A DNA stretch of 64,000 nt from Candidatus Paracaedimonas acanthamoebae (GTDB taxonomy: Bacteria; Pseudomonadota; Alphaproteobacteria; Caedimonadales; Caedimonadaceae). Numbering within the stretch: position 1 is the first letter of the stretch; every line of letters starts with the position of its first letter. The DNA lies in the NCBI GenBank assembly GCA_017307065.1, contig JAFKGL010000015.1:1-64000 (forward strand), written 5' to 3'. The notes under the pieces are model-generated. The model saw only the letters and a program-made list of their open reading frames with translations. It was not told the DNA's origin and made no database searches. This document shows, in pieces, positions 1 through 64,000 of this stretch. Made by a program: the position numbers and the translations under genes.

Positions 1-197
1 CCATCGCGCTCGATGCGTTTACGTTGAAGCTTACGAATACGCCGAATAGCTTCAGCTTTTTCGCGCTTCTTGCGCTCAGAAGGCTTTTCAAAATGACGAC
101 GAAGTTTCATTTCACGAAACACGCCTTCACGTTGCATTTTCTTCTTAAGTGAACGTAAAGCTTGGTCCACATTATTATCGCGAACTGTTACAAGCAC
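1..197 (-). CDS. rpsU: 30S ribosomal protein S21 (3' end cut by window edge)
   Basis: Small basic ribosomal protein of the 30S subunit. About 65 codons are visible and the C-terminal end lies outside the window. After the start the protein reads [20 protein letters not shown] and continues into a very basic Lys/Arg-rich helix, as in alphaproteobacterial S21. I place the start at the GTG at 197-195, because the family begins two or three residues before VRDNN and an AGGAG lies about 10 nt upstream. An in-frame GTG at 206 sits almost on top of that ribosome binding site and is less likely. It faces the same way as gap but is separated from it by a hairpin terminator. Confidence 0.93.
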
Positions 198-310
198 GTT
201 GCTCACTCTCCTTTCAAAATTAAAACATACACATAGATAAATTATTATTATCTGTAGCGACTATATGTGGAGTTTTGAGAAATGTGAAGTAGAAAATTTG
301 AAAGATAAAG

Positions 311-352
311 AAAAGGTGTATCTGTTAATTTATAAAAAACAGATACACTTTT
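311..352 (-). terminator. Rho-independent terminator after gap, possibly bidirectional
   Basis: A perfect 11-bp inverted repeat (316-326 with 338-348, loop 327-337) is flanked by an A-run on the left and a T-run on the right, so it can terminate on either strand. It begins 8 nt past the gap stop codon and probably ends the accD-to-gap transcript. Confidence 0.8.
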
Positions 353-359
353 TAGGATA

Positions 360-1367
360 TTATAAAAACTTACCCATCGCTTTTGCTGTATCTGCCATCC
401 TGTTTGAGAAACCCCATTCATTATCATACCAGGACAAGACTCGACAGAAACGACCTTCAATGACTTGTGTTTGTGTCAAATCAAAAGAAGAACTTAATGG
501 ATTATGGTTGAAATCAATGGAAACGAGAGGCTCATTAACAACGCCTAAAATTCCCTTTAATTCAGCTTGAGCAGCTTTTTCAATCGCTCCGTTAATTTCA
601 GCGGCAGTTGTCTCTCTTTTGGAATCAAACTTAAAGTCAATCAATGAAACATTCGGCGTTGGCACACGAATGGCTGTTCCATCTAATTTACCTTTAAGTT
701 CAGGAAGAACAAGACCAACAGCTTTAGCCGCGCCCGTTGAAGTTGGGATCATGGACAATGCAGAGGCACGAGAGCGTCGTGGATCACTATGGTAAGTATC
801 AACAAGACGTTGATCCCCTGTGTAGGCATGAATTGTCGTCATGTAACCGCGCTCTATCCCAATTGCTTTTTGTAAAACAGATGCGACAGGTGCTAAGCAG
901 TTTGTTGTACAAGATGCATTTGACACAACAATGTGGTCCTGTGAAAGTTTGTCATGGTTAACACCATAGACGACAGTTAAGTCTGCCCCCTCTGCAGGAG
1001 CTGAAATTAACACTCTTTTTGCACCTGCTTTAAGGTGTTTTTCTGCTTTTGATTTTTCAGTGAAACGGCCAGAACATTCTAAAACAATATCAATATTCAA
1101 ATCTTTCCAGGGAAGATTTTCAGGATCAGCTTGGGCAAGAACTTTAACTTCGCCAAATCCTATATCAATTCCTGTTGAAGAGGTTTTTACTTCATAAGGA
1201 AAACGGCCATGAACTGAATCATAACGCAAGAGATAAGCATTACTTTCAATATCGGCTAAATCATTAATCGCAACGACTTCCAGGTCCTGATGATGATTCT
1301 CAGCAATTGCTCTAAAAACAAGGCGTCCAATACGCCCAAACCCATTAATTGCTACGCGCAGTGCCAT
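360..1367 (-). CDS. gap: glyceraldehyde-3-phosphate dehydrogenase
   Basis: Converts glyceraldehyde-3-phosphate to 1,3-bisphosphoglycerate in cytosolic glycolysis/gluconeogenesis. 335 aa, normal family length. The N-terminal Rossmann motif INGFGRIGRL is at residues 8-17. The catalytic cysteine is C153 in SNASCTTNC, and the partner histidine is H180 in TTIHAYTGDQ. The ATG directly follows the tkt stop codon (TAA-ATG), and its ribosome binding site AAGGAG lies inside the last tkt codons, so the two genes are translationally coupled. Last gene of the accD-folC-mutY-tkt-gap row, followed by a hairpin terminator. Confidence 0.98.
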   Translation of the reverse strand: MALRVAINGFGRIGRLVFRAIAENHHQDLEVVAINDLADIESNAYLLRYDSVHGRFPYEVKTSSTGIDIGFGEVKVLAQADPENLPWKDLNIDIVLECSGRFTEKSKAEKHLKAGAKRVLISAPAEGADLTVVYGVNHDKLSQDHIVVSNASCTTNCLAPVASVLQKAIGIERGYMTTIHAYTGDQRLVDTYHSDPRRSRASALSMIPTSTGAAKAVGLVLPELKGKLDGTAIRVPTPNVSLIDFKFDSKRETTAAEINGAIEKAAQAELKGILGVVNEPLVSIDFNHNPLSSSFDLTQTQVIEGRFCRVLSWYDNEWGFSNRMADTAKAMGKFL

Positions 1368-3392
1368 TTATCTCTCCTTTAATTTTTTAAGTGCCAATTC
1401 TACTATAGCTTCTACTGTAATTCCAAAGTGTCTGTAAAGATCTTGATAAGGTCCCGAAGCTCCAAAACCATGCATTCCTATAAAATTTTCTCCTGAACCT
1501 GTATATTTCTCCCAGCCAAAAGGAATAGCAGCTTCAACTGCAATCCTTATTGTATCAAGTCTCAAAACTTTTTCTCGATACTCTTTTTCTTGAAGATCAA
1601 AAAGGCGCCAGCACGGAAGTGAGACGACCCGCGTTGCAATTCCCTTTTTATTAAGTTCTTCTTCTGCCTTTACGGCGATTGAGACTTCAGAACCTGTTGC
1701 CAAGAGTGTGATTTGAGCTTCGTGGTTTTCTCTTAAAACATAGCCCCCTCTTCCGCTCAAATTTTCTTCTCTCTTATCAAGACGTAGAAAGGGAAGATTC
1801 TGACGCGTTAAGACAAGAACTGACGGGGTTGTCTTATTTTCCAAAGCTAATGCCCAACATTCCGCCACCTCAATCGAATCTGCAGGCCTAAAAACATTCA
1901 AATTTGGAATCGCCCTTAATGCTGCTAAATGTTCGACAGGTTGATGGGTGGGCCCGTCTTCACCTAATCCAATAGAATCATGGGTCATAACATAAATTGT
2001 ACGCGTTTGCATAAGCGCAGATAGGCGGATTGAGGGCCTGCAATAATCACTAAAGGCCAAAAATGTTCCTCCATAAGGAATAAATCCCCCATGAAGACTT
2101 ATTCCGTTCATGGCGGCGGCCATTGCATGTTCTCTCACGCCATAATGAAGATAATTACCAGAAAAATTTTCTGAAGAAATAACCTGGCTTTCTTTTGCTT
2201 TCGTATTATTGGAGCCCGTGAGATCTGCTGAGCCTCCTAATAATTCTGGTATTTTTGAGATTAAGGTATCAAGAACTTCACCAGAAAGAACCCGAGTCGA
2301 TGCTGTTGTCTTTTGGTGAAAAAACTTATTAATTAATTCTTGAAAATGCGTTTGCCATCCATCGGGTAATTCTCCCCTAAAACGGCGTCCTATTTCTTGT
2401 TTAACATGGAGCGAAGAATCTTGAAGTTGTTCTTGCCAGACTGTATAGGTTTGCTCATTCTTTGTGCCAAAATCTCGCCAAGTATTCAGAATATGAGCCG
2501 GGATTTCAAAGGCAGGAGAAGACCAATTTAAAACGTCACGCATCTTTAATACTTCTTCTTCACCTAAAGAAGAGCCGTGAACAGCTGAGGTTCCTGCTTT
2601 AGTCGGCGCCCCATAACCAATTGTTGTGCGGCATGCAATCATTGAAGGCTCTTTTGCTTCTCGTGCTTTTTGAAGAGCTAAATAAATTTCTTCAGGATTA
2701 TGTCCATCAATTGCCTGCACGTGCCATCCACAAGCTTCAAAACGTTTTAACTGGTCATCTGAGACGGATAAGCTTGTCGGACCATCGATCGATATCTGGT
2801 TATCGTCAAACAAAACGATGAGCTTAGAAAGTTTAAGGTGACCGGCTAGTGAGATAGCTTCGTGAGAGATCCCTTCCATAAGGCAGCCATCCCCCGCAAT
2901 AACATATGTAAAATGATCAAAAAGGGATTCTCCAAATTCGGTTCGCAAAAGGCGCTCAGCAATTGCCATTCCTACGGCATTGCCGAGTCCCTGCCCCAAA
3001 GGGCCTGTTGTTGTTTCTATTCCTAAATGCTGATCTATTTCAGGGTGACCTGCAGTATGAGATCCTAGCTGACGAAAATCTTTCAGAGATTCTATCGTCA
3101 TTCCTTCATATCCCGTGAGATAATTAAGAGCATATAACAACATGGAACCATGTCCTGCTGAAAGAACTAAGCGATCTCGATCTGGCCATGTGGGATGTTG
3201 AGGAATAAATTTAAGAAAATGCTGATATAAAACTGTTGCAACATCTGCCATTCCTAAGGGCAATCCTGGATGGCCTGAATTAGCTTTTTCGATGGCATCA
3301 ATACTCAAAAAACGTATAGCATTTGCCAATTCTTGATGATCGACTGCAGCTAATGAAGAATAGTTCTTAGTAATAATAGGAATTCTCCTCAA
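1368..3392 (-). CDS. tkt: transketolase
   Basis: Thiamine-diphosphate enzyme of the non-oxidative pentose phosphate pathway. About 670 aa, full length. TPP and substrate motifs are present: HGSMLLYAL near 81-89, TTTGPLGQGL near 127, GDGCLMEG near 167 with DDN about 30 residues on, and the catalytic glutamate in GVREHAMAAAMNG near 420. The start is odd. The first in-frame start is a TTG at 3392, preceded by a stop codon, but it overlaps the only ribosome binding site (GAGGAG, 3390-3385). The codon with ideal spacing is an ATT at 3377. No ATG exists near the N terminus. Pairs with gap as a sugar-phosphate unit. Confidence 0.96.
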   Translation of the reverse strand: MRRIPIITKNYSSLAAVDHQELANAIRFLSIDAIEKANSGHPGLPLGMADVATVLYQHFLKFIPQHPTWPDRDRLVLSAGHGSMLLYALNYLTGYEGMTIESLKDFRQLGSHTAGHPEIDQHLGIETTTGPLGQGLGNAVGMAIAERLLRTEFGESLFDHFTYVIAGDGCLMEGISHEAISLAGHLKLSKLIVLFDDNQISIDGPTSLSVSDDQLKRFEACGWHVQAIDGHNPEEIYLALQKAREAKEPSMIACRTTIGYGAPTKAGTSAVHGSSLGEEEVLKMRDVLNWSSPAFEIPAHILNTWRDFGTKNEQTYTVWQEQLQDSSLHVKQEIGRRFRGELPDGWQTHFQELINKFFHQKTTASTRVLSGEVLDTLISKIPELLGGSADLTGSNNTKAKESQVISSENFSGNYLHYGVREHAMAAAMNGISLHGGFIPYGGTFLAFSDYCRPSIRLSALMQTRTIYVMTHDSIGLGEDGPTHQPVEHLAALRAIPNLNVFRPADSIEVAECWALALENKTTPSVLVLTRQNLPFLRLDKREENLSGRGGYVLRENHEAQITLLATGSEVSIAVKAEEELNKKGIATRVVSLPCWRLFDLQEKEYREKVLRLDTIRIAVEAAIPFGWEKYTGSGENFIGMHGFGASGPYQDLYRHFGITVEAIVELALKKLKER

Positions 3393-3428
3393 TTATAGGG
3401 ATATAATGAACACACAATGCCTGGCGAT

Positions 3429-4496
3429 TTAGGCAACGTCAATGGGGCTTAATTCATTTAAACTTGTTTCAATAACTTTTTTAAATAATTTGGGTAAAGC
3501 ATATTGTTTTAATTGATGGGGAAAAACCCAATCGCCCTCTAAAGCTTCTGCTTTTTGAGTGCAAATATTCCCATAATAGGGGGCAACTTCGAGATCAAAG
3601 TGGGTAAAGCTATGACTTATTTTACTCTCAAGTGATTTCCAATGAGTTATAAAAGGAGCATTTTTTTCAATATTTTTGTTATCGATTTTTTCCAATTGCC
3701 ACTCTGAGGTCGGAACAGCCATCATTCCTCCAAGCAACCCTTTTTCGGATCTTTTCCTCAACAAAATTGCCCCATCTTCTCTTTTGAGAATATAAGCAAT
3801 CGTGTACTTTTGAGGTCTTATAGGTTTTTTATTTTTCACAGGAAGCTCAGCTGAAATCCCTAAGGCATGAGCTTTACAGGTTGATTGGAAGGGACATTTT
3901 TCACAAGAAGGTGATCTAGGGATACAGATAGTTGCTCCCAAATCCATCATTGCTTGTGCAAAATCTCCAGGTCTTATCTGAGGCGTAAATACATTTGCTG
4001 CATTCTGGATTTCTGGCATTCCTTGAGAAAGTGGTGCTGAAATAGCATACAGACGTGAAAGTATCCGAGCAATATTTCCGTCTACCGGTAACACGCATTC
4101 GTTAAATGCAATAGCTGCAATTGCTTTCGAGGTATAAGGTCCTATGCCAGGAAGTTTTATTAATTGTTCAGAATTTGTTGGAAGTCTGCCTTCATACTCC
4201 TCTGAAATTTTTTTTGCACACAGATGAAGATTTCTTGCACGAGCGTAGTATCCTAAGCCTTGCCATGCATGAAGAATATTATCAAGGGAAGCCTTAGCTA
4301 ATTGGTGAAAAGTGGGCCATCGTTGAATAAATGACAAAAAATAGGGAATTACGGTAACAACAGTTGTCTGTTGTAACATAATTTCGCTTAGCCAGACATG
4401 ATAAGGATTTGGTATTTGCTCTCCTCTGGCGCGCCAAGGAAGAATTCTTCCTTCATTATCGTACCAGTTCAAAAGAGCTTTATGATACTCTTTCAT
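3429..4496 (-). CDS. mutY: A/G-specific adenine DNA glycosylase
   Basis: Removes adenine mispaired with 8-oxoguanine. 355 aa. The catalytic glutamate is E38 in SEIMLQQTT. The helix-hairpin-helix is LPGIGPYTSKAI near 115-126, and the catalytic aspartate is D139 in LPVDGNIARI. The 4Fe-4S loop has Cys 191, 198, 201 and 207 with the expected C-X6-C-X2-C-X5-C spacing. A NUDIX-like 8-oxoG recognition domain fills the C-terminal third. Its start overlaps the end of folC by 17 nt, which implies co-transcription. Confidence 0.97.
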   Translation of the reverse strand: MKEYHKALLNWYDNEGRILPWRARGEQIPNPYHVWLSEIMLQQTTVVTVIPYFLSFIQRWPTFHQLAKASLDNILHAWQGLGYYARARNLHLCAKKISEEYEGRLPTNSEQLIKLPGIGPYTSKAIAAIAFNECVLPVDGNIARILSRLYAISAPLSQGMPEIQNAANVFTPQIRPGDFAQAMMDLGATICIPRSPSCEKCPFQSTCKAHALGISAELPVKNKKPIRPQKYTIAYILKREDGAILLRKRSEKGLLGGMMAVPTSEWQLEKIDNKNIEKNAPFITHWKSLESKISHSFTHFDLEVAPYYGNICTQKAEALEGDWVFPHQLKQYALPKLFKKVIETSLNELSPIDVA

Positions 4497-5769
4497 GATT
4501 ATCTTCTATCATATTTAAAACATCACCTGCTAAATAAACAGAGCCGCAAATTATAATTCTAACAGGACAGGAAGACAATTGAGCGATTTTCTTTAAACCT
4601 TCGATAAGATTATCTGCAGAAAAGCCATTTTTATAAGGCGTGACGTCAAGGAGCTTATCAGATGAGAGACATTTTTCGGATGACGGAATAGGAATAAAAC
4701 AGAATCCTTTAGCTACTTTGGAGAGTGAAGATAAAAAAGCATGAGAATCTTTGTGATTCAGCATTCCAATAATAAAATAGGTTGGCAAAGAATTCCAAGT
4801 CTGCACTGTGTCTGCAAGAGCTTGAGCTCCTCCTTCATTATGGGCGCTATCAAGCCAAATTTCTGAATCTGTTGGAAGATAATTAATTAAAAAGCTAGAA
4901 GAAAGTTCTTGTAACCTTCCTCTCCAAATGGCCGTTGCTATTCCCGCTTTTAGATTTTCTTCTTCCAAATTAAATGAGTGGCGCAAAGAAGACGCAATAC
5001 TCAATGCTAATCCCGCATTATGTATCTGGTGTTTTCCTGCCAAGCTTACCTTGGGGCAGTATAAATTTGAACAATAAACGACGCCATTTTCTTTTTCTTG
5101 AACATTCCAGTCTCGATTTTCTAAGAAAAGTGAAACAGATAAATCTTGAGCGTGCCCTAAAAGGACGTTTTCAACTTCTTGAGGTTGGGCGACTGAAAAA
5201 GCTGGAGTCCCTCTTTTAAAAATGCCTGCTTTCGCATAAGCAATTTGAGCCAATGTTTTTCCCAGATGTTCTTGATGGTCATATGAGATAGATGTAATTG
5301 CAGTGGCAAGAGGAGAACTTATAACATTTGTAGCATCAAGCCGTCCTCCAATCCCTGTTTCTAATAACAAGATATCTGCAGGATTTTGAGCATAAGCTAA
5401 AAATGCAACAACAGTAATGAATTCAAACCAGGTCAAGTCTTCTTGATCTTGAGCATATTTCTCACACTCATCAAGTAATTGGGAAAAATAAGTATCTTCT
5501 ATTTTATTGCCCGAAACAATAATACGCTCATTAAATTTTTGTAAATGAGGTGAAGTATAGACGTGCGCTTTATATCCTGAATTTTCAAAAATAGCCCGCA
5601 AAAAAGCAATCGTTGATCCCTTCCCATTTGTGCCTGCCACATGAATTGTCGGCGGAAGTTTAAGATGCGGAGCTCCTACTTTATTCAATAATTTCTCCAC
5701 ACGCTCTAAATTAAAGCGTGTTTTAGAAGGAAATTTTTTAGAGAACTTACCTAGATCAAATTGGAACAT
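4480..5769 (-). CDS. folC: bifunctional folylpolyglutamate synthase / dihydrofolate synthase
   Basis: Adds glutamate to dihydropteroate and to folates (ATP-dependent Mur-ligase fold). 429 aa. The P-loop is HVAGTNGKGST at residues 43-53. The metal and substrate loop LLLETGIGGRLDATN and the SYDHQEHLG segment of the FolC family are both visible. The start codon follows the accD stop codon by one base. The accD-folC adjacency is common in Proteobacteria. The 3' end overlaps mutY by 17 nt. Confidence 0.97.
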   Translation of the reverse strand: MFQFDLGKFSKKFPSKTRFNLERVEKLLNKVGAPHLKLPPTIHVAGTNGKGSTIAFLRAIFENSGYKAHVYTSPHLQKFNERIIVSGNKIEDTYFSQLLDECEKYAQDQEDLTWFEFITVVAFLAYAQNPADILLLETGIGGRLDATNVISSPLATAITSISYDHQEHLGKTLAQIAYAKAGIFKRGTPAFSVAQPQEVENVLLGHAQDLSVSLFLENRDWNVQEKENGVVYCSNLYCPKVSLAGKHQIHNAGLALSIASSLRHSFNLEEENLKAGIATAIWRGRLQELSSSFLINYLPTDSEIWLDSAHNEGGAQALADTVQTWNSLPTYFIIGMLNHKDSHAFLSSLSKVAKGFCFIPIPSSEKCLSSDKLLDVTPYKNGFSADNLIEGLKKIAQLSSCPVRIIICGSVYLAGDVLNMIEDNHERVS

Positions 5770-5770
5770 C

Positions 5771-6622
5771 CTAGATGCGGGGCTTCATTAAAATACTTAT
5801 TAAGGTAGCTAAACGGTCTTTTAGTTGATGACGGGGAACAACCATATCGATCATTCCATGTTCAAGAAGATATTCTGCCGTTTGGAATCCTTCAGGTAGA
5901 GCATGCCGTATGGTTTGTTGGATAACACGTGCCCCAGCAAAACCTATCATGGCTCCGGGTTCAGCAATAGCAACATCTCCTAACATTGCAAAGGATGCTG
6001 ATACGCCTCCTGTTGTTGGATCAGTAAGAAGGGTAATATAAGGTAAGCCAGCCTCTTTTACTTGACGAACTGCTATAGTTGTGCGTGGCATTTGCATAAG
6101 AGAAAGGATTCCTTCTTGCATTCTAGCTCCTCCAGAGGCAGGAATAACAATTAAAGGAGCTCTATGTTTCACTGCAGATTTGGCTGCAGTTACGAGTCCT
6201 GCGCCTACCGCAGTTCCCATTGATCCTCCCATAAAATTAAAATCAAAAGCAACGATGATTGTCTTTTGTCCCCCAATACGTCCTATTGCAATAAGAATTG
6301 CATCTTCTTCTTCAGTTTTATGTCGGGCATCTTTTAAACGGTCAGAATATTTTTTCAAATCTTTGAATTTCAAAGGATCATGAGTAACTTTAGGCGTTGG
6401 AATACGTGTATATTCTTGATCGTCAAATAAAAGCTCAAGCCGCTTTTTAGCTTCAAGTCGCATATGATTTCCACAATGCCGACACACAAAATTGTTTTCA
6501 GCTAAATCACGATGAAAAATCATTTGTTCACATTTTGTGCATTTATCCCATAAATTATCGGGGACATCTTTGCCCACAAGTGCTCTTAATTTAGGGCGAA
6601 CAAAATCAGTAATCCAGTTCAT
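5771..6622 (-). CDS. accD: acetyl-CoA carboxylase carboxyltransferase subunit beta
   Basis: Beta subunit of the carboxyltransferase that makes malonyl-CoA for fatty-acid synthesis. 283 aa. The N-terminal zinc ribbon has C28, C31, C47 and C50. The crotonase-like core follows with GGSMGTAVGAGLV, PASGGARMQEG and PTTGGVSASFA. It appears to be the first gene of the minus-strand row folC-mutY-tkt-gap. trpA, often found upstream in Proteobacteria, is absent here. Confidence 0.98.
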   Translation of the reverse strand: MNWITDFVRPKLRALVGKDVPDNLWDKCTKCEQMIFHRDLAENNFVCRHCGNHMRLEAKKRLELLFDDQEYTRIPTPKVTHDPLKFKDLKKYSDRLKDARHKTEEEDAILIAIGRIGGQKTIIVAFDFNFMGGSMGTAVGAGLVTAAKSAVKHRAPLIVIPASGGARMQEGILSLMQMPRTTIAVRQVKEAGLPYITLLTDPTTGGVSASFAMLGDVAIAEPGAMIGFAGARVIQQTIRHALPEGFQTAEYLLEHGMIDMVVPRHQLKDRLATLISILMKPRI

Positions 6623-6924
6623 AAAGGTTCCTCTCGCAATTATATCTATTGCTGTCGATAAGTTCTTTTAGCAGATCTTTCAACTTCCTGCGATAAAAAA
6701 TCATTAATTAAAGATACAAGGATGAAAATCTATCCTTTAAATTTTATTAGATATGTTTTGGGACTAGCAAAAATTATAAATCTAACCTATAAGATAATCC
6801 TTTTAGTTGTTACAAAAATACGATGTAATGAATTTAGGAAAAATTTTAAGCTAAGTTTTAAGGAACAAACTTTGGCTTTTGTATGCAAAGCACGAATGCT
6901 ATAAAAATACCGGGGAGGTATAGC
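6623..6924. other. intergenic region between divergent accD and fliM-like genes
   Basis: About 300 bp of AT-rich sequence between two divergently transcribed genes. It must hold both promoters, but I could not assign -35/-10 pairs with confidence. A short minus-strand reading frame (about 25 codons, ending near 6650) has no start and no recognisable similarity. I see no RNA gene here. Confidence 0.5.
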
Positions 6925-8010
6925 TTGAGCTCAAACGATGTGGCTTTATTCTCAAAAGAATGGTATTTTTCTGATGAATGGGAGCAATTTTCATCTGAAG
7001 ACTCTATTACTCATGAAACTTTAGAACCACAAAATAGCCAAGCACTTCTCAATCAGGAAGAGATTAACAGTCTTCTCAATCACTATAAATCACCAGAAAA
7101 ACAAGCTTATTTTGGGGTTGAAAATTTACTAAAAACTAAAAATTCATCCATCGATGATTTTCCTTTTTTAGATAGTATTTTAAGAGACTTTTCTCAAAAA
7201 TGCCTGGATAGTTGGCGCTCAATATTGTTAATGAACGATAAGTTAGACTATTTTTTAGAGAATAAAAAGTTTGTTTCTCTTAAAAATTCTATTGAAGAAT
7301 TCTTCATTAACGGGGGTACAAAAATTGTTAAGATGAAGCAATTTTCTTCTCCTCTTCTTATAAATTTTAATTCGGAATGCACTGATTTTCTTATTGAATC
7401 CATCTTGGGAGGTTGTTCAACTCTTCATTCAGCGCAAAAAAACAAAAGGCCCCTAACGAAGCTTTCAACTAATATTAATCTTTATTTTTTGCGTTTCTTA
7501 TTAAGTGCACTTGAGAATGCATTTGGGAAATTTGTTAACTATGATTTTTTTTTAGAAGAAGAAAATGATCCATCTGACTTAATGCATTTAAGCCACCTTT
7601 CAGATAATGCTCTTCTTGTTAAATTTATATTTATGGTTGATTCTTCTTCGAATACGATCAATATACTTTTTCCTCTGACTTTTTTAGAAGATTTTAAACT
7701 TAGGCTTGAAAGAAAAAATAAGATAAAAGAGCAACAACATTTCACCGTGTGGCAGGAATATTTATCTAATCACTTAGAACAAACACATCTTACAGTAGAA
7801 GCGAAATTACCCCTTATAATATCTTCATTGGAAGAAATTCTCACCTGGAAAATAGGGACTCAAATAACTCTTCCTCTTACTTCTTCCTCATTAATTTCAG
7901 TAGAATGCGAAGATATAGAACTGATGAAGGGAGAAGTAGGACAATATAATAATTCAGTTGCAATTCAAATTACACGTAATAAACTTAGCTCAATAAAGGA
8001 AGAAAAATGA
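6925..8010 (+). CDS. fliM: divergent flagellar motor switch protein FliM-like
   Basis: 361 aa from a TTG start at 6925. That start has a strong ribosome binding site (GGGGAGG, 6-nt spacing); an upstream in-frame ATG at 6883 has none. The segment LLNQEEINSLLNHY near residue 42 matches the FliM pattern SQ(E/D)EI(D/N)(A/S)LL, the CheY-P-binding end of the switch protein. The C-terminal 70 residues (EEILTWKIGTQITLPL then VECEDIELMKGEVGQYNN..AVQI) follow the SpoA/FliN-like fold of FliM. The middle is poorly conserved. In known systems FliM is in the flagellar C-ring. The next gene is the DUF6468 protein that accompanies fliM in alphaproteobacteria, which supports the call. No other flagellar gene lies in the window. 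Confidence 0.72.
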   Translation: MSSNDVALFSKEWYFSDEWEQFSSEDSITHETLEPQNSQALLNQEEINSLLNHYKSPEKQAYFGVENLLKTKNSSIDDFPFLDSILRDFSQKCLDSWRSILLMNDKLDYFLENKKFVSLKNSIEEFFINGGTKIVKMKQFSSPLLINFNSECTDFLIESILGGCSTLHSAQKNKRPLTKLSTNINLYFLRFLLSALENAFGKFVNYDFFLEEENDPSDLMHLSHLSDNALLVKFIFMVDSSSNTINILFPLTFLEDFKLRLERKNKIKEQQHFTVWQEYLSNHLEQTHLTVEAKLPLIISSLEEILTWKIGTQITLPLTSSSLISVECEDIELMKGEVGQYNNSVAIQITRNKLSSIKEEK

Positions 8011-8423
8011 CATTTTCTATTGTTATAGTTCTCATAGCTGTTGTTCTTTTGATCGCAACGCTCATTTATGTATTTATTTTAAATCAACAATTAAAGAAAA
8101 ACCGACATCAATTAGAAACATTTATTGAAAATTTTTCATCTTCTCTAAATCGTGCAGAATTGACGATAAAAGAGCTTAAAGAGTTGAAAGATACTGTTTT
8201 AAAAACGCTTATTGAGCAGCGACATAAAGCATCTGTTTTAAAAGATGAGCTTATATTTATCCTTGATCGTGGTGAAAATATTGCCCAAAAACTTGAAAAA
8301 GAAATCAGAGATGCGCGAAGGCTTAAAAAACCCAGTGATTTCTATGATCACCAACTGACAACCTCTGTAGAAAAAACAGAAGAAGAGCCAGCATTAGTTC
8401 GTTCTTTAAAAAAGATCCGATAA
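8007..8423 (+). CDS. DUF6468 domain protein, flagellum-associated
   Basis: 138 aa. An N-terminal membrane helix (about residues 4-26) is followed by a long coiled coil (29-115). The pattern LNQQLKKNRHQLETFIENFSSSLNRAE and RHKASVLKDELIFILDRGE is what I recall for DUF6468, a family usually encoded next to fliM in alphaproteobacteria. Its ATG overlaps the fliM stop codon (ATGA), so the two genes are translated as a pair. The molecular role is not known. It may anchor or scaffold part of the flagellar base; that is inference. Confidence 0.65.
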   Translation: MTFSIVIVLIAVVLLIATLIYVFILNQQLKKNRHQLETFIENFSSSLNRAELTIKELKELKDTVLKTLIEQRHKASVLKDELIFILDRGENIAQKLEKEIRDARRLKKPSDFYDHQLTTSVEKTEEEPALVRSLKKIR

Positions 8424-8434
8424 AACGCATCAAT

Positions 8435-8872
8435 TCATAAAATTTCGACGTTTAAAATACTACCTTCTGTAGAGACTACTTTAACTTTTGCGCCTTTGTC
8501 ACAGCTTGGCCCCCTAATAGTCCAAATAGTATCGCCAAGCTGAATTTTTCCTTGCCCATTTTTAAGCGCATTCTCTAGTGTAAAAATCTGTCCGATGTAA
8601 TGCTTAGCTCGTTTATTTAATATCGAGTCACTTGAAGAATCTTGAGTTTTATAGCGTAAATAAACGATAATGGAAGCCACTGAAATACCTGAAAACAATA
8701 ATAATTGATATACTAAGCTCAAGGTTGGTATGAGTGCTGTTATAATTCCTATGATTGCTGCAGAGATCCCAAGCCATAAAAAACAAGCCCCTGGGAGCAT
8801 TAGTTCAAATATCAGAAATATGATACCTAGTGTCCACCAATGCCACATCGTAATTTCTTCGAAAAAAAACAT
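8435..8872 (-). CDS. NfeD-like membrane protein
   Basis: 145 aa. Three or four hydrophobic segments (about residues 9-75) are followed by a C-terminal OB-fold: GQIFTLENALKNGQGKIQLGDTIWTIRG..CDKGAKVKVVSTEGSILNVE. This is the short NfeD/YbbK class that partners SPFH proteins. The start lies 2 nt after the SPFH stop codon, with a ribosome binding site AAAAGGA overlapping that gene's end. The pair is thought to act in membrane quality control or lipid microdomains. The start at residue 9 (MWHWW) is a less well supported alternative. Confidence 0.9.
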   Translation of the reverse strand: MFFFEEITMWHWWTLGIIFLIFELMLPGACFLWLGISAAIIGIITALIPTLSLVYQLLLFSGISVASIIVYLRYKTQDSSSDSILNKRAKHYIGQIFTLENALKNGQGKIQLGDTIWTIRGPSCDKGAKVKVVSTEGSILNVEIL

Positions 8873-8874
8873 CT

Positions 8875-9816
8875 TTAATTGTCCTTTTTTGATGAACTCT
8901 TCTTTGGAAGAAAGGCTTCTTTTGCAATTTCACTAATTCCCCCTATAGATCCAATAATACTTGTCGCCTCTAAAGGTAAAAATAGTACTTTTTGATTATC
9001 CGCCGCCCCTATTGTTTGAAGCGCATCAACGTACTTTTGGGCAATAAAATAATTAACTGCCTGAGGATTTCCTTTGGCAATCGTAAGTGAAACAACCTCA
9101 ATTGCTCTTGCTTCAGCTTCTGCAAGACGCTCACGAGCTTCTGCCTCTCTATAAGCTGCTTCTTTACGTCCTTCAGCTTCTAAAATAGCAGATTGTTTTG
9201 CCCCATCTGCAATTAGAATAGCAGATTGTTTTTCTCCTTCTGCCTCTAGAACTGTAGCTCGTTTTTCGCGTTCTGCTTTCATCTGGCGTGCCATGGCATC
9301 CACAAGGTCTCTTGGAGGTGTGATGTCTTTTATTTCAACTCGGGTGACCTTTACTCCCCAAGGTGTGGTTGCATCATCAATAACATGTAATAAAGATGTG
9401 TTAATTTTCTCGCGATTGGAAAGTAATTCATCCATATCCATACCTCCCATGACTGTCCGAATATTCGTCATCGCAAGATTAATCATTGCACGATCAATAT
9501 TTGCAACCTCATAAGCAGATTTAGCGGCATCCAATACCTGATAAAAAACAACACCATCGACTTTTAACATCGCATTGTCTTGAGTAATGATGTCTTGAGA
9601 AGGAACATCAAAGACATTTTCCTGCATGCTAACTTTTGCGCCAATTCTGTCTATAAATGGAATGATAAAATTAAGTCCTGGCTCAAGAGTACGAATATAA
9701 CGACCAAACCTTTCTACTGTCCATTCATAGCCTTGAGGAACAGATTTCACAGCCAAAAGAACAAATAGAAAAGTAAGTGCTAAAAATAAAAATTCAAAAG
9801 TAAGTGAAAAATCCAT
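8875..9816 (-). CDS. SPFH/band 7 domain protein (QmcA/stomatin-like)
   Basis: 313 aa. One N-terminal membrane helix (about 5-24) is followed by the SPFH domain ([29 protein letters not shown] onwards). Then comes a long Ala/Glu-rich coiled coil with repeated AEGEKQSAI / ADGAKQSAI / [16 protein letters not shown] units, typical of paraslipins. Members form large oligomeric rings in the membrane and often associate with NfeD proteins or FtsH-type proteases. It is encoded directly upstream of its NfeD partner. Confidence 0.93.
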
Positions 9817-9942
9817 ACGAGCCTCCTGTTTTTAACAAAAATATAGAAAATTCATATTTTTGAAAGTATATTTCATTCAATTATTATCAGTCTACTCTTC
9901 TTAAAGTGAAATCATAAAATCGCATATTTATTTATGAGGAAA

Positions 9943-10019
9943 TGGTAGCGGAGGAGGGATTTGAACCCCCGACACACGGATTATGATTCCGCCGCTCTAA
10001 CCAACTGAGCTACTCCGCC
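9943..10019 (-). tRNA. tRNA-Met (CAU), elongator type
   Basis: 77 nt including an encoded CCA (9943-9945). Acceptor GGCGGAG pairs with CTCCGCT with a terminal G-U. The anticodon loop ATCATAA lies in a stem of GCGGA/TCCGT, and the T-arm has loop TTCAAAT. The body matches the alphaproteobacterial elongator tRNA-Met. A tRNA-Ile2 with lysidine at C34 cannot be fully excluded from anticodon CAU alone. It is not the initiator: the initiator C1-A72 mismatch is absent. Confidence 0.93.
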
Positions 10020-10150
10020 TTAAAGCTTTAGGTTACAAGTCTATACCTTCCTCTTTAAGCACTGTCAAGATCTTCAAAGTATATCTGAGGAAACCGTTTA
10101 TTAATTTCTTTTAGAGTATACTCGCCAATATAAGAAAAAAGTGAGAATCA

Positions 10151-10948
10151 ATGACATCGAAAAATAAAATAATCGCTATTATCGGGGGGATGGGGCCAGC
10201 AAGTGGGGAATGTCTCCAATCTTTACTTTTTACGGAAATGCGCAATAATCTTTGCATTCAAAATGATCAAGAATATATTGATATTATTCATTGTTCTTTT
10301 GGAAGTGAAATTCCAGATAGGACTTCTTTTTTAGAAGGAAAAACAACCCTCAATCCAGCAATTCCTGTTTTTAAAATTTTTCAACAACTTGAAAACATAT
10401 CCCTTGCTTTTAAACGACCAATAGTTGGTTGTATTTCTTGTAATACATTTTTTGCGCCTCCCATATTCGATCATTTTAAAGAGCTATGGGAAAAAAAAAC
10501 TTTGCATCATATTCAATATCTAAACTTAGTTGAGCACACTACAAACTTCACTCTCTCACAATTTCAATCTGGCGATAAGATAGGACTTATATCAACCACA
10601 GGAGAGAGAAAACTTAAAATATATCAAAAATTATTAGAAGAAAAAGGCTTAGAAATTTTACACCTTGATATCGAAAGACAGCAAAAACTCCATCAGGCCA
10701 TTTATGACGTCAAAAGTAATCCATTTGATTCACATAAAGCTCACACAATTATTCTAGATGCTATTTCCCTCCTTTTATCACAAGGGGCGCAAAAAGTTTT
10801 ATTGGGATGTACAGAGATTTCTCTTGTCATCAATCAACATGGATTTAATCCTTTACAGCATATTGATCCTCTCAGAGTTATTGCCCAGGAGCTTCTCAAA
10901 GAAGCTTCATTTCCATTTTTTGGAACTAATGTTAAAGGATTTTCTTGA
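10151..10948 (+). CDS. aspartate/glutamate racemase family protein
   Basis: 265 aa. Cofactor-independent racemase fold with two catalytic cysteines: C97 in CISCNTFFAPP and C220 in LLGCTEISLV. The N-terminal loop is IIGGMGPASGE (9-20), as in aspartate racemases. It would interconvert L and D forms of aspartate, glutamate or a related acid in the cytosol. It is the first gene of a four-gene plus-strand row. The next gene begins 18 nt after its stop codon and encodes an amino-acid binding protein. Substrate cannot be decided from sequence. Confidence 0.85.
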   Translation: MTSKNKIIAIIGGMGPASGECLQSLLFTEMRNNLCIQNDQEYIDIIHCSFGSEIPDRTSFLEGKTTLNPAIPVFKIFQQLENISLAFKRPIVGCISCNTFFAPPIFDHFKELWEKKTLHHIQYLNLVEHTTNFTLSQFQSGDKIGLISTTGERKLKIYQKLLEEKGLEILHLDIERQQKLHQAIYDVKSNPFDSHKAHTIILDAISLLLSQGAQKVLLGCTEISLVINQHGFNPLQHIDPLRVIAQELLKEASFPFFGTNVKGFS

Positions 10949-10965
10949 AAATACAGGATGATATA

Positions 10966-11826
10966 ATGCGAATATTCTTATCTTATCGTAAAGTTTTAAT
11001 CATATTTTTTTACTTGTTAGCGATTTGTATTACATCAGCGAGTTCTGATGCTTCTTCTCTGGAAAAAAATTATTCTCAAGATATCCAAGATATCGTTACG
11101 AGAGGAAAACTTGTTGTTGCTATCTTAAAAACTGATAATCCTCCCTTTTTCATGACGACCTCAGAAGGTAAGCTAGAAGGAATAGATATTGAGTTAAGTG
11201 AAAAAATAGCCAAAGAATTAGGAGTTACTCTAGAAATAAATCGAACAGCTCACACATATGATGAAGTTGTCAATCTCGTTGCGGCAGGAGAAGCAGATCT
11301 TGGTGTTTCCAAACTTAGCTATACAGATGAAAGAGCTAAAAAAGTCCTTTATACTAAACCATATGCTGTTTTTCGTAAAGCAATGCTTGTTAATCGGCTC
11401 ATATATGCGGGAATAAAAAGGCAACGCAAAGCAGAATCTTTAAAGGACCTTTTTTCAAATCTAGATGCAAAAATAGGGGTTGTGAAAAAAAGTTCTTATA
11501 TAGATTTTGCAAAGAACTTGTTTCCACAAGCTTCTATTCAAGAGACTGAAACATGGGATCAAAGCCTTAAATTACTGCAAGAAGGAAAGCTTCTTGCCAT
11601 CTTTCGAGATGAAATTGAAACACGTAAATTTTTATTATCTCGTCCTGACGCAAATTTAAAATTATTGTCACTTATCATTAAATCTCAAGAAGATTCTATT
11701 CGTATGATTATCCCACGTAATCGATTACATTTTCTTTTATGGATCAATGGATTTTTAGAAACAAATCAGATCAAATACGATGCAAACCTGATTCTTGAAA
11801 AAAATGAAAAAATTTACAAAAATTAA
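10966..11826 (+). CDS. periplasmic amino-acid-binding protein (SBP_bac_3 family)
   Basis: 286 aa from the ATG at 10966 (AGGA 7 nt upstream). An in-frame TTG at 10945 overlaps the racemase end. The N-terminal signal sequence is about residues 1-27 (IIFFYLLAICITSASS). The mature part has the family opening IVTRGKLVVAILKTDNPPFF and GIDIELSEKIAKELGV, then the ligand-loop region LGVSKLSYTDERAKKVLYTKPY. No ABC permease or ATPase for it is nearby. With a racemase before and a Cache-cyclase and symporter after, it may act as a soluble sensor or feed the symporter; that is inference. Confidence 0.88.
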   Translation: MRIFLSYRKVLIIFFYLLAICITSASSDASSLEKNYSQDIQDIVTRGKLVVAILKTDNPPFFMTTSEGKLEGIDIELSEKIAKELGVTLEINRTAHTYDEVVNLVAAGEADLGVSKLSYTDERAKKVLYTKPYAVFRKAMLVNRLIYAGIKRQRKAESLKDLFSNLDAKIGVVKKSSYIDFAKNLFPQASIQETETWDQSLKLLQEGKLLAIFRDEIETRKFLLSRPDANLKLLSLIIKSQEDSIRMIIPRNRLHFLLWINGFLETNQIKYDANLILEKNEKIYKN

Positions 11827-11879
11827 AGGATTTAAAGGTCACAATAACTAGAAATAAATAATTGAGAAGGGTAAAAATT

Positions 11880-14033
11880 ATGCTGAAAATTAACTTCAGC
11901 TTTAAAAGTCGAAAATTAGAAATAGACATTATTTCTAGTTTTTTTACTCTTATCCTTGTGACTTCTTTATTTATTATTTGGTACACTTACCGTAATAGTA
12001 CACAGTCACTTTTAAATCTTTCACAGGACTTAATTTCTGAAGTCAGTGAATCTGTTATCGAAAAAACAATTTCTCCTCTTGCAACAGCAAAGTCATTATC
12101 CGAACTGGGATCAACATTGATCAAAGATGAAGAAGACATCAGTATTAATAATCAATCTTTATTAAATTATATTGAACATACTTTACGAATCTACCCGACT
12201 ATTTCAAATTATTATATTGGAAGTAATAAAGGGCGTTTTCTACAAATCAGACGACTTTCAGATAAACCAACTTATCGCGCTGATCCATCTCGTTTACTTC
12301 CTGCTCCGGCTAAATTCGCCCTCCGCTCAATTGATCTTTCGCTTACTCACCCGCTTGAAAGTTGGTATTATTTGGATAACGACGGAAAAATTATTGAATC
12401 CGAAAATATAAGCAAAGTATTATATGATCATCGTCAACGCAGCTGGTATTCAGACGTGGCCCAGGATCGAGAATTCAGATGGAGTTCAATTTACGTCTTT
12501 AACACAAATAAAAAACCTGGGATTACAGCTGCAATGCCTGTTCTTGGTGATGACGGTAGATTATTTGCCGTAACAGCAGTTGATATTAATATCTCTACCT
12601 TCTCTAAATTTTTACAAGAACTACGTATTGGAAAAGAAGGGATTACTTTTATTATTAATACAGATGGGCAAATTATTGCACATCCTGATCCTCTTCAAAC
12701 GGTTGAAGCTGATGGAGATGAAATTTCAATGATGTCAATCCAAGATATCAAAGATAAACACTTAAATATTGCTTTCCAAAAGTATCAACAGACTAAAAAT
12801 AATAAATTTATTTTTATGCATAATAATGTTGAATACATTGCTTATTTCAAAAACTTTCCGAAATCATTTGAACATAAATGGCTCATCGGAATTGTAGTTC
12901 CAACAAGTGATATTATTGGTCCTGCAATCCAAACACAAAAACATATTCTTATAATCTCTTTCATTATTCTTATATTATCTGTTTTCTTTATAGCTTTTCT
13001 TGCTAGAAGAATTTCTCAACCTATCATGCAGCTTTCTGAGCAAGCTAAACAGATTCAAAATTTCGAAATTTTTGAAACCGAGCCCCTCTCCTCTTATATT
13101 TATGAAATTCAAGTTCTCGAAAATTCAATGGCTGCAATGAGACAAAGTTTAAAAACTTTCGCTAAATTTGTACCTAAAGCATTGGTAAAAAAATTAGTTC
13201 AACGATCTCAAGATGTCCGCATAAGTGGCAATATAAAAAGAGTTACTCTATTTTTTAGTGATATTCAGGGATTCACGACTGTGAGTGAAAACTACCCCCC
13301 TGAAAAATTAATGTCTCACATCTCTGAATATTTTGCGACCTTATCGGAAATTATCATTCATCAAAATGGGACCATTGATAAATATATAGGTGATGCAATT
13401 ATGGCTTTTTGGGGAGCTCCTTTAAGTGATAAACATCATGCGTTAAATGCTTGCATATCAGCTCTCTACTGTCAAAAACGTTTAGATGAACTGAATAGAA
13501 AATGGGAAGCCGAAAAAAAGCCAATTCTTATAACTCGAATAGGTATTGAAACGGGTGAAGCTCTTGTAGGGACGATAGGATCTTTTGATAGATTAAATTA
13601 TACAGCTCTAGGAGATACTGTAAATCTTGCCTCTAGATTAGAAGGCACCAATAAATACTATAATACCCGAATTATTATTGGAGAACAAACTCAACGAGAA
13701 ATTAGAGATAATGGTGTTTTTCGTCCTTTAGATAGAGTTTCTGTTAAGGGAAAAGAAACAAGCGTTACAATATACGAACTTGTTGCTCTTAAGAATGGAG
13801 ATCCTAGTCTTTTACCCACAAAAGAACAAATTGATTTATGTTCACAGTTTACAATTGGATATCGCCTTTATCTTGAAAGGCGTTGGGAAGAAGCTTTGAA
13901 GCATTTTGAAGAAATGATTAAAATTTTCGGCAATGATTATCCAACACAACTTTATATAGAAAGATGCCAACAATATTTAAAAGAACCTCCTGCTAAAAAT
14001 TGGGATGGTATTTATCATCTAAAGGATAAATAA
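11880..14033 (+). CDS. membrane sensor adenylate cyclase (Cache + HAMP + class III cyclase)
   Basis: 717 aa from the ATG at 11880 (GAAGGG about 8 nt upstream). A TM helix (about 14-37) leads into a double-Cache-like periplasmic sensor (about 40-355) containing WSSIYVFNTNKKPGITAAMPV and FIINTDGQIIAHPDP. A second TM (about 360-380), a HAMP-like linker and the class III cyclase (about 445-630) follow. The metal-binding and catalytic elements are intact: FFSDIQGFT, IDKYIGDAIMAFWGAP, RIGIETGEALVG and YTALGDTVNLASRLEG. The Lys before YIGD fits ATP as substrate. The tail after 650 looks TPR-like (YLERRWEEALKHFEEM). Dicarboxylates and amino acids are common Cache ligands, which fits its neighbours. 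Confidence 0.92.
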   Translation: MLKINFSFKSRKLEIDIISSFFTLILVTSLFIIWYTYRNSTQSLLNLSQDLISEVSESVIEKTISPLATAKSLSELGSTLIKDEEDISINNQSLLNYIEHTLRIYPTISNYYIGSNKGRFLQIRRLSDKPTYRADPSRLLPAPAKFALRSIDLSLTHPLESWYYLDNDGKIIESENISKVLYDHRQRSWYSDVAQDREFRWSSIYVFNTNKKPGITAAMPVLGDDGRLFAVTAVDINISTFSKFLQELRIGKEGITFIINTDGQIIAHPDPLQTVEADGDEISMMSIQDIKDKHLNIAFQKYQQTKNNKFIFMHNNVEYIAYFKNFPKSFEHKWLIGIVVPTSDIIGPAIQTQKHILIISFIILILSVFFIAFLARRISQPIMQLSEQAKQIQNFEIFETEPLSSYIYEIQVLENSMAAMRQSLKTFAKFVPKALVKKLVQRSQDVRISGNIKRVTLFFSDIQGFTTVSENYPPEKLMSHISEYFATLSEIIIHQNGTIDKYIGDAIMAFWGAPLSDKHHALNACISALYCQKRLDELNRKWEAEKKPILITRIGIETGEALVGTIGSFDRLNYTALGDTVNLASRLEGTNKYYNTRIIIGEQTQREIRDNGVFRPLDRVSVKGKETSVTIYELVALKNGDPSLLPTKEQIDLCSQFTIGYRLYLERRWEEALKHFEEMIKIFGNDYPTQLYIERCQQYLKEPPAKNWDGIYHLKDK

Positions 14034-14036
14034 CTT

Positions 14037-15323
14037 ATGAGATATTCTTCTTTTGCAACTAAGATTCTCACAAATCCATTAACTGTTTTAGGTGCAATTA
14101 TTTTTGGGACGATTATAGGGCTTTATGACAAGCAACTTGCGGATATGATAGCTCCTATAGGAAAAATTTATCTCTCAGCTCTTCAAATGTCTGTGGTTCC
14201 TCTTATTATTGTGATGATAACTTGCAGTATTGCACGCTTTATGCACTCAAAAGGTTTAAAGACTTCTGTAAGTTATATTTTATTCATATTTTCTATTGGG
14301 TTAATCATTTCAACTTTTTTAGGAGGTTTATGCGCCACTATATTTGGCCCTGGTTCCCATATTGATGAAACAATGCTTGCTAATATTATGAAAGATGCGG
14401 CATCTTCCATGATCCGTGAAGTTGATTTAAATACTCCTATTGAAGCAAATGCGTTTCAAAACTTAAATCAATTTATTTCTGAACTTCTCCCTAAAAATTT
14501 CTTTTCTGCCCTAGCAGAAGGAAAAATCCTTCAAATAGTTATTTTCACAATTATATTAGGTACAGCAATTGGCTCTCTTAATGCTCCATCACAAAAGAGC
14601 TTACTGAATTTATTCGAGAGCACTCAAAAAGCTCTACAAAAGATATTAAGTTGGCTTTCAATTGTACTTCCATTTGGTGTTTTAGGTTTAATGGCTGATC
14701 AAATTTCTAAAGTTGATTTATCGCTTTTACTCATTATGACTAATTTTATTTGTAGCTTAACTTTTGCTTTTTTTAGTCTCATATTTCTATCAAGTCTTAT
14801 TATTTGGGCTAATTTTAAGGGAAGCTACTTGGAATCAATACGCGTTATGTATACAACAATCGTTGTTGCTTTAACGACAAGAAATAGCTTTCTTGCAATG
14901 TCTGAAGCAACTGATGCCTTTACGGCTAAGTTGAAATTTGATTCTCTAACAACAAACTTACTCCTTCCTTTAGGTATTACAATTTGTCGGTATGGGAATG
15001 TACTTTATTTTTCATTCACAGCTGTTTTTATTGCTCAAATTTATAATGTTCCACTTACTTTTTCGACATATTATGTCATATTTTTTGGATCGATTATTGC
15101 AGGGATAGCAACTTCAGGCGCAACTGGTGTTGCAAGTATAGCTCTTATTTCAATTGTTCTAGAACCTTTAGGTCTTCCTTTAGGCGCTGTTTTTGTCTTA
15201 TTGATTACCGTTGATGTAATAGCAGATCCATTGAGAACACTAGCGATTATATATCCTAATTGTGCAGCTACTTCTTACATTGCAAAAAAGGAAAATTCTT
15301 TCCCACAAAAGTTAACTATTTAA
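14037..15323 (+). CDS. dicarboxylate/amino acid:cation symporter (DAACS family)
   Basis: 428 aa, about eight membrane helices plus re-entrant loops. It starts 3 nt after the cyclase gene. The GltPh-type C-terminal half is recognisable. In the TM8 region VDVIADPLRT keeps the Asp and Arg that bind the substrate in characterised homologues (D-x-x-R), followed by a conserved Asn (YPNCAAT). The hairpin 1 serine motif is replaced by TTRNSFLAMSEA, and the TM7 NMDGT motif by ICRYGNVLYFS, so ion coupling probably differs from the model transporters. It likely imports glutamate, aspartate or a dicarboxylate through the inner membrane. Confidence 0.85.
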   Translation: MRYSSFATKILTNPLTVLGAIIFGTIIGLYDKQLADMIAPIGKIYLSALQMSVVPLIIVMITCSIARFMHSKGLKTSVSYILFIFSIGLIISTFLGGLCATIFGPGSHIDETMLANIMKDAASSMIREVDLNTPIEANAFQNLNQFISELLPKNFFSALAEGKILQIVIFTIILGTAIGSLNAPSQKSLLNLFESTQKALQKILSWLSIVLPFGVLGLMADQISKVDLSLLLIMTNFICSLTFAFFSLIFLSSLIIWANFKGSYLESIRVMYTTIVVALTTRNSFLAMSEATDAFTAKLKFDSLTTNLLLPLGITICRYGNVLYFSFTAVFIAQIYNVPLTFSTYYVIFFGSIIAGIATSGATGVASIALISIVLEPLGLPLGAVFVLLITVDVIADPLRTLAIIYPNCAATSYIAKKENSFPQKLTI

Positions 15324-15331
15324 ATGAATAG

Positions 15332-16225
15332 TTAAAAATCTTGATGCTCTAAAGCCTTGCGTTCAATAAACTGACGAAAAGCAATAATACGTTTAGAGTT
15401 CCGAAGTTGCTCGGGATACACGATAAAACGCTGCACCATTGCGCCTTCGAGTTCAGGTAAAATTTCGATAAGATCATAATCTTTATCAAGTATGTATTTA
15501 TGCATGCCAGCAATACCCAACCCAGCCTTAACACATTGTAAGATTGCATAAGCATTATTTATAATTAGATAAGGTTCTCGAGTTTGGCCACGGCGTGTTC
15601 CTGCATGTAAAATCCAATTAACTTTATTTAAGCGATGAGAAATTTCATCTCCAAAAGCAATCAAACGATGATTATCAAGATCTTGAGGTTTCACAGGAAC
15701 GCCAAATTTTTTAAAGTATGAACGGCTTCCATAAATTCGCAAACGATAAAGAGGTAAAGGAACAGAAATCATATCTGGTTGCGTAGGAGGAATTGATGGA
15801 ATACTAATGTCCGCTTCTCTCATATTGAGATCAGGTTCATCATCTCTTAAAATAAGATTGACGCGGATATGAGGATAAAGTTCTAAGAATTCACCTAATA
15901 AAGGTGCAAGCCACATAGATCCAAAAGCAATTGAAGTCGTTATTTTTAAGGGGCCACGTGGATGACCTTGACTCTCATTCAGTAAAGCTTCTGTCATGGC
16001 TAATTTTGAGAAAACTTCACGTACTGATTCGAATAATAATTCGCCTTGTTCTGTCATAACAAGCCCGCGGGCATGACGATAGAACAAGGGAACACCTAAC
16101 GATTCTTCCAAACCATTTACTTGTCTACTAATGGCTGACTGGCTTAGATTTAATTGTTCTGCTGCCCGTGTAAAGCTTCCTGCAAGCGCAACAGTATGAA
16201 AAATTCTTAATTTATCCCAATCCAT
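15332..16225 (-). CDS. LysR-family transcriptional regulator
   Basis: 297 aa. The winged helix-turn-helix is at residues 1-60 (LRIFHTVALAGSFTRAAEQLNLSQSAISRQV), followed by the periplasmic-binding-like effector domain (about 92-290). It converges with the symporter operon, ending 8 nt from it on the opposite strand. It is about 65 nt downstream of mipZ. Targets cannot be deduced. The divergent arrangement typical for LysR autoregulation is absent here. Confidence 0.93.
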   Translation of the reverse strand: MDWDKLRIFHTVALAGSFTRAAEQLNLSQSAISRQVNGLEESLGVPLFYRHARGLVMTEQGELLFESVREVFSKLAMTEALLNESQGHPRGPLKITTSIAFGSMWLAPLLGEFLELYPHIRVNLILRDDEPDLNMREADISIPSIPPTQPDMISVPLPLYRLRIYGSRSYFKKFGVPVKPQDLDNHRLIAFGDEISHRLNKVNWILHAGTRRGQTREPYLIINNAYAILQCVKAGLGIAGMHKYILDKDYDLIEILPELEGAMVQRFIVYPEQLRNSKRIIAFRQFIERKALEHQDF

Positions 16226-16291
16226 TAATGGTCCTTAATCCCCTGTTTTAAATGAATTGTGCCATAAAAATAGTCAAATTCTAAATAAATT

Positions 16292-17122
16292 TTAATTTGC
16301 GTTTTGAAGACGCTCACTTAAAGGTGTTAAATTGATCATTTCAAGGAGAGCCCTCAACTCTTGACGTGCTGCCACATGTGATAATGTCATTTCAATGCCA
16401 ACATCTTGTAAATCTAGCAAAGTTAATCCTTGTAAAAAAAGCTCTCTAAAAATAACTCTCTCTCCAAAACCTGAAGCCAGGCGGAAGCCTATTCGTTGAG
16501 AAAGTTTGTTTAAGAGATTTTGCATTTCTTCTTTATTCTTTGCAAAAATACTACTTAACCTATTACGTAAAACAATCCAATCAAACTGGGTGCGTTCACG
16601 TAATAACTTATGTTTTTTTTGCTCCCATACCATTTCAGCATATGTACTTGGCCCCGTTATTTCTCTGGTTTCGCTATTAATTCTTGCCAACATATCAAGA
16701 TCAATAAAACTATCATTAAGGGGCGTAATTAATGTATCCGCGTAAGAGTGAGATAATTGAGAAAGGAAAGTATCACTTCCAGGCGTATCAATAAGAATAA
16801 AATCTTTGTCTTTTAAGCTTTCAAGGCATGATAAAAGTTTCCCTTTTTCCTCTTCTTGAGCGTCATGAACTGTTGGCAAACCTGAACGTAAAATTGCATG
16901 ATGAGTCGAAGTTGGAAGTTTCTTACCACTCATTTCTATATATTTTTGACGATTTTCTATATAGCGTGAAAGTGTTCCTTGGCGAGCATCGATATCGATT
17001 GAACCTATTTTAAAACCAAGTCTTAAAAGATGAACAATAAGATGCATTGAAAGCGTAGACTTCCCAGTCCCCCCCTTCTCGTTTCCCAAAACAATAATAT
17101 AGGGCTTTTTCTGTGCATTCAT
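16292..17122 (-). CDS. mipZ: MipZ-type division-site ATPase
   Basis: 276 aa ParA/MinD-family ATPase. The deviant Walker A GNEKGGTGKST is at about 13-23. The Walker B region is FILIDTPGSD, and the ATPase core runs on through TPLNDSFIDLDML. The C-terminal LSHVAARQELRALL matches Caulobacter-type MipZ, which forms gradients from the ParB-marked poles and inhibits FtsZ off-centre. mipZ is restricted to alphaproteobacteria, so it is a useful taxonomic marker. A ribosome binding site AAGGAG precedes the ATG. It lies 11 nt after potI. Confidence 0.92.
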   Translation of the reverse strand: MNAQKKPYIIVLGNEKGGTGKSTLSMHLIVHLLRLGFKIGSIDIDARQGTLSRYIENRQKYIEMSGKKLPTSTHHAILRSGLPTVHDAQEEEKGKLLSCLESLKDKDFILIDTPGSDTFLSQLSHSYADTLITPLNDSFIDLDMLARINSETREITGPSTYAEMVWEQKKHKLLRERTQFDWIVLRNRLSSIFAKNKEEMQNLLNKLSQRIGFRLASGFGERVIFRELFLQGLTLLDLQDVGIEMTLSHVAARQELRALLEMINLTPLSERLQNAN

Positions 17123-17133
17123 ATAATTTCTCC

Positions 17134-17952
17134 TTAAGATTCTTCACTTTTCATGAGCGAGCTTTTATGCATAAACCATCCGGCTATAATAATACCTATG
17201 GTCACTAAACTAACTATAATTGTTGCTAAAGCATTTATAACGGGGCTAATACCTGTTCGTACACTTGAAAAAACAAGCATAGGTAAAGTTGTAGAGCCTG
17301 GTCCTGAAAGAAAACTTGCAAGCACAACATCATCTAAAGATAAAGTAAAAGCAAGCAACCAACCTGCTGCAATTGAGGGAAATATTAAAGGTAGCGTTAT
17401 TTTAAAAAACACGGTAATTGGACGAGCCCCTAGATCTAAAGCTGCTTCTTCTAACTGTCTATCAAATTCAAGAAGACGAGTACGAACAATCACCAATACA
17501 TAGGCGATAGTTAAAGTAACATGTCCTAAAGTGATCGTTGTGATGCCTCGCTCTTTTGGCCACCCAATAGTTTGCTGCAGTACAACAAAAAAAAGTAATA
17601 GAGCAAGACCAGTAATAACTTCTGGCATTACTAAAGGAGCGGTTACAAGACCACTGAAAAATGTCCTTCCTTTGAACGATTGAAATCTCACGATAACAAG
17701 GGCTGCAACAGTTCCTATAATTACTGAGATCGTTGCAGTTAGAAGAGCAATTTTAAAACTTAATAATGCTGCGGCAAGGATCATTTTATTAGAGAAAAGT
17801 TCACTATACCATTTCAAAGAAAAACCTGTCCATTTTGTGACGCTTTGAGCTTTATTAAATGAAAAAATGACAAGGCTTAATATGGGTAAATACAAAAACG
17901 CATACCCAAATACCATAAACGTTAAAAGGAAAGGTCTTTTTGCCAGAGTCAC
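17134..17952 (-). CDS. potI: polyamine ABC transporter permease (PotI-like)
   Basis: 272 aa from the GTG at 17952, one base after the potH stop codon, with ribosome binding site GGAGG 9 nt away. A longer in-frame start (18012) would overlap potH by 59 bp and is unlikely. Six membrane helices. The EAA loop is EEAALDLGARPITVFFKITLPLIFPSIAAG, contacting the ATPase. It forms the inner-membrane channel with PotH for putrescine/spermidine import. Confidence 0.92.
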   Translation of the reverse strand: MTLAKRPFLLTFMVFGYAFLYLPILSLVIFSFNKAQSVTKWTGFSLKWYSELFSNKMILAAALLSFKIALLTATISVIIGTVAALVIVRFQSFKGRTFFSGLVTAPLVMPEVITGLALLLFFVVLQQTIGWPKERGITTITLGHVTLTIAYVLVIVRTRLLEFDRQLEEAALDLGARPITVFFKITLPLIFPSIAAGWLLAFTLSLDDVVLASFLSGPGSTTLPMLVFSSVRTGISPVINALATIIVSLVTIGIIIAGWFMHKSSLMKSEES

Positions 17953-17953
17953 T

Positions 17954-18868
17954 TTAATCTTCCTCCGCAGATCGCATTGTAAATTTTTGAAACCCAATAA
18001 TCGGTAAAACAAGAAAAATAAGCATTGCTATTGCAAGTGCCGCCGCAACAGGCCAATCTCGATTGGTAAAAAATTCAGTCCACAAAATTTTCCCTATCAT
18101 AAGTGTATCCGGTCCTCCTAAAAGTTCAGGTATAACAAATTCCCCTACTCCAGGAATAAATACAAGCATAGATCCCGCAATAATTCCTTTTATGGAAAGG
18201 GGGACCGTAATAGTCCAAAATGCCCTAACTGGTTTACATCCTAAATCATAAGCTGCTTCTAAAATTTGATGATCTATTTTCTCTAAGGCTGAATAAAGGG
18301 GTAAAATCATAAAGGGTAAATAAGAATACACAATTCCGAGACAAACTGAAAATTTGTTATTATTCAAGGCAAGAGGTTGGGATATTACACCGATCTTTAA
18401 TAAAAAATCATTTATTATACCGTGATAGTTAAGAAGACCAATCCACGCGTAGACACGTATCAAAAAAGAAGTCCAAAAAGGTAAAATCACCAGCAATAAT
18501 AAAATTATCTTTAGTTTAGAATGAGCCCTTACAATTCCGTAAGCAATAGGATACCCAATAAGCAAACAGAAAAAAGTGGCCAAACCAGCAATATGTAGAG
18601 ATTCTATATATCCCGCAATATATAGGCTGTCTTCTTTTAATAATTGATAATTCCATAAGTTGAGTCTTACTTGAAGAAAGCTTTCATCAACCCATGAAAT
18701 GATTGAAGTAAAGGGAGGTGCTCCAATAATACTCTCAGAAAAACTAAGCCCTAACACAATCAAAAAAGGAATAAAAAAGAAGATAATATGCCATCCATAA
18801 GGAATAGCAATTAAAGCTGCTTTTCCAAGGATGCGCTCAAAATAAACTTTTAAATTTTCTAAATTCAT
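17954..18868 (-). CDS. potH: polyamine ABC transporter permease (PotH-like)
   Basis: 304 aa, six membrane helices. The EAA motif is LEAAYDLGCKPVRAFWTITVPLSIKG, followed by VFIPGVGEFVIPELLGGPDTLMIG, highly characteristic of PotH/PotB permeases. It lies between potG and potI in one minus-strand operon. The set lacks a substrate-binding protein (PotF/PotD), which must be encoded elsewhere if the system works. Confidence 0.93.
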   Translation of the reverse strand: MNLENLKVYFERILGKAALIAIPYGWHIIFFFIPFLIVLGLSFSESIIGAPPFTSIISWVDESFLQVRLNLWNYQLLKEDSLYIAGYIESLHIAGLATFFCLLIGYPIAYGIVRAHSKLKIILLLLVILPFWTSFLIRVYAWIGLLNYHGIINDFLLKIGVISQPLALNNNKFSVCLGIVYSYLPFMILPLYSALEKIDHQILEAAYDLGCKPVRAFWTITVPLSIKGIIAGSMLVFIPGVGEFVIPELLGGPDTLMIGKILWTEFFTNRDWPVAAALAIAMLIFLVLPIIGFQKFTMRSAEED

Positions 18869-18916
18869 CTCTAATTTATATCTTATCTCTACTCATAGTC
18901 CGTCATAAGGATCAAT

Positions 18917-20059
18917 CTAACTAGTTAAAACCACACCACTTTCAGGACGCCAATGGAGACAGACTTCATCATCCCAATTGATAGGCCTCTCTGTTAAACG
19001 AACCTGATTTGTTACCGTGGATAAGATTTTTTTGCCTGACTTAAGCTCGACATGGTAAATAGATACATCTCCAAGATAAGCAATTTCTGTTACCACCCCT
19101 TTACAGCAATTTCTTTCTTTTTGAACAAGCTCTTTGGTGATCATAACTTTTTCAGGTCTTATGGCCACAGCAACTTGCGCTCCAACAGGTGCCGAAGATG
19201 AATGGGTAACATACAAATCACAACCAGCTTCTTCAGATTTGATAGAGACATGATCAGGTTCATCTTCAGTAACAAATCCCTCAAAAATATTCATCTCTCC
19301 AATAAAATCAGCAACAAAACGCGAACTTGGATACTCATAAATTTCTGTAGGAGAGCCAATTTGGCGTATACGTCCCTCTTCCATCACCCCAATGCGTGTC
19401 GACATTGTCATGGCTTCTTCTTGATCATGAGTAACCATAACGAAAGTAACACCTAATGTTTCTTGAATGTTAACAAGTTCGAACTGGGTTTGTTCCCGCA
19501 ATTTTCGATCAAGAGCCCCTAATGGTTCGTCCAAAAGAAGAACACGAGGTTGCTTAGCAAGACTTCTTGCAAGAGCAACTCTTTGTCTTTGACCACCTGA
19601 TAATTGTTGGGGTTTTCGCCGTGCATATTTTCGCAAATGAACAAGGTCCAACATAGAAATAACGCGTTCTTTAATATCGCTTTCAGGCATCTTTTGTTGC
19701 TTCAAGCCAAAAGCTATATTTTGTTCAACTGTCATATGAGGAAAAAGAGCATAAGATTGAAACATCATATTAACTGGCCGATTATAGGGTTCCACATTTG
19801 TCATGTTTACACCATCTATAAATATCTTCCCTGAAGTAGGTATTTCAAAACCGGCTAATAATCTTAACAACGTTGTCTTACCGCATCCTGAAGCTCCTAA
19901 GAGAGAAAAAAACTCACCAGGAAAAATCTGTAAACTAATATTATTCACAGCAGGAAAACCCGCAAACGTTTTTGAAACGTGAACAATATCTATGATTGGT
20001 CTTGCTTGAGGATCTTTCCAAGGTTCAAATTTGGTAGAAGGACGATCAGCAATAGCCAT
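18917..20059 (-). CDS. potG: polyamine ABC transporter ATP-binding protein (PotG/PotA-like)
   Basis: 380 aa. Walker A is LLGASGCGKTTLL near residue 53, the signature LSGGQRQRVALARSLAKQPRVLLLDEPLGALD follows, and the H-loop is VTHDQEEAMTM. The C-terminal TOBE regulatory domain includes VAIRPEKVMI. First gene of potGHI. It energises import of polyamines, probably putrescine or spermidine. The substrate call rests on the two permeases rather than on this subunit. Confidence 0.93.
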   Translation of the reverse strand: MAIADRPSTKFEPWKDPQARPIIDIVHVSKTFAGFPAVNNISLQIFPGEFFSLLGASGCGKTTLLRLLAGFEIPTSGKIFIDGVNMTNVEPYNRPVNMMFQSYALFPHMTVEQNIAFGLKQQKMPESDIKERVISMLDLVHLRKYARRKPQQLSGGQRQRVALARSLAKQPRVLLLDEPLGALDRKLREQTQFELVNIQETLGVTFVMVTHDQEEAMTMSTRIGVMEEGRIRQIGSPTEIYEYPSSRFVADFIGEMNIFEGFVTEDEPDHVSIKSEEAGCDLYVTHSSSAPVGAQVAVAIRPEKVMITKELVQKERNCCKGVVTEIAYLGDVSIYHVELKSGKKILSTVTNQVRLTERPINWDDEVCLHWRPESGVVLTS

Positions 20060-20146
20060 TTATAATTTACCTAATAAAATATAATAATTATTCCATCACT
20101 ATCTTGGTCAGATGTGGAATGCAAGAAATGTCTTCTGAGATTATAT

Positions 20147-20174
20147 AATTTTATCTAAAAATAGAGATAAAATT
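20147..20174 (-). terminator. AT-rich hairpin after the MFS gene
   Basis: Perfect 10-bp inverted repeat (20147-20156 with 20165-20174, 8-nt loop) just past the stop codon of the MFS gene and before potG. AT-rich with only a weak T-run, so termination is plausible but not certain. Confidence 0.4.
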
Positions 20175-20187
20175 CTATTTCGTCTCT

Positions 20188-21372
20188 TTAAGAATTATTA
20201 TTTTTTTGATTAAGGTAAAAATAAAGAAAAAGACTTAATAAACACATTATAACTAAAAATATAGCTAAGGGCTTAATGCTAAAATCATCAAGTACACTTC
20301 CGACAAGTCCACCGATTCCCAAAGCCGATGTTAAGACAAGACTTCTAACAGCAGACGCTGCCCCTTTTTGTTCATCAAAAAGTTGTAAAGCCCCTGACGT
20401 TGAGGGCCCCCATACCAAAGCAGATCCAACCATATAGAGGCCAATAGCTAATAATATTGATGAGAGGAAAAGAAATTGTAAAAAGCTTAATAATAATAAA
20501 ATAAGTGCCCCTATCAGAGCAACAATGATGCCACTTAAAATTGTTTTATTAACACCAATATATTGAATTGTTCGAGAAGCTAAAAAAGTTCCGATAATAT
20601 AAGCCAGGCTCACTGAACTAATATAAATTCCTATAAAATCTGAAGTTAGTTTCAAATTTGATTGAAGAAAGAAAGGGATAATCGTTAAATAGCATAATTC
20701 ACCACAAATTAAGAAAGAATAAAGCATAATATATGCTAAAAATTGCTTATTCTTAAAGACAATTATATAAGTATTTATGATTTGTATTACACTAATATTT
20801 TTTTTCTGATGAGGCTTTTTTTCTTCTGAAAAATAAAAAATCATCAATAAAATAAGGCTTAAAGAAAATACTAAGATAAAGAAAAAATTTCCTCGCCAGC
20901 CAAAAGCCATATCTATATATCCTCCTAAGCTAGGAGCTAATAGGGGTCCTAAAGAGACGATGCATCCCATCCATGACATGACTGTTGCCCCTTGTTCTCC
21001 TGGATAACGATCTTGAATAACCGCCCATCCTACAACAGGAACAGCAATTCCTCCCACACCTTGGATAAATCTTCCAATCAAAAAAATGGAAAGTGATGAA
21101 GCTATAAAGCAAAAAAAGGTTCCCAAAATGAAAGTACCTAATCCGCCAATTATTGTCCATTTGCGTCCTGCATGATCTGAGAACCAGCCAAAGATAGGTG
21201 TTGATAGCAACCCACCAAACATATAAAAAGGAATGGAAAGTTGTAAAATATCAGGATTACACTTAAAAAAAACAGCCATCGCAGGAAAACTTGGGAGATA
21301 AATATCTGTCGCAATTATCGTAACGATAAAAGCAAAAACAATTAAAATTGTGCTCTTTTTAGCTATAACCAT
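20188..21372 (-). CDS. MFS multidrug transporter, Bcr/CflA type
   Basis: 394 aa, about 12 membrane helices. The Bcr/CflA pattern is clear: TDIYLPSFPAM in TM1, then WFSDHAGRKWTIIGG (motif A of drug/H+ antiporters) and FIQGVGGIAVPVVGWAVIQDRYPGEQGATVMSWMG. It would export drugs or metabolites by proton antiport. It lies 12 nt downstream of the Atm1-like exporter gene and is probably co-transcribed. The substrate cannot be predicted. Confidence 0.92.
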   Translation of the reverse strand: MVIAKKSTILIVFAFIVTIIATDIYLPSFPAMAVFFKCNPDILQLSIPFYMFGGLLSTPIFGWFSDHAGRKWTIIGGLGTFILGTFFCFIASSLSIFLIGRFIQGVGGIAVPVVGWAVIQDRYPGEQGATVMSWMGCIVSLGPLLAPSLGGYIDMAFGWRGNFFFILVFSLSLILLMIFYFSEEKKPHQKKNISVIQIINTYIIVFKNKQFLAYIMLYSFLICGELCYLTIIPFFLQSNLKLTSDFIGIYISSVSLAYIIGTFLASRTIQYIGVNKTILSGIIVALIGALILLLLSFLQFLFLSSILLAIGLYMVGSALVWGPSTSGALQLFDEQKGAASAVRSLVLTSALGIGGLVGSVLDDFSIKPLAIFLVIMCLLSLFLYFYLNQKNNNS

Positions 21373-21384
21373 CTAATTTATATT

Positions 21385-23208
21385 TTATGCTTCATTAGGA
21401 AAACTAGCAAGAATCTCTTTACTTTCAAGCTGACGTTTCCACATTTGTGCATAAACCCCCTTTTTTTGTAACAATTGTGAATGAACACCGCGCTCAATAA
21501 TTTTTCCTTGATCAAGAACTAAAATTTCGTCTGCATCCACAACTGTAGATAAACGATGTGCAATAATAATTGTTGTATGTCCTTTTGAAACTTCTCTCAA
21601 ATTTTCTTGTATCGTTTTTTCTGTATGTGTGTCTAGAGCAGAAGTTGCCTCATCAAACAAGAAAATCTTTGGCTTTTTAAGAAGTGTTCGTGCAATGGCA
21701 ACGCGTTGTTTTTCTCCACCAGATAGCTTTAAACCACGTTCTCCTACTGACGTAAGATATTGATCAGGTGTTTGCATAATAAAATCATGTATCTTTGCAA
21801 GTTTTGCCGCTTTTATAACATCACTTTTCTCTGATTGAGGCTGGCCGTAAGATATATTGTAATAAATCGTTTCATTAAAAAGAATCGTATCTTGAGGAAC
21901 AATTCCTATTCCTTTACGCAAACTAGATTGCGTTACGTCACGTATATCTTGATTATCAATAAGGATTCGCCCTTCGAGAACATCATAAAAACGAAATAAT
22001 AAACGCGAGATCGTTGATTTACCTGCTCCTGAGGGACCTACAATTGCAAGCGTTTTTCCTTCAGGAATTTCAAAAGAAACATCATTGAGAATTTGTCGTT
22101 CAGGAGTATAACCAAAGCTAACATTTTCAAAGATAATTTTTCCTTTCTGAATGGTAAGCTCTTTTGATTGATTTAAATCTTTTATTTCTTGAGGTTCCCT
22201 AAAAAGTGAAAACATCTGCTCCATATTTATAAGAGATAGTTTAATTTCTCGATAAGCAAAGCCTAAGATGTTAAGTGGCAAATAAAGTTGAATAAGATAA
22301 GTATTAACGAGAACAAAATCTCCTATAGACATTTTTGAAGAGATAACTTGAGAAGCAGCCATAATCATAATAACAATAAGACCGACAGAAATAATTACTC
22401 CTTGACCAATATTAAGAACTGACATCAATTGCTTACTTTTAATCGCTGCAATCTCATACTGCTCAAGAGAAATATCATAACGTGCAGCCTCATGTTTTTC
22501 ATTATTGAAATATTTAACAGTTTCATAATTTAATAAACTATCAATCGCTTTTGTATTTGCCTCTGTATCAGTTTGATTCATTCTTCGTACAAAATTTGTG
22601 CGATATTCTGTTAAGCAGATTGTGAAGATAATATAGATTGTAAGAGTTGTCAGCGTTACAAGTGCAAAAGATAACTTATAAATGCTTGAAAGAACTATAG
22701 AAACCATAATAATCTCAAAAATTGTTGGCAATATATTGAAAATCATAAATCTTAGTAAGGTTTCTATAGCATTTGTCCCCCTCTCAATTGAACGGCTAAG
22801 CCCCCCTGTTTTACGATCCAAATGAAATCTAAGACTTAAAGCATGTAAATATTCAAAGGTTTCAAGCGCAATTTGTCTAAGGGCACGGTGCTCAACACGT
22901 ACAAATAACATATCCTTAACTTCATTAAAAAACTGAGCCCCTATACGAGCAGCACCGTATGCTAAAATTACCCCTAAAGGCATGATAATAAGAGATACTT
23001 CGGAAACGTTAATAGATAATGCATCGACTGCCTTTTTATAATAAATAGGCGCATAAACATTGAATATTTTGCTTATAAAAAGTAATGCTAAAGCAATAAG
23101 CATCCGAAAACGCATGGCTTTTTCTCGCCGATTCCATAGGTAGTATATCAATGTTTTTAATGGCTTAAAATTTGCCTTTGAGTTAATATCGGTATTGTTT
23201 AGTTTCAT
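21385..23208 (-). CDS. Atm1/ABCB7-type ABC exporter (heavy-metal or glutathione-conjugate)
   Basis: 607 aa from the ATG at 23208 (AAGGA about 10 nt upstream). An ATG at 23247 would add 13 residues without a better ribosome binding site. A six-helix membrane domain with LRFHLDRKTGGLSRSIERGTNAIETLLRF, a hallmark of the Atm1 family, is followed by an ATPase with GPSGAGKSTISRL, LSGGEKQRVAIARTLLKKPKIFLFDEATSALD and the switch histidine IIAHRLST. In characterised relatives it exports glutathione-linked sulfur or metal species. Upstream of, and likely co-transcribed with, the MFS pump. Confidence 0.9.
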   Translation of the reverse strand: MKLNNTDINSKANFKPLKTLIYYLWNRREKAMRFRMLIALALLFISKIFNVYAPIYYKKAVDALSINVSEVSLIIMPLGVILAYGAARIGAQFFNEVKDMLFVRVEHRALRQIALETFEYLHALSLRFHLDRKTGGLSRSIERGTNAIETLLRFMIFNILPTIFEIIMVSIVLSSIYKLSFALVTLTTLTIYIIFTICLTEYRTNFVRRMNQTDTEANTKAIDSLLNYETVKYFNNEKHEAARYDISLEQYEIAAIKSKQLMSVLNIGQGVIISVGLIVIMIMAASQVISSKMSIGDFVLVNTYLIQLYLPLNILGFAYREIKLSLINMEQMFSLFREPQEIKDLNQSKELTIQKGKIIFENVSFGYTPERQILNDVSFEIPEGKTLAIVGPSGAGKSTISRLLFRFYDVLEGRILIDNQDIRDVTQSSLRKGIGIVPQDTILFNETIYYNISYGQPQSEKSDVIKAAKLAKIHDFIMQTPDQYLTSVGERGLKLSGGEKQRVAIARTLLKKPKIFLFDEATSALDTHTEKTIQENLREVSKGHTTIIIAHRLSTVVDADEILVLDQGKIIERGVHSQLLQKKGVYAQMWKRQLESKEILASFPNEA

Positions 23209-23355
23209 TTTAGTTTTATCCTTGACGAGTGCAGAACAAAATAACATTATCAGCGTACAAGCTACTATATGTAGTAGATATCAGGCCAAAAAGCCACCAC
23301 ATATTGATTATTTTGTAATTTTAACAGTATATTAGTTAATTAGAGGACATGCATC

Positions 23356-26300
23356 ATGAAAATTACTCGGCGCTTTACCAATAAAGGTCAATCTCCTTAT
23401 TCAACGATTGAATTTCGAAAAGCGACGAGTGAAATACGTAATCCAGATGGTTCGATTGTTTTTCAAATGAAAGATATTGAAGTCCCGGCAAAATGGTCTC
23501 AAGTCGCCTCTGATATATTAGCTCAAAAATACTTTCGTAAAGCTGGTATTCCTGAAAAATTACATTCTGTCGAAGAAAAAGATATTCCTGCATGGCTCAG
23601 AGCCTCCACACATGATGATATTGCAAAGAAAAATAGCAAACCTATAACAGGACCAGAAACCTCTGCAAAACAAGTTTTTCACCGTCTTGCCGGGGCTTGG
23701 ACTTATTGGGGATGGAAAGGTGGTTATTTCAGCTCAGAAGAAGATGCGCATAGCTTTTATGATGAATTATGCTACATGCTCGCCAATCAAATGGTCGCTC
23801 CTAATTCTCCCCAATGGTTTAATACAGGTTTACATTGGGCATACGGTATTGATGGCCCATCTCAAGGGCATTTTTATGTTGACCATCTTACTGAAAAATT
23901 AATGAATTCAACATCTGCTTATGAACGCCCACAACCTCATGCGTGTTTTATTTCCAGCATTAACGATGATTTAGTTAATGATGGGGGTATTATGGACCTC
24001 TGGCTTAGAGAAGCGCGTCTGTTTAAATATGGCTCTGGAACAGGTTCAAACTTTTCAAATCTTCGTGGCAAAGGTGAATCTTTATCTGGTGGAGGAAAAT
24101 CCTCGGGATTAATGAGTTTTCTCAAAATTGGAGATCGTGCAGCGGGAGCTATAAAATCTGGAGGAACAACAAGACGAGCTGCAAAAATGGTTGTTGTCGA
24201 CATTGACCACCCAGATGTGGAAGAATTTATCAATTGGAAAGTTGTTGAAGAGCAAAAAGTTCTTGCCCTCGTAACGGGTTCAAAAATTGCCAAAAAACAT
24301 CTTAATGCTGTTATGCAAGCGTGCCAAATTGGAACAGGTGAGACTCGATTTGATCCTCAAATTAATTCAACATTAAAAGAAACTATAAAAATTGCCCGTA
24401 CTCATTTGGTTCCAGAAAATTATATTCAAAGAGTTATTCAATACGCACGCCAAGGCTACACAGCTTTTGAATTTGAAACTTATGATACAGATTTTAATTC
24501 TGAAGCATATGCAACTGTTTCTGGCCAAAATTCGAATAATTCTGTCCGTGTAACCAATGAATTTTTAGAAAAAGTTCTTAAAGACGAAGATTGGAATCTC
24601 ATTCGGCGTACAGATGGAGGTATTTACAAGACGATCAAAGCCAAAGAACTCTGGGAACAAATAGGTTATGCAGCTTGGGCTTCCGCAGATCCTGGTATTC
24701 AATATCATACAACCATTAATGAATGGCATACGTGTCCTAAGAGTGGCTTAATTCACGCTTCAAATCCATGCTCAGAATATATGTTTCTTGATGATACCGC
24801 TTGTAACCTTGCTTCAATTAACCTTGCATTGTTCTACGATACCGAAAATCATCAACCAACTTTTGACGTTGAAGCTTATGAGCATGCTGTTAGAATTTGG
24901 ACACTTGTGCTTGAAATCTCAGTTATGATGGCCCAATATCCTTCTCAACAAATTGCACAACGCTCATATGACTTTCGTACATTAGGTCTTGGGTATGCCA
25001 ATCTTGGTGGCCTTTTAATGGCCATGGGTATTTCTTATGACAGCCCTCAAGGACGCAGCATTGGAGGCGCTCTAGCTGCTATCATGACAGGAAAATCTTA
25101 TGCAACTTCAGCAGAAATTGCGAGTGAACTAGGAACTTTTTCTCAATATCCACTTAATAAAGAAGATATGTTACGCGTGATGAGAAATCATCGCCGCGCG
25201 GCTTACGGGGAAAATCAAGGTTATGAAAATCTTAAAATTCTTCCAGTTGCCCTTGATCATGCTTCTTGCCCTCTTCAAGACCTTAGTACATCGGCTAAAA
25301 CTGCCTGGGATCAAGCTTTAGAACTTGGAGAGAAGCACGGTTATCGTAATGCCCAAACAACCTGTATTGCCCCAACAGGAACTATTGGACTTGTGATGGA
25401 CTGTGACACAACCGGTGTTGAACCAGACTTTGCTCTTGTAAAATTTAAGAAGTTAGTTGGTGGTGGTTACTTTAAAATTATTAATCAGATGGTACCCACA
25501 GCATTAAAAAAACTTGGTTACACTAAAAATGAAATCCAAGATATTGTGAATTATGCTGTTGGTCGAGGCACACTTGAAGATTCACCCTCTATTAGTTTTA
25601 AGTCTCTTAAAACAAAAGGATTCAACGAAGAAGTTCTAGAAAAGCTTAAAACTAGTTTAATTTCTGCTTTCGACATAAAATTTGCTTTTAATCGTTGGAC
25701 CCTTGGTGAAGATTTCTGTAAAAATATTCTTGGTTTTTCAGATGAACAATTAAACAATAATAATTTCGAAATTCTTTCTGCTTTAGGCTTCAGCAAAGAA
25801 GACATAGAAAATGCAAATAATTATTGTTGTGGAACTATGACTTTAGAAGGAGCTCCTCATTTAAAGTCAGAGCATTTGCCCATTTTTGATTGTGCAAATC
25901 CATGCGGGCGTCTTGGAAAGCGTGCTTTATCAACAGAAAGCCATATTCATATGATGGCAGCAGTACAACCATTCATCTCAGGTTCAATTTCAAAAACAAT
26001 TAATATGCCCAATAGTGCCTCAATTGAAGAATGTAACAATGCTTATCTTTTATCTTGGCGCCTAGCCCTTAAATGTAATGCTCTCTATCGCGATGGCTCA
26101 AAACTTTCTCAACCACTTAATACGTCATTGATTACAGATGAAGAAAATGCTGAGGAAATTTTAGACGAAGTTAATTCTCTTACCGGAGCTAATCGAACAA
26201 AAATTATGGCTGAACGAATTGTTGAAAGAGTTATCGAACGAGTGACTCATCGTAATGAACGTTATAAGCTCCCTGCTCGACGCAAAGGATACACTCAAAA

Positions 26301-27048
26301 AGCAACAGTTGGCGGACATAAAGTCTATTTGCGAACTGGAGAGTACGAAGATGGCCGTTTAGGAGAAATCTTTATTGATCTTCATAAAGAAGGTTCTGCT
26401 TTTAGAAGTTTAATGAATAATTTTGCAATGGCAATCTCGATTGGCCTTCAATATGGCGTACCTTTAGATGAATTTGTTGATGCTTTTGCATTTACCCGAT
26501 TTGAACCTTCTGGATTAGTCACAGGTAATGATGCCATCAAGATGGCCACTTCTATTTTAGACTATATCTTCCGAGAACTTGCTATTTCTTATCTTGATAG
26601 AACAGATTTAGCACACTCAGATCCTCGCGAACTTTTACCTGAAAGTCTTGGAGAAGCCCATGAACGTATGTCTACAGGACGTCAAGAACATCAAGCAATT
26701 GAAGCTCTTAGTTCTTTAACTAGTAAAGGATACATCCGTAATAACCTATATGTTTTAAAAGGTAAGAAAGAAAATAACAGGACAAATGAAACTTCATATT
26801 TAAGTCTTGAAGGTACAAGTGCACTTGAGGCAGAATCTGTTGGCACTTTAATTTTGGAAAAATCTGACGTTAGTCACGCTCATCATGAAGAAAATTCCTC
26901 ATCTACCGACAAAAACTCCAAAATAGCAACGGCTCGATTAAAAGGTTATGAAGGAGATTCATGTCAGGAATGTGGAAATTTTACTTTAGTGCGCAACGGA
27001 ACCTGCATGAAATGCATGACGTGCGGTAGCACCAGTGGTTGTTCTTAA
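23356..27048 (+). CDS. nrdJ: adenosylcobalamin-dependent ribonucleotide reductase, class II
   Basis: 1230 aa. Reduces ribonucleotides to deoxyribonucleotides, using B12 instead of a metal-dityrosyl cofactor. Visible motifs are [49 protein letters not shown] (substrate cysteine region), [20 protein letters not shown] and [16 protein letters not shown]-terminal Cys cluster (CQECGNF...[14 protein letters not shown]) is the redox/zinc tail. Ribosome binding site AGAGGA 8 nt before the ATG. I see no cobalamin riboswitch upstream. Use of NrdJ makes dNTP supply depend on imported or made cobalamin. Confidence 0.97.
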
Positions 27049-27066
27049 CATAAGAAATAATTTATA

Positions 27067-27108
27067 GGGTGTGCTATCTTTATATAGCATGCCCTTAAAA
27101 TTTAATTT
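27067..27108 (+). terminator. terminator after nrdJ
   Basis: 11-bp stem with two G-U pairs (27067-27077 with 27084-27094, 6-nt loop) followed by a T/A-rich tail, 18 nt past the nrdJ stop codon. Confidence 0.7.
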
Positions 27109-27247
27109 TATGTGCCCCTCTTCCTATCAATAAAAATAATCTCCTGAATCTTGTAAAAAAATTGGCTCTACTTTGATGGTAATTGAGCTTGCATACAGCT
27201 TTGAGTAATGGCAAATTTATCCCCTAACTACAGGGAGGAAATTTATA

Positions 27248-27835
27248 GTGGAATTTGTTAAGTCTGCAGGGGTATACTGTAGTTCTTTTAATGGACTTTC
27301 TGAAAAATACCAGCTTGCTGCAAAAGAAGTGGGAACACTTCTTGCAAAAAATAATATTAAATTAGTCTATGGTGGTGGACGCATGGGACTGATGGGACTG
27401 GTTTCCAATGCTACATTGGAAGCAGGCGGAAGTGCTATTGGAATTTCAACAACTCTTATTAGTACAAGAGAAGGTATTAATGAAAACCTTCATGAACTTA
27501 TGATTGTTGAAACTATGCATGAACGTAAGCAACTTATGTTCGAAAAATCTGAAGCTTTTGTTATTTTGCCAGGTGGTATTGGAACTTTAGACGAAACCTT
27601 TGAAATTATGACATGGAAACAAATTGGTCTTCATCATAAGAAAATTATTTTCCTAGATATTGATGGATATTGGTCAGCAGTGTTCGAATCTCATTTCAAA
27701 CGCATGATTGAGGACGGTTTCGTCCGAGAAATTGATCAAAATTTATTCATAATTGCAAAAACTCCCGATGAAGTGATCTATAGTCTTTGTAATGGTATCC
27801 AACCAGATCAAGGCTATGTTGCCAAATGGGTTTAA
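27248..27835 (+). CDS. LOG family protein (Rossmann fold nucleotide phosphoribohydrolase)
   Basis: 195 aa from a GTG at 27248 with ribosome binding site GGAGGA 8 nt upstream. It has the family motif PGGIGTLDETFE (108-119) and the nucleotide loop YGGGRMGLMG (41-50). Members release the base from AMP-type nucleoside monophosphates or make cytokinin-like bases; some are (p)ppGpp-binding PpnN types. The pathway here is unknown. The kdsB start is 17 nt beyond its stop codon, so they probably share a transcript. Confidence 0.9.
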   Translation: MEFVKSAGVYCSSFNGLSEKYQLAAKEVGTLLAKNNIKLVYGGGRMGLMGLVSNATLEAGGSAIGISTTLISTREGINENLHELMIVETMHERKQLMFEKSEAFVILPGGIGTLDETFEIMTWKQIGLHHKKIIFLDIDGYWSAVFESHFKRMIEDGFVREIDQNLFIIAKTPDEVIYSLCNGIQPDQGYVAKWV

Positions 27836-27851
27836 AAAAAGAGAGAAAAAA

Positions 27852-28616
27852 ATGAATCCACTTATAATTATCCCTGCCCGTCTGTCAGCGACAAGATTAC
27901 CGCAAAAGCCTCTTGCATTAATTGGTGATAAACCGCTTGTATTGCATGTTTTAGAGCGTGGTTTAGAAGCTAATATCGGTCGTGTTATTGTCGCATGTGA
28001 TGACGAAAAAATTGCCTCTGTTGTAAAAGATGCAGGAGGAGAAGCTTGTTTGACAGATCCTTCTCTTCCTTCTGGCTCAGACCGTGTTTATGCAGCCGCA
28101 AATATCATTGATCCTGAAGAAAATTATGATGTTATTATTAATCTTCAAGGAGATATGCCTTTTATTGATCCTCAGGTCATAAAATATTCATTTGAACCTC
28201 TTCAAGATAAAAACGTAGATATTGCAACATTAGCTGTCAAGTTGGATGATGAGGAACGAAAAAGTAACCCAAGTATCGCAAAAATAGCGATGATCGAAGG
28301 AAAAAACCCTCACATACAACAGGCTCTCTATTTTAGCCGTTCTGTGATTCCTCATGGAGCAATGATTCATTATCATCATATTGGACTTTATAGTTATCGT
28401 CGACAGGCTCTCAAATCGTTCGTTCACCACCCTCCTTCTCCACTTGAGTTTGCAGAAAAATTAGAACAATTAAGAGCTCTTGAAGCAGGATTACGTATTG
28501 ATGTCCGTATTGTTGATGCAGTTCCATTTGAGGTCAATACCCCAGAAGATTTACTTGAATCACAAAAACTTGTTAAAACTTTTCGGAATAGCTGGAAAGA
28601 CAATCTTCTTGCATAA
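27852..28616 (+). CDS. kdsB: 3-deoxy-manno-octulosonate cytidylyltransferase (CMP-Kdo synthetase)
   Basis: 254 aa from the ATG at 27852. An in-frame upstream start would overlap the LOG gene, and the family begins with PLIIIPARLSATRLPQKPL. Activates Kdo with CTP for the lipopolysaccharide inner core. Further motifs are ACDDEKI, TDPSLPSGSDRVY, NLQGDMPFI and YSYRRQALKSFVHHPPSPLEFAEKLEQLRALE. Its presence implies an LPS outer membrane with Kdo. Confidence 0.97.
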   Translation: MNPLIIIPARLSATRLPQKPLALIGDKPLVLHVLERGLEANIGRVIVACDDEKIASVVKDAGGEACLTDPSLPSGSDRVYAAANIIDPEENYDVIINLQGDMPFIDPQVIKYSFEPLQDKNVDIATLAVKLDDEERKSNPSIAKIAMIEGKNPHIQQALYFSRSVIPHGAMIHYHHIGLYSYRRQALKSFVHHPPSPLEFAEKLEQLRALEAGLRIDVRIVDAVPFEVNTPEDLLESQKLVKTFRNSWKDNLLA

Positions 28617-28644
28617 TTTATAGGTAATCTTTTATAGTCTTTTT

Positions 28645-28741
28645 GGAAGATCAGCCCTAGACATTAAGTTTGCAAACCCGGTCAGGTCTGGAAAGAAGCA
28701 GCCGCAGCATTATTCTTTATGGGTTAGGTCGCTGGTCTTCC
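28645..28741 (+). ncRNA. ffs: signal recognition particle RNA (4.5S type)
   Basis: About 97 nt. The ends pair (28645-28655 with 28731-28741). The apical domain contains the conserved core GGTCAGGTCTGGAAAGAAGC at 28680-28699, with the SRP54/Ffh-binding internal loop and GGAA-type tetraloop. It binds Ffh and targets nascent membrane proteins. The 3' 32 nt overlap, on the opposite strand, the last codons and stop of ruvX. Confidence 0.93.
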
Positions 28742-29201
28742 ACTCTTTTGCTGACAACGCATCCAAAGCACCTTGCAAAATATAACTAGCCGCCATCTTA
28801 TCCACAAGTTCTTGCCGACGTTTACGAGATACATCTGCTTCTAAAAGTGTTCGTGTTACAGCGACTGTAGAAAGGCGTTCATCCCAAAAACTAATTGGTA
28901 TATCTATTTCTGCTAATAAATTCTGAGAGAATTGTTTTATAGATTGGCAACGTGGACCTTCTGAGCCATCCATATTTTTAGGAAGACCTATCACTAAACC
29001 AACAACGTCATATTTATTAATAATAGTTCTTAATTCTAAAGCATCCTGTTTAAATTTTTTTCTTTCAATCGTTTGTAAAGGTGACGCTATTATCCAAGTC
29101 GCATCAGAAAGAGCAAGTCCTATTGTTTTTGTTCCAACATCTAATCCTAATAATCTATTTTTATTATTTTTAAGGGGCTTTAAAAAACTAATTTCGTGCA
29201 A
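28710..29201 (-). CDS. ruvX: RuvX/YqgF pre-16S rRNA nuclease
   Basis: 163 aa with an RNase H-like fold. Motifs are [17 protein letters not shown] (18-34), [17 protein letters not shown] near 88-104, and [13 protein letters not shown] near 126. Processes the 5' end of 16S rRNA (earlier annotated as a Holliday junction resolvase). The stop codon and about ten C-terminal codons lie inside the SRP RNA gene on the other strand, so the last residues are an antisense reading of that RNA. Slightly longer than the usual 135-150 aa, at both ends. Confidence 0.93.
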
Positions 29202-29219
29202 AAGAAAAAACTCCTCTCT

Positions 29220-29666
29220 TTAACAATTAATTAATTTTTCAAGTTTTTGTTTCAAATCTTGAGTATTTTCTTCTTGAAAAAGTAACGTCTTAAATCGACT
29301 TGTTGCCCCTTTAACCAAAATTACATGTGTCTTAGGAAACTGCAATTTAGAAGCTATAAAGCAAATAAGGGCTGTGTTTGCTTTGCCGTCTTCAGGTACA
29401 TCTCTGACACTTATTTTCAAATAAGTATTACCTTCTGGAGAAGTATATATTCCCCCTATTTCATTATTCTTTGCATTAGGAGTTAATCGTATATTTATAA
29501 GAAAGCCACGATCAGTTTCATGGAAGAAAAATCCTTCATGTTGTTTATCAACACCAACATTAATACGGGACCTTTGTTGTGTTTTACGCTTTAACAAATT
29601 AACACGTAAAGCTTGAGCTAATCTATTTTGATTCTCTTTATTTATTTTTTTTTCCATGTTATGCAT
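29220..29666 (-). CDS. DUF167 (YggU-like) protein with basic N-terminal extension
   Basis: 148 aa. Residues 46-140 are a DUF167 domain: FLINIRLTPNAKNNEIGG, YLKISVRDVPEDGKANTALICFIASKL and LVKGATSRFKTLLF. The family is about 90-100 aa, of unknown function. The first 45 residues form a basic stretch with NRLAQALRVNLLKRKTQQRSR. This resembles a tiny stand-alone alphaproteobacterial protein I recall only loosely, so a gene fusion is possible. Lies 18 nt upstream of ruvX on the same strand. Confidence 0.8.
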   Translation of the reverse strand: MHNMEKKINKENQNRLAQALRVNLLKRKTQQRSRINVGVDKQHEGFFFHETDRGFLINIRLTPNAKNNEIGGIYTSPEGNTYLKISVRDVPEDGKANTALICFIASKLQFPKTHVILVKGATSRFKTLLFQEENTQDLKQKLEKLINC

Positions 29667-29717
29667 TGCCCTACTTGCAACTCTCTTAAGGTTAAGTTAA
29701 ACCTAATTCAGTTTAAT

Positions 29718-29792
29718 GCCGTCGTAGCTCAGTGGTAGAGCACACCCTTGGTAAGGGTGAGGCCGAGAGTTCAATCCTCTCCGGCGGCACCA
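29718..29792 (+). tRNA. tRNA-Thr (GGU)
   Basis: 75 nt with encoded CCA. Acceptor GCCGTCG pairs with CGGCGGC with one G-U. The anticodon loop is TTGGTAA in the stem CACCC/GGGTG, and the T-loop is TTCAATC. The 3' 22 nt overlap, on the opposite strand, the end of the mazG reading frame. Confidence 0.95.
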
Positions 29793-30172
29793 TATTCATC
29801 CACTCTTGCCTTAGCTTCTTTCCAAACTTCAAGTAAAAATTCCAAAGGAAATTTATTGCCCAGAGTAATTTCTTTTTCTTTAAAGATTTTTAAAACAACG
29901 TCAAATCTTTTTTCATACTTAGTAATGCCATACGTGAAAGCTCGTTCAGGATCAATCTTTAAGAAGCAAGCTAGAGAGATCACAGAAAACATTAAATCAC
30001 CAATTTCTTCAGTAATTCGATCCTGTCCTTCTTGTTGTAAAAAGGCCTCTTTTACTTCCAAAAACTCATAATGAATTTTATCAAAAATTTGATCAACATC
30101 TTCCCATGCAAATCCCACTTCATCAGAAATTTTATTAAGGAAAATTGCTTTAGTAAGCCAGTCTACTTCCAT
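29771..30172 (-). CDS. mazG: half-size MazG nucleoside triphosphate pyrophosphohydrolase
   Basis: 133 aa against about 260 for two-domain MazG. Only the C-terminal-type domain is present: SDEVGFAWEDVDQIFDKIHYEFLEVKEAF, then the metal-binding EEIGDLMFSVISLACF, and KYEKRFDVV. Hydrolyses NTPs to NMPs and PPi, probably as house-cleaning. The final codons, including the stop, are read through the complement of tRNA-Thr, so the tail VDEYGAAGED is fortuitous. Its start overlaps the znuB stop by 10 nt. Confidence 0.85.
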   Translation of the reverse strand: MEVDWLTKAIFLNKISDEVGFAWEDVDQIFDKIHYEFLEVKEAFLQQEGQDRITEEIGDLMFSVISLACFLKIDPERAFTYGITKYEKRFDVVLKIFKEKEITLGNKFPLEFLLEVWKEAKARVDEYGAAGED

Positions 30173-30969
30173 TTATAATTATCTCGAACACATTTGAACA
30201 ATTCTATCCCCATTATTATAGTGACACCTGTCACAACAATAGCAGGGGCTGCGGCAATATCATAAGTGTTTGAAATCAATAAACCAATCATGATCATTAA
30301 AATACTCGCACCAATAGCTAAAATTGCCATCTCCTCAGGTGTTTTTGAGAAATTTCTTGCAAGTACTGCAGGTAAAATTAATAAAGCAGTCATTAATAAT
30401 ACACCCATAATTTTAACTGTAAGTGCGATAAAAAGAGCCAAAATAAAAAGAAATAAAATACGAACCCTGGGAACATTATATCCTTCTACAGTTGCAAGAT
30501 CTTCGCTAATGCAAATATTAATCAATGCTCGCCATTGCTTTAACAAAAAGCCCAAAACAATAATTTCTCCCAATAGCAATAGTATTAAATCTTGATAACT
30601 AACGGCAAGGATATCACCAAATAAATATCCTTCTAAATTAAATCGTATTCCTTTAAAAAAAGAAAAACATACCATTCCAAGCGATAATAATCCGGGTGAA
30701 AGTATTGCCAACCTAGTTTCAGTAGCCAAACCTGGAGAACTTGAGGAATATCCTAAAAAAACAGCTAGAATGACCGCAATGAGGAAAATTCCCACGATTG
30801 GATGAAAATTAAAAATCAAGCTTAAACTAAGTCCTAATAAAGCACCATGTGAAAGAGTATCTCCAAAAAATGCTAAACGCCTCCAAATAATAACGGATCC
30901 TAAAGGACCCGAAATTAGTGAAAAAAGCCCCCCCAATGCAATCGCATTTATAAGAAATTTACTTATCAT
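30163..30969 (-). CDS. znuB: zinc/manganese ABC transporter permease (ZnuB-like)
   Basis: 268 aa, eight or so membrane helices of the ABC-3 family. Characteristic stretches are SGPLGSVIIWRRLAFFGDTLSHGALLG near the N terminus, GILLMTALLILPAVLARNFSKTPEEM-like sequence in the middle, and SNTYDIAAAPAIVVTGVTI at the end. It forms the channel for Zn2+ uptake with ZnuC. No ZnuA binding protein is in the window. Confidence 0.92.
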   Translation of the reverse strand: MISKFLINAIALGGLFSLISGPLGSVIIWRRLAFFGDTLSHGALLGLSLSLIFNFHPIVGIFLIAVILAVFLGYSSSSPGLATETRLAILSPGLLSLGMVCFSFFKGIRFNLEGYLFGDILAVSYQDLILLLLGEIIVLGFLLKQWRALINICISEDLATVEGYNVPRVRILFLFILALFIALTVKIMGVLLMTALLILPAVLARNFSKTPEEMAILAIGASILMIMIGLLISNTYDIAAAPAIVVTGVTIIMGIELFKCVRDNYKWK

Positions 30970-30983
30970 AATTATCTCTTTTA

Positions 30984-31694
30984 TTATTTATGTTCATGAT
31001 TATGGCTATGGGCATAGGGTGCTAAGATTTCAGGATTATAGCTGGAAAAAAGGTTTTGATAATTTGGATGATTTTTAACTTCTTCGGGTTTACCTGCGCA
31101 ACATATATGATGATTTAAGCAAATCACTTTATCACTGGCTGCATGCACAAAATGTAAATCATGAGAAACAAGTAGCACCGCACAACCTAATATCTGGCGA
31201 ACTTCATAAATTAGTTTATAAAGTGAAACTTGTCCATTGATATCAACCCCTTGTAAAGGCTCATCAAGCACCAAAAGACCTGGTTTTCCTAATAAAGCTC
31301 GCGCCAATAAAACTCGCTGCAACTCTCCGCCAGATAAAACGTGAATAGATTTTTCTAGAAGTTTATCAATACTTACGGCCGCAACAACTTCAGATAATGT
31401 ATCTTGATAGCGAGAAAATTCCAAAAATCTCTTTACAGTTATTGGAAGACTTGGATCCATATGCAATTTCTGTGGCATATAGCCAATTTTTAGAAAAGGT
31501 CGTTTTGCAATCTGACCGCTTGTCGGCGTAACCAATCCTAAGATAACTTTTAAAAGCGAGGTTTTTCCAGCTCCATTAGGTCCGATGATTGTCACGAGTT
31601 CTTTTGCGAATATTGAAAAAGATACATCATGTAAAATAGTCATACTATTCTTTTGATAACAAATTTTATCGAGTGAAATTATTGCATTTCTCAC
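30984..31694 (-). CDS. znuC: zinc ABC transporter ATP-binding protein (ZnuC-like)
   Basis: 236 aa. Walker A is GPNGAGKTSLLK near 38-49, the signature is LSGGELQRVLLARALLGKPGLLVLDEPLQGVD, and the H-loop is VSHDLHFV. The His-rich C terminus (HSHNHEHK) is typical of ZnuC and supports zinc over manganese. It lies 14 nt upstream of znuB. The start is one base past the stop of the upstream transferase gene. Confidence 0.93.
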   Translation of the reverse strand: MRNAIISLDKICYQKNSMTILHDVSFSIFAKELVTIIGPNGAGKTSLLKVILGLVTPTSGQIAKRPFLKIGYMPQKLHMDPSLPITVKRFLEFSRYQDTLSEVVAAVSIDKLLEKSIHVLSGGELQRVLLARALLGKPGLLVLDEPLQGVDINGQVSLYKLIYEVRQILGCAVLLVSHDLHFVHAASDKVICLNHHICCAGKPEEVKNHPNYQNLFSSYNPEILAPYAHSHNHEHK

Positions 31695-31695
31695 T

Positions 31696-32733
31696 TTAAA
31701 AAGGAACTCCTGCTTTGCGTGCTCTTGAAAGGATCCACCAGGTAAATGGGATAGCTCCCATTAAAAAAGGAATAAAGAAAAGAAGATGATCTTCTGCTGG
31801 TTTACCTATCATTAAAAAAGCTACTACGCCTTGTGTAATAAAGATCAGTCCATATAAGCTTGTGACTTTAATATGACTCCAACCAGTTTGACTTAAAAGC
31901 TGATAAAGATGTTCACAATGAGCCTCAAAAAAACTTTTTCCTTTTATTAATCTCCGGGTACACGTAAAAATTACATCATAAATATAAATGAAGAATAATA
32001 AAGGTACGACCCAAATTGAGAATTTTCCATAAACGGGTCGCACAGCAACTAAACTCCAAGCTGCAAAGAAAAAACCAAGGAAAAAACTCCCAACATCTCC
32101 TAGAAAAATTTTTGCGTTTGGAAAATTAAATCTCAAAAAACCAAAAGTGGCGCTTGCAAGAATTAAATGAATTTGAAAGTCCGAATGATTAATATAAGTC
32201 AAAATTGATAAAAATAGGCATGCGATTATTGTTGTTACTCCTGCCATCCCATTTAGACCATCCATAAAATTAAAAGCATTCGTAAATCCAACAATCCATA
32301 AAATAGAGATTAAAAGACTAAAAGGGCCTAAATTAATTTCTCCCAAATATGGAAATGGGATTGTTTGAAATACACCTAAAAAACTCACAAAAAACCAAGC
32401 TGTTCCTATTTGAATTAAGAGCCTAAATATCGGACTTAAGCCCTTGATATCATCTAAAAAACCTATGAGCCCCATTATAGCAGCACTACACAATAAAAGT
32501 ATTAAAAGAATCCAGTCTTCATAAAAAGGTAGGTGGGAAAAATCTTGGATCATCACACTTACAAGAAAACCAGTTAAAATTCCTACGCCTCCTGCTCTAG
32601 GTGTAATTTTTTTATGAGAGGAACGCTCAACAGGAATATCTTGAATATTAACAAATATCATAGCGCGCGTGACGATCCAGGAAAGCAGGAAAGCCAGAAC
32701 TAATACTAATATATCTTTAGGCCATGCAATCAC
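31696..32733 (-). CDS. undecaprenyl-phosphate sugar-1-phosphate transferase (WecA/MraY superfamily)
   Basis: 345 aa, about ten membrane helices. Motifs are GFLDDIKGLSP (metal-binding Asp pair), NAFNFMDGLNGMAG, KIFLGDVGSFFLG and EAHCEHLYQLLSQTGWSH. This pattern fits glycosyltransferase family 4 enzymes of the WbpL/WecA type, which start O-antigen or other surface glycan synthesis on the lipid carrier, rather than MraY itself. Which sugar is used cannot be told. Its stop is adjacent to znuC, but a functional link is not evident. Confidence 0.88.
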   Translation of the reverse strand: MIAWPKDILVLVLAFLLSWIVTRAMIFVNIQDIPVERSSHKKITPRAGGVGILTGFLVSVMIQDFSHLPFYEDWILLILLLCSAAIMGLIGFLDDIKGLSPIFRLLIQIGTAWFFVSFLGVFQTIPFPYLGEINLGPFSLLISILWIVGFTNAFNFMDGLNGMAGVTTIIACLFLSILTYINHSDFQIHLILASATFGFLRFNFPNAKIFLGDVGSFFLGFFFAAWSLVAVRPVYGKFSIWVVPLLFFIYIYDVIFTCTRRLIKGKSFFEAHCEHLYQLLSQTGWSHIKVTSLYGLIFITQGVVAFLMIGKPAEDHLLFFIPFLMGAIPFTWWILSRARKAGVPF

Positions 32734-32783
32734 TAGACTTCTCTATATTTTTAGAAGGTTTATCACATATGCGAAATTCTTAT

Positions 32784-32857
32784 TGGCTGGGAGACCTGGA
32801 TTCGAACCAGGACTGCTCGGTCCAGAGCCGAGAGTTCTACCGTTAAACTATCTCCCA
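32784..32857 (-). tRNA. tRNA-Gln (CUG)
   Basis: 74 nt with encoded CCA (32784-32786). Acceptor TGGGAGA pairs with TCTCCCA, the U1-A72 start typical of tRNA-Gln. The anticodon stem CTCGG/CCGAG holds loop CTCTGGA with anticodon CTG, and the T-arm is CCTGG-TTCGAAT-CCAGG. Confidence 0.93.
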
Positions 32858-32953
32858 ACAATAATATTACTTAAAATTATATCAGTAAAATTTAAGTTGA
32901 TCTAGTCACTTGATTTTAAGTCATGTTTACTTGTAACGTGCAAGTCAGAAGGC

Positions 32954-33265
32954 TTATTCTTCGTCTTCTCGATCAATTACATCAGAAACATTTTCATCAC
33001 TTAATTCTTCGGCATCTTCAAGCAAATCACCGTCATCGATATCTTGTTCGAGCCCCACATCTATCATATCTAAGTTATCTTCAAGATTAACTTTATCAAT
33101 CTTCTTTTTAACCTTACTTCCTTCTGATTTTAAGGTTTTTATCTGAAAATCATCTTGAGAATAACTTGCATTACACTTAGGACATTCAAAATTTACTTTT
33201 TGGAGATCATAAAAGTGCGCAGCACACTTCCGACAGATTCTTTTTACTCCCCATTCTGGTTTCAA
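32954..33265 (-). CDS. TIGR02300/FYDLN-acid family protein
   Basis: 103 aa from a TTG at 33265 with ribosome binding site GGGAGG 6 nt upstream. The family begins with (R/K)PEWG(V/T)KR as here. A zinc-ribbon-like segment has two CxxC pairs (CRKC and CPKC) around the AHFYDL signature, then a long acidic tail rich in Asp/Glu. The family is almost confined to alphaproteobacteria and has no known function. Divergent from cmk. Confidence 0.88.
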   Translation of the reverse strand: MKPEWGVKRICRKCAAHFYDLQKVNFECPKCNASYSQDDFQIKTLKSEGSKVKKKIDKVNLEDNLDMIDVGLEQDIDDGDLLEDAEELSDENVSDVIDREDEE

Positions 33266-33418
33266 GGCACGCCTCCCTTTAATAATAATTAAAATACTAA
33301 TCCATCCGCTTGCCATGAATGTAAGCACGTGTCAAAGGTTTTTTTGTCTCGTGATATCTGAGTTTACCTTCTTAAATTTCTTAGATATGCTCTGTTCAAA
33401 AAATTTAAGGAACCTTTA

Positions 33419-34057
33419 ATGATTATTGCAATTGATGGACCGGCTGGAGCAGGAAAAGGTACAGCTGCTAAAGGCATTGCTCGGCATTATAATTTAGCCC
33501 ATTTAGAAACCGGGCTTTTATATAGAGCTTTAGCTTTTAAGGTTTTGGAAAATAATTTAAATTTGGATGATAAAAATAAAATTTCAGCCTTTTCTTCTCT
33601 TATTACTCTTGATGATTTACAAAATAAAGACTTACGTTCAGAAGAAATTGGTAATTTGGCTTCTAAGATAGCTTCTTTCCCAGAAGTTCGGCAAGCACTG
33701 CTAGATTTTCAACGTAAATTTGCGAATACTTCCCCACCGGGATTTAAGGGCACTGTCTTAGATGGCAGAGATATTGGTACTTTGGTCTGTCCTCAAGCCG
33801 ATATAAAATTTTATATTACAGCAAAACTTGAAATTCGAGCTCAAAGACGGCTTAAAGAGTTGCAACAAAGAGGGATCGAGAGTATATATACCGCAGTCAT
33901 TCAGAATATGATGGATAGAGATATAAGAGATGAAAGCCGTCAACAAGCACCTCTTACGGTTGCTAAGGATGCTCATGTCATTGATACATCAGATCTATCA
34001 TCTGATGATGTGCTCAAGCAGATGATTACTGTTATTGAGCAGCACCTAAAGAAGTAA
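33419..34057 (+). CDS. cmk: cytidylate kinase
   Basis: 212 aa. Phosphorylates CMP and dCMP with ATP. P-loop IAIDGPAGAGKGTAAKGIA is at 3-21, the CMP-binding LETGLLYRAL is near 31, LDGRDIGTLVCPQADIKFYITA is near 116, and DESRQQAPL is near 173. cmk immediately followed by rpsA is a widely conserved gene order. Confidence 0.97.
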   Translation: MIIAIDGPAGAGKGTAAKGIARHYNLAHLETGLLYRALAFKVLENNLNLDDKNKISAFSSLITLDDLQNKDLRSEEIGNLASKIASFPEVRQALLDFQRKFANTSPPGFKGTVLDGRDIGTLVCPQADIKFYITAKLEIRAQRRLKELQQRGIESIYTAVIQNMMDRDIRDESRQQAPLTVAKDAHVIDTSDLSSDDVLKQMITVIEQHLKK

Positions 34058-34120
34058 GTACGTTAAAAACGGGAAAATATTTACCTTTAGGGAGCTTATT
34101 TAAGAAAGGATTTAGTTTTT

Positions 34121-35890
34121 ATGACTATAAATTTAACAACCCCAAACCAAGATATAGAGAGTTTTGCAGCTCTTTTAGATGAAACACCCGAAGGATCTGT
34201 TGATATTGTTGGAAAAGTGATTAAAGGTTCCGTCATCACGATTTCTAATGATTATGCAATTATTGATGTTGGCCTCAAATCAGAAGGACGTGTTCCTCTA
34301 CGTGAATTTGCAACAGCAGCAAAAGAGCCACGCGTTAAAGCGGGCGATCGTGTTGAAGTTTATGTCGAACGAATGGAAGACAAAGATGGACTGATCGTCC
34401 TCAGCCATGAAAAAGCTCGCCGCGAAGCTGCTTGGCTTGAATTAGAGCGTTCTCATAAAGCAGGTCAACAGGTTAATGGTGTTCTGTTTGGACGTGTTAA
34501 AGGTGGTTTTACAGTAGATTTAGGTGGTGCTATCGCTTTCTTACCAGGAAGCCAATTAGATATTCGCCCAATTAAGGATATCAGTCCTTTAATGGGGATA
34601 GAACAACCTTTCATTATTCTGAAAATGGACCGTACACGGGGCAATATTGTTGTTTCTCGTCGCGCTATCTTAGAAGAGACAAGAACTGAAGCAAGATCTG
34701 AACTCCTCTCCAATATGGAAGAAGGTAAAATTGTAGAAGGTATCGTAAAGAATATAACCGATTATGGTGCCTTTATTGATCTTGGTGGTATTGATGGACT
34801 ACTTCACGTCACAGATATTTCATGGCGTCGCATCTCTCATCCTTCAGAAATGCTTCACGTAGGACAAAATGTAAAAGTTCAAATCATTCGTTATAATAAA
34901 GAGACTCATCGTATCTCATTAGGAATGAAACAACTTGAAAATGATCCTTGGCAAAACATCGAAGCTAAATTCCCGCTTCATGGAAAACTTTCTGGAACAG
35001 TCACAAATATTGCTGATTATGGCGCGTTTGTTGAACTCGAACCAGGAATTGAAGGACTTGTCCATGTTTCTGAGATGAGCTGGATAAAGAAAAATGTCCA
35101 TCCTTCAAAGATTCTTTCTGTCGGACAAAATGTAGAAGTTATGGTTCTGGAAGTTGATTCTAATAAACGAAGAATCGCTCTTGGAATTAAACAATGTCAA
35201 GAGAATCCATGGGTCACAGTTGCTGAAAAATATCCTGTTGGTTCTGAATTTGAAAGTGAAATTCGGAATATTACAGAGTTTGGCCTCTTTGTCGCCGTTT
35301 CAGGAGACCTTGATGGTATGGTCCATATGTCTGACCTTTCATGGACAGAACCTTCTGATGAAGCCATCAAAACATACAAAAAAGGTGAAAAACTCACGGT
35401 AAAAGTACTTGAAGTTGATCCTGAAAAAGAACGCATCTCTCTTGGTGTAAAGCAACTCACAGCAGATCCTTTTGCTGAAGGCTTATCAGCTCTCAAGCAG
35501 AATGATATTGTTACTTGTGAAATCACGGCTATTCAAGAAGCGGGTATTGAAGTAAGAATTGGTGAAGGCCTCGAAGGTTTTATCCGTAAAACTGATTTAT
35601 CAAAAGAACGCTCAGAACAACGCTCTGATCGCTTTGCTGTAGGCGAAAAAGTTGATGCAAAAATCATCAGTATTGATCGCTCTACACGTCGTATCAGCTT
35701 ATCCATTAAGGGCCGAGAAATAGCTGAAGAAAAAGAAGCTATGGCAACATATGGTTCCGCAGATAGCGGTGCAAGCTTAGGAGATATTCTTGGAGCTGCT
35801 TTTGATAAAGTGAAAGAAAAAACAAAAGAAGAAAAACCAGTAAAAGCGTCAAAGAAAAAAGAAGTAGACACAGAACCTGCTGATAACTAA
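34121..35890 (+). CDS. rpsA: 30S ribosomal protein S1
   Basis: 589 aa with six tandem S1 (OB-fold) repeats. The repeated signatures are DYAIIDVGLKSEGRVPL, GGFTVDLGGAIAFLPGS, DYGAFIDLGGIDGLLHVTDISW, DYGAFVELEPGIEGLVHVSEMSW, EFGLFVAVSGDLDGMVHMSDLSW and a last weaker copy. Repeats 3 to 5 carry the canonical RNA-binding faces. A short Lys/Glu-rich tail (KEKTKEEKPVKASKKKE) ends the protein. Binds mRNA leaders on the ribosome. Followed by a strong terminator. Confidence 0.98.
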   Translation: MTINLTTPNQDIESFAALLDETPEGSVDIVGKVIKGSVITISNDYAIIDVGLKSEGRVPLREFATAAKEPRVKAGDRVEVYVERMEDKDGLIVLSHEKARREAAWLELERSHKAGQQVNGVLFGRVKGGFTVDLGGAIAFLPGSQLDIRPIKDISPLMGIEQPFIILKMDRTRGNIVVSRRAILEETRTEARSELLSNMEEGKIVEGIVKNITDYGAFIDLGGIDGLLHVTDISWRRISHPSEMLHVGQNVKVQIIRYNKETHRISLGMKQLENDPWQNIEAKFPLHGKLSGTVTNIADYGAFVELEPGIEGLVHVSEMSWIKKNVHPSKILSVGQNVEVMVLEVDSNKRRIALGIKQCQENPWVTVAEKYPVGSEFESEIRNITEFGLFVAVSGDLDGMVHMSDLSWTEPSDEAIKTYKKGEKLTVKVLEVDPEKERISLGVKQLTADPFAEGLSALKQNDIVTCEITAIQEAGIEVRIGEGLEGFIRKTDLSKERSEQRSDRFAVGEKVDAKIISIDRSTRRISLSIKGREIAEEKEAMATYGSADSGASLGDILGAAFDKVKEKTKEEKPVKASKKKEVDTEPADN

Positions 35891-35902
35891 TCGATCTATA
35901 AG

Positions 35903-35935
35903 AAAGCCTCTCATCTAGAGAGGCTTTTCTTTTTT
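35903..35935 (+). terminator. Rho-independent terminator after rpsA
   Basis: Perfect 10-bp stem (35903-35912 with 35918-35927, 5-nt loop) running into a T-rich tail, 12 nt past the rpsA stop codon. Confidence 0.9.
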
Positions 35936-35982
35936 CACATCGTTTCCAAGAAAGAATTCATAAAAATTATAAAGAGGTTAAA

Positions 35983-38460
35983 TTGTTTCGTTATTTAGGA
36001 ACTATTTTTAGCTATTGTTTTCTTTCTCTATCTCTTATAGCAGGTGGAGCACTTGCTATCTTTTACTATTTTGGAATAGGGCTTCCTAACTATCAACAAC
36101 TTGCTCATTACAAACCGGATGTAGTTACACGACTTTATGCGCAAGATGGGCGCATGTTTGCTGAATATGCTTATGAAAAACGGATTTTTGTTCCGCTTGA
36201 GGCCACCCCAAAACTTATTATTAAAGCATTTTTGTCAGCGGAAGATAAAAACTTTTACCATCATTCTGGAATTGATATCCCAAGTATTTTTTCTGCTATT
36301 GCTCACAATATCACTCATGCTGCATTTTCAAAACGCCCTTATGGGGCTTCCACAATAACTCAGCAAGTTGCTAAAAATTTTCTACTCGCAGATATAGCCA
36401 ATCAAGTATCTTATGAAAGAAAAATAAAAGAAGCTATTCTAGCTTTTCGTATTGAAAGCGCTTACTCTAAAAATCACATTCTCGAATTGTATTTGAATCA
36501 AATTTATTTGGGAAATGGTTCTTATGGTATTGCAGCGGCGGCTGTAAACTATTTTAATAAAAGCCTTTCTGAGCTATCTCTTGCTGAAATTGCCTTTTTA
36601 GCGGCACTTCCTAAAGCCCCTAATAATTATAATCCACGAAAAAATCCTGAAGCCGCAAAAATCAGACGGAATTATGTTCTTCAAAGAATGTTTGAGGATG
36701 GATATATTACAAAAGAAGAAACTCAAAAAGCTAAATTAGAACCTCTAATTATCATAAATCGTAAAGATTTTGAAACTGTCTATGCAAACTATTTCGCAGA
36801 AGAAGTAAGGCGTGAACTTCTTGAAAAATTTGGTGAAAAATCTCTTTATAAAGACGGTTTGGTTGTTAGAACTTCCCTAAACGTAGAATATCAAAAAGTA
36901 GCTCGTGAAGCCCTAAAAGAAGGACTTATTACTTATGACCGCCGACATGGATGGCGCGGACCAATCACAAATCTTTCTCTTTCTCCCTCAGAAAGATCTA
37001 TTCCGATTTCTTTTTCTATCAATAAGTCAGCGGCTTGGATCCCTAAATTACAAAATATTAAAGCCCCTTCTGGTCAGGGGAATTGGAATCTTGCTGTTAT
37101 TCTTGAATTAAGATCTGAATCAGCATTGATTGGTTTATCAGATGGTTCTGTAGGATGCATTCCTCTTTCCGAATTGACATGGGCGCGCCGCTATATAAAT
37201 GAAAATTCGCTTGGTCCTCTCATCACTCATCCTAAAGATGTTTTTAAATTAGGTGATGTAATTTTAGTGGATAAAATCACACATTTTAAAGATACAAAAT
37301 CAATTGATTCTTTTAAGCTCTGTCAGATCCCAGCAGTATCCGGAGGAATTGTTGTCATGGACCCTCATTCAGGGCGCGTCCTTGCCTTGCAAGGTGGCTA
37401 TAGCTTTAAAAGTAGCCAATTTAATAGAGCAACTCAAGCTTGGCGACAAGTTGGATCAACAATTAAACCTTTTGTTTATCTAGCGGGAATTGAAAAAGGA
37501 TTGCACGGCTCTATGATTGTGCAAGACATCCCTTTTTCTATAAATCTTGGTAAAAATTTAGGTATTTGGCGCCCTCGAAATTATGATGAAAAATTTATGG
37601 GTTCCTTAAGTTTAAGACGTGCTTTTGAGCTTTCTCGCAATGCTGTTACTATTCATCTTACTCATAATACGATTGGAATAAAAAATGTTATCGATGTTGC
37701 CCAACGTTTTAATATTACCAATAAAATGCCTGCTCAATTGGCCATGGTATTGGGCGCAAGTGAAACAACTTTACTCAGATTAACTGCGGCTTATGGTATG
37801 ATTGCCAATGGTGGTAAAAAAATTGCGCCGACGCTTCTTGACCGTGTTCAGGATCGCTATGGGAAAACTATTTTAACAAATCAGCTTGTACAATGTACAA
37901 ATTGTGACAGTAAGTTAGTTCTAGGATCTGAAATTCCAATTCTTAAAGATCAACGTCCTCTTGTCACAGATCCAGCAAGTGCTTATCAAATGATTTCACT
38001 TTTACACGGTGTTGTAGAGAGAGGAACGGCCAAAAATCTTTTAGAACTTAAACGACCAATTGCCGGAAAAACAGGGACAACCAATGAATTTCGCAATGCT
38101 TGGTTTGTTGGTTTTACCCCTGACCTTGTTGTCGGTGTGTATATAGGATTTGATTCGCATGTATCTCTTGGACGACATGAAAGTGGCGCTCGTGCAGCAG
38201 CTCCCATATTTCTAGAATTTATGAAAAAAATCCTTAAAGGTAAGCCCGCTCAGCCCTTTCGTGTGCCACCAGGTATTAAACTTGTGCGAGTTGATTCTTC
38301 TACAGGCCACCCTACTCAAGGAAATGGTCAAAATACTCTTCTTGAAGCTTTTAAAACTGATACAGATTTATCTAAATTAGAGACAACAAAAAATAATTCT
38401 CAAGAACCTCTTTCTTCATCTCAAAATATGAAAGAATCTCAGACAGATGGCTTATATTAG
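35983..38460 (+). CDS. mrcA: penicillin-binding protein 1A (bifunctional transglycosylase/transpeptidase)
   Basis: 825 aa from a TTG with AAAGAGG 5 nt upstream. An N-terminal membrane anchor (about 8-30) is followed by the GT51 glycosyltransferase with SAEDKNFYHHSGID and GASTITQQVAKNFLL, an OB-like insert, and the transpeptidase. The transpeptidase has the nucleophile motif STIK (in VGSTIKPFVYLAG), SRN, and KTGTT (in IAGKTGTTNEF). Synthesises and cross-links peptidoglycan at the periplasmic face. The tail after about 770 is Ser/Gln-rich and likely disordered. prfB begins 15 nt downstream. Confidence 0.96.
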   Translation: MFRYLGTIFSYCFLSLSLIAGGALAIFYYFGIGLPNYQQLAHYKPDVVTRLYAQDGRMFAEYAYEKRIFVPLEATPKLIIKAFLSAEDKNFYHHSGIDIPSIFSAIAHNITHAAFSKRPYGASTITQQVAKNFLLADIANQVSYERKIKEAILAFRIESAYSKNHILELYLNQIYLGNGSYGIAAAAVNYFNKSLSELSLAEIAFLAALPKAPNNYNPRKNPEAAKIRRNYVLQRMFEDGYITKEETQKAKLEPLIIINRKDFETVYANYFAEEVRRELLEKFGEKSLYKDGLVVRTSLNVEYQKVAREALKEGLITYDRRHGWRGPITNLSLSPSERSIPISFSINKSAAWIPKLQNIKAPSGQGNWNLAVILELRSESALIGLSDGSVGCIPLSELTWARRYINENSLGPLITHPKDVFKLGDVILVDKITHFKDTKSIDSFKLCQIPAVSGGIVVMDPHSGRVLALQGGYSFKSSQFNRATQAWRQVGSTIKPFVYLAGIEKGLHGSMIVQDIPFSINLGKNLGIWRPRNYDEKFMGSLSLRRAFELSRNAVTIHLTHNTIGIKNVIDVAQRFNITNKMPAQLAMVLGASETTLLRLTAAYGMIANGGKKIAPTLLDRVQDRYGKTILTNQLVQCTNCDSKLVLGSEIPILKDQRPLVTDPASAYQMISLLHGVVERGTAKNLLELKRPIAGKTGTTNEFRNAWFVGFTPDLVVGVYIGFDSHVSLGRHESGARAAAPIFLEFMKKILKGKPAQPFRVPPGIKLVRVDSSTGHPTQGNGQNTLLEAFKTDTDLSKLETTKNNSQEPLSSSQNMKESQTDGLY

Positions 38461-38475
38461 AATAAAGGAAAAGAT

Positions 38476-39592
38476 ATGCGTGCCGAAATTCAAACTAAGA
38501 TAGATAATATAAAACAAGTTATTGAAGTTTTAAGGAGGCATCTTTGACTGGGATACGACCTTAAAAAAGCTTGATTCTCTAAATCAACAAGCTGAAGATC
38601 CTCATTTATGGGACAATTCCGAAAATGCTCAAAAAATTCTGCGTGAACGTGAAACATTAGCCTCTTCACTTAAACGCATTGAATCTCTTGAGCTAGACTT
38701 AAAAAACATTGTTGATTTATTGGAACTTGCGGAACTTGAAGGTGAAGAAGCTCTTTTACTCGAAACAGAAGAAACTCTTGATAAATTAGAAAATACTACT
38801 GAAAGACTTAGGCTTGAAAGTCTGCTTTCTGGTGAAGCGGATGCTAATGATTGCTTTATTGAAATTCATGCTGGGGCTGGTGGTACTGAAGCTCAAGATT
38901 GGGCACAAATCCTTCAACGTATGTATTTAAGATGGGCTGAGAGCCATAAATTTAAATTTGAATGGATGGAGGAAATTTCTGGCGAAGAAGCTGGCATAAA
39001 ATCTTGCACGTTTAAGGTCATAGGGCATCAAGCTTATGGTTGGCTTAAATCAGAGAGTGGTGTTCATCGCCTTGTGCGGATTTCACCTTTTGATTCCAAT
39101 GCTAGACGCCATACAAGCTTTGCGTCAGTTTGGGTATACCCCGTTATTGATAATTCAATTGATATCACTATTGAAGAAAAAGATCTAAGAATTGATACTT
39201 ACAGAGCTTCAGGCGCTGGGGGACAGCACGTGAATAAAACAGAAAGTGCAATTCGGATCACGCACCTTCCAACGGGAATTGCTGTCCAATGCCAGAATGA
39301 TCGTTCACAGCATCGTAACAAGGCTCAGGCTTATGATATGCTTCGGGCCCGACTTTATGAGTTAGAGCTCAAAAAAAGGGAAGAAGCAGCTCAATCTCAA
39401 AATGCTTCCAAAGCTGAGATTGGATGGGGTCATCAAATTCGTTCTTACGTCTTACAGCCCTACCAAATGGTTAAAGATTTACGTACTGGAGTTGAAAAGG
39501 GAAATGCTCAAGGTGTTTTAGATGGAGATATTGATACTTTTCTCGAAGCAGCTCTTGCCCAAAAAGTTCTTGGGAATAGCACAGCAGAATAA
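38476..39592 (+). CDS. prfB: peptide chain release factor 2, made by programmed +1 frameshift
   Basis: 371 aa after frameshifting. The ATG at 38476 opens 23 codons ending CTT TGA (38542-38547). A +1 slip on CTT continues in the frame that starts with GAC at 38546 and runs to the stop at 39592. RF2-specific motifs are SPF (VRISPFDSNARRHTSFASV) for UGA/UAA recognition and GGQ (GAGGQHVNKTES) for peptidyl-tRNA hydrolysis. Releases proteins at UAA/UGA codons. A continuous-frame gene call would wrongly start at an internal ATG near 38720 and lose about 80 residues. Confidence 0.96.
38531..38548 (+). promoter_or_regulatory. prfB autoregulatory +1 frameshift site
   Basis: An internal Shine-Dalgarno-like AGGAGG is followed by CAT, the slippery CTT and in-frame TGA with a C after it. 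This is the spacing and order of the classical RF2 frameshift window. When RF2 is scarce the ribosome pauses at UGA and slips +1. Confidence 0.95.
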
Positions 39593-39662
39593 GATTATAT
39601 AATTTTTTCTAGTTGTTAAGCTTGACGTGTTCCTCAATAATCGTTATCAAAGGTGTATCAAT

Positions 39663-39752
39663 GGATGGGTGGCCGAGCGGTTGAAGGCACCGGTCTTGAA
39701 AACCGGCAAGGGTGTGAGCTCTTCGTGGGTTCGAATCCCACCCCATCCGCCA
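39663..39752 (+). tRNA. tRNA-Ser (UGA)
   Basis: 90 nt including CCA. Acceptor GGATGGG pairs with CCCATCC. The anticodon stem CCGGT/ACCGG holds loop CTTGAAA. There is a long class II variable arm and T-loop TTCGAAT. A degraded copy of its anticodon-to-variable-arm part lies about 150 bp downstream. Confidence 0.96.
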
Positions 39753-39902
39753 TTGAAATTATTTAAATTATCCAATAATACTTCAACGCTTTTCTTTTGG
39801 TCTTTTCTTATTAAACTAGAGATATTTTTTTAAAAATTGATCTTTTAAATTTATGCCCCTCTTTCATAATTTAAGGAGTTGCGGTTCAATAATTAAAGAC
39901 TG

Positions 39903-39934
39903 ATTTTGAAAAAACCGGCAAGGGATAGCTCTCA
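39903..39934 (+). repeat. decayed fragment of tRNA-Ser (UGA)
   Basis: Matches the tRNA from the anticodon loop into the variable arm (TTGAAA, ACCGGCAAGGG, AGCTCT) with small indels. The acceptor and T-arm parts are not preserved. The break at the anticodon loop is the same as in the island repeat at tRNA-Ser(GCU), which suggests an old attachment site; this is inference. Confidence 0.5.
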
Positions 39935-40095
39935 TGAGATCCCTCTCATTTGGCTAGTTCTTATCCTTTCAAAATCTTTTGAGCCTCATATACATGAGTG
40001 GTTATCCCCAAAAAAAGAAGAGAGTTTTTTCAAGTCTTTGGCCTTTTTAGTTATTTTTATTTTGCTTCAGACGAGCTCTCTTGTTCTTTAACTTT

Positions 40096-40126
40096 CGTCA
40101 TTCTCGGATATGTCCCGAGAATCTCA
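40096..40126 (-). repeat. REP-like palindromic element, copy A
   Basis: Imperfect palindrome with 8-bp arms (40100-40107 with 40115-40122). Read on the minus strand it matches copy B at 40376-40409 in 23 of 28 positions. The GA(T)TCTCGGGACA...CCGAGAATGAC type is reminiscent of short dispersed palindromes in several intracellular alphaproteobacteria. Confidence 0.7.
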
Positions 40127-40375
40127 AGCGGCTTATAGATCTTACCTCTCACCATTCGGTCTTTTCCAAATCTTTCTTGTTGCTGCTCGAATTGTTTCAT
40201 CCTTATCTCTCTACAATTAATTCCATTTCTGAGGCTAACCAATGAATTCCAAAACTTACTAGGTTCCATATTTTCAAGAGACGATTCAGAAAATTTCGTC
40301 CTCCCTCTCTTTCTTCCCTCTTCCTTTTACGCATATTGAAGACATTCTGGAGTCTCCTACATCATCTGGTGGCCT

Positions 40376-40409
40376 GGGATCCTCGGGACACGCCCGAGAA
40401 TGACAATGG
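40376..40409 (+). repeat. REP-like palindromic element, copy B
   Basis: Inverted relative to copy A about 270 bp away. Core CTCGGG-ACACG-CCCGAG. The pair could form a large stem or mark recombination endpoints. Confidence 0.7.
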
Positions 40410-41275
40410 AAGAGATGTTTTACGCTCGTCACTTTTTGCTCTTTTATTCTTCTTCATTTATTTACTTTCATCTTGATAAAATCCAAGAACCATCTTTCTT
40501 CTTTCCAGGATTCAGGCTTCTTCGTTCTCATTCCTATCCAGAACAACGTTGAGGATGACAAACGAGAGGTTGCTATGCTATCCGCATAATACTTCCGTCT
40601 TCTTGCTTCCATCTTAAACGCTCTAAAATATTTCCAATTGAAAATAAAACCGTTTCAATTTTTAAATTTATTGTTCTTCTTATCTTTAAAAAGAAAGGAA
40701 GATGCTGCCTTCTTAAAGTTACCTCTCGCTTATGATAAGTGAAAAAATAACTCCTGGATGGAAGACAAACATCCTCCTTATCTCTTTATCAGTCCTCTTT
40801 TGTCAGAAAAAGGTTATCCAGCTTCTAGAACGCCTTAAACAAGCGAAACTTTTTCTTTTTCACTCATACTTTGCCATGATAAATCTTTGGAAACGTCGAC
40901 AAGAACCCAAAGTTTCTTCACAACATTATGCCCAATTTTTTTAGACATAAGGAGGCAATCCCCAAATTTGAGGTTATAAGCTCATCCTTTAAGAATATTC
41001 TTGTATTCTCAACTGATTTTTAAGCTCCCCTCTTTTCAGAGGGCTTTTTCTAATAGTATTGGACAGATATTAAAGCTTTAAATCTAAAGCCTAGAGTTTC
41101 TCTCTCGACTTACTTTTATACCTTATCACACTTAGTTACAAATATCAACAGAAAAACGTACACAAATAAAAATTTAAGAAGTTCAACGTTTCTATAAATA
41201 TTTTAATTCTAATAATAATATAACTTAGCGTTGACATTATGCTGAAGTCTCGGTACTAAACATATAACTCATTAT

Positions 41276-41367
41276 GGAGGGGTGGCCGAGAGGCTGAAGG
41301 CGGCGGTTTGCTAAACCGTTATACGGGTAATTCCGTATCGTGGGTTCGAATCCCATCCCCTCCGCCA
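41276..41367 (+). tRNA. tRNA-Ser (GCU)
   Basis: 92 nt with CCA. Acceptor GGAGGGG pairs with CCCCTCC. The anticodon stem CGGT/ACCG holds loop TTGCTAA. There is a long variable arm (ATACGGGTAATTCCGTAT hairpin) and T-loop TTCGAAT. The 3' two-thirds are repeated exactly at 51046-51109, so this gene is the insertion target of the island to its right and its 3' part was probably supplied by the element. Confidence 0.97.
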
Positions 41368-41369
41368 TT
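41306..41369 (+). repeat. attL: left 64-bp direct repeat of the island
   Basis: Begins in the anticodon stem of the intact tRNA-Ser(GCU) and ends two bases after its CCA. Identical to 51046-51109. Tyrosine integrases commonly cross over in tRNA anticodon or T-arm sequences. Confidence 0.9.
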
Positions 41370-41938
41370 TCTCAGGAATTTTTGACAAGATATTTTCTCC
41401 TTAAAGTGGCCACATGGGACACTAGCAAATAACAAAAGACATATGAGAGAGCCATTGATGGTCCTCTACTCATTCCTCAATCGCTTGGCTTTATCCCATA
41501 AATTTTTGCAAACTGTCCCAATATTGTCCCACACCGCGATAAAGATCATATATTTTGGCAGACTTTCTACAAAAATATAAAATCATCTAACGGTTTAAGT
41601 CCTGTTGCCATTGCTTATGTTTCGTTATAGACTCTTCTCATCAATAAGGGATAGACGATGGCTACAATCGAAACACGACGCAGCGCTGACGGAAAAACAG
41701 GCAGCATAAAATCACGACAAACTCAGGCCTCTTAATGATTATAGAAAATACCTGTGGTACTTTACGTTCCTTTATGTAAATAGACCCCATATAGCAGAAA
41801 TTATAGTTGATGATCTATTATGGTTCTTTTGTCCTCTAGCTCAGATAAGTGCACACAGCCTAATAAAACAAAGATTTTACAAAAAAAAAGCTTATACACA
41901 ACAGGCAAGGATGGTGATTTTACTTCGCTATTCTTTTT
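41368..41938. other. left arm of the island, with integrase remnant and TGTCCCA repeats
   Basis: 570 bp without an intact gene. TGTCCCA-type words occur at 41415-41421 (inverted), 41514-41520 and 41525-41531, possible arm-type integrase sites. A 25-codon integrase start lies at 41658-41735. The remainder shows only short, broken frames. Confidence 0.55.
41658..41735 (+). pseudogene. remnant of a tyrosine integrase N terminus
   Basis: ATG followed by MATIETRRSADGKT, the typical opening of phage-type site-specific integrases (three-stranded N-terminal arm-binding domain). It runs into a stop after 25 codons, with no recognisable continuation. Its place just inside the tRNA repeat is where an island integrase is expected. 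The call rests on a short match, so it is tentative. Confidence 0.5.
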
Positions 41939-43699
41939 TTACAACTTGAATTGTAATTTAGCATATTTTTGGTAGATTCCACTTCTATTTAGTAGCTCTT
42001 TATGTGAACCTCTATCAACTATTGAGCCTTTATCAAGGACAAAAATCTCATCAGCACTTGTAACAGTTGCTAGTCTGTGTGCAATTATGATTGCGGTTTT
42101 ATCTTTTAAAAATTTTTCCATAGCTCTTTGAATAAGATTCTCACTTTCTGCATCTAAAGAACTTGTTGCTTCGTCTAATAAAATAATTTGAGAATTTTTT
42201 AAAATTGCTCTAGCTAGTGCGATTCGTTGTTTTTGTCCTCCAGAAAGACGAACACCTTTTTCTCCAACAAAAGTTTGGTATTTATTTGGTAATAATTCAA
42301 TAAACTCAGTTGCTTGGGCTAGCTCACATGCTTTACTAACTTCAGCAAAAGTTGCATCAAGCTTGCTAAATCTAACATTTTCCCAAATAGTATCTGAAAA
42401 AACAAAAGGATCTTGAGAAACTAAAGAAATGAGATTTCTATAGTTATGTAAATCAAGATTTTTAATATTTTTATCATCAATATATAGGTTACCTACAGAA
42501 GGGTCATAGAAGCGTAGTAATAGCTTAAATAAGGTTGATTTACCTGTACCAGAAGGGCCTACCAAAGCGATTTTTTGACCCTTTTTTATTTCAAATGATA
42601 TGTCTTTTAATATGTATTTATTAGGATTTGAAGGATAAGAAAAATTCACGTTATCATATTTAATTCCTTGTTTGATTTTCGTTAGAAAAGTAACAGGTGT
42701 TTGAGTTATGATTAATGGGTGAGTGTTGAAAAGCTGTTGTAGGCGCTCAGTAGCTCCAGCTGCTCTGTAAATACTTGAAGATAATTCAGCAAGCTCAGAT
42801 AAAGAATACCCAGCGAGAGTGCAGAAATATGCAAACGACACAAATTGAGACCCAGTAATATTTAAATAGGTAAGATTGTAATTTGCTAAAGAAAGTAAAC
42901 AAGTTATGACAAAAAATACTCCTATTGTAGTTAATGCTTTTGATAAACCAAAAAAGCGTATCCGATTAATGATTAAATCACTTTCTTCACGAGACTTTCT
43001 AGCGAACTCTCTAAAAGATACTTCTTCATGTGAGTATGCCTTTATTGTTTGAATTGCATTAACGGTCTCTTCTACATGGGCTGAAATGAGTGCTGCTTTT
43101 GTTTGAATTTCCCTGGAGACAAGGCGGATTTTTCTTCCAAAGAAAATAGATGAAATTGCTACTAGTGGGGATAGCAGCACTATTAAGAAACATAAGGAAG
43201 GGCTTATGTACAGCATCATAATAAAACTACTAAAGAATAAAACAACATGATTGATAAAATTAGAAAAAGTTCCAACAAAAATAATTTCAATTACTAGCGT
43301 ATCGGCAGTAATACGCGAGATAATATCCCCTGTCTTATGGGTTTCGAAAAAGGATGTATCCATTGTCATCGTGTGCTTATAAGCTGAATCCCTAAGGTCT
43401 CTAACAAGCTTTTCTCCTAATTTTCCTGCGAAAAAATACCTTCCAAAAATAGACAATGAGGAAATAACTACAGCTATAAGAATGGGAATGGATACACTTT
43501 TTATAAAAGCTAGACCTGCTTGTGTTTGTGTAGAATCAAACAAGTTTCTTACTATTCGACCTCCATACATAATAGAAGCTGTGGATATTGCAAGAAAAAA
43601 AAGAAAAACCAGGATGTCTTTTTTATGTGGTTTTAGATATTTTGCTAAGAATGCAAGGTTTTTTAGATTATAATTTGGGGCTTCTTTAAAACTAATCAT
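41939..43699 (-). CDS. ABC exporter, membrane and ATPase domains fused (MsbA/ABCB10-like)
   Basis: 586 aa. Six membrane helices (about 30-300), with FFETHKTGDIISRITADTLVIE typical of alphaproteobacterial ABCB10-like exporters. The ATPase follows with GPSGTGKSTLFKLLLRF (near 378), LSGGQKQRIALARAILKNSQIILLDEATSSLD and IIAHRLAT. There is no N-terminal C39 peptidase domain, so it would not cleave a leader itself. Last gene of the island unit, 199 nt after the DUF1015 gene. It is the probable exporter of the product or a self-protection pump; that is inference from position. Confidence 0.9.
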   Translation of the reverse strand: MISFKEAPNYNLKNLAFLAKYLKPHKKDILVFLFFLAISTASIMYGGRIVRNLFDSTQTQAGLAFIKSVSIPILIAVVISSLSIFGRYFFAGKLGEKLVRDLRDSAYKHTMTMDTSFFETHKTGDIISRITADTLVIEIIFVGTFSNFINHVVLFFSSFIMMLYISPSLCFLIVLLSPLVAISSIFFGRKIRLVSREIQTKAALISAHVEETVNAIQTIKAYSHEEVSFREFARKSREESDLIINRIRFFGLSKALTTIGVFFVITCLLSLANYNLTYLNITGSQFVSFAYFCTLAGYSLSELAELSSSIYRAAGATERLQQLFNTHPLIITQTPVTFLTKIKQGIKYDNVNFSYPSNPNKYILKDISFEIKKGQKIALVGPSGTGKSTLFKLLLRFYDPSVGNLYIDDKNIKNLDLHNYRNLISLVSQDPFVFSDTIWENVRFSKLDATFAEVSKACELAQATEFIELLPNKYQTFVGEKGVRLSGGQKQRIALARAILKNSQIILLDEATSSLDAESENLIQRAMEKFLKDKTAIIIAHRLATVTSADEIFVLDKGSIVDRGSHKELLNRSGIYQKYAKLQFKL

Positions 43700-43898
43700 T
43701 GAGACCTATTTTTTTTGTTTAGTTTATTGCATTAATCCTTACAAGAGGAGAAATTCTGTTCAGCAAAGGAGTTTGCTAGCATACCGCGAAACAATTAACT
43801 TTACTATCATAAATATTTCAGTCAAAGAAATTGAATTATTATTAATGCAATACTTTTTAGAGATTTTGCATTTATGATAATTCATGTTTTATTAATAG

Positions 43899-44891
43899 CT
43901 AGAAGGTATACACGAAAACATTGTCTGGTATTTTTGGTTCAAACCAAGTTGAATGTGGAGGAAGTGGGGAAAGGTGACTGACGTTTGGTACTAAGGAAAA
44001 TGGAAAGGCAGGTATAATGAGCTGGAATAAGGAGTTACCAAAATCTTCTCTAGATTGAGATTCTTCTAATTTTATGTTTGAAAAACTATGCAGAAGAGCA
44101 GGTGTTTTTCCTTTTTCATAAAAAAATTGCAATGTATTTCGAATGTCTAATTCGTTAGAGGTCGCTTTTATTATATAAAACTGATCAAAATAACGTAAGT
44201 TAATGAAATGTTTATACTTGAATGATTTATACTCGTCTTCATGAATTCTTTTTAGAAAAAATTTTTTACTTGCTTGATTAAATATTTCTTTAACCTGATC
44301 GCAGTTTAAGAAGTAAGAGCGTATAATGGGCTTAGTTATTACTTGATCTGACGCAAGTAAATAATACATTAAATATCCAGTGTTTTGGTCGAAAGCCTTG
44401 ACGCGATGGTGACCATCTACTATGTGCAGATAAGTTAAAGAATTATAGACACTCGCAAGTTGGGGCATATATGGATTATTTTTCCATATTTCTATAAATA
44501 TTCCTTGTTTTTCTAGTACGTAGTTTGCAGAGAATTTTTCACTTATATTTTTAAGATAGGTATTAATTAAGTAATGATTATTATGTGCTAAAATTATTGG
44601 ATTTTTTTGTTTCTTTGTTTCTAAAAGACTGTTCTTCAAATTGGTAATCTTGCTAGTTATACAAGTTTCGTGTGGTAACAATTGATTAGAGTACCTTAAA
44701 TCGAGCAGACCAACTACCCCTATAGCATTGTTTATTTTTACAACACAAAATGGAAAAATCCGATGACTTTTATTTGCTCTTATAGTGGGCAATATGTCCG
44801 CTTCAGATAGGTAAAAAGTAGAAGATTTTGCTTGCAAAGATTGAGGAAGAAGATAATCTCGCTTAATATTTTCTAGGTTCATAGCGCTCAC
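43899..44891 (-). CDS. DUF1015 family protein (ParB/SerK-like fold suspected)
   Basis: 330 aa from a GTG at 44891 (AAAGGA just upstream). An ATG nine bases further in is possible. The DUF1015 pattern is visible: LLPHETCITSKITNLKNSLLETKKQKNPIILAHNNH, the central HIVDGHHRVKAF near 175-186, and the C-terminal STWFEPKIPDNVFVY. The DGHHR element also occurs in ParB-superfamily free-serine kinases (SerK, SbnI), so a nucleotide-dependent phosphotransferase is one idea; the activity is not established. It is 15 nt after the PLP-enzyme gene. Shorter than the usual about 400 aa. Confidence 0.75.
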   Translation of the reverse strand: MSAMNLENIKRDYLLPQSLQAKSSTFYLSEADILPTIRANKSHRIFPFCVVKINNAIGVVGLLDLRYSNQLLPHETCITSKITNLKNSLLETKKQKNPIILAHNNHYLINTYLKNISEKFSANYVLEKQGIFIEIWKNNPYMPQLASVYNSLTYLHIVDGHHRVKAFDQNTGYLMYYLLASDQVITKPIIRSYFLNCDQVKEIFNQASKKFFLKRIHEDEYKSFKYKHFINLRYFDQFYIIKATSNELDIRNTLQFFYEKGKTPALLHSFSNIKLEESQSREDFGNSLFQLIIPAFPFSLVPNVSHLSPLPPHSTWFEPKIPDNVFVYTF

Positions 44892-44906
44892 GTTTTCCTT
44901 TATTAT

Positions 44907-46028
44907 TTATAAAAGCAATACCTCACGTAAGCGGCCAATTAAACTTTGCACCTCTGCCTCTTCAATGCTTACCGGATTAATTACAAGATGATCAAAATCC
45001 TTCAAATAAAGCATAAAAACAGATGGAGTTCCTTGCCTCATTAGTCTTACAACTTCCTCTCCTCGCGGTCCTTTCCATTCATTTTCAGCTGTTATTACAG
45101 CTACAGGTACATTATAAAGAACATTGTCATGTATAATTTTTAGTTGGATTCCCTTTATATCCCCTATACCCTCTATAATTAAATTTAATATTTTATAAAA
45201 ACGAGCGAACATCTGTTGTTCATCGCTTTCTACGTATGCTCTTAATGCGACGTAAAGTCCAACAATGTCTTCTTTTGATACTTTATGAGGTCTGCCAATT
45301 GCATGCTGAGGACTGCTATTTAGTAATGCGGCATTTATTAATTCTTTTTTCCCGCAGAGAATACCAGTAGCTTGCGGTCCTTTTATTATTTTACCGCCGC
45401 TAAACGTTACCAAATCTGCCCCTTCTTCAATAAATCTATGTAAGTTAATTTTAGGAGGAAGCATGGCTGCTGCGTCTACAATTACAGGAACGTTACGTTT
45501 GTGTGCAATCTCAACTACTTCACTTAATTTGAGGCCATTCTGAAGAATGCGTGGTCCAAAGATATAGGCAACTGCGGCGGTACTCTCGTTAATTGCTTCT
45601 TCTAGCTCTTCTTTAAGACAGCTAGTTATAGACCCTATCTCTACCAGCTTTGCTCCAGAAAAGGCATACATTTGGGAGTATGCTATACGATGCATTTTTT
45701 GGATGATTAATTCACTTTTCATACCATTTGTACTTGGTAGTCTGCGTATTTTTCCCTTGTTACATCCTGTCATGCAAGCAGCTATGGAAAGAACAACCCC
45801 ACTAGCTGCCCCGCTTGTTACCATTCCAGCTTCTGCATGGGTTATTTTTGCTATATATTTTCCTATGTTGTAATTAAGTTGCTCTATATCTACAAAATAT
45901 TTGGAAGCTTCGGCCATTGCTTGTACAACTACCTCGGACATTTTTGTTCCTCCACAAGCAGTCTTCCATCCTCCTGCATTAATAAGAGGCCTGATCCCAA
46001 ATTTGTCGTAAATATTGTTTTCAAACAT
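44907..46028 (-). CDS. SelA/DgaE-like PLP-dependent enzyme
   Basis: 373 aa, fold type I PLP enzyme. The opening RPLINAGGWKTACGGTKMSEVVVQAM and GAASGVVLSIAACMTG match the SelA / D-glucosaminate-6-phosphate ammonia-lyase group. The aspartate contacting the cofactor is in VPVIVDAAAMLPP, and the Schiff-base lysine in TFSGGKIIKGPQATGILCG. Relatives act on seryl-tRNA or eliminate water/ammonia from hydroxy- or phospho-amino compounds. It is not ordinary SelA: about 80 residues shorter, and no selB, selD or selC is here. Starts one base after the reductase stop, so translation is coupled. Confidence 0.85.
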   Translation of the reverse strand: MFENNIYDKFGIRPLINAGGWKTACGGTKMSEVVVQAMAEASKYFVDIEQLNYNIGKYIAKITHAEAGMVTSGAASGVVLSIAACMTGCNKGKIRRLPSTNGMKSELIIQKMHRIAYSQMYAFSGAKLVEIGSITSCLKEELEEAINESTAAVAYIFGPRILQNGLKLSEVVEIAHKRNVPVIVDAAAMLPPKINLHRFIEEGADLVTFSGGKIIKGPQATGILCGKKELINAALLNSSPQHAIGRPHKVSKEDIVGLYVALRAYVESDEQQMFARFYKILNLIIEGIGDIKGIQLKIIHDNVLYNVPVAVITAENEWKGPRGEEVVRLMRQGTPSVFMLYLKDFDHLVINPVSIEEAEVQSLIGRLREVLLL

Positions 46029-46029
46029 T

Positions 46030-46995
46030 TTATAGTATTTTCGGTTTCCTAGTGTTTATCATGCTAACAATTTTCTCAATGATATTTTTTTCTATTGATT
46101 CTAGGTATTTTACTTTCACGCTATCGTTAAGCTGAGATAAGTTGGATGGACTTGTTAACACAGTATCGATTACAGGCGCGGACATAGAGAATAATAAGCA
46201 AGCTTGAGCTTTGGTTAAGTTTGTTCCCAGATAGTTAGCTAATTTTTGGTCAACAACCTTTGGCAAAGAGCCACCGTGCAAAGGTGAGCTAGCATAAACC
46301 TTTACACCAAATTCTTGTGCTTCAAAAAGTGGACCTTTTTGTTGAAAATAACTACTTATGTGGTGGCAATTAACTAAGCTTATTGGTGTTTGGATGAGTG
46401 AAAAGTGATGATCGGAACATATTTGTCTAGCTAGTTCGTAAAGTTCCTTAACGGAAAATGCAGGAGCTTTTGAAGGTGTGCCAAAACCACTCCATGTAGC
46501 TACTCCGTATTTTTTAATTTTTCCTTGAGCAACGAATTCTTCTAGCACCTCAAATACCTTTTGTAGATTGCGTAATAGTAAACCTCTTTCACTTACATTA
46601 AGTTGTGCCTCAGGATTGTGAATGAATACTCCTTCTATAGTGGAAACGCCGAGTTCTTCAAGATTTTGCGTTACTTGATATTTAATGTACTTTTCTTGAA
46701 TGTTATGACAATGATGAGTATTCTTAGTATCTATTATAGAATTTCTCAGCAAATATTCTTTATCTTTTGCTGCAAAAAAACCAACCTTTGTGGTAATTTT
46801 CAGGCTATTTCCATGCAGTAAGCTAAATTCATTTCTTTCTTTTAAAAACCCTCCTATTTCTTTTTGAGCTACATTTTCTCTATAATTAGGGGCTGTATCA
46901 ATTAGCGATATTCCTTTATTTAAGGCTTCTTGAAGTATGGGTTCCAAGCTTGAGTGTATACTGTACGTACCAATTCCTATTTGAGCTTTATTCAT
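46030..46995 (-). CDS. aldo/keto reductase
   Basis: 321 aa from the ATG at 46995, one base after the preceding stop; an earlier in-frame start would overlap that gene. TIM-barrel with the AKR tetrad: Asp and Tyr in LIDTAPNYRE, Lys in ITTKVGFFA, His in VFIHNPEAQ. The segment VTQNLEELGVSTIEGVFIHNPE follows the family pattern. NADPH-dependent carbonyl reduction or the reverse is expected. It sits between an oxygenase and a PLP enzyme, which suggests a tailoring role. Homologues in sugar metabolism are an alternative. Confidence 0.88.
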   Translation of the reverse strand: MNKAQIGIGTYSIHSSLEPILQEALNKGISLIDTAPNYRENVAQKEIGGFLKERNEFSLLHGNSLKITTKVGFFAAKDKEYLLRNSIIDTKNTHHCHNIQEKYIKYQVTQNLEELGVSTIEGVFIHNPEAQLNVSERGLLLRNLQKVFEVLEEFVAQGKIKKYGVATWSGFGTPSKAPAFSVKELYELARQICSDHHFSLIQTPISLVNCHHISSYFQQKGPLFEAQEFGVKVYASSPLHGGSLPKVVDQKLANYLGTNLTKAQACLLFSMSAPVIDTVLTSPSNLSQLNDSVKVKYLESIEKNIIEKIVSMINTRKPKIL

Positions 46996-46996
46996 T

Positions 46997-48193
46997 TTAA
47001 TGCTCAATAGTAGCAAGTCCACTTATGACTAGGCTTGATAAAAGATTGCGTAATTGCTCTTTCTTGAGGTCTTGGTTATTAAGAATTTCCTGATAGGGGT
47101 GAGATTGATAATCAAGCATTAGATCAAAAAATGATTTTGTTTTTAACGAAAAGGAATATGTTTTTTTAGCGGATTTAAAGGTTAACACGTTTTGTGCAGT
47201 GTTTATTTGTAAGTCTTCTATAAAGCTTACATTTAGCCGGACAGAAAAATTTTCTTCCTTGGGTAATGCTTGATTTTCTACAGCATAAGGAAGACTAAAG
47301 TAAGAGCGAGAATTATGGGTTATCTTTTTTGATTGAAGATACTCTGTTAAGAATGTGCTTTGTAAAGTATTGATGATAGCTTCTTTTATTTTTTTATCAT
47401 GCTCTTTTATCTCTTGATTTGTGCTTAGCGTAGGAAGATCATCTCTCATTATATCGAGGGCTGTTAGTTTTTCTTGTAACCAGCTATAAAAACTTATGCC
47501 TGTTGTGCAGTTAATTCCAAATGTTAGATGCAGAGATGGCTCATCAAGGGCTATGGCGTGATGCCATTCTCCTCTAGGAATGTATAATATATCACCTTTT
47601 GAAATAACTTCGTTCCATTTTATATCGGTAGGTGCTGAATTTGATTCAGCAGTGTGTAGATCCGTATAAAGAGGAGACCTTCTTGTATTCCCGAAAAGAA
47701 ACCAGTTCTTTCTTCCACTGATTTGAAAAATGAAAACATCATGGTCATCCCAATGAGTAGCAAAACCCTTTTCAGTTCCCCAAGACATATAAGCATTAAC
47801 TTGTATTCGTTCACTATACGCCTGTTCAAAATAAAAGCAAAAAAGATCAAGAGATTTACATAGCTCGTCAATAGCATCTATAACCAGGGTGCCTCCATTG
47901 CGGAGCACCTCGTATAATTTTTCTACGACTATTTTGTTGTAACCGTCGCTCCTTCTTAAGCTCCTAGGGGCTGTGTAATCAATCTCTGGGATCTGCGTGC
48001 CATTTTTATGAACCCGAAATCTGGGGGCTGTTAATCGAGCGTGACGAAGTAGCCCATTCACTTGATCCCAACTCATTAAGCTATCAATAGCGTCTGATAT
48101 AAGTGCATTTTTAAGATGAAGAGGTCTTTTATTTTTATAAGCGTCTATTAATTTACTAAAAGATTCTTCTTTTATATAATGATGTATTTTCAT
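46997..48193 (-). CDS. JmjC/cupin (ROX-like) 2-oxoglutarate oxygenase
   Basis: 398 aa. The double-stranded beta-helix core is seen from about 130: NAYMSWGTEKGFATHWDDHDVFIFQISGRKNW, with metal ligands H147 and D149, and the third ligand H211 in GDILYIPRGEWHHA, followed by SLHLTFGI. This is the architecture of ribosomal oxygenases and related Cupin_4 hydroxylases. The C-terminal 150 residues look like a winged-helix/dimerisation part (LLSSLVISGLATIEH). Here it directly follows a small peptide gene, so the substrate may be that peptide instead of a ribosomal protein. No clear ribosome binding site; it probably relies on coupling. Confidence 0.86.
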   Translation of the reverse strand: MKIHHYIKEESFSKLIDAYKNKRPLHLKNALISDAIDSLMSWDQVNGLLRHARLTAPRFRVHKNGTQIPEIDYTAPRSLRRSDGYNKIVVEKLYEVLRNGGTLVIDAIDELCKSLDLFCFYFEQAYSERIQVNAYMSWGTEKGFATHWDDHDVFIFQISGRKNWFLFGNTRRSPLYTDLHTAESNSAPTDIKWNEVISKGDILYIPRGEWHHAIALDEPSLHLTFGINCTTGISFYSWLQEKLTALDIMRDDLPTLSTNQEIKEHDKKIKEAIINTLQSTFLTEYLQSKKITHNSRSYFSLPYAVENQALPKEENFSVRLNVSFIEDLQINTAQNVLTFKSAKKTYSFSLKTKSFFDLMLDYQSHPYQEILNNQDLKKEQLRNLLSSLVISGLATIEH

Positions 48194-48214
48194 TTTTAGA
48201 CCATAGGTTACGAC

Positions 48215-48231
48215 GGAGGGGCAAGCCCTCC
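48215..48231 (-). promoter_or_regulatory. GC hairpin between peptide gene and enzyme genes
   Basis: Perfect 6-bp GC stem (48215-48220 with 48226-48231, 5-nt loop) directly after the peptide stop codon, without a T-run on the minus strand. It may act as an attenuator or 3' stabiliser that gives more peptide mRNA than enzyme mRNA. Confidence 0.55.
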
Positions 48232-48238
48232 ATCCTTT

Positions 48239-48391
48239 TCATCCACAATCGTTATTATCTGAACGTCCGCCGCCGCCATCTGAGAAATCACGATCATCTC
48301 TGGTTAACAGTTCTTGTATCCCTTCAACCGCAATCATTAGATTTTCCGTAGATTCTGCTTTGTCTTCTGGTATAAAAGATTTAGTATTCAT
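48239..48391 (-). CDS. candidate RiPP precursor peptide, 50 aa
   Basis: ATG at 48391 with ribosome binding site GGGAG 7 nt upstream; a longer in-frame reading has no better site. Residues 1-33 look like a leader (acidic, amphipathic helix ENLMIAVEGIQELLT). Residues 34-50 are RDFSDGGGGRSDNNDCG: Gly4 flanked by Ser and Asp, ending in Cys-Gly. It is the first gene behind a good promoter, followed by oxygenase, reductase, PLP enzyme, DUF1015 and exporter genes. No match to a known precursor family is recognised. The precursor role is inferred from size, composition and context. Confidence 0.7.
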   Translation of the reverse strand: MNTKSFIPEDKAESTENLMIAVEGIQELLTRDDRDFSDGGGGRSDNNDCG

Positions 48392-48444
48392 GGTTAGGCT
48401 CCCATTTGAATTAATATCAGATAATGCTTTGCTGTTAGCTAAGC

Positions 48445-48472
48445 ATCTTACCAATCATGTGATTGATAAGAT
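48445..48472 (-). promoter_or_regulatory. palindrome in the leader of the island operon (operator or hairpin)
   Basis: 13-bp inverted repeat with one mismatch (48445-48457 with 48460-48472), immediately downstream of the -10 box. It could be an operator for an unseen regulator or a 5' hairpin that protects the mRNA. Confidence 0.5.
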
Positions 48473-48474
48473 TC

Positions 48475-48502
48475 ATATTAGTCGCTTTATTTAATTAGTC
48501 AA
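48475..48502 (-). promoter_or_regulatory. sigma70-like promoter of the peptide cluster
   Basis: On the minus strand, -35 TTGACT (48502-48497) and -10 TAATAT (48480-48475) with a 16-nt spacer. It points at the small peptide gene about 85 nt downstream. Confidence 0.65.
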
Positions 48503-48557
48503 GTTTTGTAGAAAAATAGAGTTTTTATGTATTAAAATAGTAAAATTATACATTTGA

Positions 48558-49083
48558 TTAGTCGGGAATTTTTCTTTTCAACTCACGATAAAATGTAGAA
48601 CGTCCTATCTTCAATAGCTTAGAGATGTTAGTAGGCGATTATCCAAACTCAACTAATTTCATTGCCGCATCTAAGGTTTCTTGATCTAAAATAGGCCTGC
48701 CTGGCTTCTTGCCACGCAAGCGCGCTGCTTAGATGCCATCTTTTTGTTCTCTCTGAAATAAGCCTACGCTCAAAATGAGCAATAGCACCAAATACATGAA
48801 ACACTAATTCTCCTGCAGCAGAAGATGTATCAATTTTTTCTTCTAAAGACATCAGTCCAACATTGTGAGTTTTTAGATATTCAACCGTTTCTAGTAACTC
48901 CTTTAAGCTTCTACCCAGTCGATCGAGCCTCACTACACAAAGCAAATCATTGGGTCTGGCATAGGCTATAAGCTCACCAAGACTTGGACGATTAAAATCT
49001 CTACCGCTGATAACGTCTTCAAATAATTTAATGGCTCCAGCTTGTTTTAATCGTTGGCGTTGTGATTCTAGGTCTTGTTGCCG
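48558..49083 (-). pseudogene. serine recombinase (resolvase/invertase) pseudogene
   Basis: Reads QQDLESQRQRLKQAG, then FNRPSLGELIAY, LDRLGRSLKELLETVEYL, SAAGELVFHVFGAIAHFERRLISERT and a C-terminal HTH part (SKLLKIGRSTFYREL). The catalytic-serine N terminus (about 12 residues) is missing. A 1-nt insertion in an A-run near 48750 shifts the frame, and two stop codons interrupt the tail. Homologous to Tn3/Hin-type resolvases. A relic of island mobility, surely inactive. Confidence 0.88.
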
Positions 49084-49333
49084 TTATTTGATGTGGAATG
49101 CCCCCGATAAGAGAGGACAGTTAGATTAACTCATTTAATTATACCTAACTTGTTTAAGGTCTTCCATGGAAAAGCTTAAAAACTCTCGTGGTAAGAGCAT
49201 CTTTAATCCCTTATGGGGTGCATTATTATTCTAATCATTAAACTATCCTGAAAGCTGCTTAATGAGCAAGAAGGAGCATTGGGGCAGACCCATGGGCTAT
49301 TATCGAAAAGCTGCGAATGGTATAGGAGGGATT
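49084..49333. other. unassigned 250-bp stretch, possible insertion-sequence remnant
   Basis: Begins exactly where the resolvase frame is cut (near 49084) with a stretch containing TGCCCCCGATAAGAG, which looks like an insertion-sequence end. No transposase frame can be read. Possible source of the 5' truncation of the resolvase. Confidence 0.35.
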
Positions 49334-49534
49334 TTAATCCAAACCCAATACCTTCAAGATTTTTATAGCATTTTCCAGTGTAATTGTCGTTTTCCCTTGT
49401 TCAAAATTATTGAGAGTTGGCTTACTAATTCCTGTTAAAATGGCTAGTTGTTCCTGGGTTAGCTTTTGCGATTTGCGACGTTTTATGGCTTCATTGACAA
49501 AGTCTGTCCAATTAAGGCGAATGTTCCGTTCCAT
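49334..49534 (-). CDS. hipB: HipB-like antitoxin, XRE helix-turn-helix
   Basis: 66 aa. One XRE-type HTH domain: RRKSQKLTQEQLAILTGISKPTLNNFEQGKTTITLENAIKIL. In hip systems HipB binds and inhibits the HipA kinase and represses the operon. Here it lies downstream of hipA and overlaps it by 52 nt, the reverse of the E. coli hipBA order. The start (ATG at 49534) is inside hipA, so its synthesis is coupled to the toxin. Confidence 0.85.
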   Translation of the reverse strand: MERNIRLNWTDFVNEAIKRRKSQKLTQEQLAILTGISKPTLNNFEQGKTTITLENAIKILKVLGLD

Positions 49535-50691
49535 CGAGTATCCATTAGTTTTATGAGTTGATTTTTAATATTATCATCCCCTACTGGGGCTGAAAGAATT
49601 GCATCCTTTGCATCACTTTTGTTGCGCTCTAGCTGTTTAAATAACATGTATATGGCTGCTCTTGGTAAAGCAAACTCGTCTGCCATGGCGATTAGATTCT
49701 TAGGTTTGAGATTGCTAATTTGTAGGTTAGGTGTTTCTCCTATAGCCAGGGCAATTGTTTTGTATTTATACAACGCAGCTGCAACTTGATCGTAAGATGG
49801 TGTTAGCCTCAACCCTGCAGGGGTATGGAACATAGCAAAGTTTTTAAAATGCATGTCCGTATTGTCTAATAGAACCCCGGCTAGAATACGGGCGTAAAGA
49901 CGGTAGTTTTCAATAGGTAAACAGTCTTTGGATGTACGAATGAAATCACTCATCTCTTTATAGCTTCCATCGTATTTAGAACTAGATTTACGGCTTAAAA
50001 GTTGATTAAACTCCTCGAAATGTACCCGACCTTCTGGCGTACGATCAAAGCGTTTGATGATAAGAGCAGGTTCTGAAACACCTTCTATACTTCCAATTGA
50101 CAAGTCAACAACGTCATCATCAGGTAATAATGCTTTAAAAGCAAGGCTGGTTAGATATTCATTAATGATAAGATTAGCGTGTTCCGAAGAGGGAAATTTG
50201 GCAATATGCGTACTGAGTTTGCCGACGGTTGCAGGATAATATTTTCTCTCCCGTTCTATTATCGCTAACTTCGGTTGAACACCTGACAGTGATGCACGGC
50301 CCGTTAAAACAGCTATTTCCTTAGCATCACTCATATCTAACAGTTGTTCCGTTAATTTAGCAGGTTCAGGGTCAACAATCGATACTGCGCCTGCACAATC
50401 ATAACCAAAGGCTAAAAGCAACTCAAATCGTGATGCTTGTCGTTTGTTCAATAACCTGGATTGGGCATGTTCTAACCAGCCTTCAGCGACAAGGTTATCA
50501 AAAAACGGATGTAATCCTGCTTGGCTAATATATATCGTAGATTCTATGGGTATCGTGTATGAGAGAGCAGGATTCCCTGCATTTAGATAAGTAGGATCAT
50601 ATTCAAATGAGGTACGCTCTCCGGGTTCTTCGCGTAGAATGCCAGCAAAGACGTCTTTATAATAAACTTTTCCCCATAGTAAGTTTGCCAT
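49483..50691 (-). CDS. hipA: HipA-like serine/threonine kinase toxin
   Basis: 402 aa. The HipA N-terminal domain (1-100, with FGYDCAGAVSIV) is followed by the kinase fold with Gly-rich loop GRASLSGVQPKLAI (131-144), catalytic DMHFKN (D279, H281, N284) and metal-binding D301 in LTPSYDQVAAA. The active-site residues look intact. Characterised HipA proteins phosphorylate glutamyl- or other aminoacyl-tRNA synthetases and cause persistence. Likely an island stabilisation module. Its own promoter and a small palindrome lie upstream. Confidence 0.92.
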   Translation of the reverse strand: MANLLWGKVYYKDVFAGILREEPGERTSFEYDPTYLNAGNPALSYTIPIESTIYISQAGLHPFFDNLVAEGWLEHAQSRLLNKRQASRFELLLAFGYDCAGAVSIVDPEPAKLTEQLLDMSDAKEIAVLTGRASLSGVQPKLAIIERERKYYPATVGKLSTHIAKFPSSEHANLIINEYLTSLAFKALLPDDDVVDLSIGSIEGVSEPALIIKRFDRTPEGRVHFEEFNQLLSRKSSSKYDGSYKEMSDFIRTSKDCLPIENYRLYARILAGVLLDNTDMHFKNFAMFHTPAGLRLTPSYDQVAAALYKYKTIALAIGETPNLQISNLKPKNLIAMADEFALPRAAIYMLFKQLERNKSDAKDAILSAPVGDDNIKNQLIKLMDTRWNGTFALIGQTLSMKP

Positions 50692-51045
50692 TGGTAAGTT
50701 TCCTTTTACTAAGAATACGACCTTTTCTCATATAGCATAATATGATTTACTTTTTTTGCGTTGTCAATCTTATAAGTAAACTATTTTTTTCCATTTATAT
50801 GCAAAATTACATATATGGTAAAATACTTTTGTCTAATTTTTATTTTGGGGTGGCTTTCTCGAAATCACTAGAGAAAGCCTAAGGAAGTGCTTAAGCTCAC
50901 CTCTGATTTCAAGGGACACTCATGGGACAGTGGAAGATAAAAAATGGTAACAAATCTGCATCAACAGTAATAAAGAAAAACGCGCAATACATTGGTTTAA
51001 TTGATATAATTTATTATCAATCGCTGTCCATTAAACATTTTAAGC
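50692..51045. other. right arm of the island
   Basis: 354 bp between hipA and the right repeat. It holds the hipA promoter (50739-50767), a perfect 9-bp hairpin (50852-50860 with 50871-50879), and TGTCCC-type words at 50913-50918 and 50923-50929 mirroring those at the left end. A short plus-strand frame from 50922 runs into the tRNA fragment and is not credible as a gene. Confidence 0.55.
50728..50767 (-). promoter_or_regulatory. promoter and candidate operator of hipA-hipB
   Basis: On the minus strand, -35 TTGACA (50767-50762), 17-nt spacer, -10 CATATT (50744-50739). A small inverted repeat CATAT-6 nt-ATATG (50729-50744) overlaps the -10 box, where an autoregulatory HipB would be expected to bind. 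Confidence 0.55.
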
Positions 51046-51109
51046 GTTTGCTAAACCGTTATACGGGTAATTCCGTATCGTGGGTTCGAATCCCATCCCC
51101 TCCGCCATT
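51046..51109 (+). repeat. attR: right 64-bp direct repeat, 3' part of tRNA-Ser (GCU)
   Basis: Exact copy of 41306-41369. It lacks the acceptor 5' strand and D-arm and so is not a functional tRNA gene. It is the displaced original 3' end of the target tRNA. Confidence 0.92.
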
Positions 51110-51197
51110 GAAAATTCTCTAATATTTTTTTATTCTAATTCAAAGATATTTACTTAAGATAATTTTTTAAAATTCCCAAACTAGGCCTGTTGGTTTC

Positions 51198-51626
51198 TCA
51201 CTCTTTAGTTCTTGTCAGAATAGTCTTAATTTCAAGTTGTTTATGAGGACCTTTAATGGACCATTCCACATCTAAACGTCGCTCAGATTGCACCGTAAAT
51301 CGTCCAACATAACGGTCTGAGGCACAAAGATGCTCTACTTTCCAAAAACCTAAACGCAAATCTAAATCATGGAAATAACGTCGATCATGAAATAAAACTT
51401 TAGCAACTGAGAGTGAAGGAAAATGATAAATAAGATTTGAAGTTGCGAGCCCATGGTGGGTACCAAAAGTTGTCTCACCTTCTTCATGAGCCGCAAGATT
51501 ATTAAATTCATCGTCTGTAAATGTAAGAAGACCTTCGAAATGACCTAAAATTTGTTGTTCAAGATCACGAATCTCTCGATTAATTTTCCATGAACCATGC
51601 AACCATTTTTTTAGATCAACAATCAT
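51198..51626 (-). CDS. DUF6314 family protein
   Basis: 142 aa. Opening LKKWLHGSWKINREIRDLEQQILGHFEG, then FHDRRYFHDLDLRLG, and CASDRYVGRFTVQSERRLDVEWSIKGPHKQLEIKTILTR, which follows the pattern of DUF6314, a lipocalin-like beta-barrel family common in alphaproteobacteria. No known function. Its ATG follows the cdsA stop without a gap, at the position where dxr is often found. Confidence 0.75.
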   Translation of the reverse strand: MIVDLKKWLHGSWKINREIRDLEQQILGHFEGLLTFTDDEFNNLAAHEEGETTFGTHHGLATSNLIYHFPSLSVAKVLFHDRRYFHDLDLRLGFWKVEHLCASDRYVGRFTVQSERRLDVEWSIKGPHKQLEIKTILTRTKE

Positions 51627-52328
51627 TTACCAAAGCAACCTTATCCAAAAATAGCCAAATCCAATGGTCAGAACACTATCTAATCTATCAAGAATTCCTC
51701 CATGCCCTGGAATAATACTCCCCGAATCCTTAACACCAAGTTTACGCTTAACCCAAGATTCAAAAAGATCTCCCATTTGAGAAACAATTGAAATAAGAAG
51801 CGCATGCTTTAGAAACCAAGAAAGGGTTTGAAGATAAGTAGAATTAAACTGAGCAAAAATAACGGCAACACTCAAGCACATCACAACTCCACCAATTGCC
51901 CCAGACCACGTCTTATTAGGGCTAATAGATGGCGCTAATTTAGGTCCTTTCAACCACCTGCCACATAAATAGGCCCCTATGTCTGTGGACCATACAAGTA
52001 AAAGCATTCCCACAAAAACATAAGCATTCTCATATAAAAGAGAACTCAATCCAATACTAGAAAAAAGGATAAAAAGAAACCCAGGAACAAACCAAGTTAA
52101 TCTTGAAAGCCATCGAGAGCGAGCCGAAAAAATAAGCCGTCCCCATTCAATAAAGGCCCCTAAAATAAAAATTCCTATATAAAAATGTCCATAAGGATAC
52201 CCTTGTAAGAGGGTAAAAATTGATAATGAACCTAAAATAAGAGTGGTCAGAGTTCTTTGTACAAAATTACTCTTAAGAAGAGACTTTTCCGAAGCGACGT
52301 TCGCGTTGTTGGTATTCTGAGATAGCAT
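51627..52328 (-). CDS. cdsA: phosphatidate cytidylyltransferase
   Basis: 233 aa, about seven membrane helices. Makes CDP-diacylglycerol for phospholipid synthesis. Motifs are WSTDIGAYLCGRWLKGPKLAPSISPNKTWSG and the C-terminal signature DSGSIIPGHGGILDRLDSVL. The annotated ATG (52328) overlaps uppS by 56 bp. The first 20 residues are not hydrophobic, and a later non-ATG start cannot be excluded. Confidence 0.94.
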   Translation of the reverse strand: MLSQNTNNANVASEKSLLKSNFVQRTLTTLILGSLSIFTLLQGYPYGHFYIGIFILGAFIEWGRLIFSARSRWLSRLTWFVPGFLFILFSSIGLSSLLYENAYVFVGMLLLVWSTDIGAYLCGRWLKGPKLAPSISPNKTWSGAIGGVVMCLSVAVIFAQFNSTYLQTLSWFLKHALLISIVSQMGDLFESWVKRKLGVKDSGSIIPGHGGILDRLDSVLTIGFGYFWIRLLW

Positions 52329-53010
52329 TAATTAGATCTTCTTTTTTAAAATCGGGCCATTGTGTTTCTGAAAATATCATCTCAGCATATGCCATTTGCC
52401 ACAAGAGATAATTACTAAGACGATACACTCCACTTGTTCGAATAAATAAATCCGGATCCGGAAGATTTTGAGTTAAAAGATGTTCAGCAAAAACTTTTTC
52501 AGTTAGGTCTTCGGGATTTAATTGCCCATTCTTGATTTTTACTGAAATCTGACGAGTTGCCTCGACTATCTCTGCTCTTCCTCCATAATTAAAAGCGATG
52601 CAAAGCACTAAACCTGTATTATGAGCTGTTTTATTAACAGCTTCATCAATAGATTTTCTTAAACTTGGATCAATTCTATCATGAAACCCAATAAATTTTA
52701 ATTGGATATTCTTTTTAATAAGTTCATCAAGTCCCGTTTCTAATTGATGCTGCAGAAGAACCATAAGTCCTCTAACCTCTTCTTCTGGGCGATGCCAATT
52801 TTCTGTAGAAAATGCGTAAACTGTTAGATATTGAATTCCTAATTCTAAGGCAGCTTGAATCGTACGCTTGAGTGCCTCAGCGCCTTCATAATGTCCTTTT
52901 AAGCGCTCAAGACCGCGTGTTTTTGCCCAACGCCCATTCCCATCCATTATTATTGCAATATGTCGTGGAAGGCTTGCATCTAATGATGATAACATACTAG
53001 GAAAATTCAA
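52273..53010 (-). CDS. uppS: isoprenyl transferase (undecaprenyl diphosphate synthase)
   Basis: 245 aa. Condenses isopentenyl diphosphate onto farnesyl diphosphate to make the C55 carrier for cell-wall glycans. Signature HIAIIMDGNGRWAK near 17-30 with the catalytic Asp, FSTENWHRP near 76, and DPDLFIRTSGVYRLSNYLLWQMAYAE near 190. Between frr and cdsA in the conserved order. Confidence 0.97.
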   Translation of the reverse strand: MNFPSMLSSLDASLPRHIAIIMDGNGRWAKTRGLERLKGHYEGAEALKRTIQAALELGIQYLTVYAFSTENWHRPEEEVRGLMVLLQHQLETGLDELIKKNIQLKFIGFHDRIDPSLRKSIDEAVNKTAHNTGLVLCIAFNYGGRAEIVEATRQISVKIKNGQLNPEDLTEKVFAEHLLTQNLPDPDLFIRTSGVYRLSNYLLWQMAYAEMIFSETQWPDFKKEDLINAISEYQQRERRFGKVSS

Positions 53011-53033
53011 TAAAATTGCCTCTATTACGTCTA

Positions 53034-53591
53034 TTAGACTTGTAAAATATCTTTTTCTTTTTGGTGTAAGGCTTGATCAATTTTTTTAATAAAATCATCC
53101 GTAAGTTTTTGAATTTCATCAGAAAAATTATGATGATCGTCTTCTGAAATTTTACTTTCTTTCTCAAGTTTTTTTAATTCATCCATACCATCGCGCCGCA
53201 CTGCTCTTACTGCAATTTTTCCTTGTTCTGCGTATTTTGCAGCAATTTTAGTGAGTTCTTGACGACGCTCAAGGCTTAAATCAGGCATAGGAATACGAAC
53301 CATTTGGCCATCTGCTGATGGATTTAGACCTAAACCAGCCTCTCTAATTGCCTTTTCAACGGCTTTTACAAGTTCTTTATCCCACACTTGAACAGTGAGT
53401 AATCGAGCTTCAGGCGTACTAATTGTACCAACTTGAGTCATTGGCATACGAGATCCATACGCATCTATCATCAAAGGTTCTAAAAGATGTGTCGAAGCTC
53501 GATTTGTTCGCAATCCGTTAAATTCTTTTATAAGGGCATCCATAGCCCCTTGCATCCGCTTGTTTAAGTCATCAAGGTTAAATACGTTCAT
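53034..53591 (-). CDS. frr: ribosome recycling factor
   Basis: 185 aa, exact family length. Three-helix bundle with [35 protein letters not shown] and the C-terminal [17 protein letters not shown]. Splits post-termination ribosomes with EF-G. It starts 2 nt after the pyrH stop. Confidence 0.98.
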
Positions 53592-53593
53592 CT

Positions 53594-54361
53594 TTATAAT
53601 CTCCCTTGTAGAAATTTCTGTTGATTTTCATGATTAGAAATGGAGGTAAAATTACCATTGCCTTGAGAAGCTTTAACAAAACCATCTTTTTCTTGAATAG
53701 AAAAAACAATCAAAGGGAGATGATTTTCTCTAGCCAAAGCAACAGCGGCCATATCCATAACTCTTAAATTTTCGGAAAGGATTTGTAAGTAGTCTAAGTG
53801 TTCGAAACGCTTAGCTGTTTTGTCTTTTGTCGGATCTGATGAATAAACGCCATCAACCTTTGTTCCCTTCATCAAAACATCACAATTCATTTCATTGGCT
53901 CGCAAAACAGCGGCTGTATCAGTTGTAAAAAATGGACTTCCAGAACCAGCTGCAAATATTACAACACGCCCTTTCTCTAAGTGAAAAAGGGCCTTACGAC
54001 GAATATAGCTCTCACAAACAGTTTCCATAGGAATGGCTGACTGTACTCGCGTTTGGACATTATGTTTTTCCAACGCATTTTGAAGAGCCAAAGCATTCAT
54101 GACTGTCGCAAGCATTCCCATATAATCTGAGGTGGATCGGTCAATTCCTTGGGCTTCGCCGTTCACACCTCTAAAAATGTTGCCTCCGCCAATAACAATA
54201 CATATTTGGCAGCCAGCAGCATGCACATTTTGGATTTCAGCAGCAATTCTATTGACTGTCTTAGGATCAAGTCCATAACTCGCCTCTCCCATAAGAGCTT
54301 CACCCGAAAGCTTAAGCAAAATACGCTTAAATGGTTTAGAAGAATCGACGGTACTTTTCAT
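53594..54361 (-). CDS. pyrH: uridylate kinase
   Basis: 255 aa, amino-acid-kinase fold. Opening [13 protein letters not shown], then [12 protein letters not shown], and [38 protein letters not shown]. Phosphorylates UMP. In the conserved block tsf-pyrH-frr, but separated from tsf by an 81-nt gap that holds a terminator, so it probably has its own promoter or depends on read-through. Confidence 0.98.
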
Positions 54362-54397
54362 TGAGGACTAATCCTATATTTCCCTAAGAATATATAA

Positions 54398-54432
54398 AAA
54401 CCATCTCAAGGATTTTTAGTGATCCTTAAGAT
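54398..54432 (-). terminator. terminator between tsf and pyrH
   Basis: 11-bp stem with one wobble (54403-54413 with 54422-54432, 8-nt loop) followed on the minus strand by a T-run (54402-54396). It ends rpsB-tsf transcripts, perhaps partially. Confidence 0.75.
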
Positions 54433-54442
54433 GATTCTTTTT

Positions 54443-55375
54443 TTATTTTCCAAGTTGTTGAGCGACTTCTGCAGCAAAATCAGCAACTTCTTTTTCAATA
54501 CCTTCACCAAGCTTAAAAAGAGCAAATCCTTTTAAATCTACAGGTACGCCAATTTCTTTTGCAGCATCAGCAATAACTTGTGAAACTTTGCGTTTTGTAT
54601 CATCGATTAAATAAACTTGTTCAACAAGTACGGATTCTTCATAGAATTTACGAAGACGACCTTCAATCATTTTTTCAATAAATTCTTCTTTTTTACCAGA
54701 TTCGCGAGCTTGCTCAGCAAATATTTTACGCTCACGCTCAATGACGCTTGGATCTAAATCAGCAATATTACAAGCTTGTGGGTTTGCCGCTGCAGCATGC
54801 ATTGCAATTTGTTTCCCTAAAGTTTCAAGCTTTGCTTTTTCACCCGAGGATTCAAGAGCAACCAAAACGCCTATTCTTCCTAATCCTGGCGCAATAGCAC
54901 TGTGGATGTAGCTTGTTACAACGCCTTGCTCGACTTGTAAGTTCTTAAAGCGTCTTACTTCCATATTTTCGCCAATAACTGAAATAAGATTAGTTAATTC
55001 TTCAGCAATGCTTCGCCCTGTATCTGGATATGATGTATTTTTAAAAGCATCCAAGTCAGAGTTAGCTTTAAGGGCTAAATTTGCAGCAGTTTTAACATAT
55101 TCTTGGAATTTTTCATTTCGAGCAACGAAATCTGTCTCCGCATTTATTTCAATAATTGCACCGACAGTCCCCGTTGTAACGGCTCCAACAAGCCCCTCAG
55201 CAGCGGTACGTCCGGCTTTCTTAGCGGCAGCAGCCAATCCTTTGGTTCTTAACCAATCAACAGCAGCTTCCATATCGCCTTTGTTTTCGGTCAGAGCTTT
55301 TTTACAATCCATCATTCCAGCGCCTGTCCGTTCACGAAGTTCTTTTACAGCGCTTGCAGAAATCTCTGTCATCAT
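54443..55375 (-). CDS. tsf: translation elongation factor Ts
   Basis: 310 aa. N-terminal UBA-like domain (VKELRERTGAGMMDCKKALTENKGDMEAAVDWLRTKG), core with INAETDFVARNEKFQEYV (EF-Tu contact TDFV), and the C-terminal coil. Recycles EF-Tu-GDP. The second or third residue may be the true start, since two ATG codons are adjacent. Confidence 0.98.
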   Translation of the reverse strand: MMTEISASAVKELRERTGAGMMDCKKALTENKGDMEAAVDWLRTKGLAAAAKKAGRTAAEGLVGAVTTGTVGAIIEINAETDFVARNEKFQEYVKTAANLALKANSDLDAFKNTSYPDTGRSIAEELTNLISVIGENMEVRRFKNLQVEQGVVTSYIHSAIAPGLGRIGVLVALESSGEKAKLETLGKQIAMHAAAANPQACNIADLDPSVIERERKIFAEQARESGKKEEFIEKMIEGRLRKFYEESVLVEQVYLIDDTKRKVSQVIADAAKEIGVPVDLKGFALFKLGEGIEKEVADFAAEVAQQLGK

Positions 55376-55403
55376 TATTTCCTTAAATTAAAAACTAAAA
55401 TTA

Positions 55404-56219
55404 CTATTCTTGAGCTACAACTTGTTCAGAAACAGAATTTTCTTCAAAAATATCTTCTTGAATCTCAGATACTTGTTCTACTTGAGTTGGAACATGAGAA
55501 GAACTTCCTAAGTCTACCCCAGCTGCGCGCAAGTGGTGTTGTAACCCATCAAGAATTGCTGTAGAGGCAATTCTGCAATAAAATTCAATCGACCGAATAG
55601 CGTCATCATTTCCAGGAATAGGATAGTCAACACCCGCAGGATCAGCATTACTATCCAAAATAGCAATAACAGGTATTCCTAATCTGTTTGCTTCATTAAT
55701 TGCAATACGATCATTAAGGCTATCCATAACAAATAAAACATCAGGCAATCCTGGCATTTCTTTGATTCCACCTAAAGTCATTTCAAGCTTATCTTTTTCT
55801 CTTGTAAGCTTAAGCAATTCTTTCTTAGTCAGTCCTAATTGCTCTTGTCCTAAGAATTCTTCAAGTTCTTTTAGACGACGTATAGATTGAGAAATAGTTT
55901 TCCAGTTGGTTAACATACCGCCAAGCCAACGATGATTAATATAATATTGTCCACAATGCTTAGCCGCTTCAGCAACAACTTCAGATGCTTGACGTTTTGT
56001 TCCGACAAATAAAACTCTTCCACCGCTCACAACAACATCTTTCAATGTCGCAAGAGCTTGATGTATAAGAGGTACAGTTTTTTCTAGGTTAATAATGTGT
56101 ACACTGTTACGTACCCCATAAAGGTAGGGGGCCATTTTAGGATTCCAGCGACGTGGATGGTGGCCAAAGTGAACACCTGCATGCATTAAATCACGCATAG
56201 TAAATGGAACATTTTTCAT
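55404..56219 (-). CDS. rpsB: 30S ribosomal protein S2
   Basis: 271 aa from the ATG at 56219 ([32 protein letters not shown]). A longer in-frame reading to 56276 covers the structured leader and is rejected. Conserved [27 protein letters not shown] and [22 protein letters not shown] are present. First gene of rpsB-tsf. Confidence 0.97.
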
Positions 56220-56239
56220 TGTTTTTTCCTTTTTCCGGT

Positions 56240-56285
56240 TAAACCTCCGCAGGAATGTAGCTGCATCTGCAACCACCGGAGCGAT
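56240..56285 (-). promoter_or_regulatory. structured rpsB leader
   Basis: A stem-loop with arms 56245-56249 and 56277-56281, extended across a bulge by GCAG (56249-56252) with CTGC (56267-56270), lies about 25-60 nt before the rpsB start. Leaders of this kind bind S2 in autoregulation in other bacteria; the assignment here is by position and structure only. Confidence 0.45.
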
Positions 56286-56414
56286 TCTAACATACTTAAG
56301 AACCGCAGAACCTGCGTGTGGGATAAGTTTGATATATCTGGACTTTTTTTAAGATGCAAGCATTTTTGAACAAATATCACAGCAAATTAAAGCCACTATA
56401 GGACATATTTTGCA

Positions 56415-57374
56415 TCAATTTATTTTTCTATTTTTACTTTTTATCTTGATTGCAATCATTATAAACTGAAAAATAAAGACAAAAAAAGATAAAAATCCTT
56501 CTAAAATAAATCCAATAATTGTAAAAATCACAATAAAATACATTACTTTGACGATTGTTAAGCGGCTCGTACTTAGGAATGTTTCTTTTGTAAGAGGATT
56601 TCTTCTTATTTCTTCAAGGTTGAAAAGCCCCCCTAATAAAAATGCGGCGATGCTTGAAAAAGAAATTGCTATAAAAAAACTGATATATTGATAAAAATCA
56701 AAATGATTTATTTTTATTTTATTAAATACATAACCACCTACCATGCTCAATAGATATAAAAAGAAATAATATCGAAACCAAGGATACGTCCCTAAATCTT
56801 TTAAAATACTTTTACTTTTAAGCGGCTCATCTTGAAATTTATGTATTTTTTTATGAAAATTTTCAGCGTTTTTAAGAATTTTTTGCGGGGTGTTCACACT
56901 AATAATTTCAGCTGATTTCGCCCATACCGGCAGATCGTGTCGTGAATTACCCGCATAAATGAATTTCTCTGAACCAAAGCGTAAACATAAAGCCTGAGCT
57001 TTAGCAAAAGCACGTAAATTATTCGTCTCATCACTCGCAAGATATTCTTTAAAAATTCCAAGATAATTATGGATAATTTCCGCACATTTTTGATCAGCCG
57101 CAGTAACTAGATAAAGATCATGTCCTTTTTCTGCTTTATCTTTAATATACTCCAGAAAACACTCATTATACGGCAATAAAGATGGCTCAATCATTACATA
57201 AGCAGCCAATCGTGCTTTTAAAAAGGCTCTCCCTTTACAAAGCCAAATAAAAATATTCAATATCTTCCAAGGGTACTTTCTAAGAAATAATAAAACACTT
57301 TCCTGCGTTACATCTGATCGTATCAAAGTTCCATCAAGGTCAATACATAATGGAAGTTTTCTTTCTTTTGTCAT
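56415..57374 (-). CDS. HAD phosphatase fused to a truncated, degenerate UbiA-like membrane domain
   Basis: 319 aa. Residues 8-165 are a HAD hydrolase with IDLDGTLIRSD (nucleophile D12, acid D14), VTAADQ, and YAGNSRHDLPVWAKS. The layout is that of the HAD part of HAD-UbiA fusions linked to decaprenylphosphoryl-arabinose-type prenyl transfer. The remaining 140 residues resemble the first half of UbiA. The prenyl-diphosphate-binding N-D-x-x-D motif is replaced by GGLFNLEEIRRNP, and the rest of UbiA (about 140 residues) is absent. The HAD half looks active; the transferase half is probably dead. Confidence 0.75.
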   Translation of the reverse strand: MTKERKLPLCIDLDGTLIRSDVTQESVLLFLRKYPWKILNIFIWLCKGRAFLKARLAAYVMIEPSLLPYNECFLEYIKDKAEKGHDLYLVTAADQKCAEIIHNYLGIFKEYLASDETNNLRAFAKAQALCLRFGSEKFIYAGNSRHDLPVWAKSAEIISVNTPQKILKNAENFHKKIHKFQDEPLKSKSILKDLGTYPWFRYYFFLYLLSMVGGYVFNKIKINHFDFYQYISFFIAISFSSIAAFLLGGLFNLEEIRRNPLTKETFLSTSRLTIVKVMYFIVIFTIIGFILEGFLSFFVFIFQFIMIAIKIKSKNRKIN

Positions 57375-57378
57375 TTTG

Positions 57379-58914
57379 CTATCTCCTTAATCTCTTAAAA
57401 TACTTTCTTTTAGATAAGAAATTTGGCCCTTTAATGTCAAAAATACTCGCCAGAATTCGCGTTATAAAAACTCCAACAATTGTTACTATAATTGCCCATA
57501 ACACCTCATTAGAAGAGAGGTAAGTATGATGAAAATGTAAGAAAAGAGATAAGAAAAAACTCCAGATAATAGCAACTTCAGCATAGAGTTCCCCCATAAA
57601 GCTCATATATCGGTCAGGTCTTAATAAATCTCTTATCACCCCTCCCCCTGCTCCTGTAATAGCGGCTAATAAAGGCCCCCATAACCAAAGAGGCTCACAA
57701 TTTGAGATCACAGCTACATTTGTACCAATCACAGTAAAAGCAGCTAATCCTAAAGCATCAAAGACATCTAATGCTCGCCCAAGAAATTTAACATTTGGGC
57801 GCATTTTTGGATAACAATGAATGCATGAAGATAAAAATGCAAAAAGGTGAAATGCTATATAACAAGTAAAAACAGTGCCAAAAACAGCAAATAAATAATC
57901 TGGTGTCTGTAAAACACCTAAGGGTCGTCTCCCAACGATAATATCACGCATCATCCCTCCACCTATTGCGGGAAGCATTGCAAGAGTGATTGTGGTAAAT
58001 AATGTAGCACGCATATGATATGCAATGATTATTCCTGATAAAGCAAAAGCGATAGTACCTATTATGTCAATAATATAGAACCATTTTCTATCTATGCTTT
58101 GCGAGAAGAGCGGCGCGACTAAATATGTTTTGAAAGCTAAATTATATTCTTTAGAATCTTTAAAATTCTGAATGGCCTTATTGAATGTGTTTAAATCTTT
58201 TAAGGATGTCGTTTTTTTACTTAACATAAAATGGATTGGGCTTCGACTAATCTCATAAGTTTCTAATTTTTCGTGTAATCGCCTATGCCTTGCAATAGTT
58301 AAACCATTCACCTGATCAGCAAGAAAACCATCAATAAGCTTCTTTTCCAACCATACGATATTTTGCGATACACTATCCGCTTTAAAAATTAAATGTTGAT
58401 AACGTTTATCATTGATAAAATCGTTTAATTCTTCAGAAGAATAACGATATCCTCCTGTTACGCCCACTCTAATTTGTCGCCGCTTAATTTCCAAAATAAG
58501 CTCAGAAACATCATAAAAATGAAATTTTTTCGACATCTCTTTAAAGATAAAAAAAGCATCAATACTATCACGATAAGATTCTGTAAAATAATAACTTTTT
58601 TCACGCTCAGTTGTTTTTGTAACCCCCATTGCAATATCATAAACGCCTAATTTCATCTTTTCTTGATGTTGCTGCCATGAAATTTCTTCATAATAAATCT
58701 CATATTTACAAATAGCGGCCACCGCATTAAAAATATGAACATCAAGGCCTGTTAAATGATTATGCTCATTTTTTTTGTGAACATATTGATAAGGCTCCCA
58801 AGAATACCAACCGCATTTTAATATTTTCATGGGAATCGCGTCTATAGTACCTTCAAAAACAAAAAAGAAGAGAAATAAAAATTTTAAAATTGTCATCAAT
58901 TTTTTTAATACCAT
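57379..58914 (-). CDS. periplasmic binding domain fused to TRIC-type cation channel (UPF0126)
   Basis: 511 aa. An N-terminal signal/anchor (8-26) is followed by an SBP_bac_3 domain (about 29-268: GLDVHIFNAVAAICK, DIAMGVTKTTEREKSYYFTESYRDS) and a membrane channel domain of seven helices (about 277-495). The channel has the two glycine-rich TRIC repeats GGGMMRDIIVGRRP (318-331) and GAGGGVIRDLL (421-431). TRIC proteins form trimeric K+-selective channels. The binding domain suggests gating by an amino acid or other ligand; that is inference. Its stop is 4 nt from the downstream HAD-UbiA gene. Confidence 0.88.
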   Translation of the reverse strand: MVLKKLMTILKFLFLFFFVFEGTIDAIPMKILKCGWYSWEPYQYVHKKNEHNHLTGLDVHIFNAVAAICKYEIYYEEISWQQHQEKMKLGVYDIAMGVTKTTEREKSYYFTESYRDSIDAFFIFKEMSKKFHFYDVSELILEIKRRQIRVGVTGGYRYSSEELNDFINDKRYQHLIFKADSVSQNIVWLEKKLIDGFLADQVNGLTIARHRRLHEKLETYEISRSPIHFMLSKKTTSLKDLNTFNKAIQNFKDSKEYNLAFKTYLVAPLFSQSIDRKWFYIIDIIGTIAFALSGIIIAYHMRATLFTTITLAMLPAIGGGMMRDIIVGRRPLGVLQTPDYLFAVFGTVFTCYIAFHLFAFLSSCIHCYPKMRPNVKFLGRALDVFDALGLAAFTVIGTNVAVISNCEPLWLWGPLLAAITGAGGGVIRDLLRPDRYMSFMGELYAEVAIIWSFFLSLFLHFHHTYLSSNEVLWAIIVTIVGVFITRILASIFDIKGPNFLSKRKYFKRLRR

Positions 58915-59412
58915 TTTAATTTAAGTTCCCATTTTTTCATTTCTGAAGGATAGTCTATCTTTTGTCGATAAAATAATATTTGAGAAATATGCTTCTAAAA
59001 TCTCATATCATGTCATAAAAGTCTTATTTCTATTAAATGATCAAAAAATATTGATAATTTTATAAACGCACGCTATCGTGAACTCAGCTAAATTTTATAG
59101 TGACTTAGATCCGTGATTAGCAAAGTTTTAAATTTTATCAGGATTAAGTCTGGGATTAATTAAGCATCAAATTGATGCAAATGTTAAATTTTAAGAGATA
59201 CCAAATTGCAATATTGCCTTAGGTTTATGAAATGAAAGTAGGAAGAATAACAATTTCACACATTGCAACTTTCACATACAAAAATGAAGTTACTAATCAA
59301 ACAGAATTCTTGTTGTTTCCTCCTTCTTTGGATGATTCTGCCTAATGTTTTGGTAACTCTTGAGAGTAATTTGATGTCCTTGTGATAAAGGATAGACTCA
59401 GGAGTAAAATAA
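58915..59412. other. divergent intergenic region upstream of RNase E/G
   Basis: 498 bp, strongly AT-rich, between two divergent genes. Small perfect palindromes occur at 59164-59178 (7-bp arms) and 59208-59217. A long 5' leader of the RNase E/G gene is likely here, as RNase E commonly autoregulates through its leader. I see no gene. Confidence 0.5.
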
Positions 59413-61590
59413 ATGAAAAAAACAATGATTATTGATGCATCGCATCCAGAAGAGACACGCGTTGCAGTCATAGATGAGGATAATCGCCTTTCTGATTTTG
59501 ATTTTGAAAGTACAACAAAGCAAATTTTTAAAGGGAATATTTATCTTGCGAAAGTTGCTCGTGTTGAGCCTTCCTTGCAAGCTGCCTTTATTGATTACGG
59601 CGGCAACAGACACGGCTTCTTAGCGTTTAGTGAAATACATCCAGATTACTTTCGTATTCCTGTTTCTGATCGCGAAGCCTTAAAAGCTGAATTAAATCAA
59701 TCAGAATTTGAAGAAAAAACAGATGAGCCCTCACCTTCATCCGAAGATTCTGCGGCCAATTCATCTTCTGAACCTGTCACAGAAGATGGATTTTCGATGC
59801 CTATTTCTGTTCTGGGAGGTGAATCACCTCCTCATGAAGAAGATGAACTTGTCATTCGTCGCCCTTCTCTCCATCGTCGATATAAGATTCAGGAAGTTAT
59901 CCATAAGAATCAAATAATGCTCATCCAAGTAGTTAAAGAAGAACGTGGCGGAAAAGGAGCTGCTCTTACGACTTTCTTATCGATTGCAGGTCGTTATTGT
60001 GTTTTGATGCCAAACTCACCACGCAGTGGAGGAATTTCACGAAAAATATCCAACACGAGTGATCGAAATCGTCTTCGCGAAATATTGGATGATCTAGCCA
60101 TATCAGAAGGTATGGGGCTCATTATTCGAACTGCTGGACGTGAACGAACTAAAATAGAAATTAAACGGGATGCTGAATACCTTATGCGAACTTGGAATGG
60201 TATTCGTTTACACACCCTTGAATCAATTGCTCCTAGTCTTATCTACGAAGAAGAAGATATTGTCAAACGAGCTATACGTGATCTTTATACTAAAGATGTT
60301 GAATCTATTTTAGTGGATGGTGAAGAAGGATACAAAATAGCAAAAACATTTATGAAGACGTTAATACCTAGCCATGTAAAACGTGTTCAAAATTATAAAA
60401 GCACAACTATACCTCTTTTTAGGAAATTCGGCATCGAAGCTCAAATTGATGAAATGTATAATCCTTCAGTAAGGCTTCCATCCGGAGGTTCGATTGTTAT
60501 CCATCCTACAGAAGCTCTTGTTTCTATAGATATTAACTCTGGACGATCAACTCGTGAACGTCATATTGAAGAAACGGCATTAAAAACGAATCTTGAAGCT
60601 GCAGACGAAATTGCAAGGCAAGTAAGATTACGAGATCTTGCAGGCCTTATTGTTATCGACTTCATTGATATGGATGAAGCTCGCCATATTGCCGCGGTTG
60701 AACGTAGAGTAAGAGAAGCATTTAAAAATGACAGAGCTCGCATACAAATGGGGAAAATTAGTCCTTTTGGACTTTTGGAACTTTCCCGACAAAGGCTACG
60801 TCCCAGTATTTTAGAAACAACGGCTCATCCATGCACACATTGTAATGCAACCGGCTTTGTGCGCTCTATAGAATCTGCGTCTCTTTATATCTTACGTGCT
60901 ATAGAAGATGAGGGATTCAAAGGAAATTGTGCAGAGATTTTAGTCCATGTACCTCCAAAAATTGCCTTTTATCTTTTAAATAGTAAAAGACCACATTTAA
61001 GAATGATTGAAGAACGCCATAAAATGTTAGTCTTCGTTGAAGGAGATGAAACTTTAATCAGCCCACAATATCGTCTTAACCGCATAAAAAGAAAAAATGC
61101 AGAAGATCTTTCTGGTGAAACTGAACTCTCTAAATCACAAGAAGCTTCCGCCGCGAAAGATAATCTCACAGAAGAGAAAAATTTTAAACGGAATCGTCAT
61201 CATCAGAGATCTAGTCATTCGCAATCCCAGCAGCCACATAAGAATGACGCTTTTAACTCAAAAAAAGAAACAGAAGATAATTCAGAAAATACGACTGTAC
61301 AACTGACTTCAGAAAATGAAAAACGAGAAGGTGGGCGACGCCGACGTCGGCGTTCACGCAATAGACGTCCAGGCTTTTCACAGTCATCTGAAGAGAATAA
61401 AGGCGTAGCTTCTGAAAGCCCGATTTCATCTTTACAAGAAGTTTCTGACGGTAAAGTAGAAATAAAACTGCCCTCTGGATCAGAAGAAATAAGAGAAAAA
61501 AATAATTCTCATGAAGAAAATCTACCACAAGAAGTTAAAAAGCAAAAAAAAAGCGCGCCCAAAAGATGGTGGAAAAAATTACTTGATTAA
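59413..61590 (+). CDS. rne: ribonuclease E/G family endoribonuclease
   Basis: 725 aa. Opens MKKTMIIDASHPEETRVAV. The S1 domain (about 35-200) carries an acidic insertion of about 80 residues between its strands, as in alphaproteobacterial RNase E. The catalytic core has SIDINSGRS and LIVIDFIDMD (metal-binding Asp residues), and the zinc-link CTHCNATG. The C-terminal 170 residues are charged and disordered (HHQRSSHSQSQQ, GGRRRRRRSRNRR), a likely degradosome/RNA-binding tail. Ribosome binding site AGGAG before the ATG. Initiates mRNA decay and rRNA/tRNA maturation. Confidence 0.95.
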   Translation: MKKTMIIDASHPEETRVAVIDEDNRLSDFDFESTTKQIFKGNIYLAKVARVEPSLQAAFIDYGGNRHGFLAFSEIHPDYFRIPVSDREALKAELNQSEFEEKTDEPSPSSEDSAANSSSEPVTEDGFSMPISVLGGESPPHEEDELVIRRPSLHRRYKIQEVIHKNQIMLIQVVKEERGGKGAALTTFLSIAGRYCVLMPNSPRSGGISRKISNTSDRNRLREILDDLAISEGMGLIIRTAGRERTKIEIKRDAEYLMRTWNGIRLHTLESIAPSLIYEEEDIVKRAIRDLYTKDVESILVDGEEGYKIAKTFMKTLIPSHVKRVQNYKSTTIPLFRKFGIEAQIDEMYNPSVRLPSGGSIVIHPTEALVSIDINSGRSTRERHIEETALKTNLEAADEIARQVRLRDLAGLIVIDFIDMDEARHIAAVERRVREAFKNDRARIQMGKISPFGLLELSRQRLRPSILETTAHPCTHCNATGFVRSIESASLYILRAIEDEGFKGNCAEILVHVPPKIAFYLLNSKRPHLRMIEERHKMLVFVEGDETLISPQYRLNRIKRKNAEDLSGETELSKSQEASAAKDNLTEEKNFKRNRHHQRSSHSQSQQPHKNDAFNSKKETEDNSENTTVQLTSENEKREGGRRRRRRSRNRRPGFSQSSEENKGVASESPISSLQEVSDGKVEIKLPSGSEEIREKNNSHEENLPQEVKKQKKSAPKRWWKKLLD

Positions 61591-61604
61591 GAAGAGAGAA
61601 GATT

Positions 61605-62975
61605 TTGAGATTGAAATCTAATTTTAGCTTCATTTTTCTATTATTGAAAAGTTTTGTTCTTCCCTCGATTTCTATGGGAGCACAAGCTATTCAAGAAGGT
61701 GTGACCATTCGAGATGCTGAGATAGAAGAAACTTTAATTGATTTCACTTCTCCTATTTTTCAAGTCGCAGGATTAAAACCTGAAAATTTGAAAATCTTTA
61801 TCATCGTGGATTCAGACATTAATGCTTTTGCAACGACTGAATACTCCATTTTTCTTAACACTGGTCTCATTTTAAAATCGAAAACTCCAGAACAAATTAT
61901 TGGGGTTCTCGCCCATGAGACTGGACATATTGCAGGAGGTCATCTTGCTGGGCGCGAGGGGATGGCTTCTAAAGCAACAACAATGGCTATGGCAGGCATG
62001 GTATTAGGTGTTGCTGCTATGCTTGCAGGAAATGCAGATGCAGCTGTAGGCTTAACGATGGGAGGAATAAGTGTCGCTCAAAATACTTTTCTACACTATA
62101 ACCGTGGACAAGAAGGCAGTGCTGACACCGCTGGCGTGAAATATCTAGATAAACTACAATGGTCTTCAAAGGGTTTTTATGAATTTATGCAATCTCTTGA
62201 AAAGCAAGAGCTCTTAAGCTCAGAACGGCAAGATTTGTATATGCGCTCTCATCCTTTTAGTCATGATCGTGTCGAATTTTTAAAAACTCATATTAGTCAT
62301 TCACCTTATACTCAAAAAAATCTACCAGATAGATTTTATGCCTCTTATAAAAGAATTCTAGCTAAGTTAGAGGCCTTTTTACAACCTTCAGGACAAATTT
62401 TCCTCAAATATGGACAAAATAACACTTCAGTTGAAGCCCGTTATGCAAGAGCAATTGCTTATTACCGCTCTAACAAGGTGGCTGAAGCTTTAAATCAAAT
62501 AGAAAATTTACTTCACGATTATCCTAAAGATCCATATTTTTGGGAATTAAAAGGACAGATAAATTTTGAAAATGGACATATTTCTGATGCAATTCAAGCA
62601 TATCAACGTGCTAAAGATCTTAAACCTGATGCTGCATTGATAAGGCTTAGTTATGCTCAAGTGATATTGGAAGCTAATACTGAAACCTATAATCGAGAAG
62701 CTATCCGTGAACTTAATAAAGTCCTTCAAAAAGAAAAAGAAAATCCCTTTACATGGCGCTTACTTGCTATAGCTCATGGACGACAGAAAAATATTGGCGT
62801 GTCTGCTTTATGTCTGGCAGAAGAGGCACTTGCTATTGGCAAATATGATCTTGCTCTAAACCAAGCAAAAAGAGCGGAACACCTCCTCTCATCAGGGCCA
62901 GAAAAAATTCGCGCAGAAGATATAAAAGAATTTGCAGAACGTGAATTAAAGAGACAAGAAATAAGCTCTTTTTAA
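61605..62975 (+). CDS. M48 family metalloprotease with TPR repeats (BepA-like)
   Basis: 456 aa from a TTG with a weak GAGAAG site. N-terminal signal sequence (about 7-26, ending SMGA). Zinc motif HETGH at 104-108, third ligand in NRGQEGSADTAGVKYL near 165. A C-terminal TPR-like array (about 270-440: ARAIAYYRSNKVAEALNQIENLL, DAIQAYQRAKDLKPDAALIRLSYAQV) follows. Periplasmic outer-membrane-protein quality control as in BepA is the likely role. Follows rne by 14 nt. Confidence 0.92.
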   Translation: MRLKSNFSFIFLLLKSFVLPSISMGAQAIQEGVTIRDAEIEETLIDFTSPIFQVAGLKPENLKIFIIVDSDINAFATTEYSIFLNTGLILKSKTPEQIIGVLAHETGHIAGGHLAGREGMASKATTMAMAGMVLGVAAMLAGNADAAVGLTMGGISVAQNTFLHYNRGQEGSADTAGVKYLDKLQWSSKGFYEFMQSLEKQELLSSERQDLYMRSHPFSHDRVEFLKTHISHSPYTQKNLPDRFYASYKRILAKLEAFLQPSGQIFLKYGQNNTSVEARYARAIAYYRSNKVAEALNQIENLLHDYPKDPYFWELKGQINFENGHISDAIQAYQRAKDLKPDAALIRLSYAQVILEANTETYNREAIRELNKVLQKEKENPFTWRLLAIAHGRQKNIGVSALCLAEEALAIGKYDLALNQAKRAEHLLSSGPEKIRAEDIKEFAERELKRQEISSF

Positions 62976-63036
62976 AACTTTTATTGATCTCTAAAGAAGG
63001 ATCTTTTAGTATTTGTAACTTACATGGGAGGGTTAT

Positions 63037-63789
63037 ATGAAAAATTTGAAAATTATAAAATTAAGTTTTGCGATACTTTTAAGCACAACAACTCAAGTTA
63101 TTGGCGCAGATGTTTTTTCAAAAGGCCAAAAAGAGGGTATTGAAAAAGTTGTTGAAGAATTTTTATTGAAAAAACCAGAAATTATGGAAAAAGCTTTTCA
63201 AAAACTCCAAGAAAAGCGCCAACAAGAACAAGCATCTCAAAATAAATCTATCATTTCAAAAAATGTGGATGAAATATTCACTAATTCTAGTGATCCATTT
63301 ATTGGAAATAGTGATGGCCACAAAAAACTGGTTGTCTTCATGGATCCTTTTTGTGGACATTGTCGAAAATTTCATAAAACTTTAAATATGGTTCCTCAAG
63401 ACCCAGAATTACGAGATGTAAAAATTATATTCAAAGATCTGCCAATCTTTGGGGAAATATCTAAATTAGCTGTACGATCAATCTTCGCAGCCAAAAATCA
63501 AGGGAAATATGCTGAATTCCAAAATGCAGTATTTGAATCGAACCCAGATATGACTGAACAAGATATTTTCGATATTGCAGAAAAAATAGGCTTGGACATC
63601 GATAAATTTAAAGTTGATTTATCGTCTAGCATTATCGAAAAGAAAATTGCTGAAAATGAGACTTTAGCCTCAAAACTTAACATAGAGGCAACACCGACAA
63701 TAATTTATGGTGACGTTATTATTCCTGGCGGACCGGATATTAATAGCCTAAAAAAGATCTTTTCACTTAATCCTAAAGATAAAAATTAA
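63037..63789 (+). CDS. DsbA-family thiol oxidoreductase
   Basis: 250 aa. Signal sequence 1-23. An N-terminal helical extension (EEFLLKKPEIMEKAFQKLQEKRQQEQ) resembles the dimerising region of DsbC-like and Rickettsia-type DsbA proteins. The thioredoxin fold has active-site C106-G-H-C109 in FMDPFCGHCRKFH and a cis-Pro loop in EATPTIIYGD. Likely introduces or isomerises disulfides in the periplasm. Ribosome binding site GGAGGG upstream of the ATG. Confidence 0.93.
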   Translation: MKNLKIIKLSFAILLSTTTQVIGADVFSKGQKEGIEKVVEEFLLKKPEIMEKAFQKLQEKRQQEQASQNKSIISKNVDEIFTNSSDPFIGNSDGHKKLVVFMDPFCGHCRKFHKTLNMVPQDPELRDVKIIFKDLPIFGEISKLAVRSIFAAKNQGKYAEFQNAVFESNPDMTEQDIFDIAEKIGLDIDKFKVDLSSSIIEKKIAENETLASKLNIEATPTIIYGDVIIPGGPDINSLKKIFSLNPKDKN

Positions 63790-63798
63790 AGGGAAAAT

Positions 63799-64000
63799 AT
63801 GTTCCAAACTCCACCTCAATTGATTGAAGGCTCTGTACGCATCTATGATACTCAAGAGTATACAAATGCGGCGGCTGCAGTCCAAAAAATAAAAGAACTT
63901 TACAATGAAAGTTCAGCTATAATTGGTCAAGCTTATGATAACCTTAAGCAAGGAGATAAGAGCGCTGCTTCCCCTAAGGAAGGTTGCTACCCATATGTTG
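63799..64000 (+). CDS. amn: AMP nucleosidase (3' end cut by window edge)
   Basis: 67 residues visible: FQTPPQLIEGSVRIYDTQEY, then NAAAAVQKIKELYNESS and CYPYV at the edge. This opening is characteristic of Amn, which splits AMP into adenine and ribose 5-phosphate. Ribosome binding site AAAGGGA just before the ATG at 63799. It follows the DsbA-like gene by 9 nt. Confidence 0.85.
   Translation, partial: MFQTPPQLIEGSVRIYDTQEYTNAAAAVQKIKELYNESSAIIGQAYDNLKQGDKSAASPKEGCYPYV

Follow-up and report, generated by a model that had tools for sequence, protein, structure and literature searches.

The window, a 64,000-nucleotide stretch of Candidatus Paracaedimonas acanthamoebae DNA analysed here as a whole, carries on its minus strand six closely packed, co-directional genes, the first of which (48239..48391, minus strand) encodes a 50-aa peptide, MNTKSFIPEDKAESTENLMIAVEGIQELLTRDDRDFSDGGGGRSDNNDCG, whose assignment as a precursor peptide is supported by homology. 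The leader comprises approximately residues 1-35, with the motif NLMIAVEGI at 17-25, and the core approximately residues 36-50, FSDGGGGRSDNNDCG; the peptide ends in SDGGGGRSDNNDCG and its tail contains two SD pairs. The preliminary description, made from the sequence alone, had credited the gene with a good ribosome binding site, and this held: the sequence 5′ of the start codon reads ...CAAATGGGAGCCTAACC-ATG, with GGGAG at a suitable spacing. An alternative in-frame TTG farther upstream would give a 71-aa product; the ATG is preferred over it because the ribosome binding site and homology both agree with the ATG. The codon-position GC content of the ORF follows the same ordering as that of the adjacent genes. 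The gene had also been placed first behind a promoter. Its position at the head of the operon held; the promoter-like TTGACT-16-TAATAT upstream of it (48475..48502, minus strand) is a consensus match only, and such sites are no more frequent than in shuffled sequences. Between the precursor gene and the first enzyme gene lies a strong GC hairpin without a T run (48194..48241, minus strand; −16.8 kcal/mol, z −2.7), from which it may be inferred, as a possibility, that the precursor mRNA is favoured.

The five remaining genes are all on the minus strand. The first encodes a JmjC_2/cupin 2-oxoglutarate hydroxylase of 398 aa (46997..48193), which scores 86.7 bits against JmjC_2 (PF08007; cut-off 22) and possesses the HxD...H iron ligands (H147, D149 and H211/H212), so that membership in this family is met. 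It is followed by an aldo/keto reductase (AKR) of 321 aa, counted from the ATG (46030..46995), with its tetrad of D33, Y38, K70 and H126 intact, and by a 373-aa PLP enzyme (44907..46028) in which the SGGK lysine, K213, is present. The latter is SelA/DgaE-like by sequence only: it falls below the curated NCBIfam cut-offs for DgaE/SelA (237.8 vs 385.3, 202.1 vs 600 and 66.4 vs 267.9), and its reaction is not fixed by these scores. A 330-aa SerK-like protein of the DUF1015 family (43899..44891), with the motifs DGHHR and PPHST..EPK, meets the gathering cut-off of PF06245 (29.1 against 25.8), and the last gene encodes a 586-aa ABC exporter (41939..43699) that is MsbA-related by Pfam and NCBIfam. 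Neither collection gave a match to an N-terminal peptidase domain in the exporter, from which we infer that leader removal must be carried out by a protease encoded elsewhere; the operon itself includes no gene for such a protease.

The operon lies within a 9.7-kb segment bounded by an attL-like repeat at 41306..41369 (plus strand), the 3′ part of a tRNA-Ser(GCT) gene at 41276-41367, and an attR-like repeat at 51046..51109 (plus strand) that duplicates the tRNA-Ser 3′ part without mismatch over 64 bp. Two further features lie in the segment with the operon. One is a serine resolvase fragment (48652-48945, minus strand), which sits beside the operon and matches PF00239 with an E-value of 9e-21 over profile positions 66-134 only; the other is a HipBA-like pair, an HTH protein and a HipA-like kinase (PF13657, PF07804) encoded at 49334-50691 (minus strand). 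No tyrosine integrase was noticed inside the 9.7-kb segment. In one genome of the same genus (G001) the gene that flanks the segment at 51.2 kb adjoins the tRNA, including bases beyond the repeat, and the contig ends there; in another genome (G002) the contig ends within the repeat. These arrangements fit an acquired island, although an empty site is not demonstrated by the assemblies compared.

A direct search with the precursor for paralogues, as the preliminary description had recommended, recovered only the peptide itself from its own genome and nothing from plasmids, a search that was unproductive because the 50-aa query is too short. Homologous precursors were reached instead through tblastn with the JmjC and AKR proteins. 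The window JmjC matches Streptomyces plasmid cupin proteins over nearly its full length at ~26-34% identity. The window AKR matches only 28 of 72,556 plasmids, 25 of these 28 being from Streptomyces, in the same places as the JmjC matches. In Streptomyces plasmids and genomes alike, the layout is a small ORF followed by the JmjC, AKR and APH-like kinase genes; the small ORFs are annotated as hypothetical or were missed, and the gene after the AKR is labelled a phosphotransferase in several annotations. With the JmjC alignment as query and a threshold of 1e-70, the JmjC family was found in 79 of 376 sampled Streptomycetaceae genomes (about one fifth), and the best 30 loci of this search contained the AKR in 29 cases, the APH-like gene in all 30 and a recognisable precursor ORF in 28, the AKR and APH-like counts being limited to the fetched flank. 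G690, a distant genome from the same class as the window, carries an AKR gene and then an APH-like gene at a contig start, and among viral-collection contigs there is one close relative (L071).

As a statistical test, a profile was made from 18 relatives in other genomes, with the window sequence left out, and searched against the 590 window ORFs of at least 25 aa. The precursor ORF ranked top with an E-value of 8.7e-7, the runner-up having 0.85 and the best hit of a reversed-sequence control 2.9. A tail-only profile gave 0.057 and a leader-only profile no match, each being too short for significance; the signal is therefore that of both together. The relatives and the window have in common the leader motif [GN]L[LVMI]xxxxxI and an Asp-rich, Gly-rich core with invariant D, N and D. 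The Streptomyces small ORFs end in SDGGGTG[RK]SDGND or SDNTGGKSDMNDT, and also in SDGGGTGRSDGND, SDGGGTGKSDGND and SDVSSGRSDGND; the window SDGGGGRSDNNDCG aligns in register with SDNTGGKSDMNDT and SDGGGTGRSDGND, and the residue following ND is Thr or Ser in SDNTGGKSDMNDT and Cys in the window. Sharing the JmjC and AKR families, their order and a core-bearing precursor, the window operon fits the Streptomyces operon on all three points. The APH-like kinase that follows the AKR there is absent from the window, where by Pfam and NCBIfam the SelA-like and DUF1015 genes occupy its place. The window operon is thus a variant that lacks the APH kinase and has SelA-like, DUF1015-like and export genes in addition, and no locus besides the window was found to combine SelA-like and DUF1015 genes with such a precursor.

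Two other plasmids carry related genes in different settings. In a Nostoc sp. C057 plasmid (L041:6491-8122) a cupin/JmjC gene comes after two short ORFs with Gly/Glu-rich ends, with an NB-ARC/TPR protein encoded divergently, and in a Streptomyces sp. NBC_00158 plasmid (L092) a related cupin gene lies between a thioesterase-bearing non-ribosomal peptide synthetase gene and a YcaO-like gene.

A second precursor subfamily, on four viral-collection contigs (L072-L075), has a similar leader and a different tail, ending in ...GGDGLNIPE in three of the four; JmjC and APH-like genes are present, and the AKR in two of the four. These loci bear on the role of the AKR. In all 18 distinct cores listed from AKR-bearing loci a Ser or Thr precedes Asp, and the Streptomyces cores without an AKR (DGGGTGKGDGND) contain no such pair. 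Within the second subfamily, L072 and L074 have both the AKR and SD, and L073 and L075 have neither; the window, with an AKR and its two SD pairs, matches the rule. We regard this tie between the AKR and the Ser/Thr-Asp pair as a lead and not as proof, because it rests on two groups only and few independent events. A link of the AKR to the second-position Ser alone was dropped, as cores with Thr or Gly at that position also have the AKR. Also set aside were AKR matches in G180, G207, G226 and G285, which sit in long frames; in the G180, G207 and G285 regions the AKR part comes after an epimerase-like part and there is no JmjC match nearby. Long proteins at L067:3531-5816 and L069:4560-6764 likewise appear to combine an epimerase-like part with an AKR from that same distant group.

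The window JmjC resembles NO66, MINA53 and YcfD (PF08007) in its fold, over the whole chain, and in its HxD...H ligands (VIA Z up to 22.7, rmsd 11.2, 328 aligned) and differs from them in sequence, with a whole-chain identity of 16-19%. In its AlphaFold model (mean pLDDT 77.8) the C-terminus consists of three strands and three helices. This β3-α3 order defines RiPP recognition elements, and fusions of RRE-like domains to PF08007 are reported, with homologues from bacteria in RiPP-like contexts (PMC12710340). The predicted domain supports leader binding and does not prove it, and it is not RiPP-specific because the ribosomal hydroxylases NO66 and YcfD carry a similar domain. In the JmjC tree the window protein sits on a long branch (1.56), and no sister group is supported for it; with this placement unresolved, the tree could not be used to assign its origin. 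JmjC matches in those genomes of the same order that were examined were rejected as relatives of the precursor operon, being a chromosomal paralogue beside rluB-like genes. The window's genome has such a second JmjC gene (L012:5052-5993), beside rluB-like and glutamine-amidotransferase-type hydrolase genes, an arrangement also found in two same-order genomes; we infer that this paralogue is a better candidate for a housekeeping hydroxylase than the operon JmjC.

The DUF1015 protein is like the free serine kinases SerK and SbnI in that it keeps DGHHR and gives a weak family-profile match to SerK structures. Searched against the PDB, the DUF1015 alignment profile matched no structures other than those of free serine kinases and of a single hypothetical protein, 1vk1, which we take to be a SerK homologue. 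The difference is that these E-values are only 0.0009 to 0.17, and kinase activity and substrate can at most be inferred for the window protein, whose structure model (pLDDT 36) is too poor for fold comparison. Genome and class searches with it returned generic DUF1015 members only. Its nearest plasmid relative is in Candidatus Bandiella numerosa (L027, NZ_CP104165.1), where the DUF1015 gene comes immediately after sbnA-sbnB, whose products use O-phosphoserine. Close to that gene lie hppD and genes for an MbtH-like protein and a phosphopantetheinyl transferase, and the region resembles a non-ribosomal peptide locus. The characterised SerK enzyme takes free serine as its substrate and does not phosphorylate serine within a peptide (PMC5120207). 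On inferred activity, a phosphoserine step in the window pathway is therefore plausible, with either free serine or the peptide as its substrate.

Among known systems, the biphenomycin pathway (BipG/PbsQ) offers a parallel: its cluster encodes both a RiPP precursor and a JmjC/cupin 2-oxoglutarate enzyme that hydroxylates this precursor, at Orn (PMC12707348). Biphenomycin has its own MNIO, radical SAM enzyme, arginase, TldD protease and FRF core, whereas the window has the core SDGGGGRSDNND and, as partners, the AKR, the PLP enzyme and the SerK-like protein. Membership in the biphenomycin class is not met, as MNIO, B12-radical SAM and arginase are absent from the window operon and the core differs. 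Daptides are RiPPs that use an oxidoreductase and a PLP aminotransferase in one pathway; they have other enzyme families, no JmjC and another precursor, and the resemblance is not sequence-based. None of the NCBIfam models covers the precursors or those Streptomyces JmjC, AKR and APH proteins that were tested, and in the open-access literature searched the core motif and enzyme combination is not described, most subscription papers being outside the scope of that search. The family is thus undescribed in the curated models and papers searched, and the window operon is an uncommon enzyme variant of it.

Comparison of these loci shows a conserved core tail, preceded by a front that varies but keeps a short leader motif, encoded just upstream of a JmjC_2 hydroxylase gene that is mostly followed by a dedicated AKR gene. 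A short gene beside genes for peptide-modifying enzymes, with a conserved C-terminal core and a less conserved N-terminal leader, is what is expected of a RiPP, and the 50-aa ORF is most probably the precursor of such a ribosomally made, modified peptide. The reading is supported because the 18 relatives share 56% identity with the window in the tail (residues 36-48), against 21% in the front, which keeps the leader motif. The division into leader and core that the preliminary description had proposed held on this same comparison, as did its account of the tail, RDFSDGGGGRSDNNDCG (residues 34-50), with two Ser and one Cys. Its suggestion of Asp/Asn hydroxylation fits, Asp and Asn being the invariant core residues and a JmjC hydroxylase being present in the operon. 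The role foreseen for Ser is refined: a Ser next to Asp is nearly conserved and accompanies the AKR. For Cys, neither dehydration nor crosslinking has direct support, as Pfam and NCBIfam searches of the operon proteins returned no lanthipeptide dehydratase or cyclase. The Cys is also not conserved: one Streptomyces subtype has Thr or Ser in its place, and the others lack the position.

In the scheme that we propose, the C-terminal RRE-like winged-helix domain of the JmjC would bind the leader, the enzyme would hydroxylate Asp or Asn in the core, and the AKR would then act at the Ser-Asp step. In Streptomyces and the one distant genome of the window's class, the APH-like kinase would complete the enzyme set; in the window, the SelA-like PLP enzyme and the DUF1015/SerK-like kinase would probably contribute a step derived from serine or phosphoserine. 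Export of the product would fall to the ABC protein, with the leader cut off by a protease from elsewhere in the genome. Our best guess is that the exported product is a signal, an antibacterial or a metal-binding peptide. No product or modification has been observed, and the mature structure and role are inferred.

One alternative divides the operon into two pathways, in which the JmjC and AKR modify the peptide and the SelA-like and DUF1015/SerK-like proteins start from free serine and, by way of O-phosphoserine, make a separate amino acid or small molecule that is exported or attached to the peptide. In its favour are the free-serine specificity of characterised SerK (PMC5120207), the proximity of the nearest plasmid DUF1015 relative to sbnA and sbnB, the weak but exclusive profile matches to SerK-type structures and the lack of SelA-like and DUF1015 genes in the operon relatives examined. 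The operon genes are however close together and in one direction, and no obvious operon enzyme would join a small molecule to the peptide; on balance we lean slightly against this view. The other extreme, that the ORF is leader RNA or a chance ORF before a small-molecule operon, draws on its shortness, its operon-first position and the strong hairpin behind it. The preliminary description had named leader RNA as what would refute it, and the evidence contradicts this: the ORF is not mere leader RNA because dozens of loci keep its reading frame, and frame and tail are conserved across phyla ahead of the same enzymes. This alternative is all but ruled out.

Two further proposals accept the RiPP precursor and concern the function of the mature peptide. 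It may be a cell-to-cell signal, sensed in Streptomyces by a divergent HTH/TPR regulator: in many Streptomyces loci an HTH or TPR protein of ~420-440 aa is encoded just upstream on the opposite strand, Nostoc has an NB-ARC/TPR protein, and many loci are plasmid-borne. Against this, the window operon has no adjoining HTH/TPR regulator and the Streptomyces operons no adjoining exporter, and the case for a signal falls a little short of the case against it. Alternatively, several Asp residues, some of them β-hydroxy-Asp, would chelate iron or calcium. β-Hydroxy-Asp is a siderophore ligand, and an Asp- and Gly-rich core with invariant D, N and D accompanied by a hydroxylase is in keeping with metal binding; the neighbourhood of the operon showed no recognisable gene for a receptor or for iron regulation, and we consider this function unlikely.

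Returning to the modified peptide as the preferred reading, a bolder form of it is possible, though less likely than not, namely that the peptides are a new RiPP class that has spread from Streptomyces plasmids to small-genome, possibly endosymbiont-type bacteria. In this form the JmjC would make hydroxy-Asp or hydroxy-Asn, the AKR would oxidise or reduce the Ser next to Asp, and the SerK-like and SelA-like proteins of the window would act on peptide serine via phosphoserine. If this is true, an AKR would be acting on a side chain of a ribosomal peptide. The enzyme set, the JmjC and AKR together with either the APH-like kinase or the SelA-like and SerK-like proteins, predicts peptide chemistry that is undescribed in the papers and curated models searched, and what began as a guess about one 50-residue ORF becomes a peptide family whose core motif can be tested, found also in small-genome bacteria.
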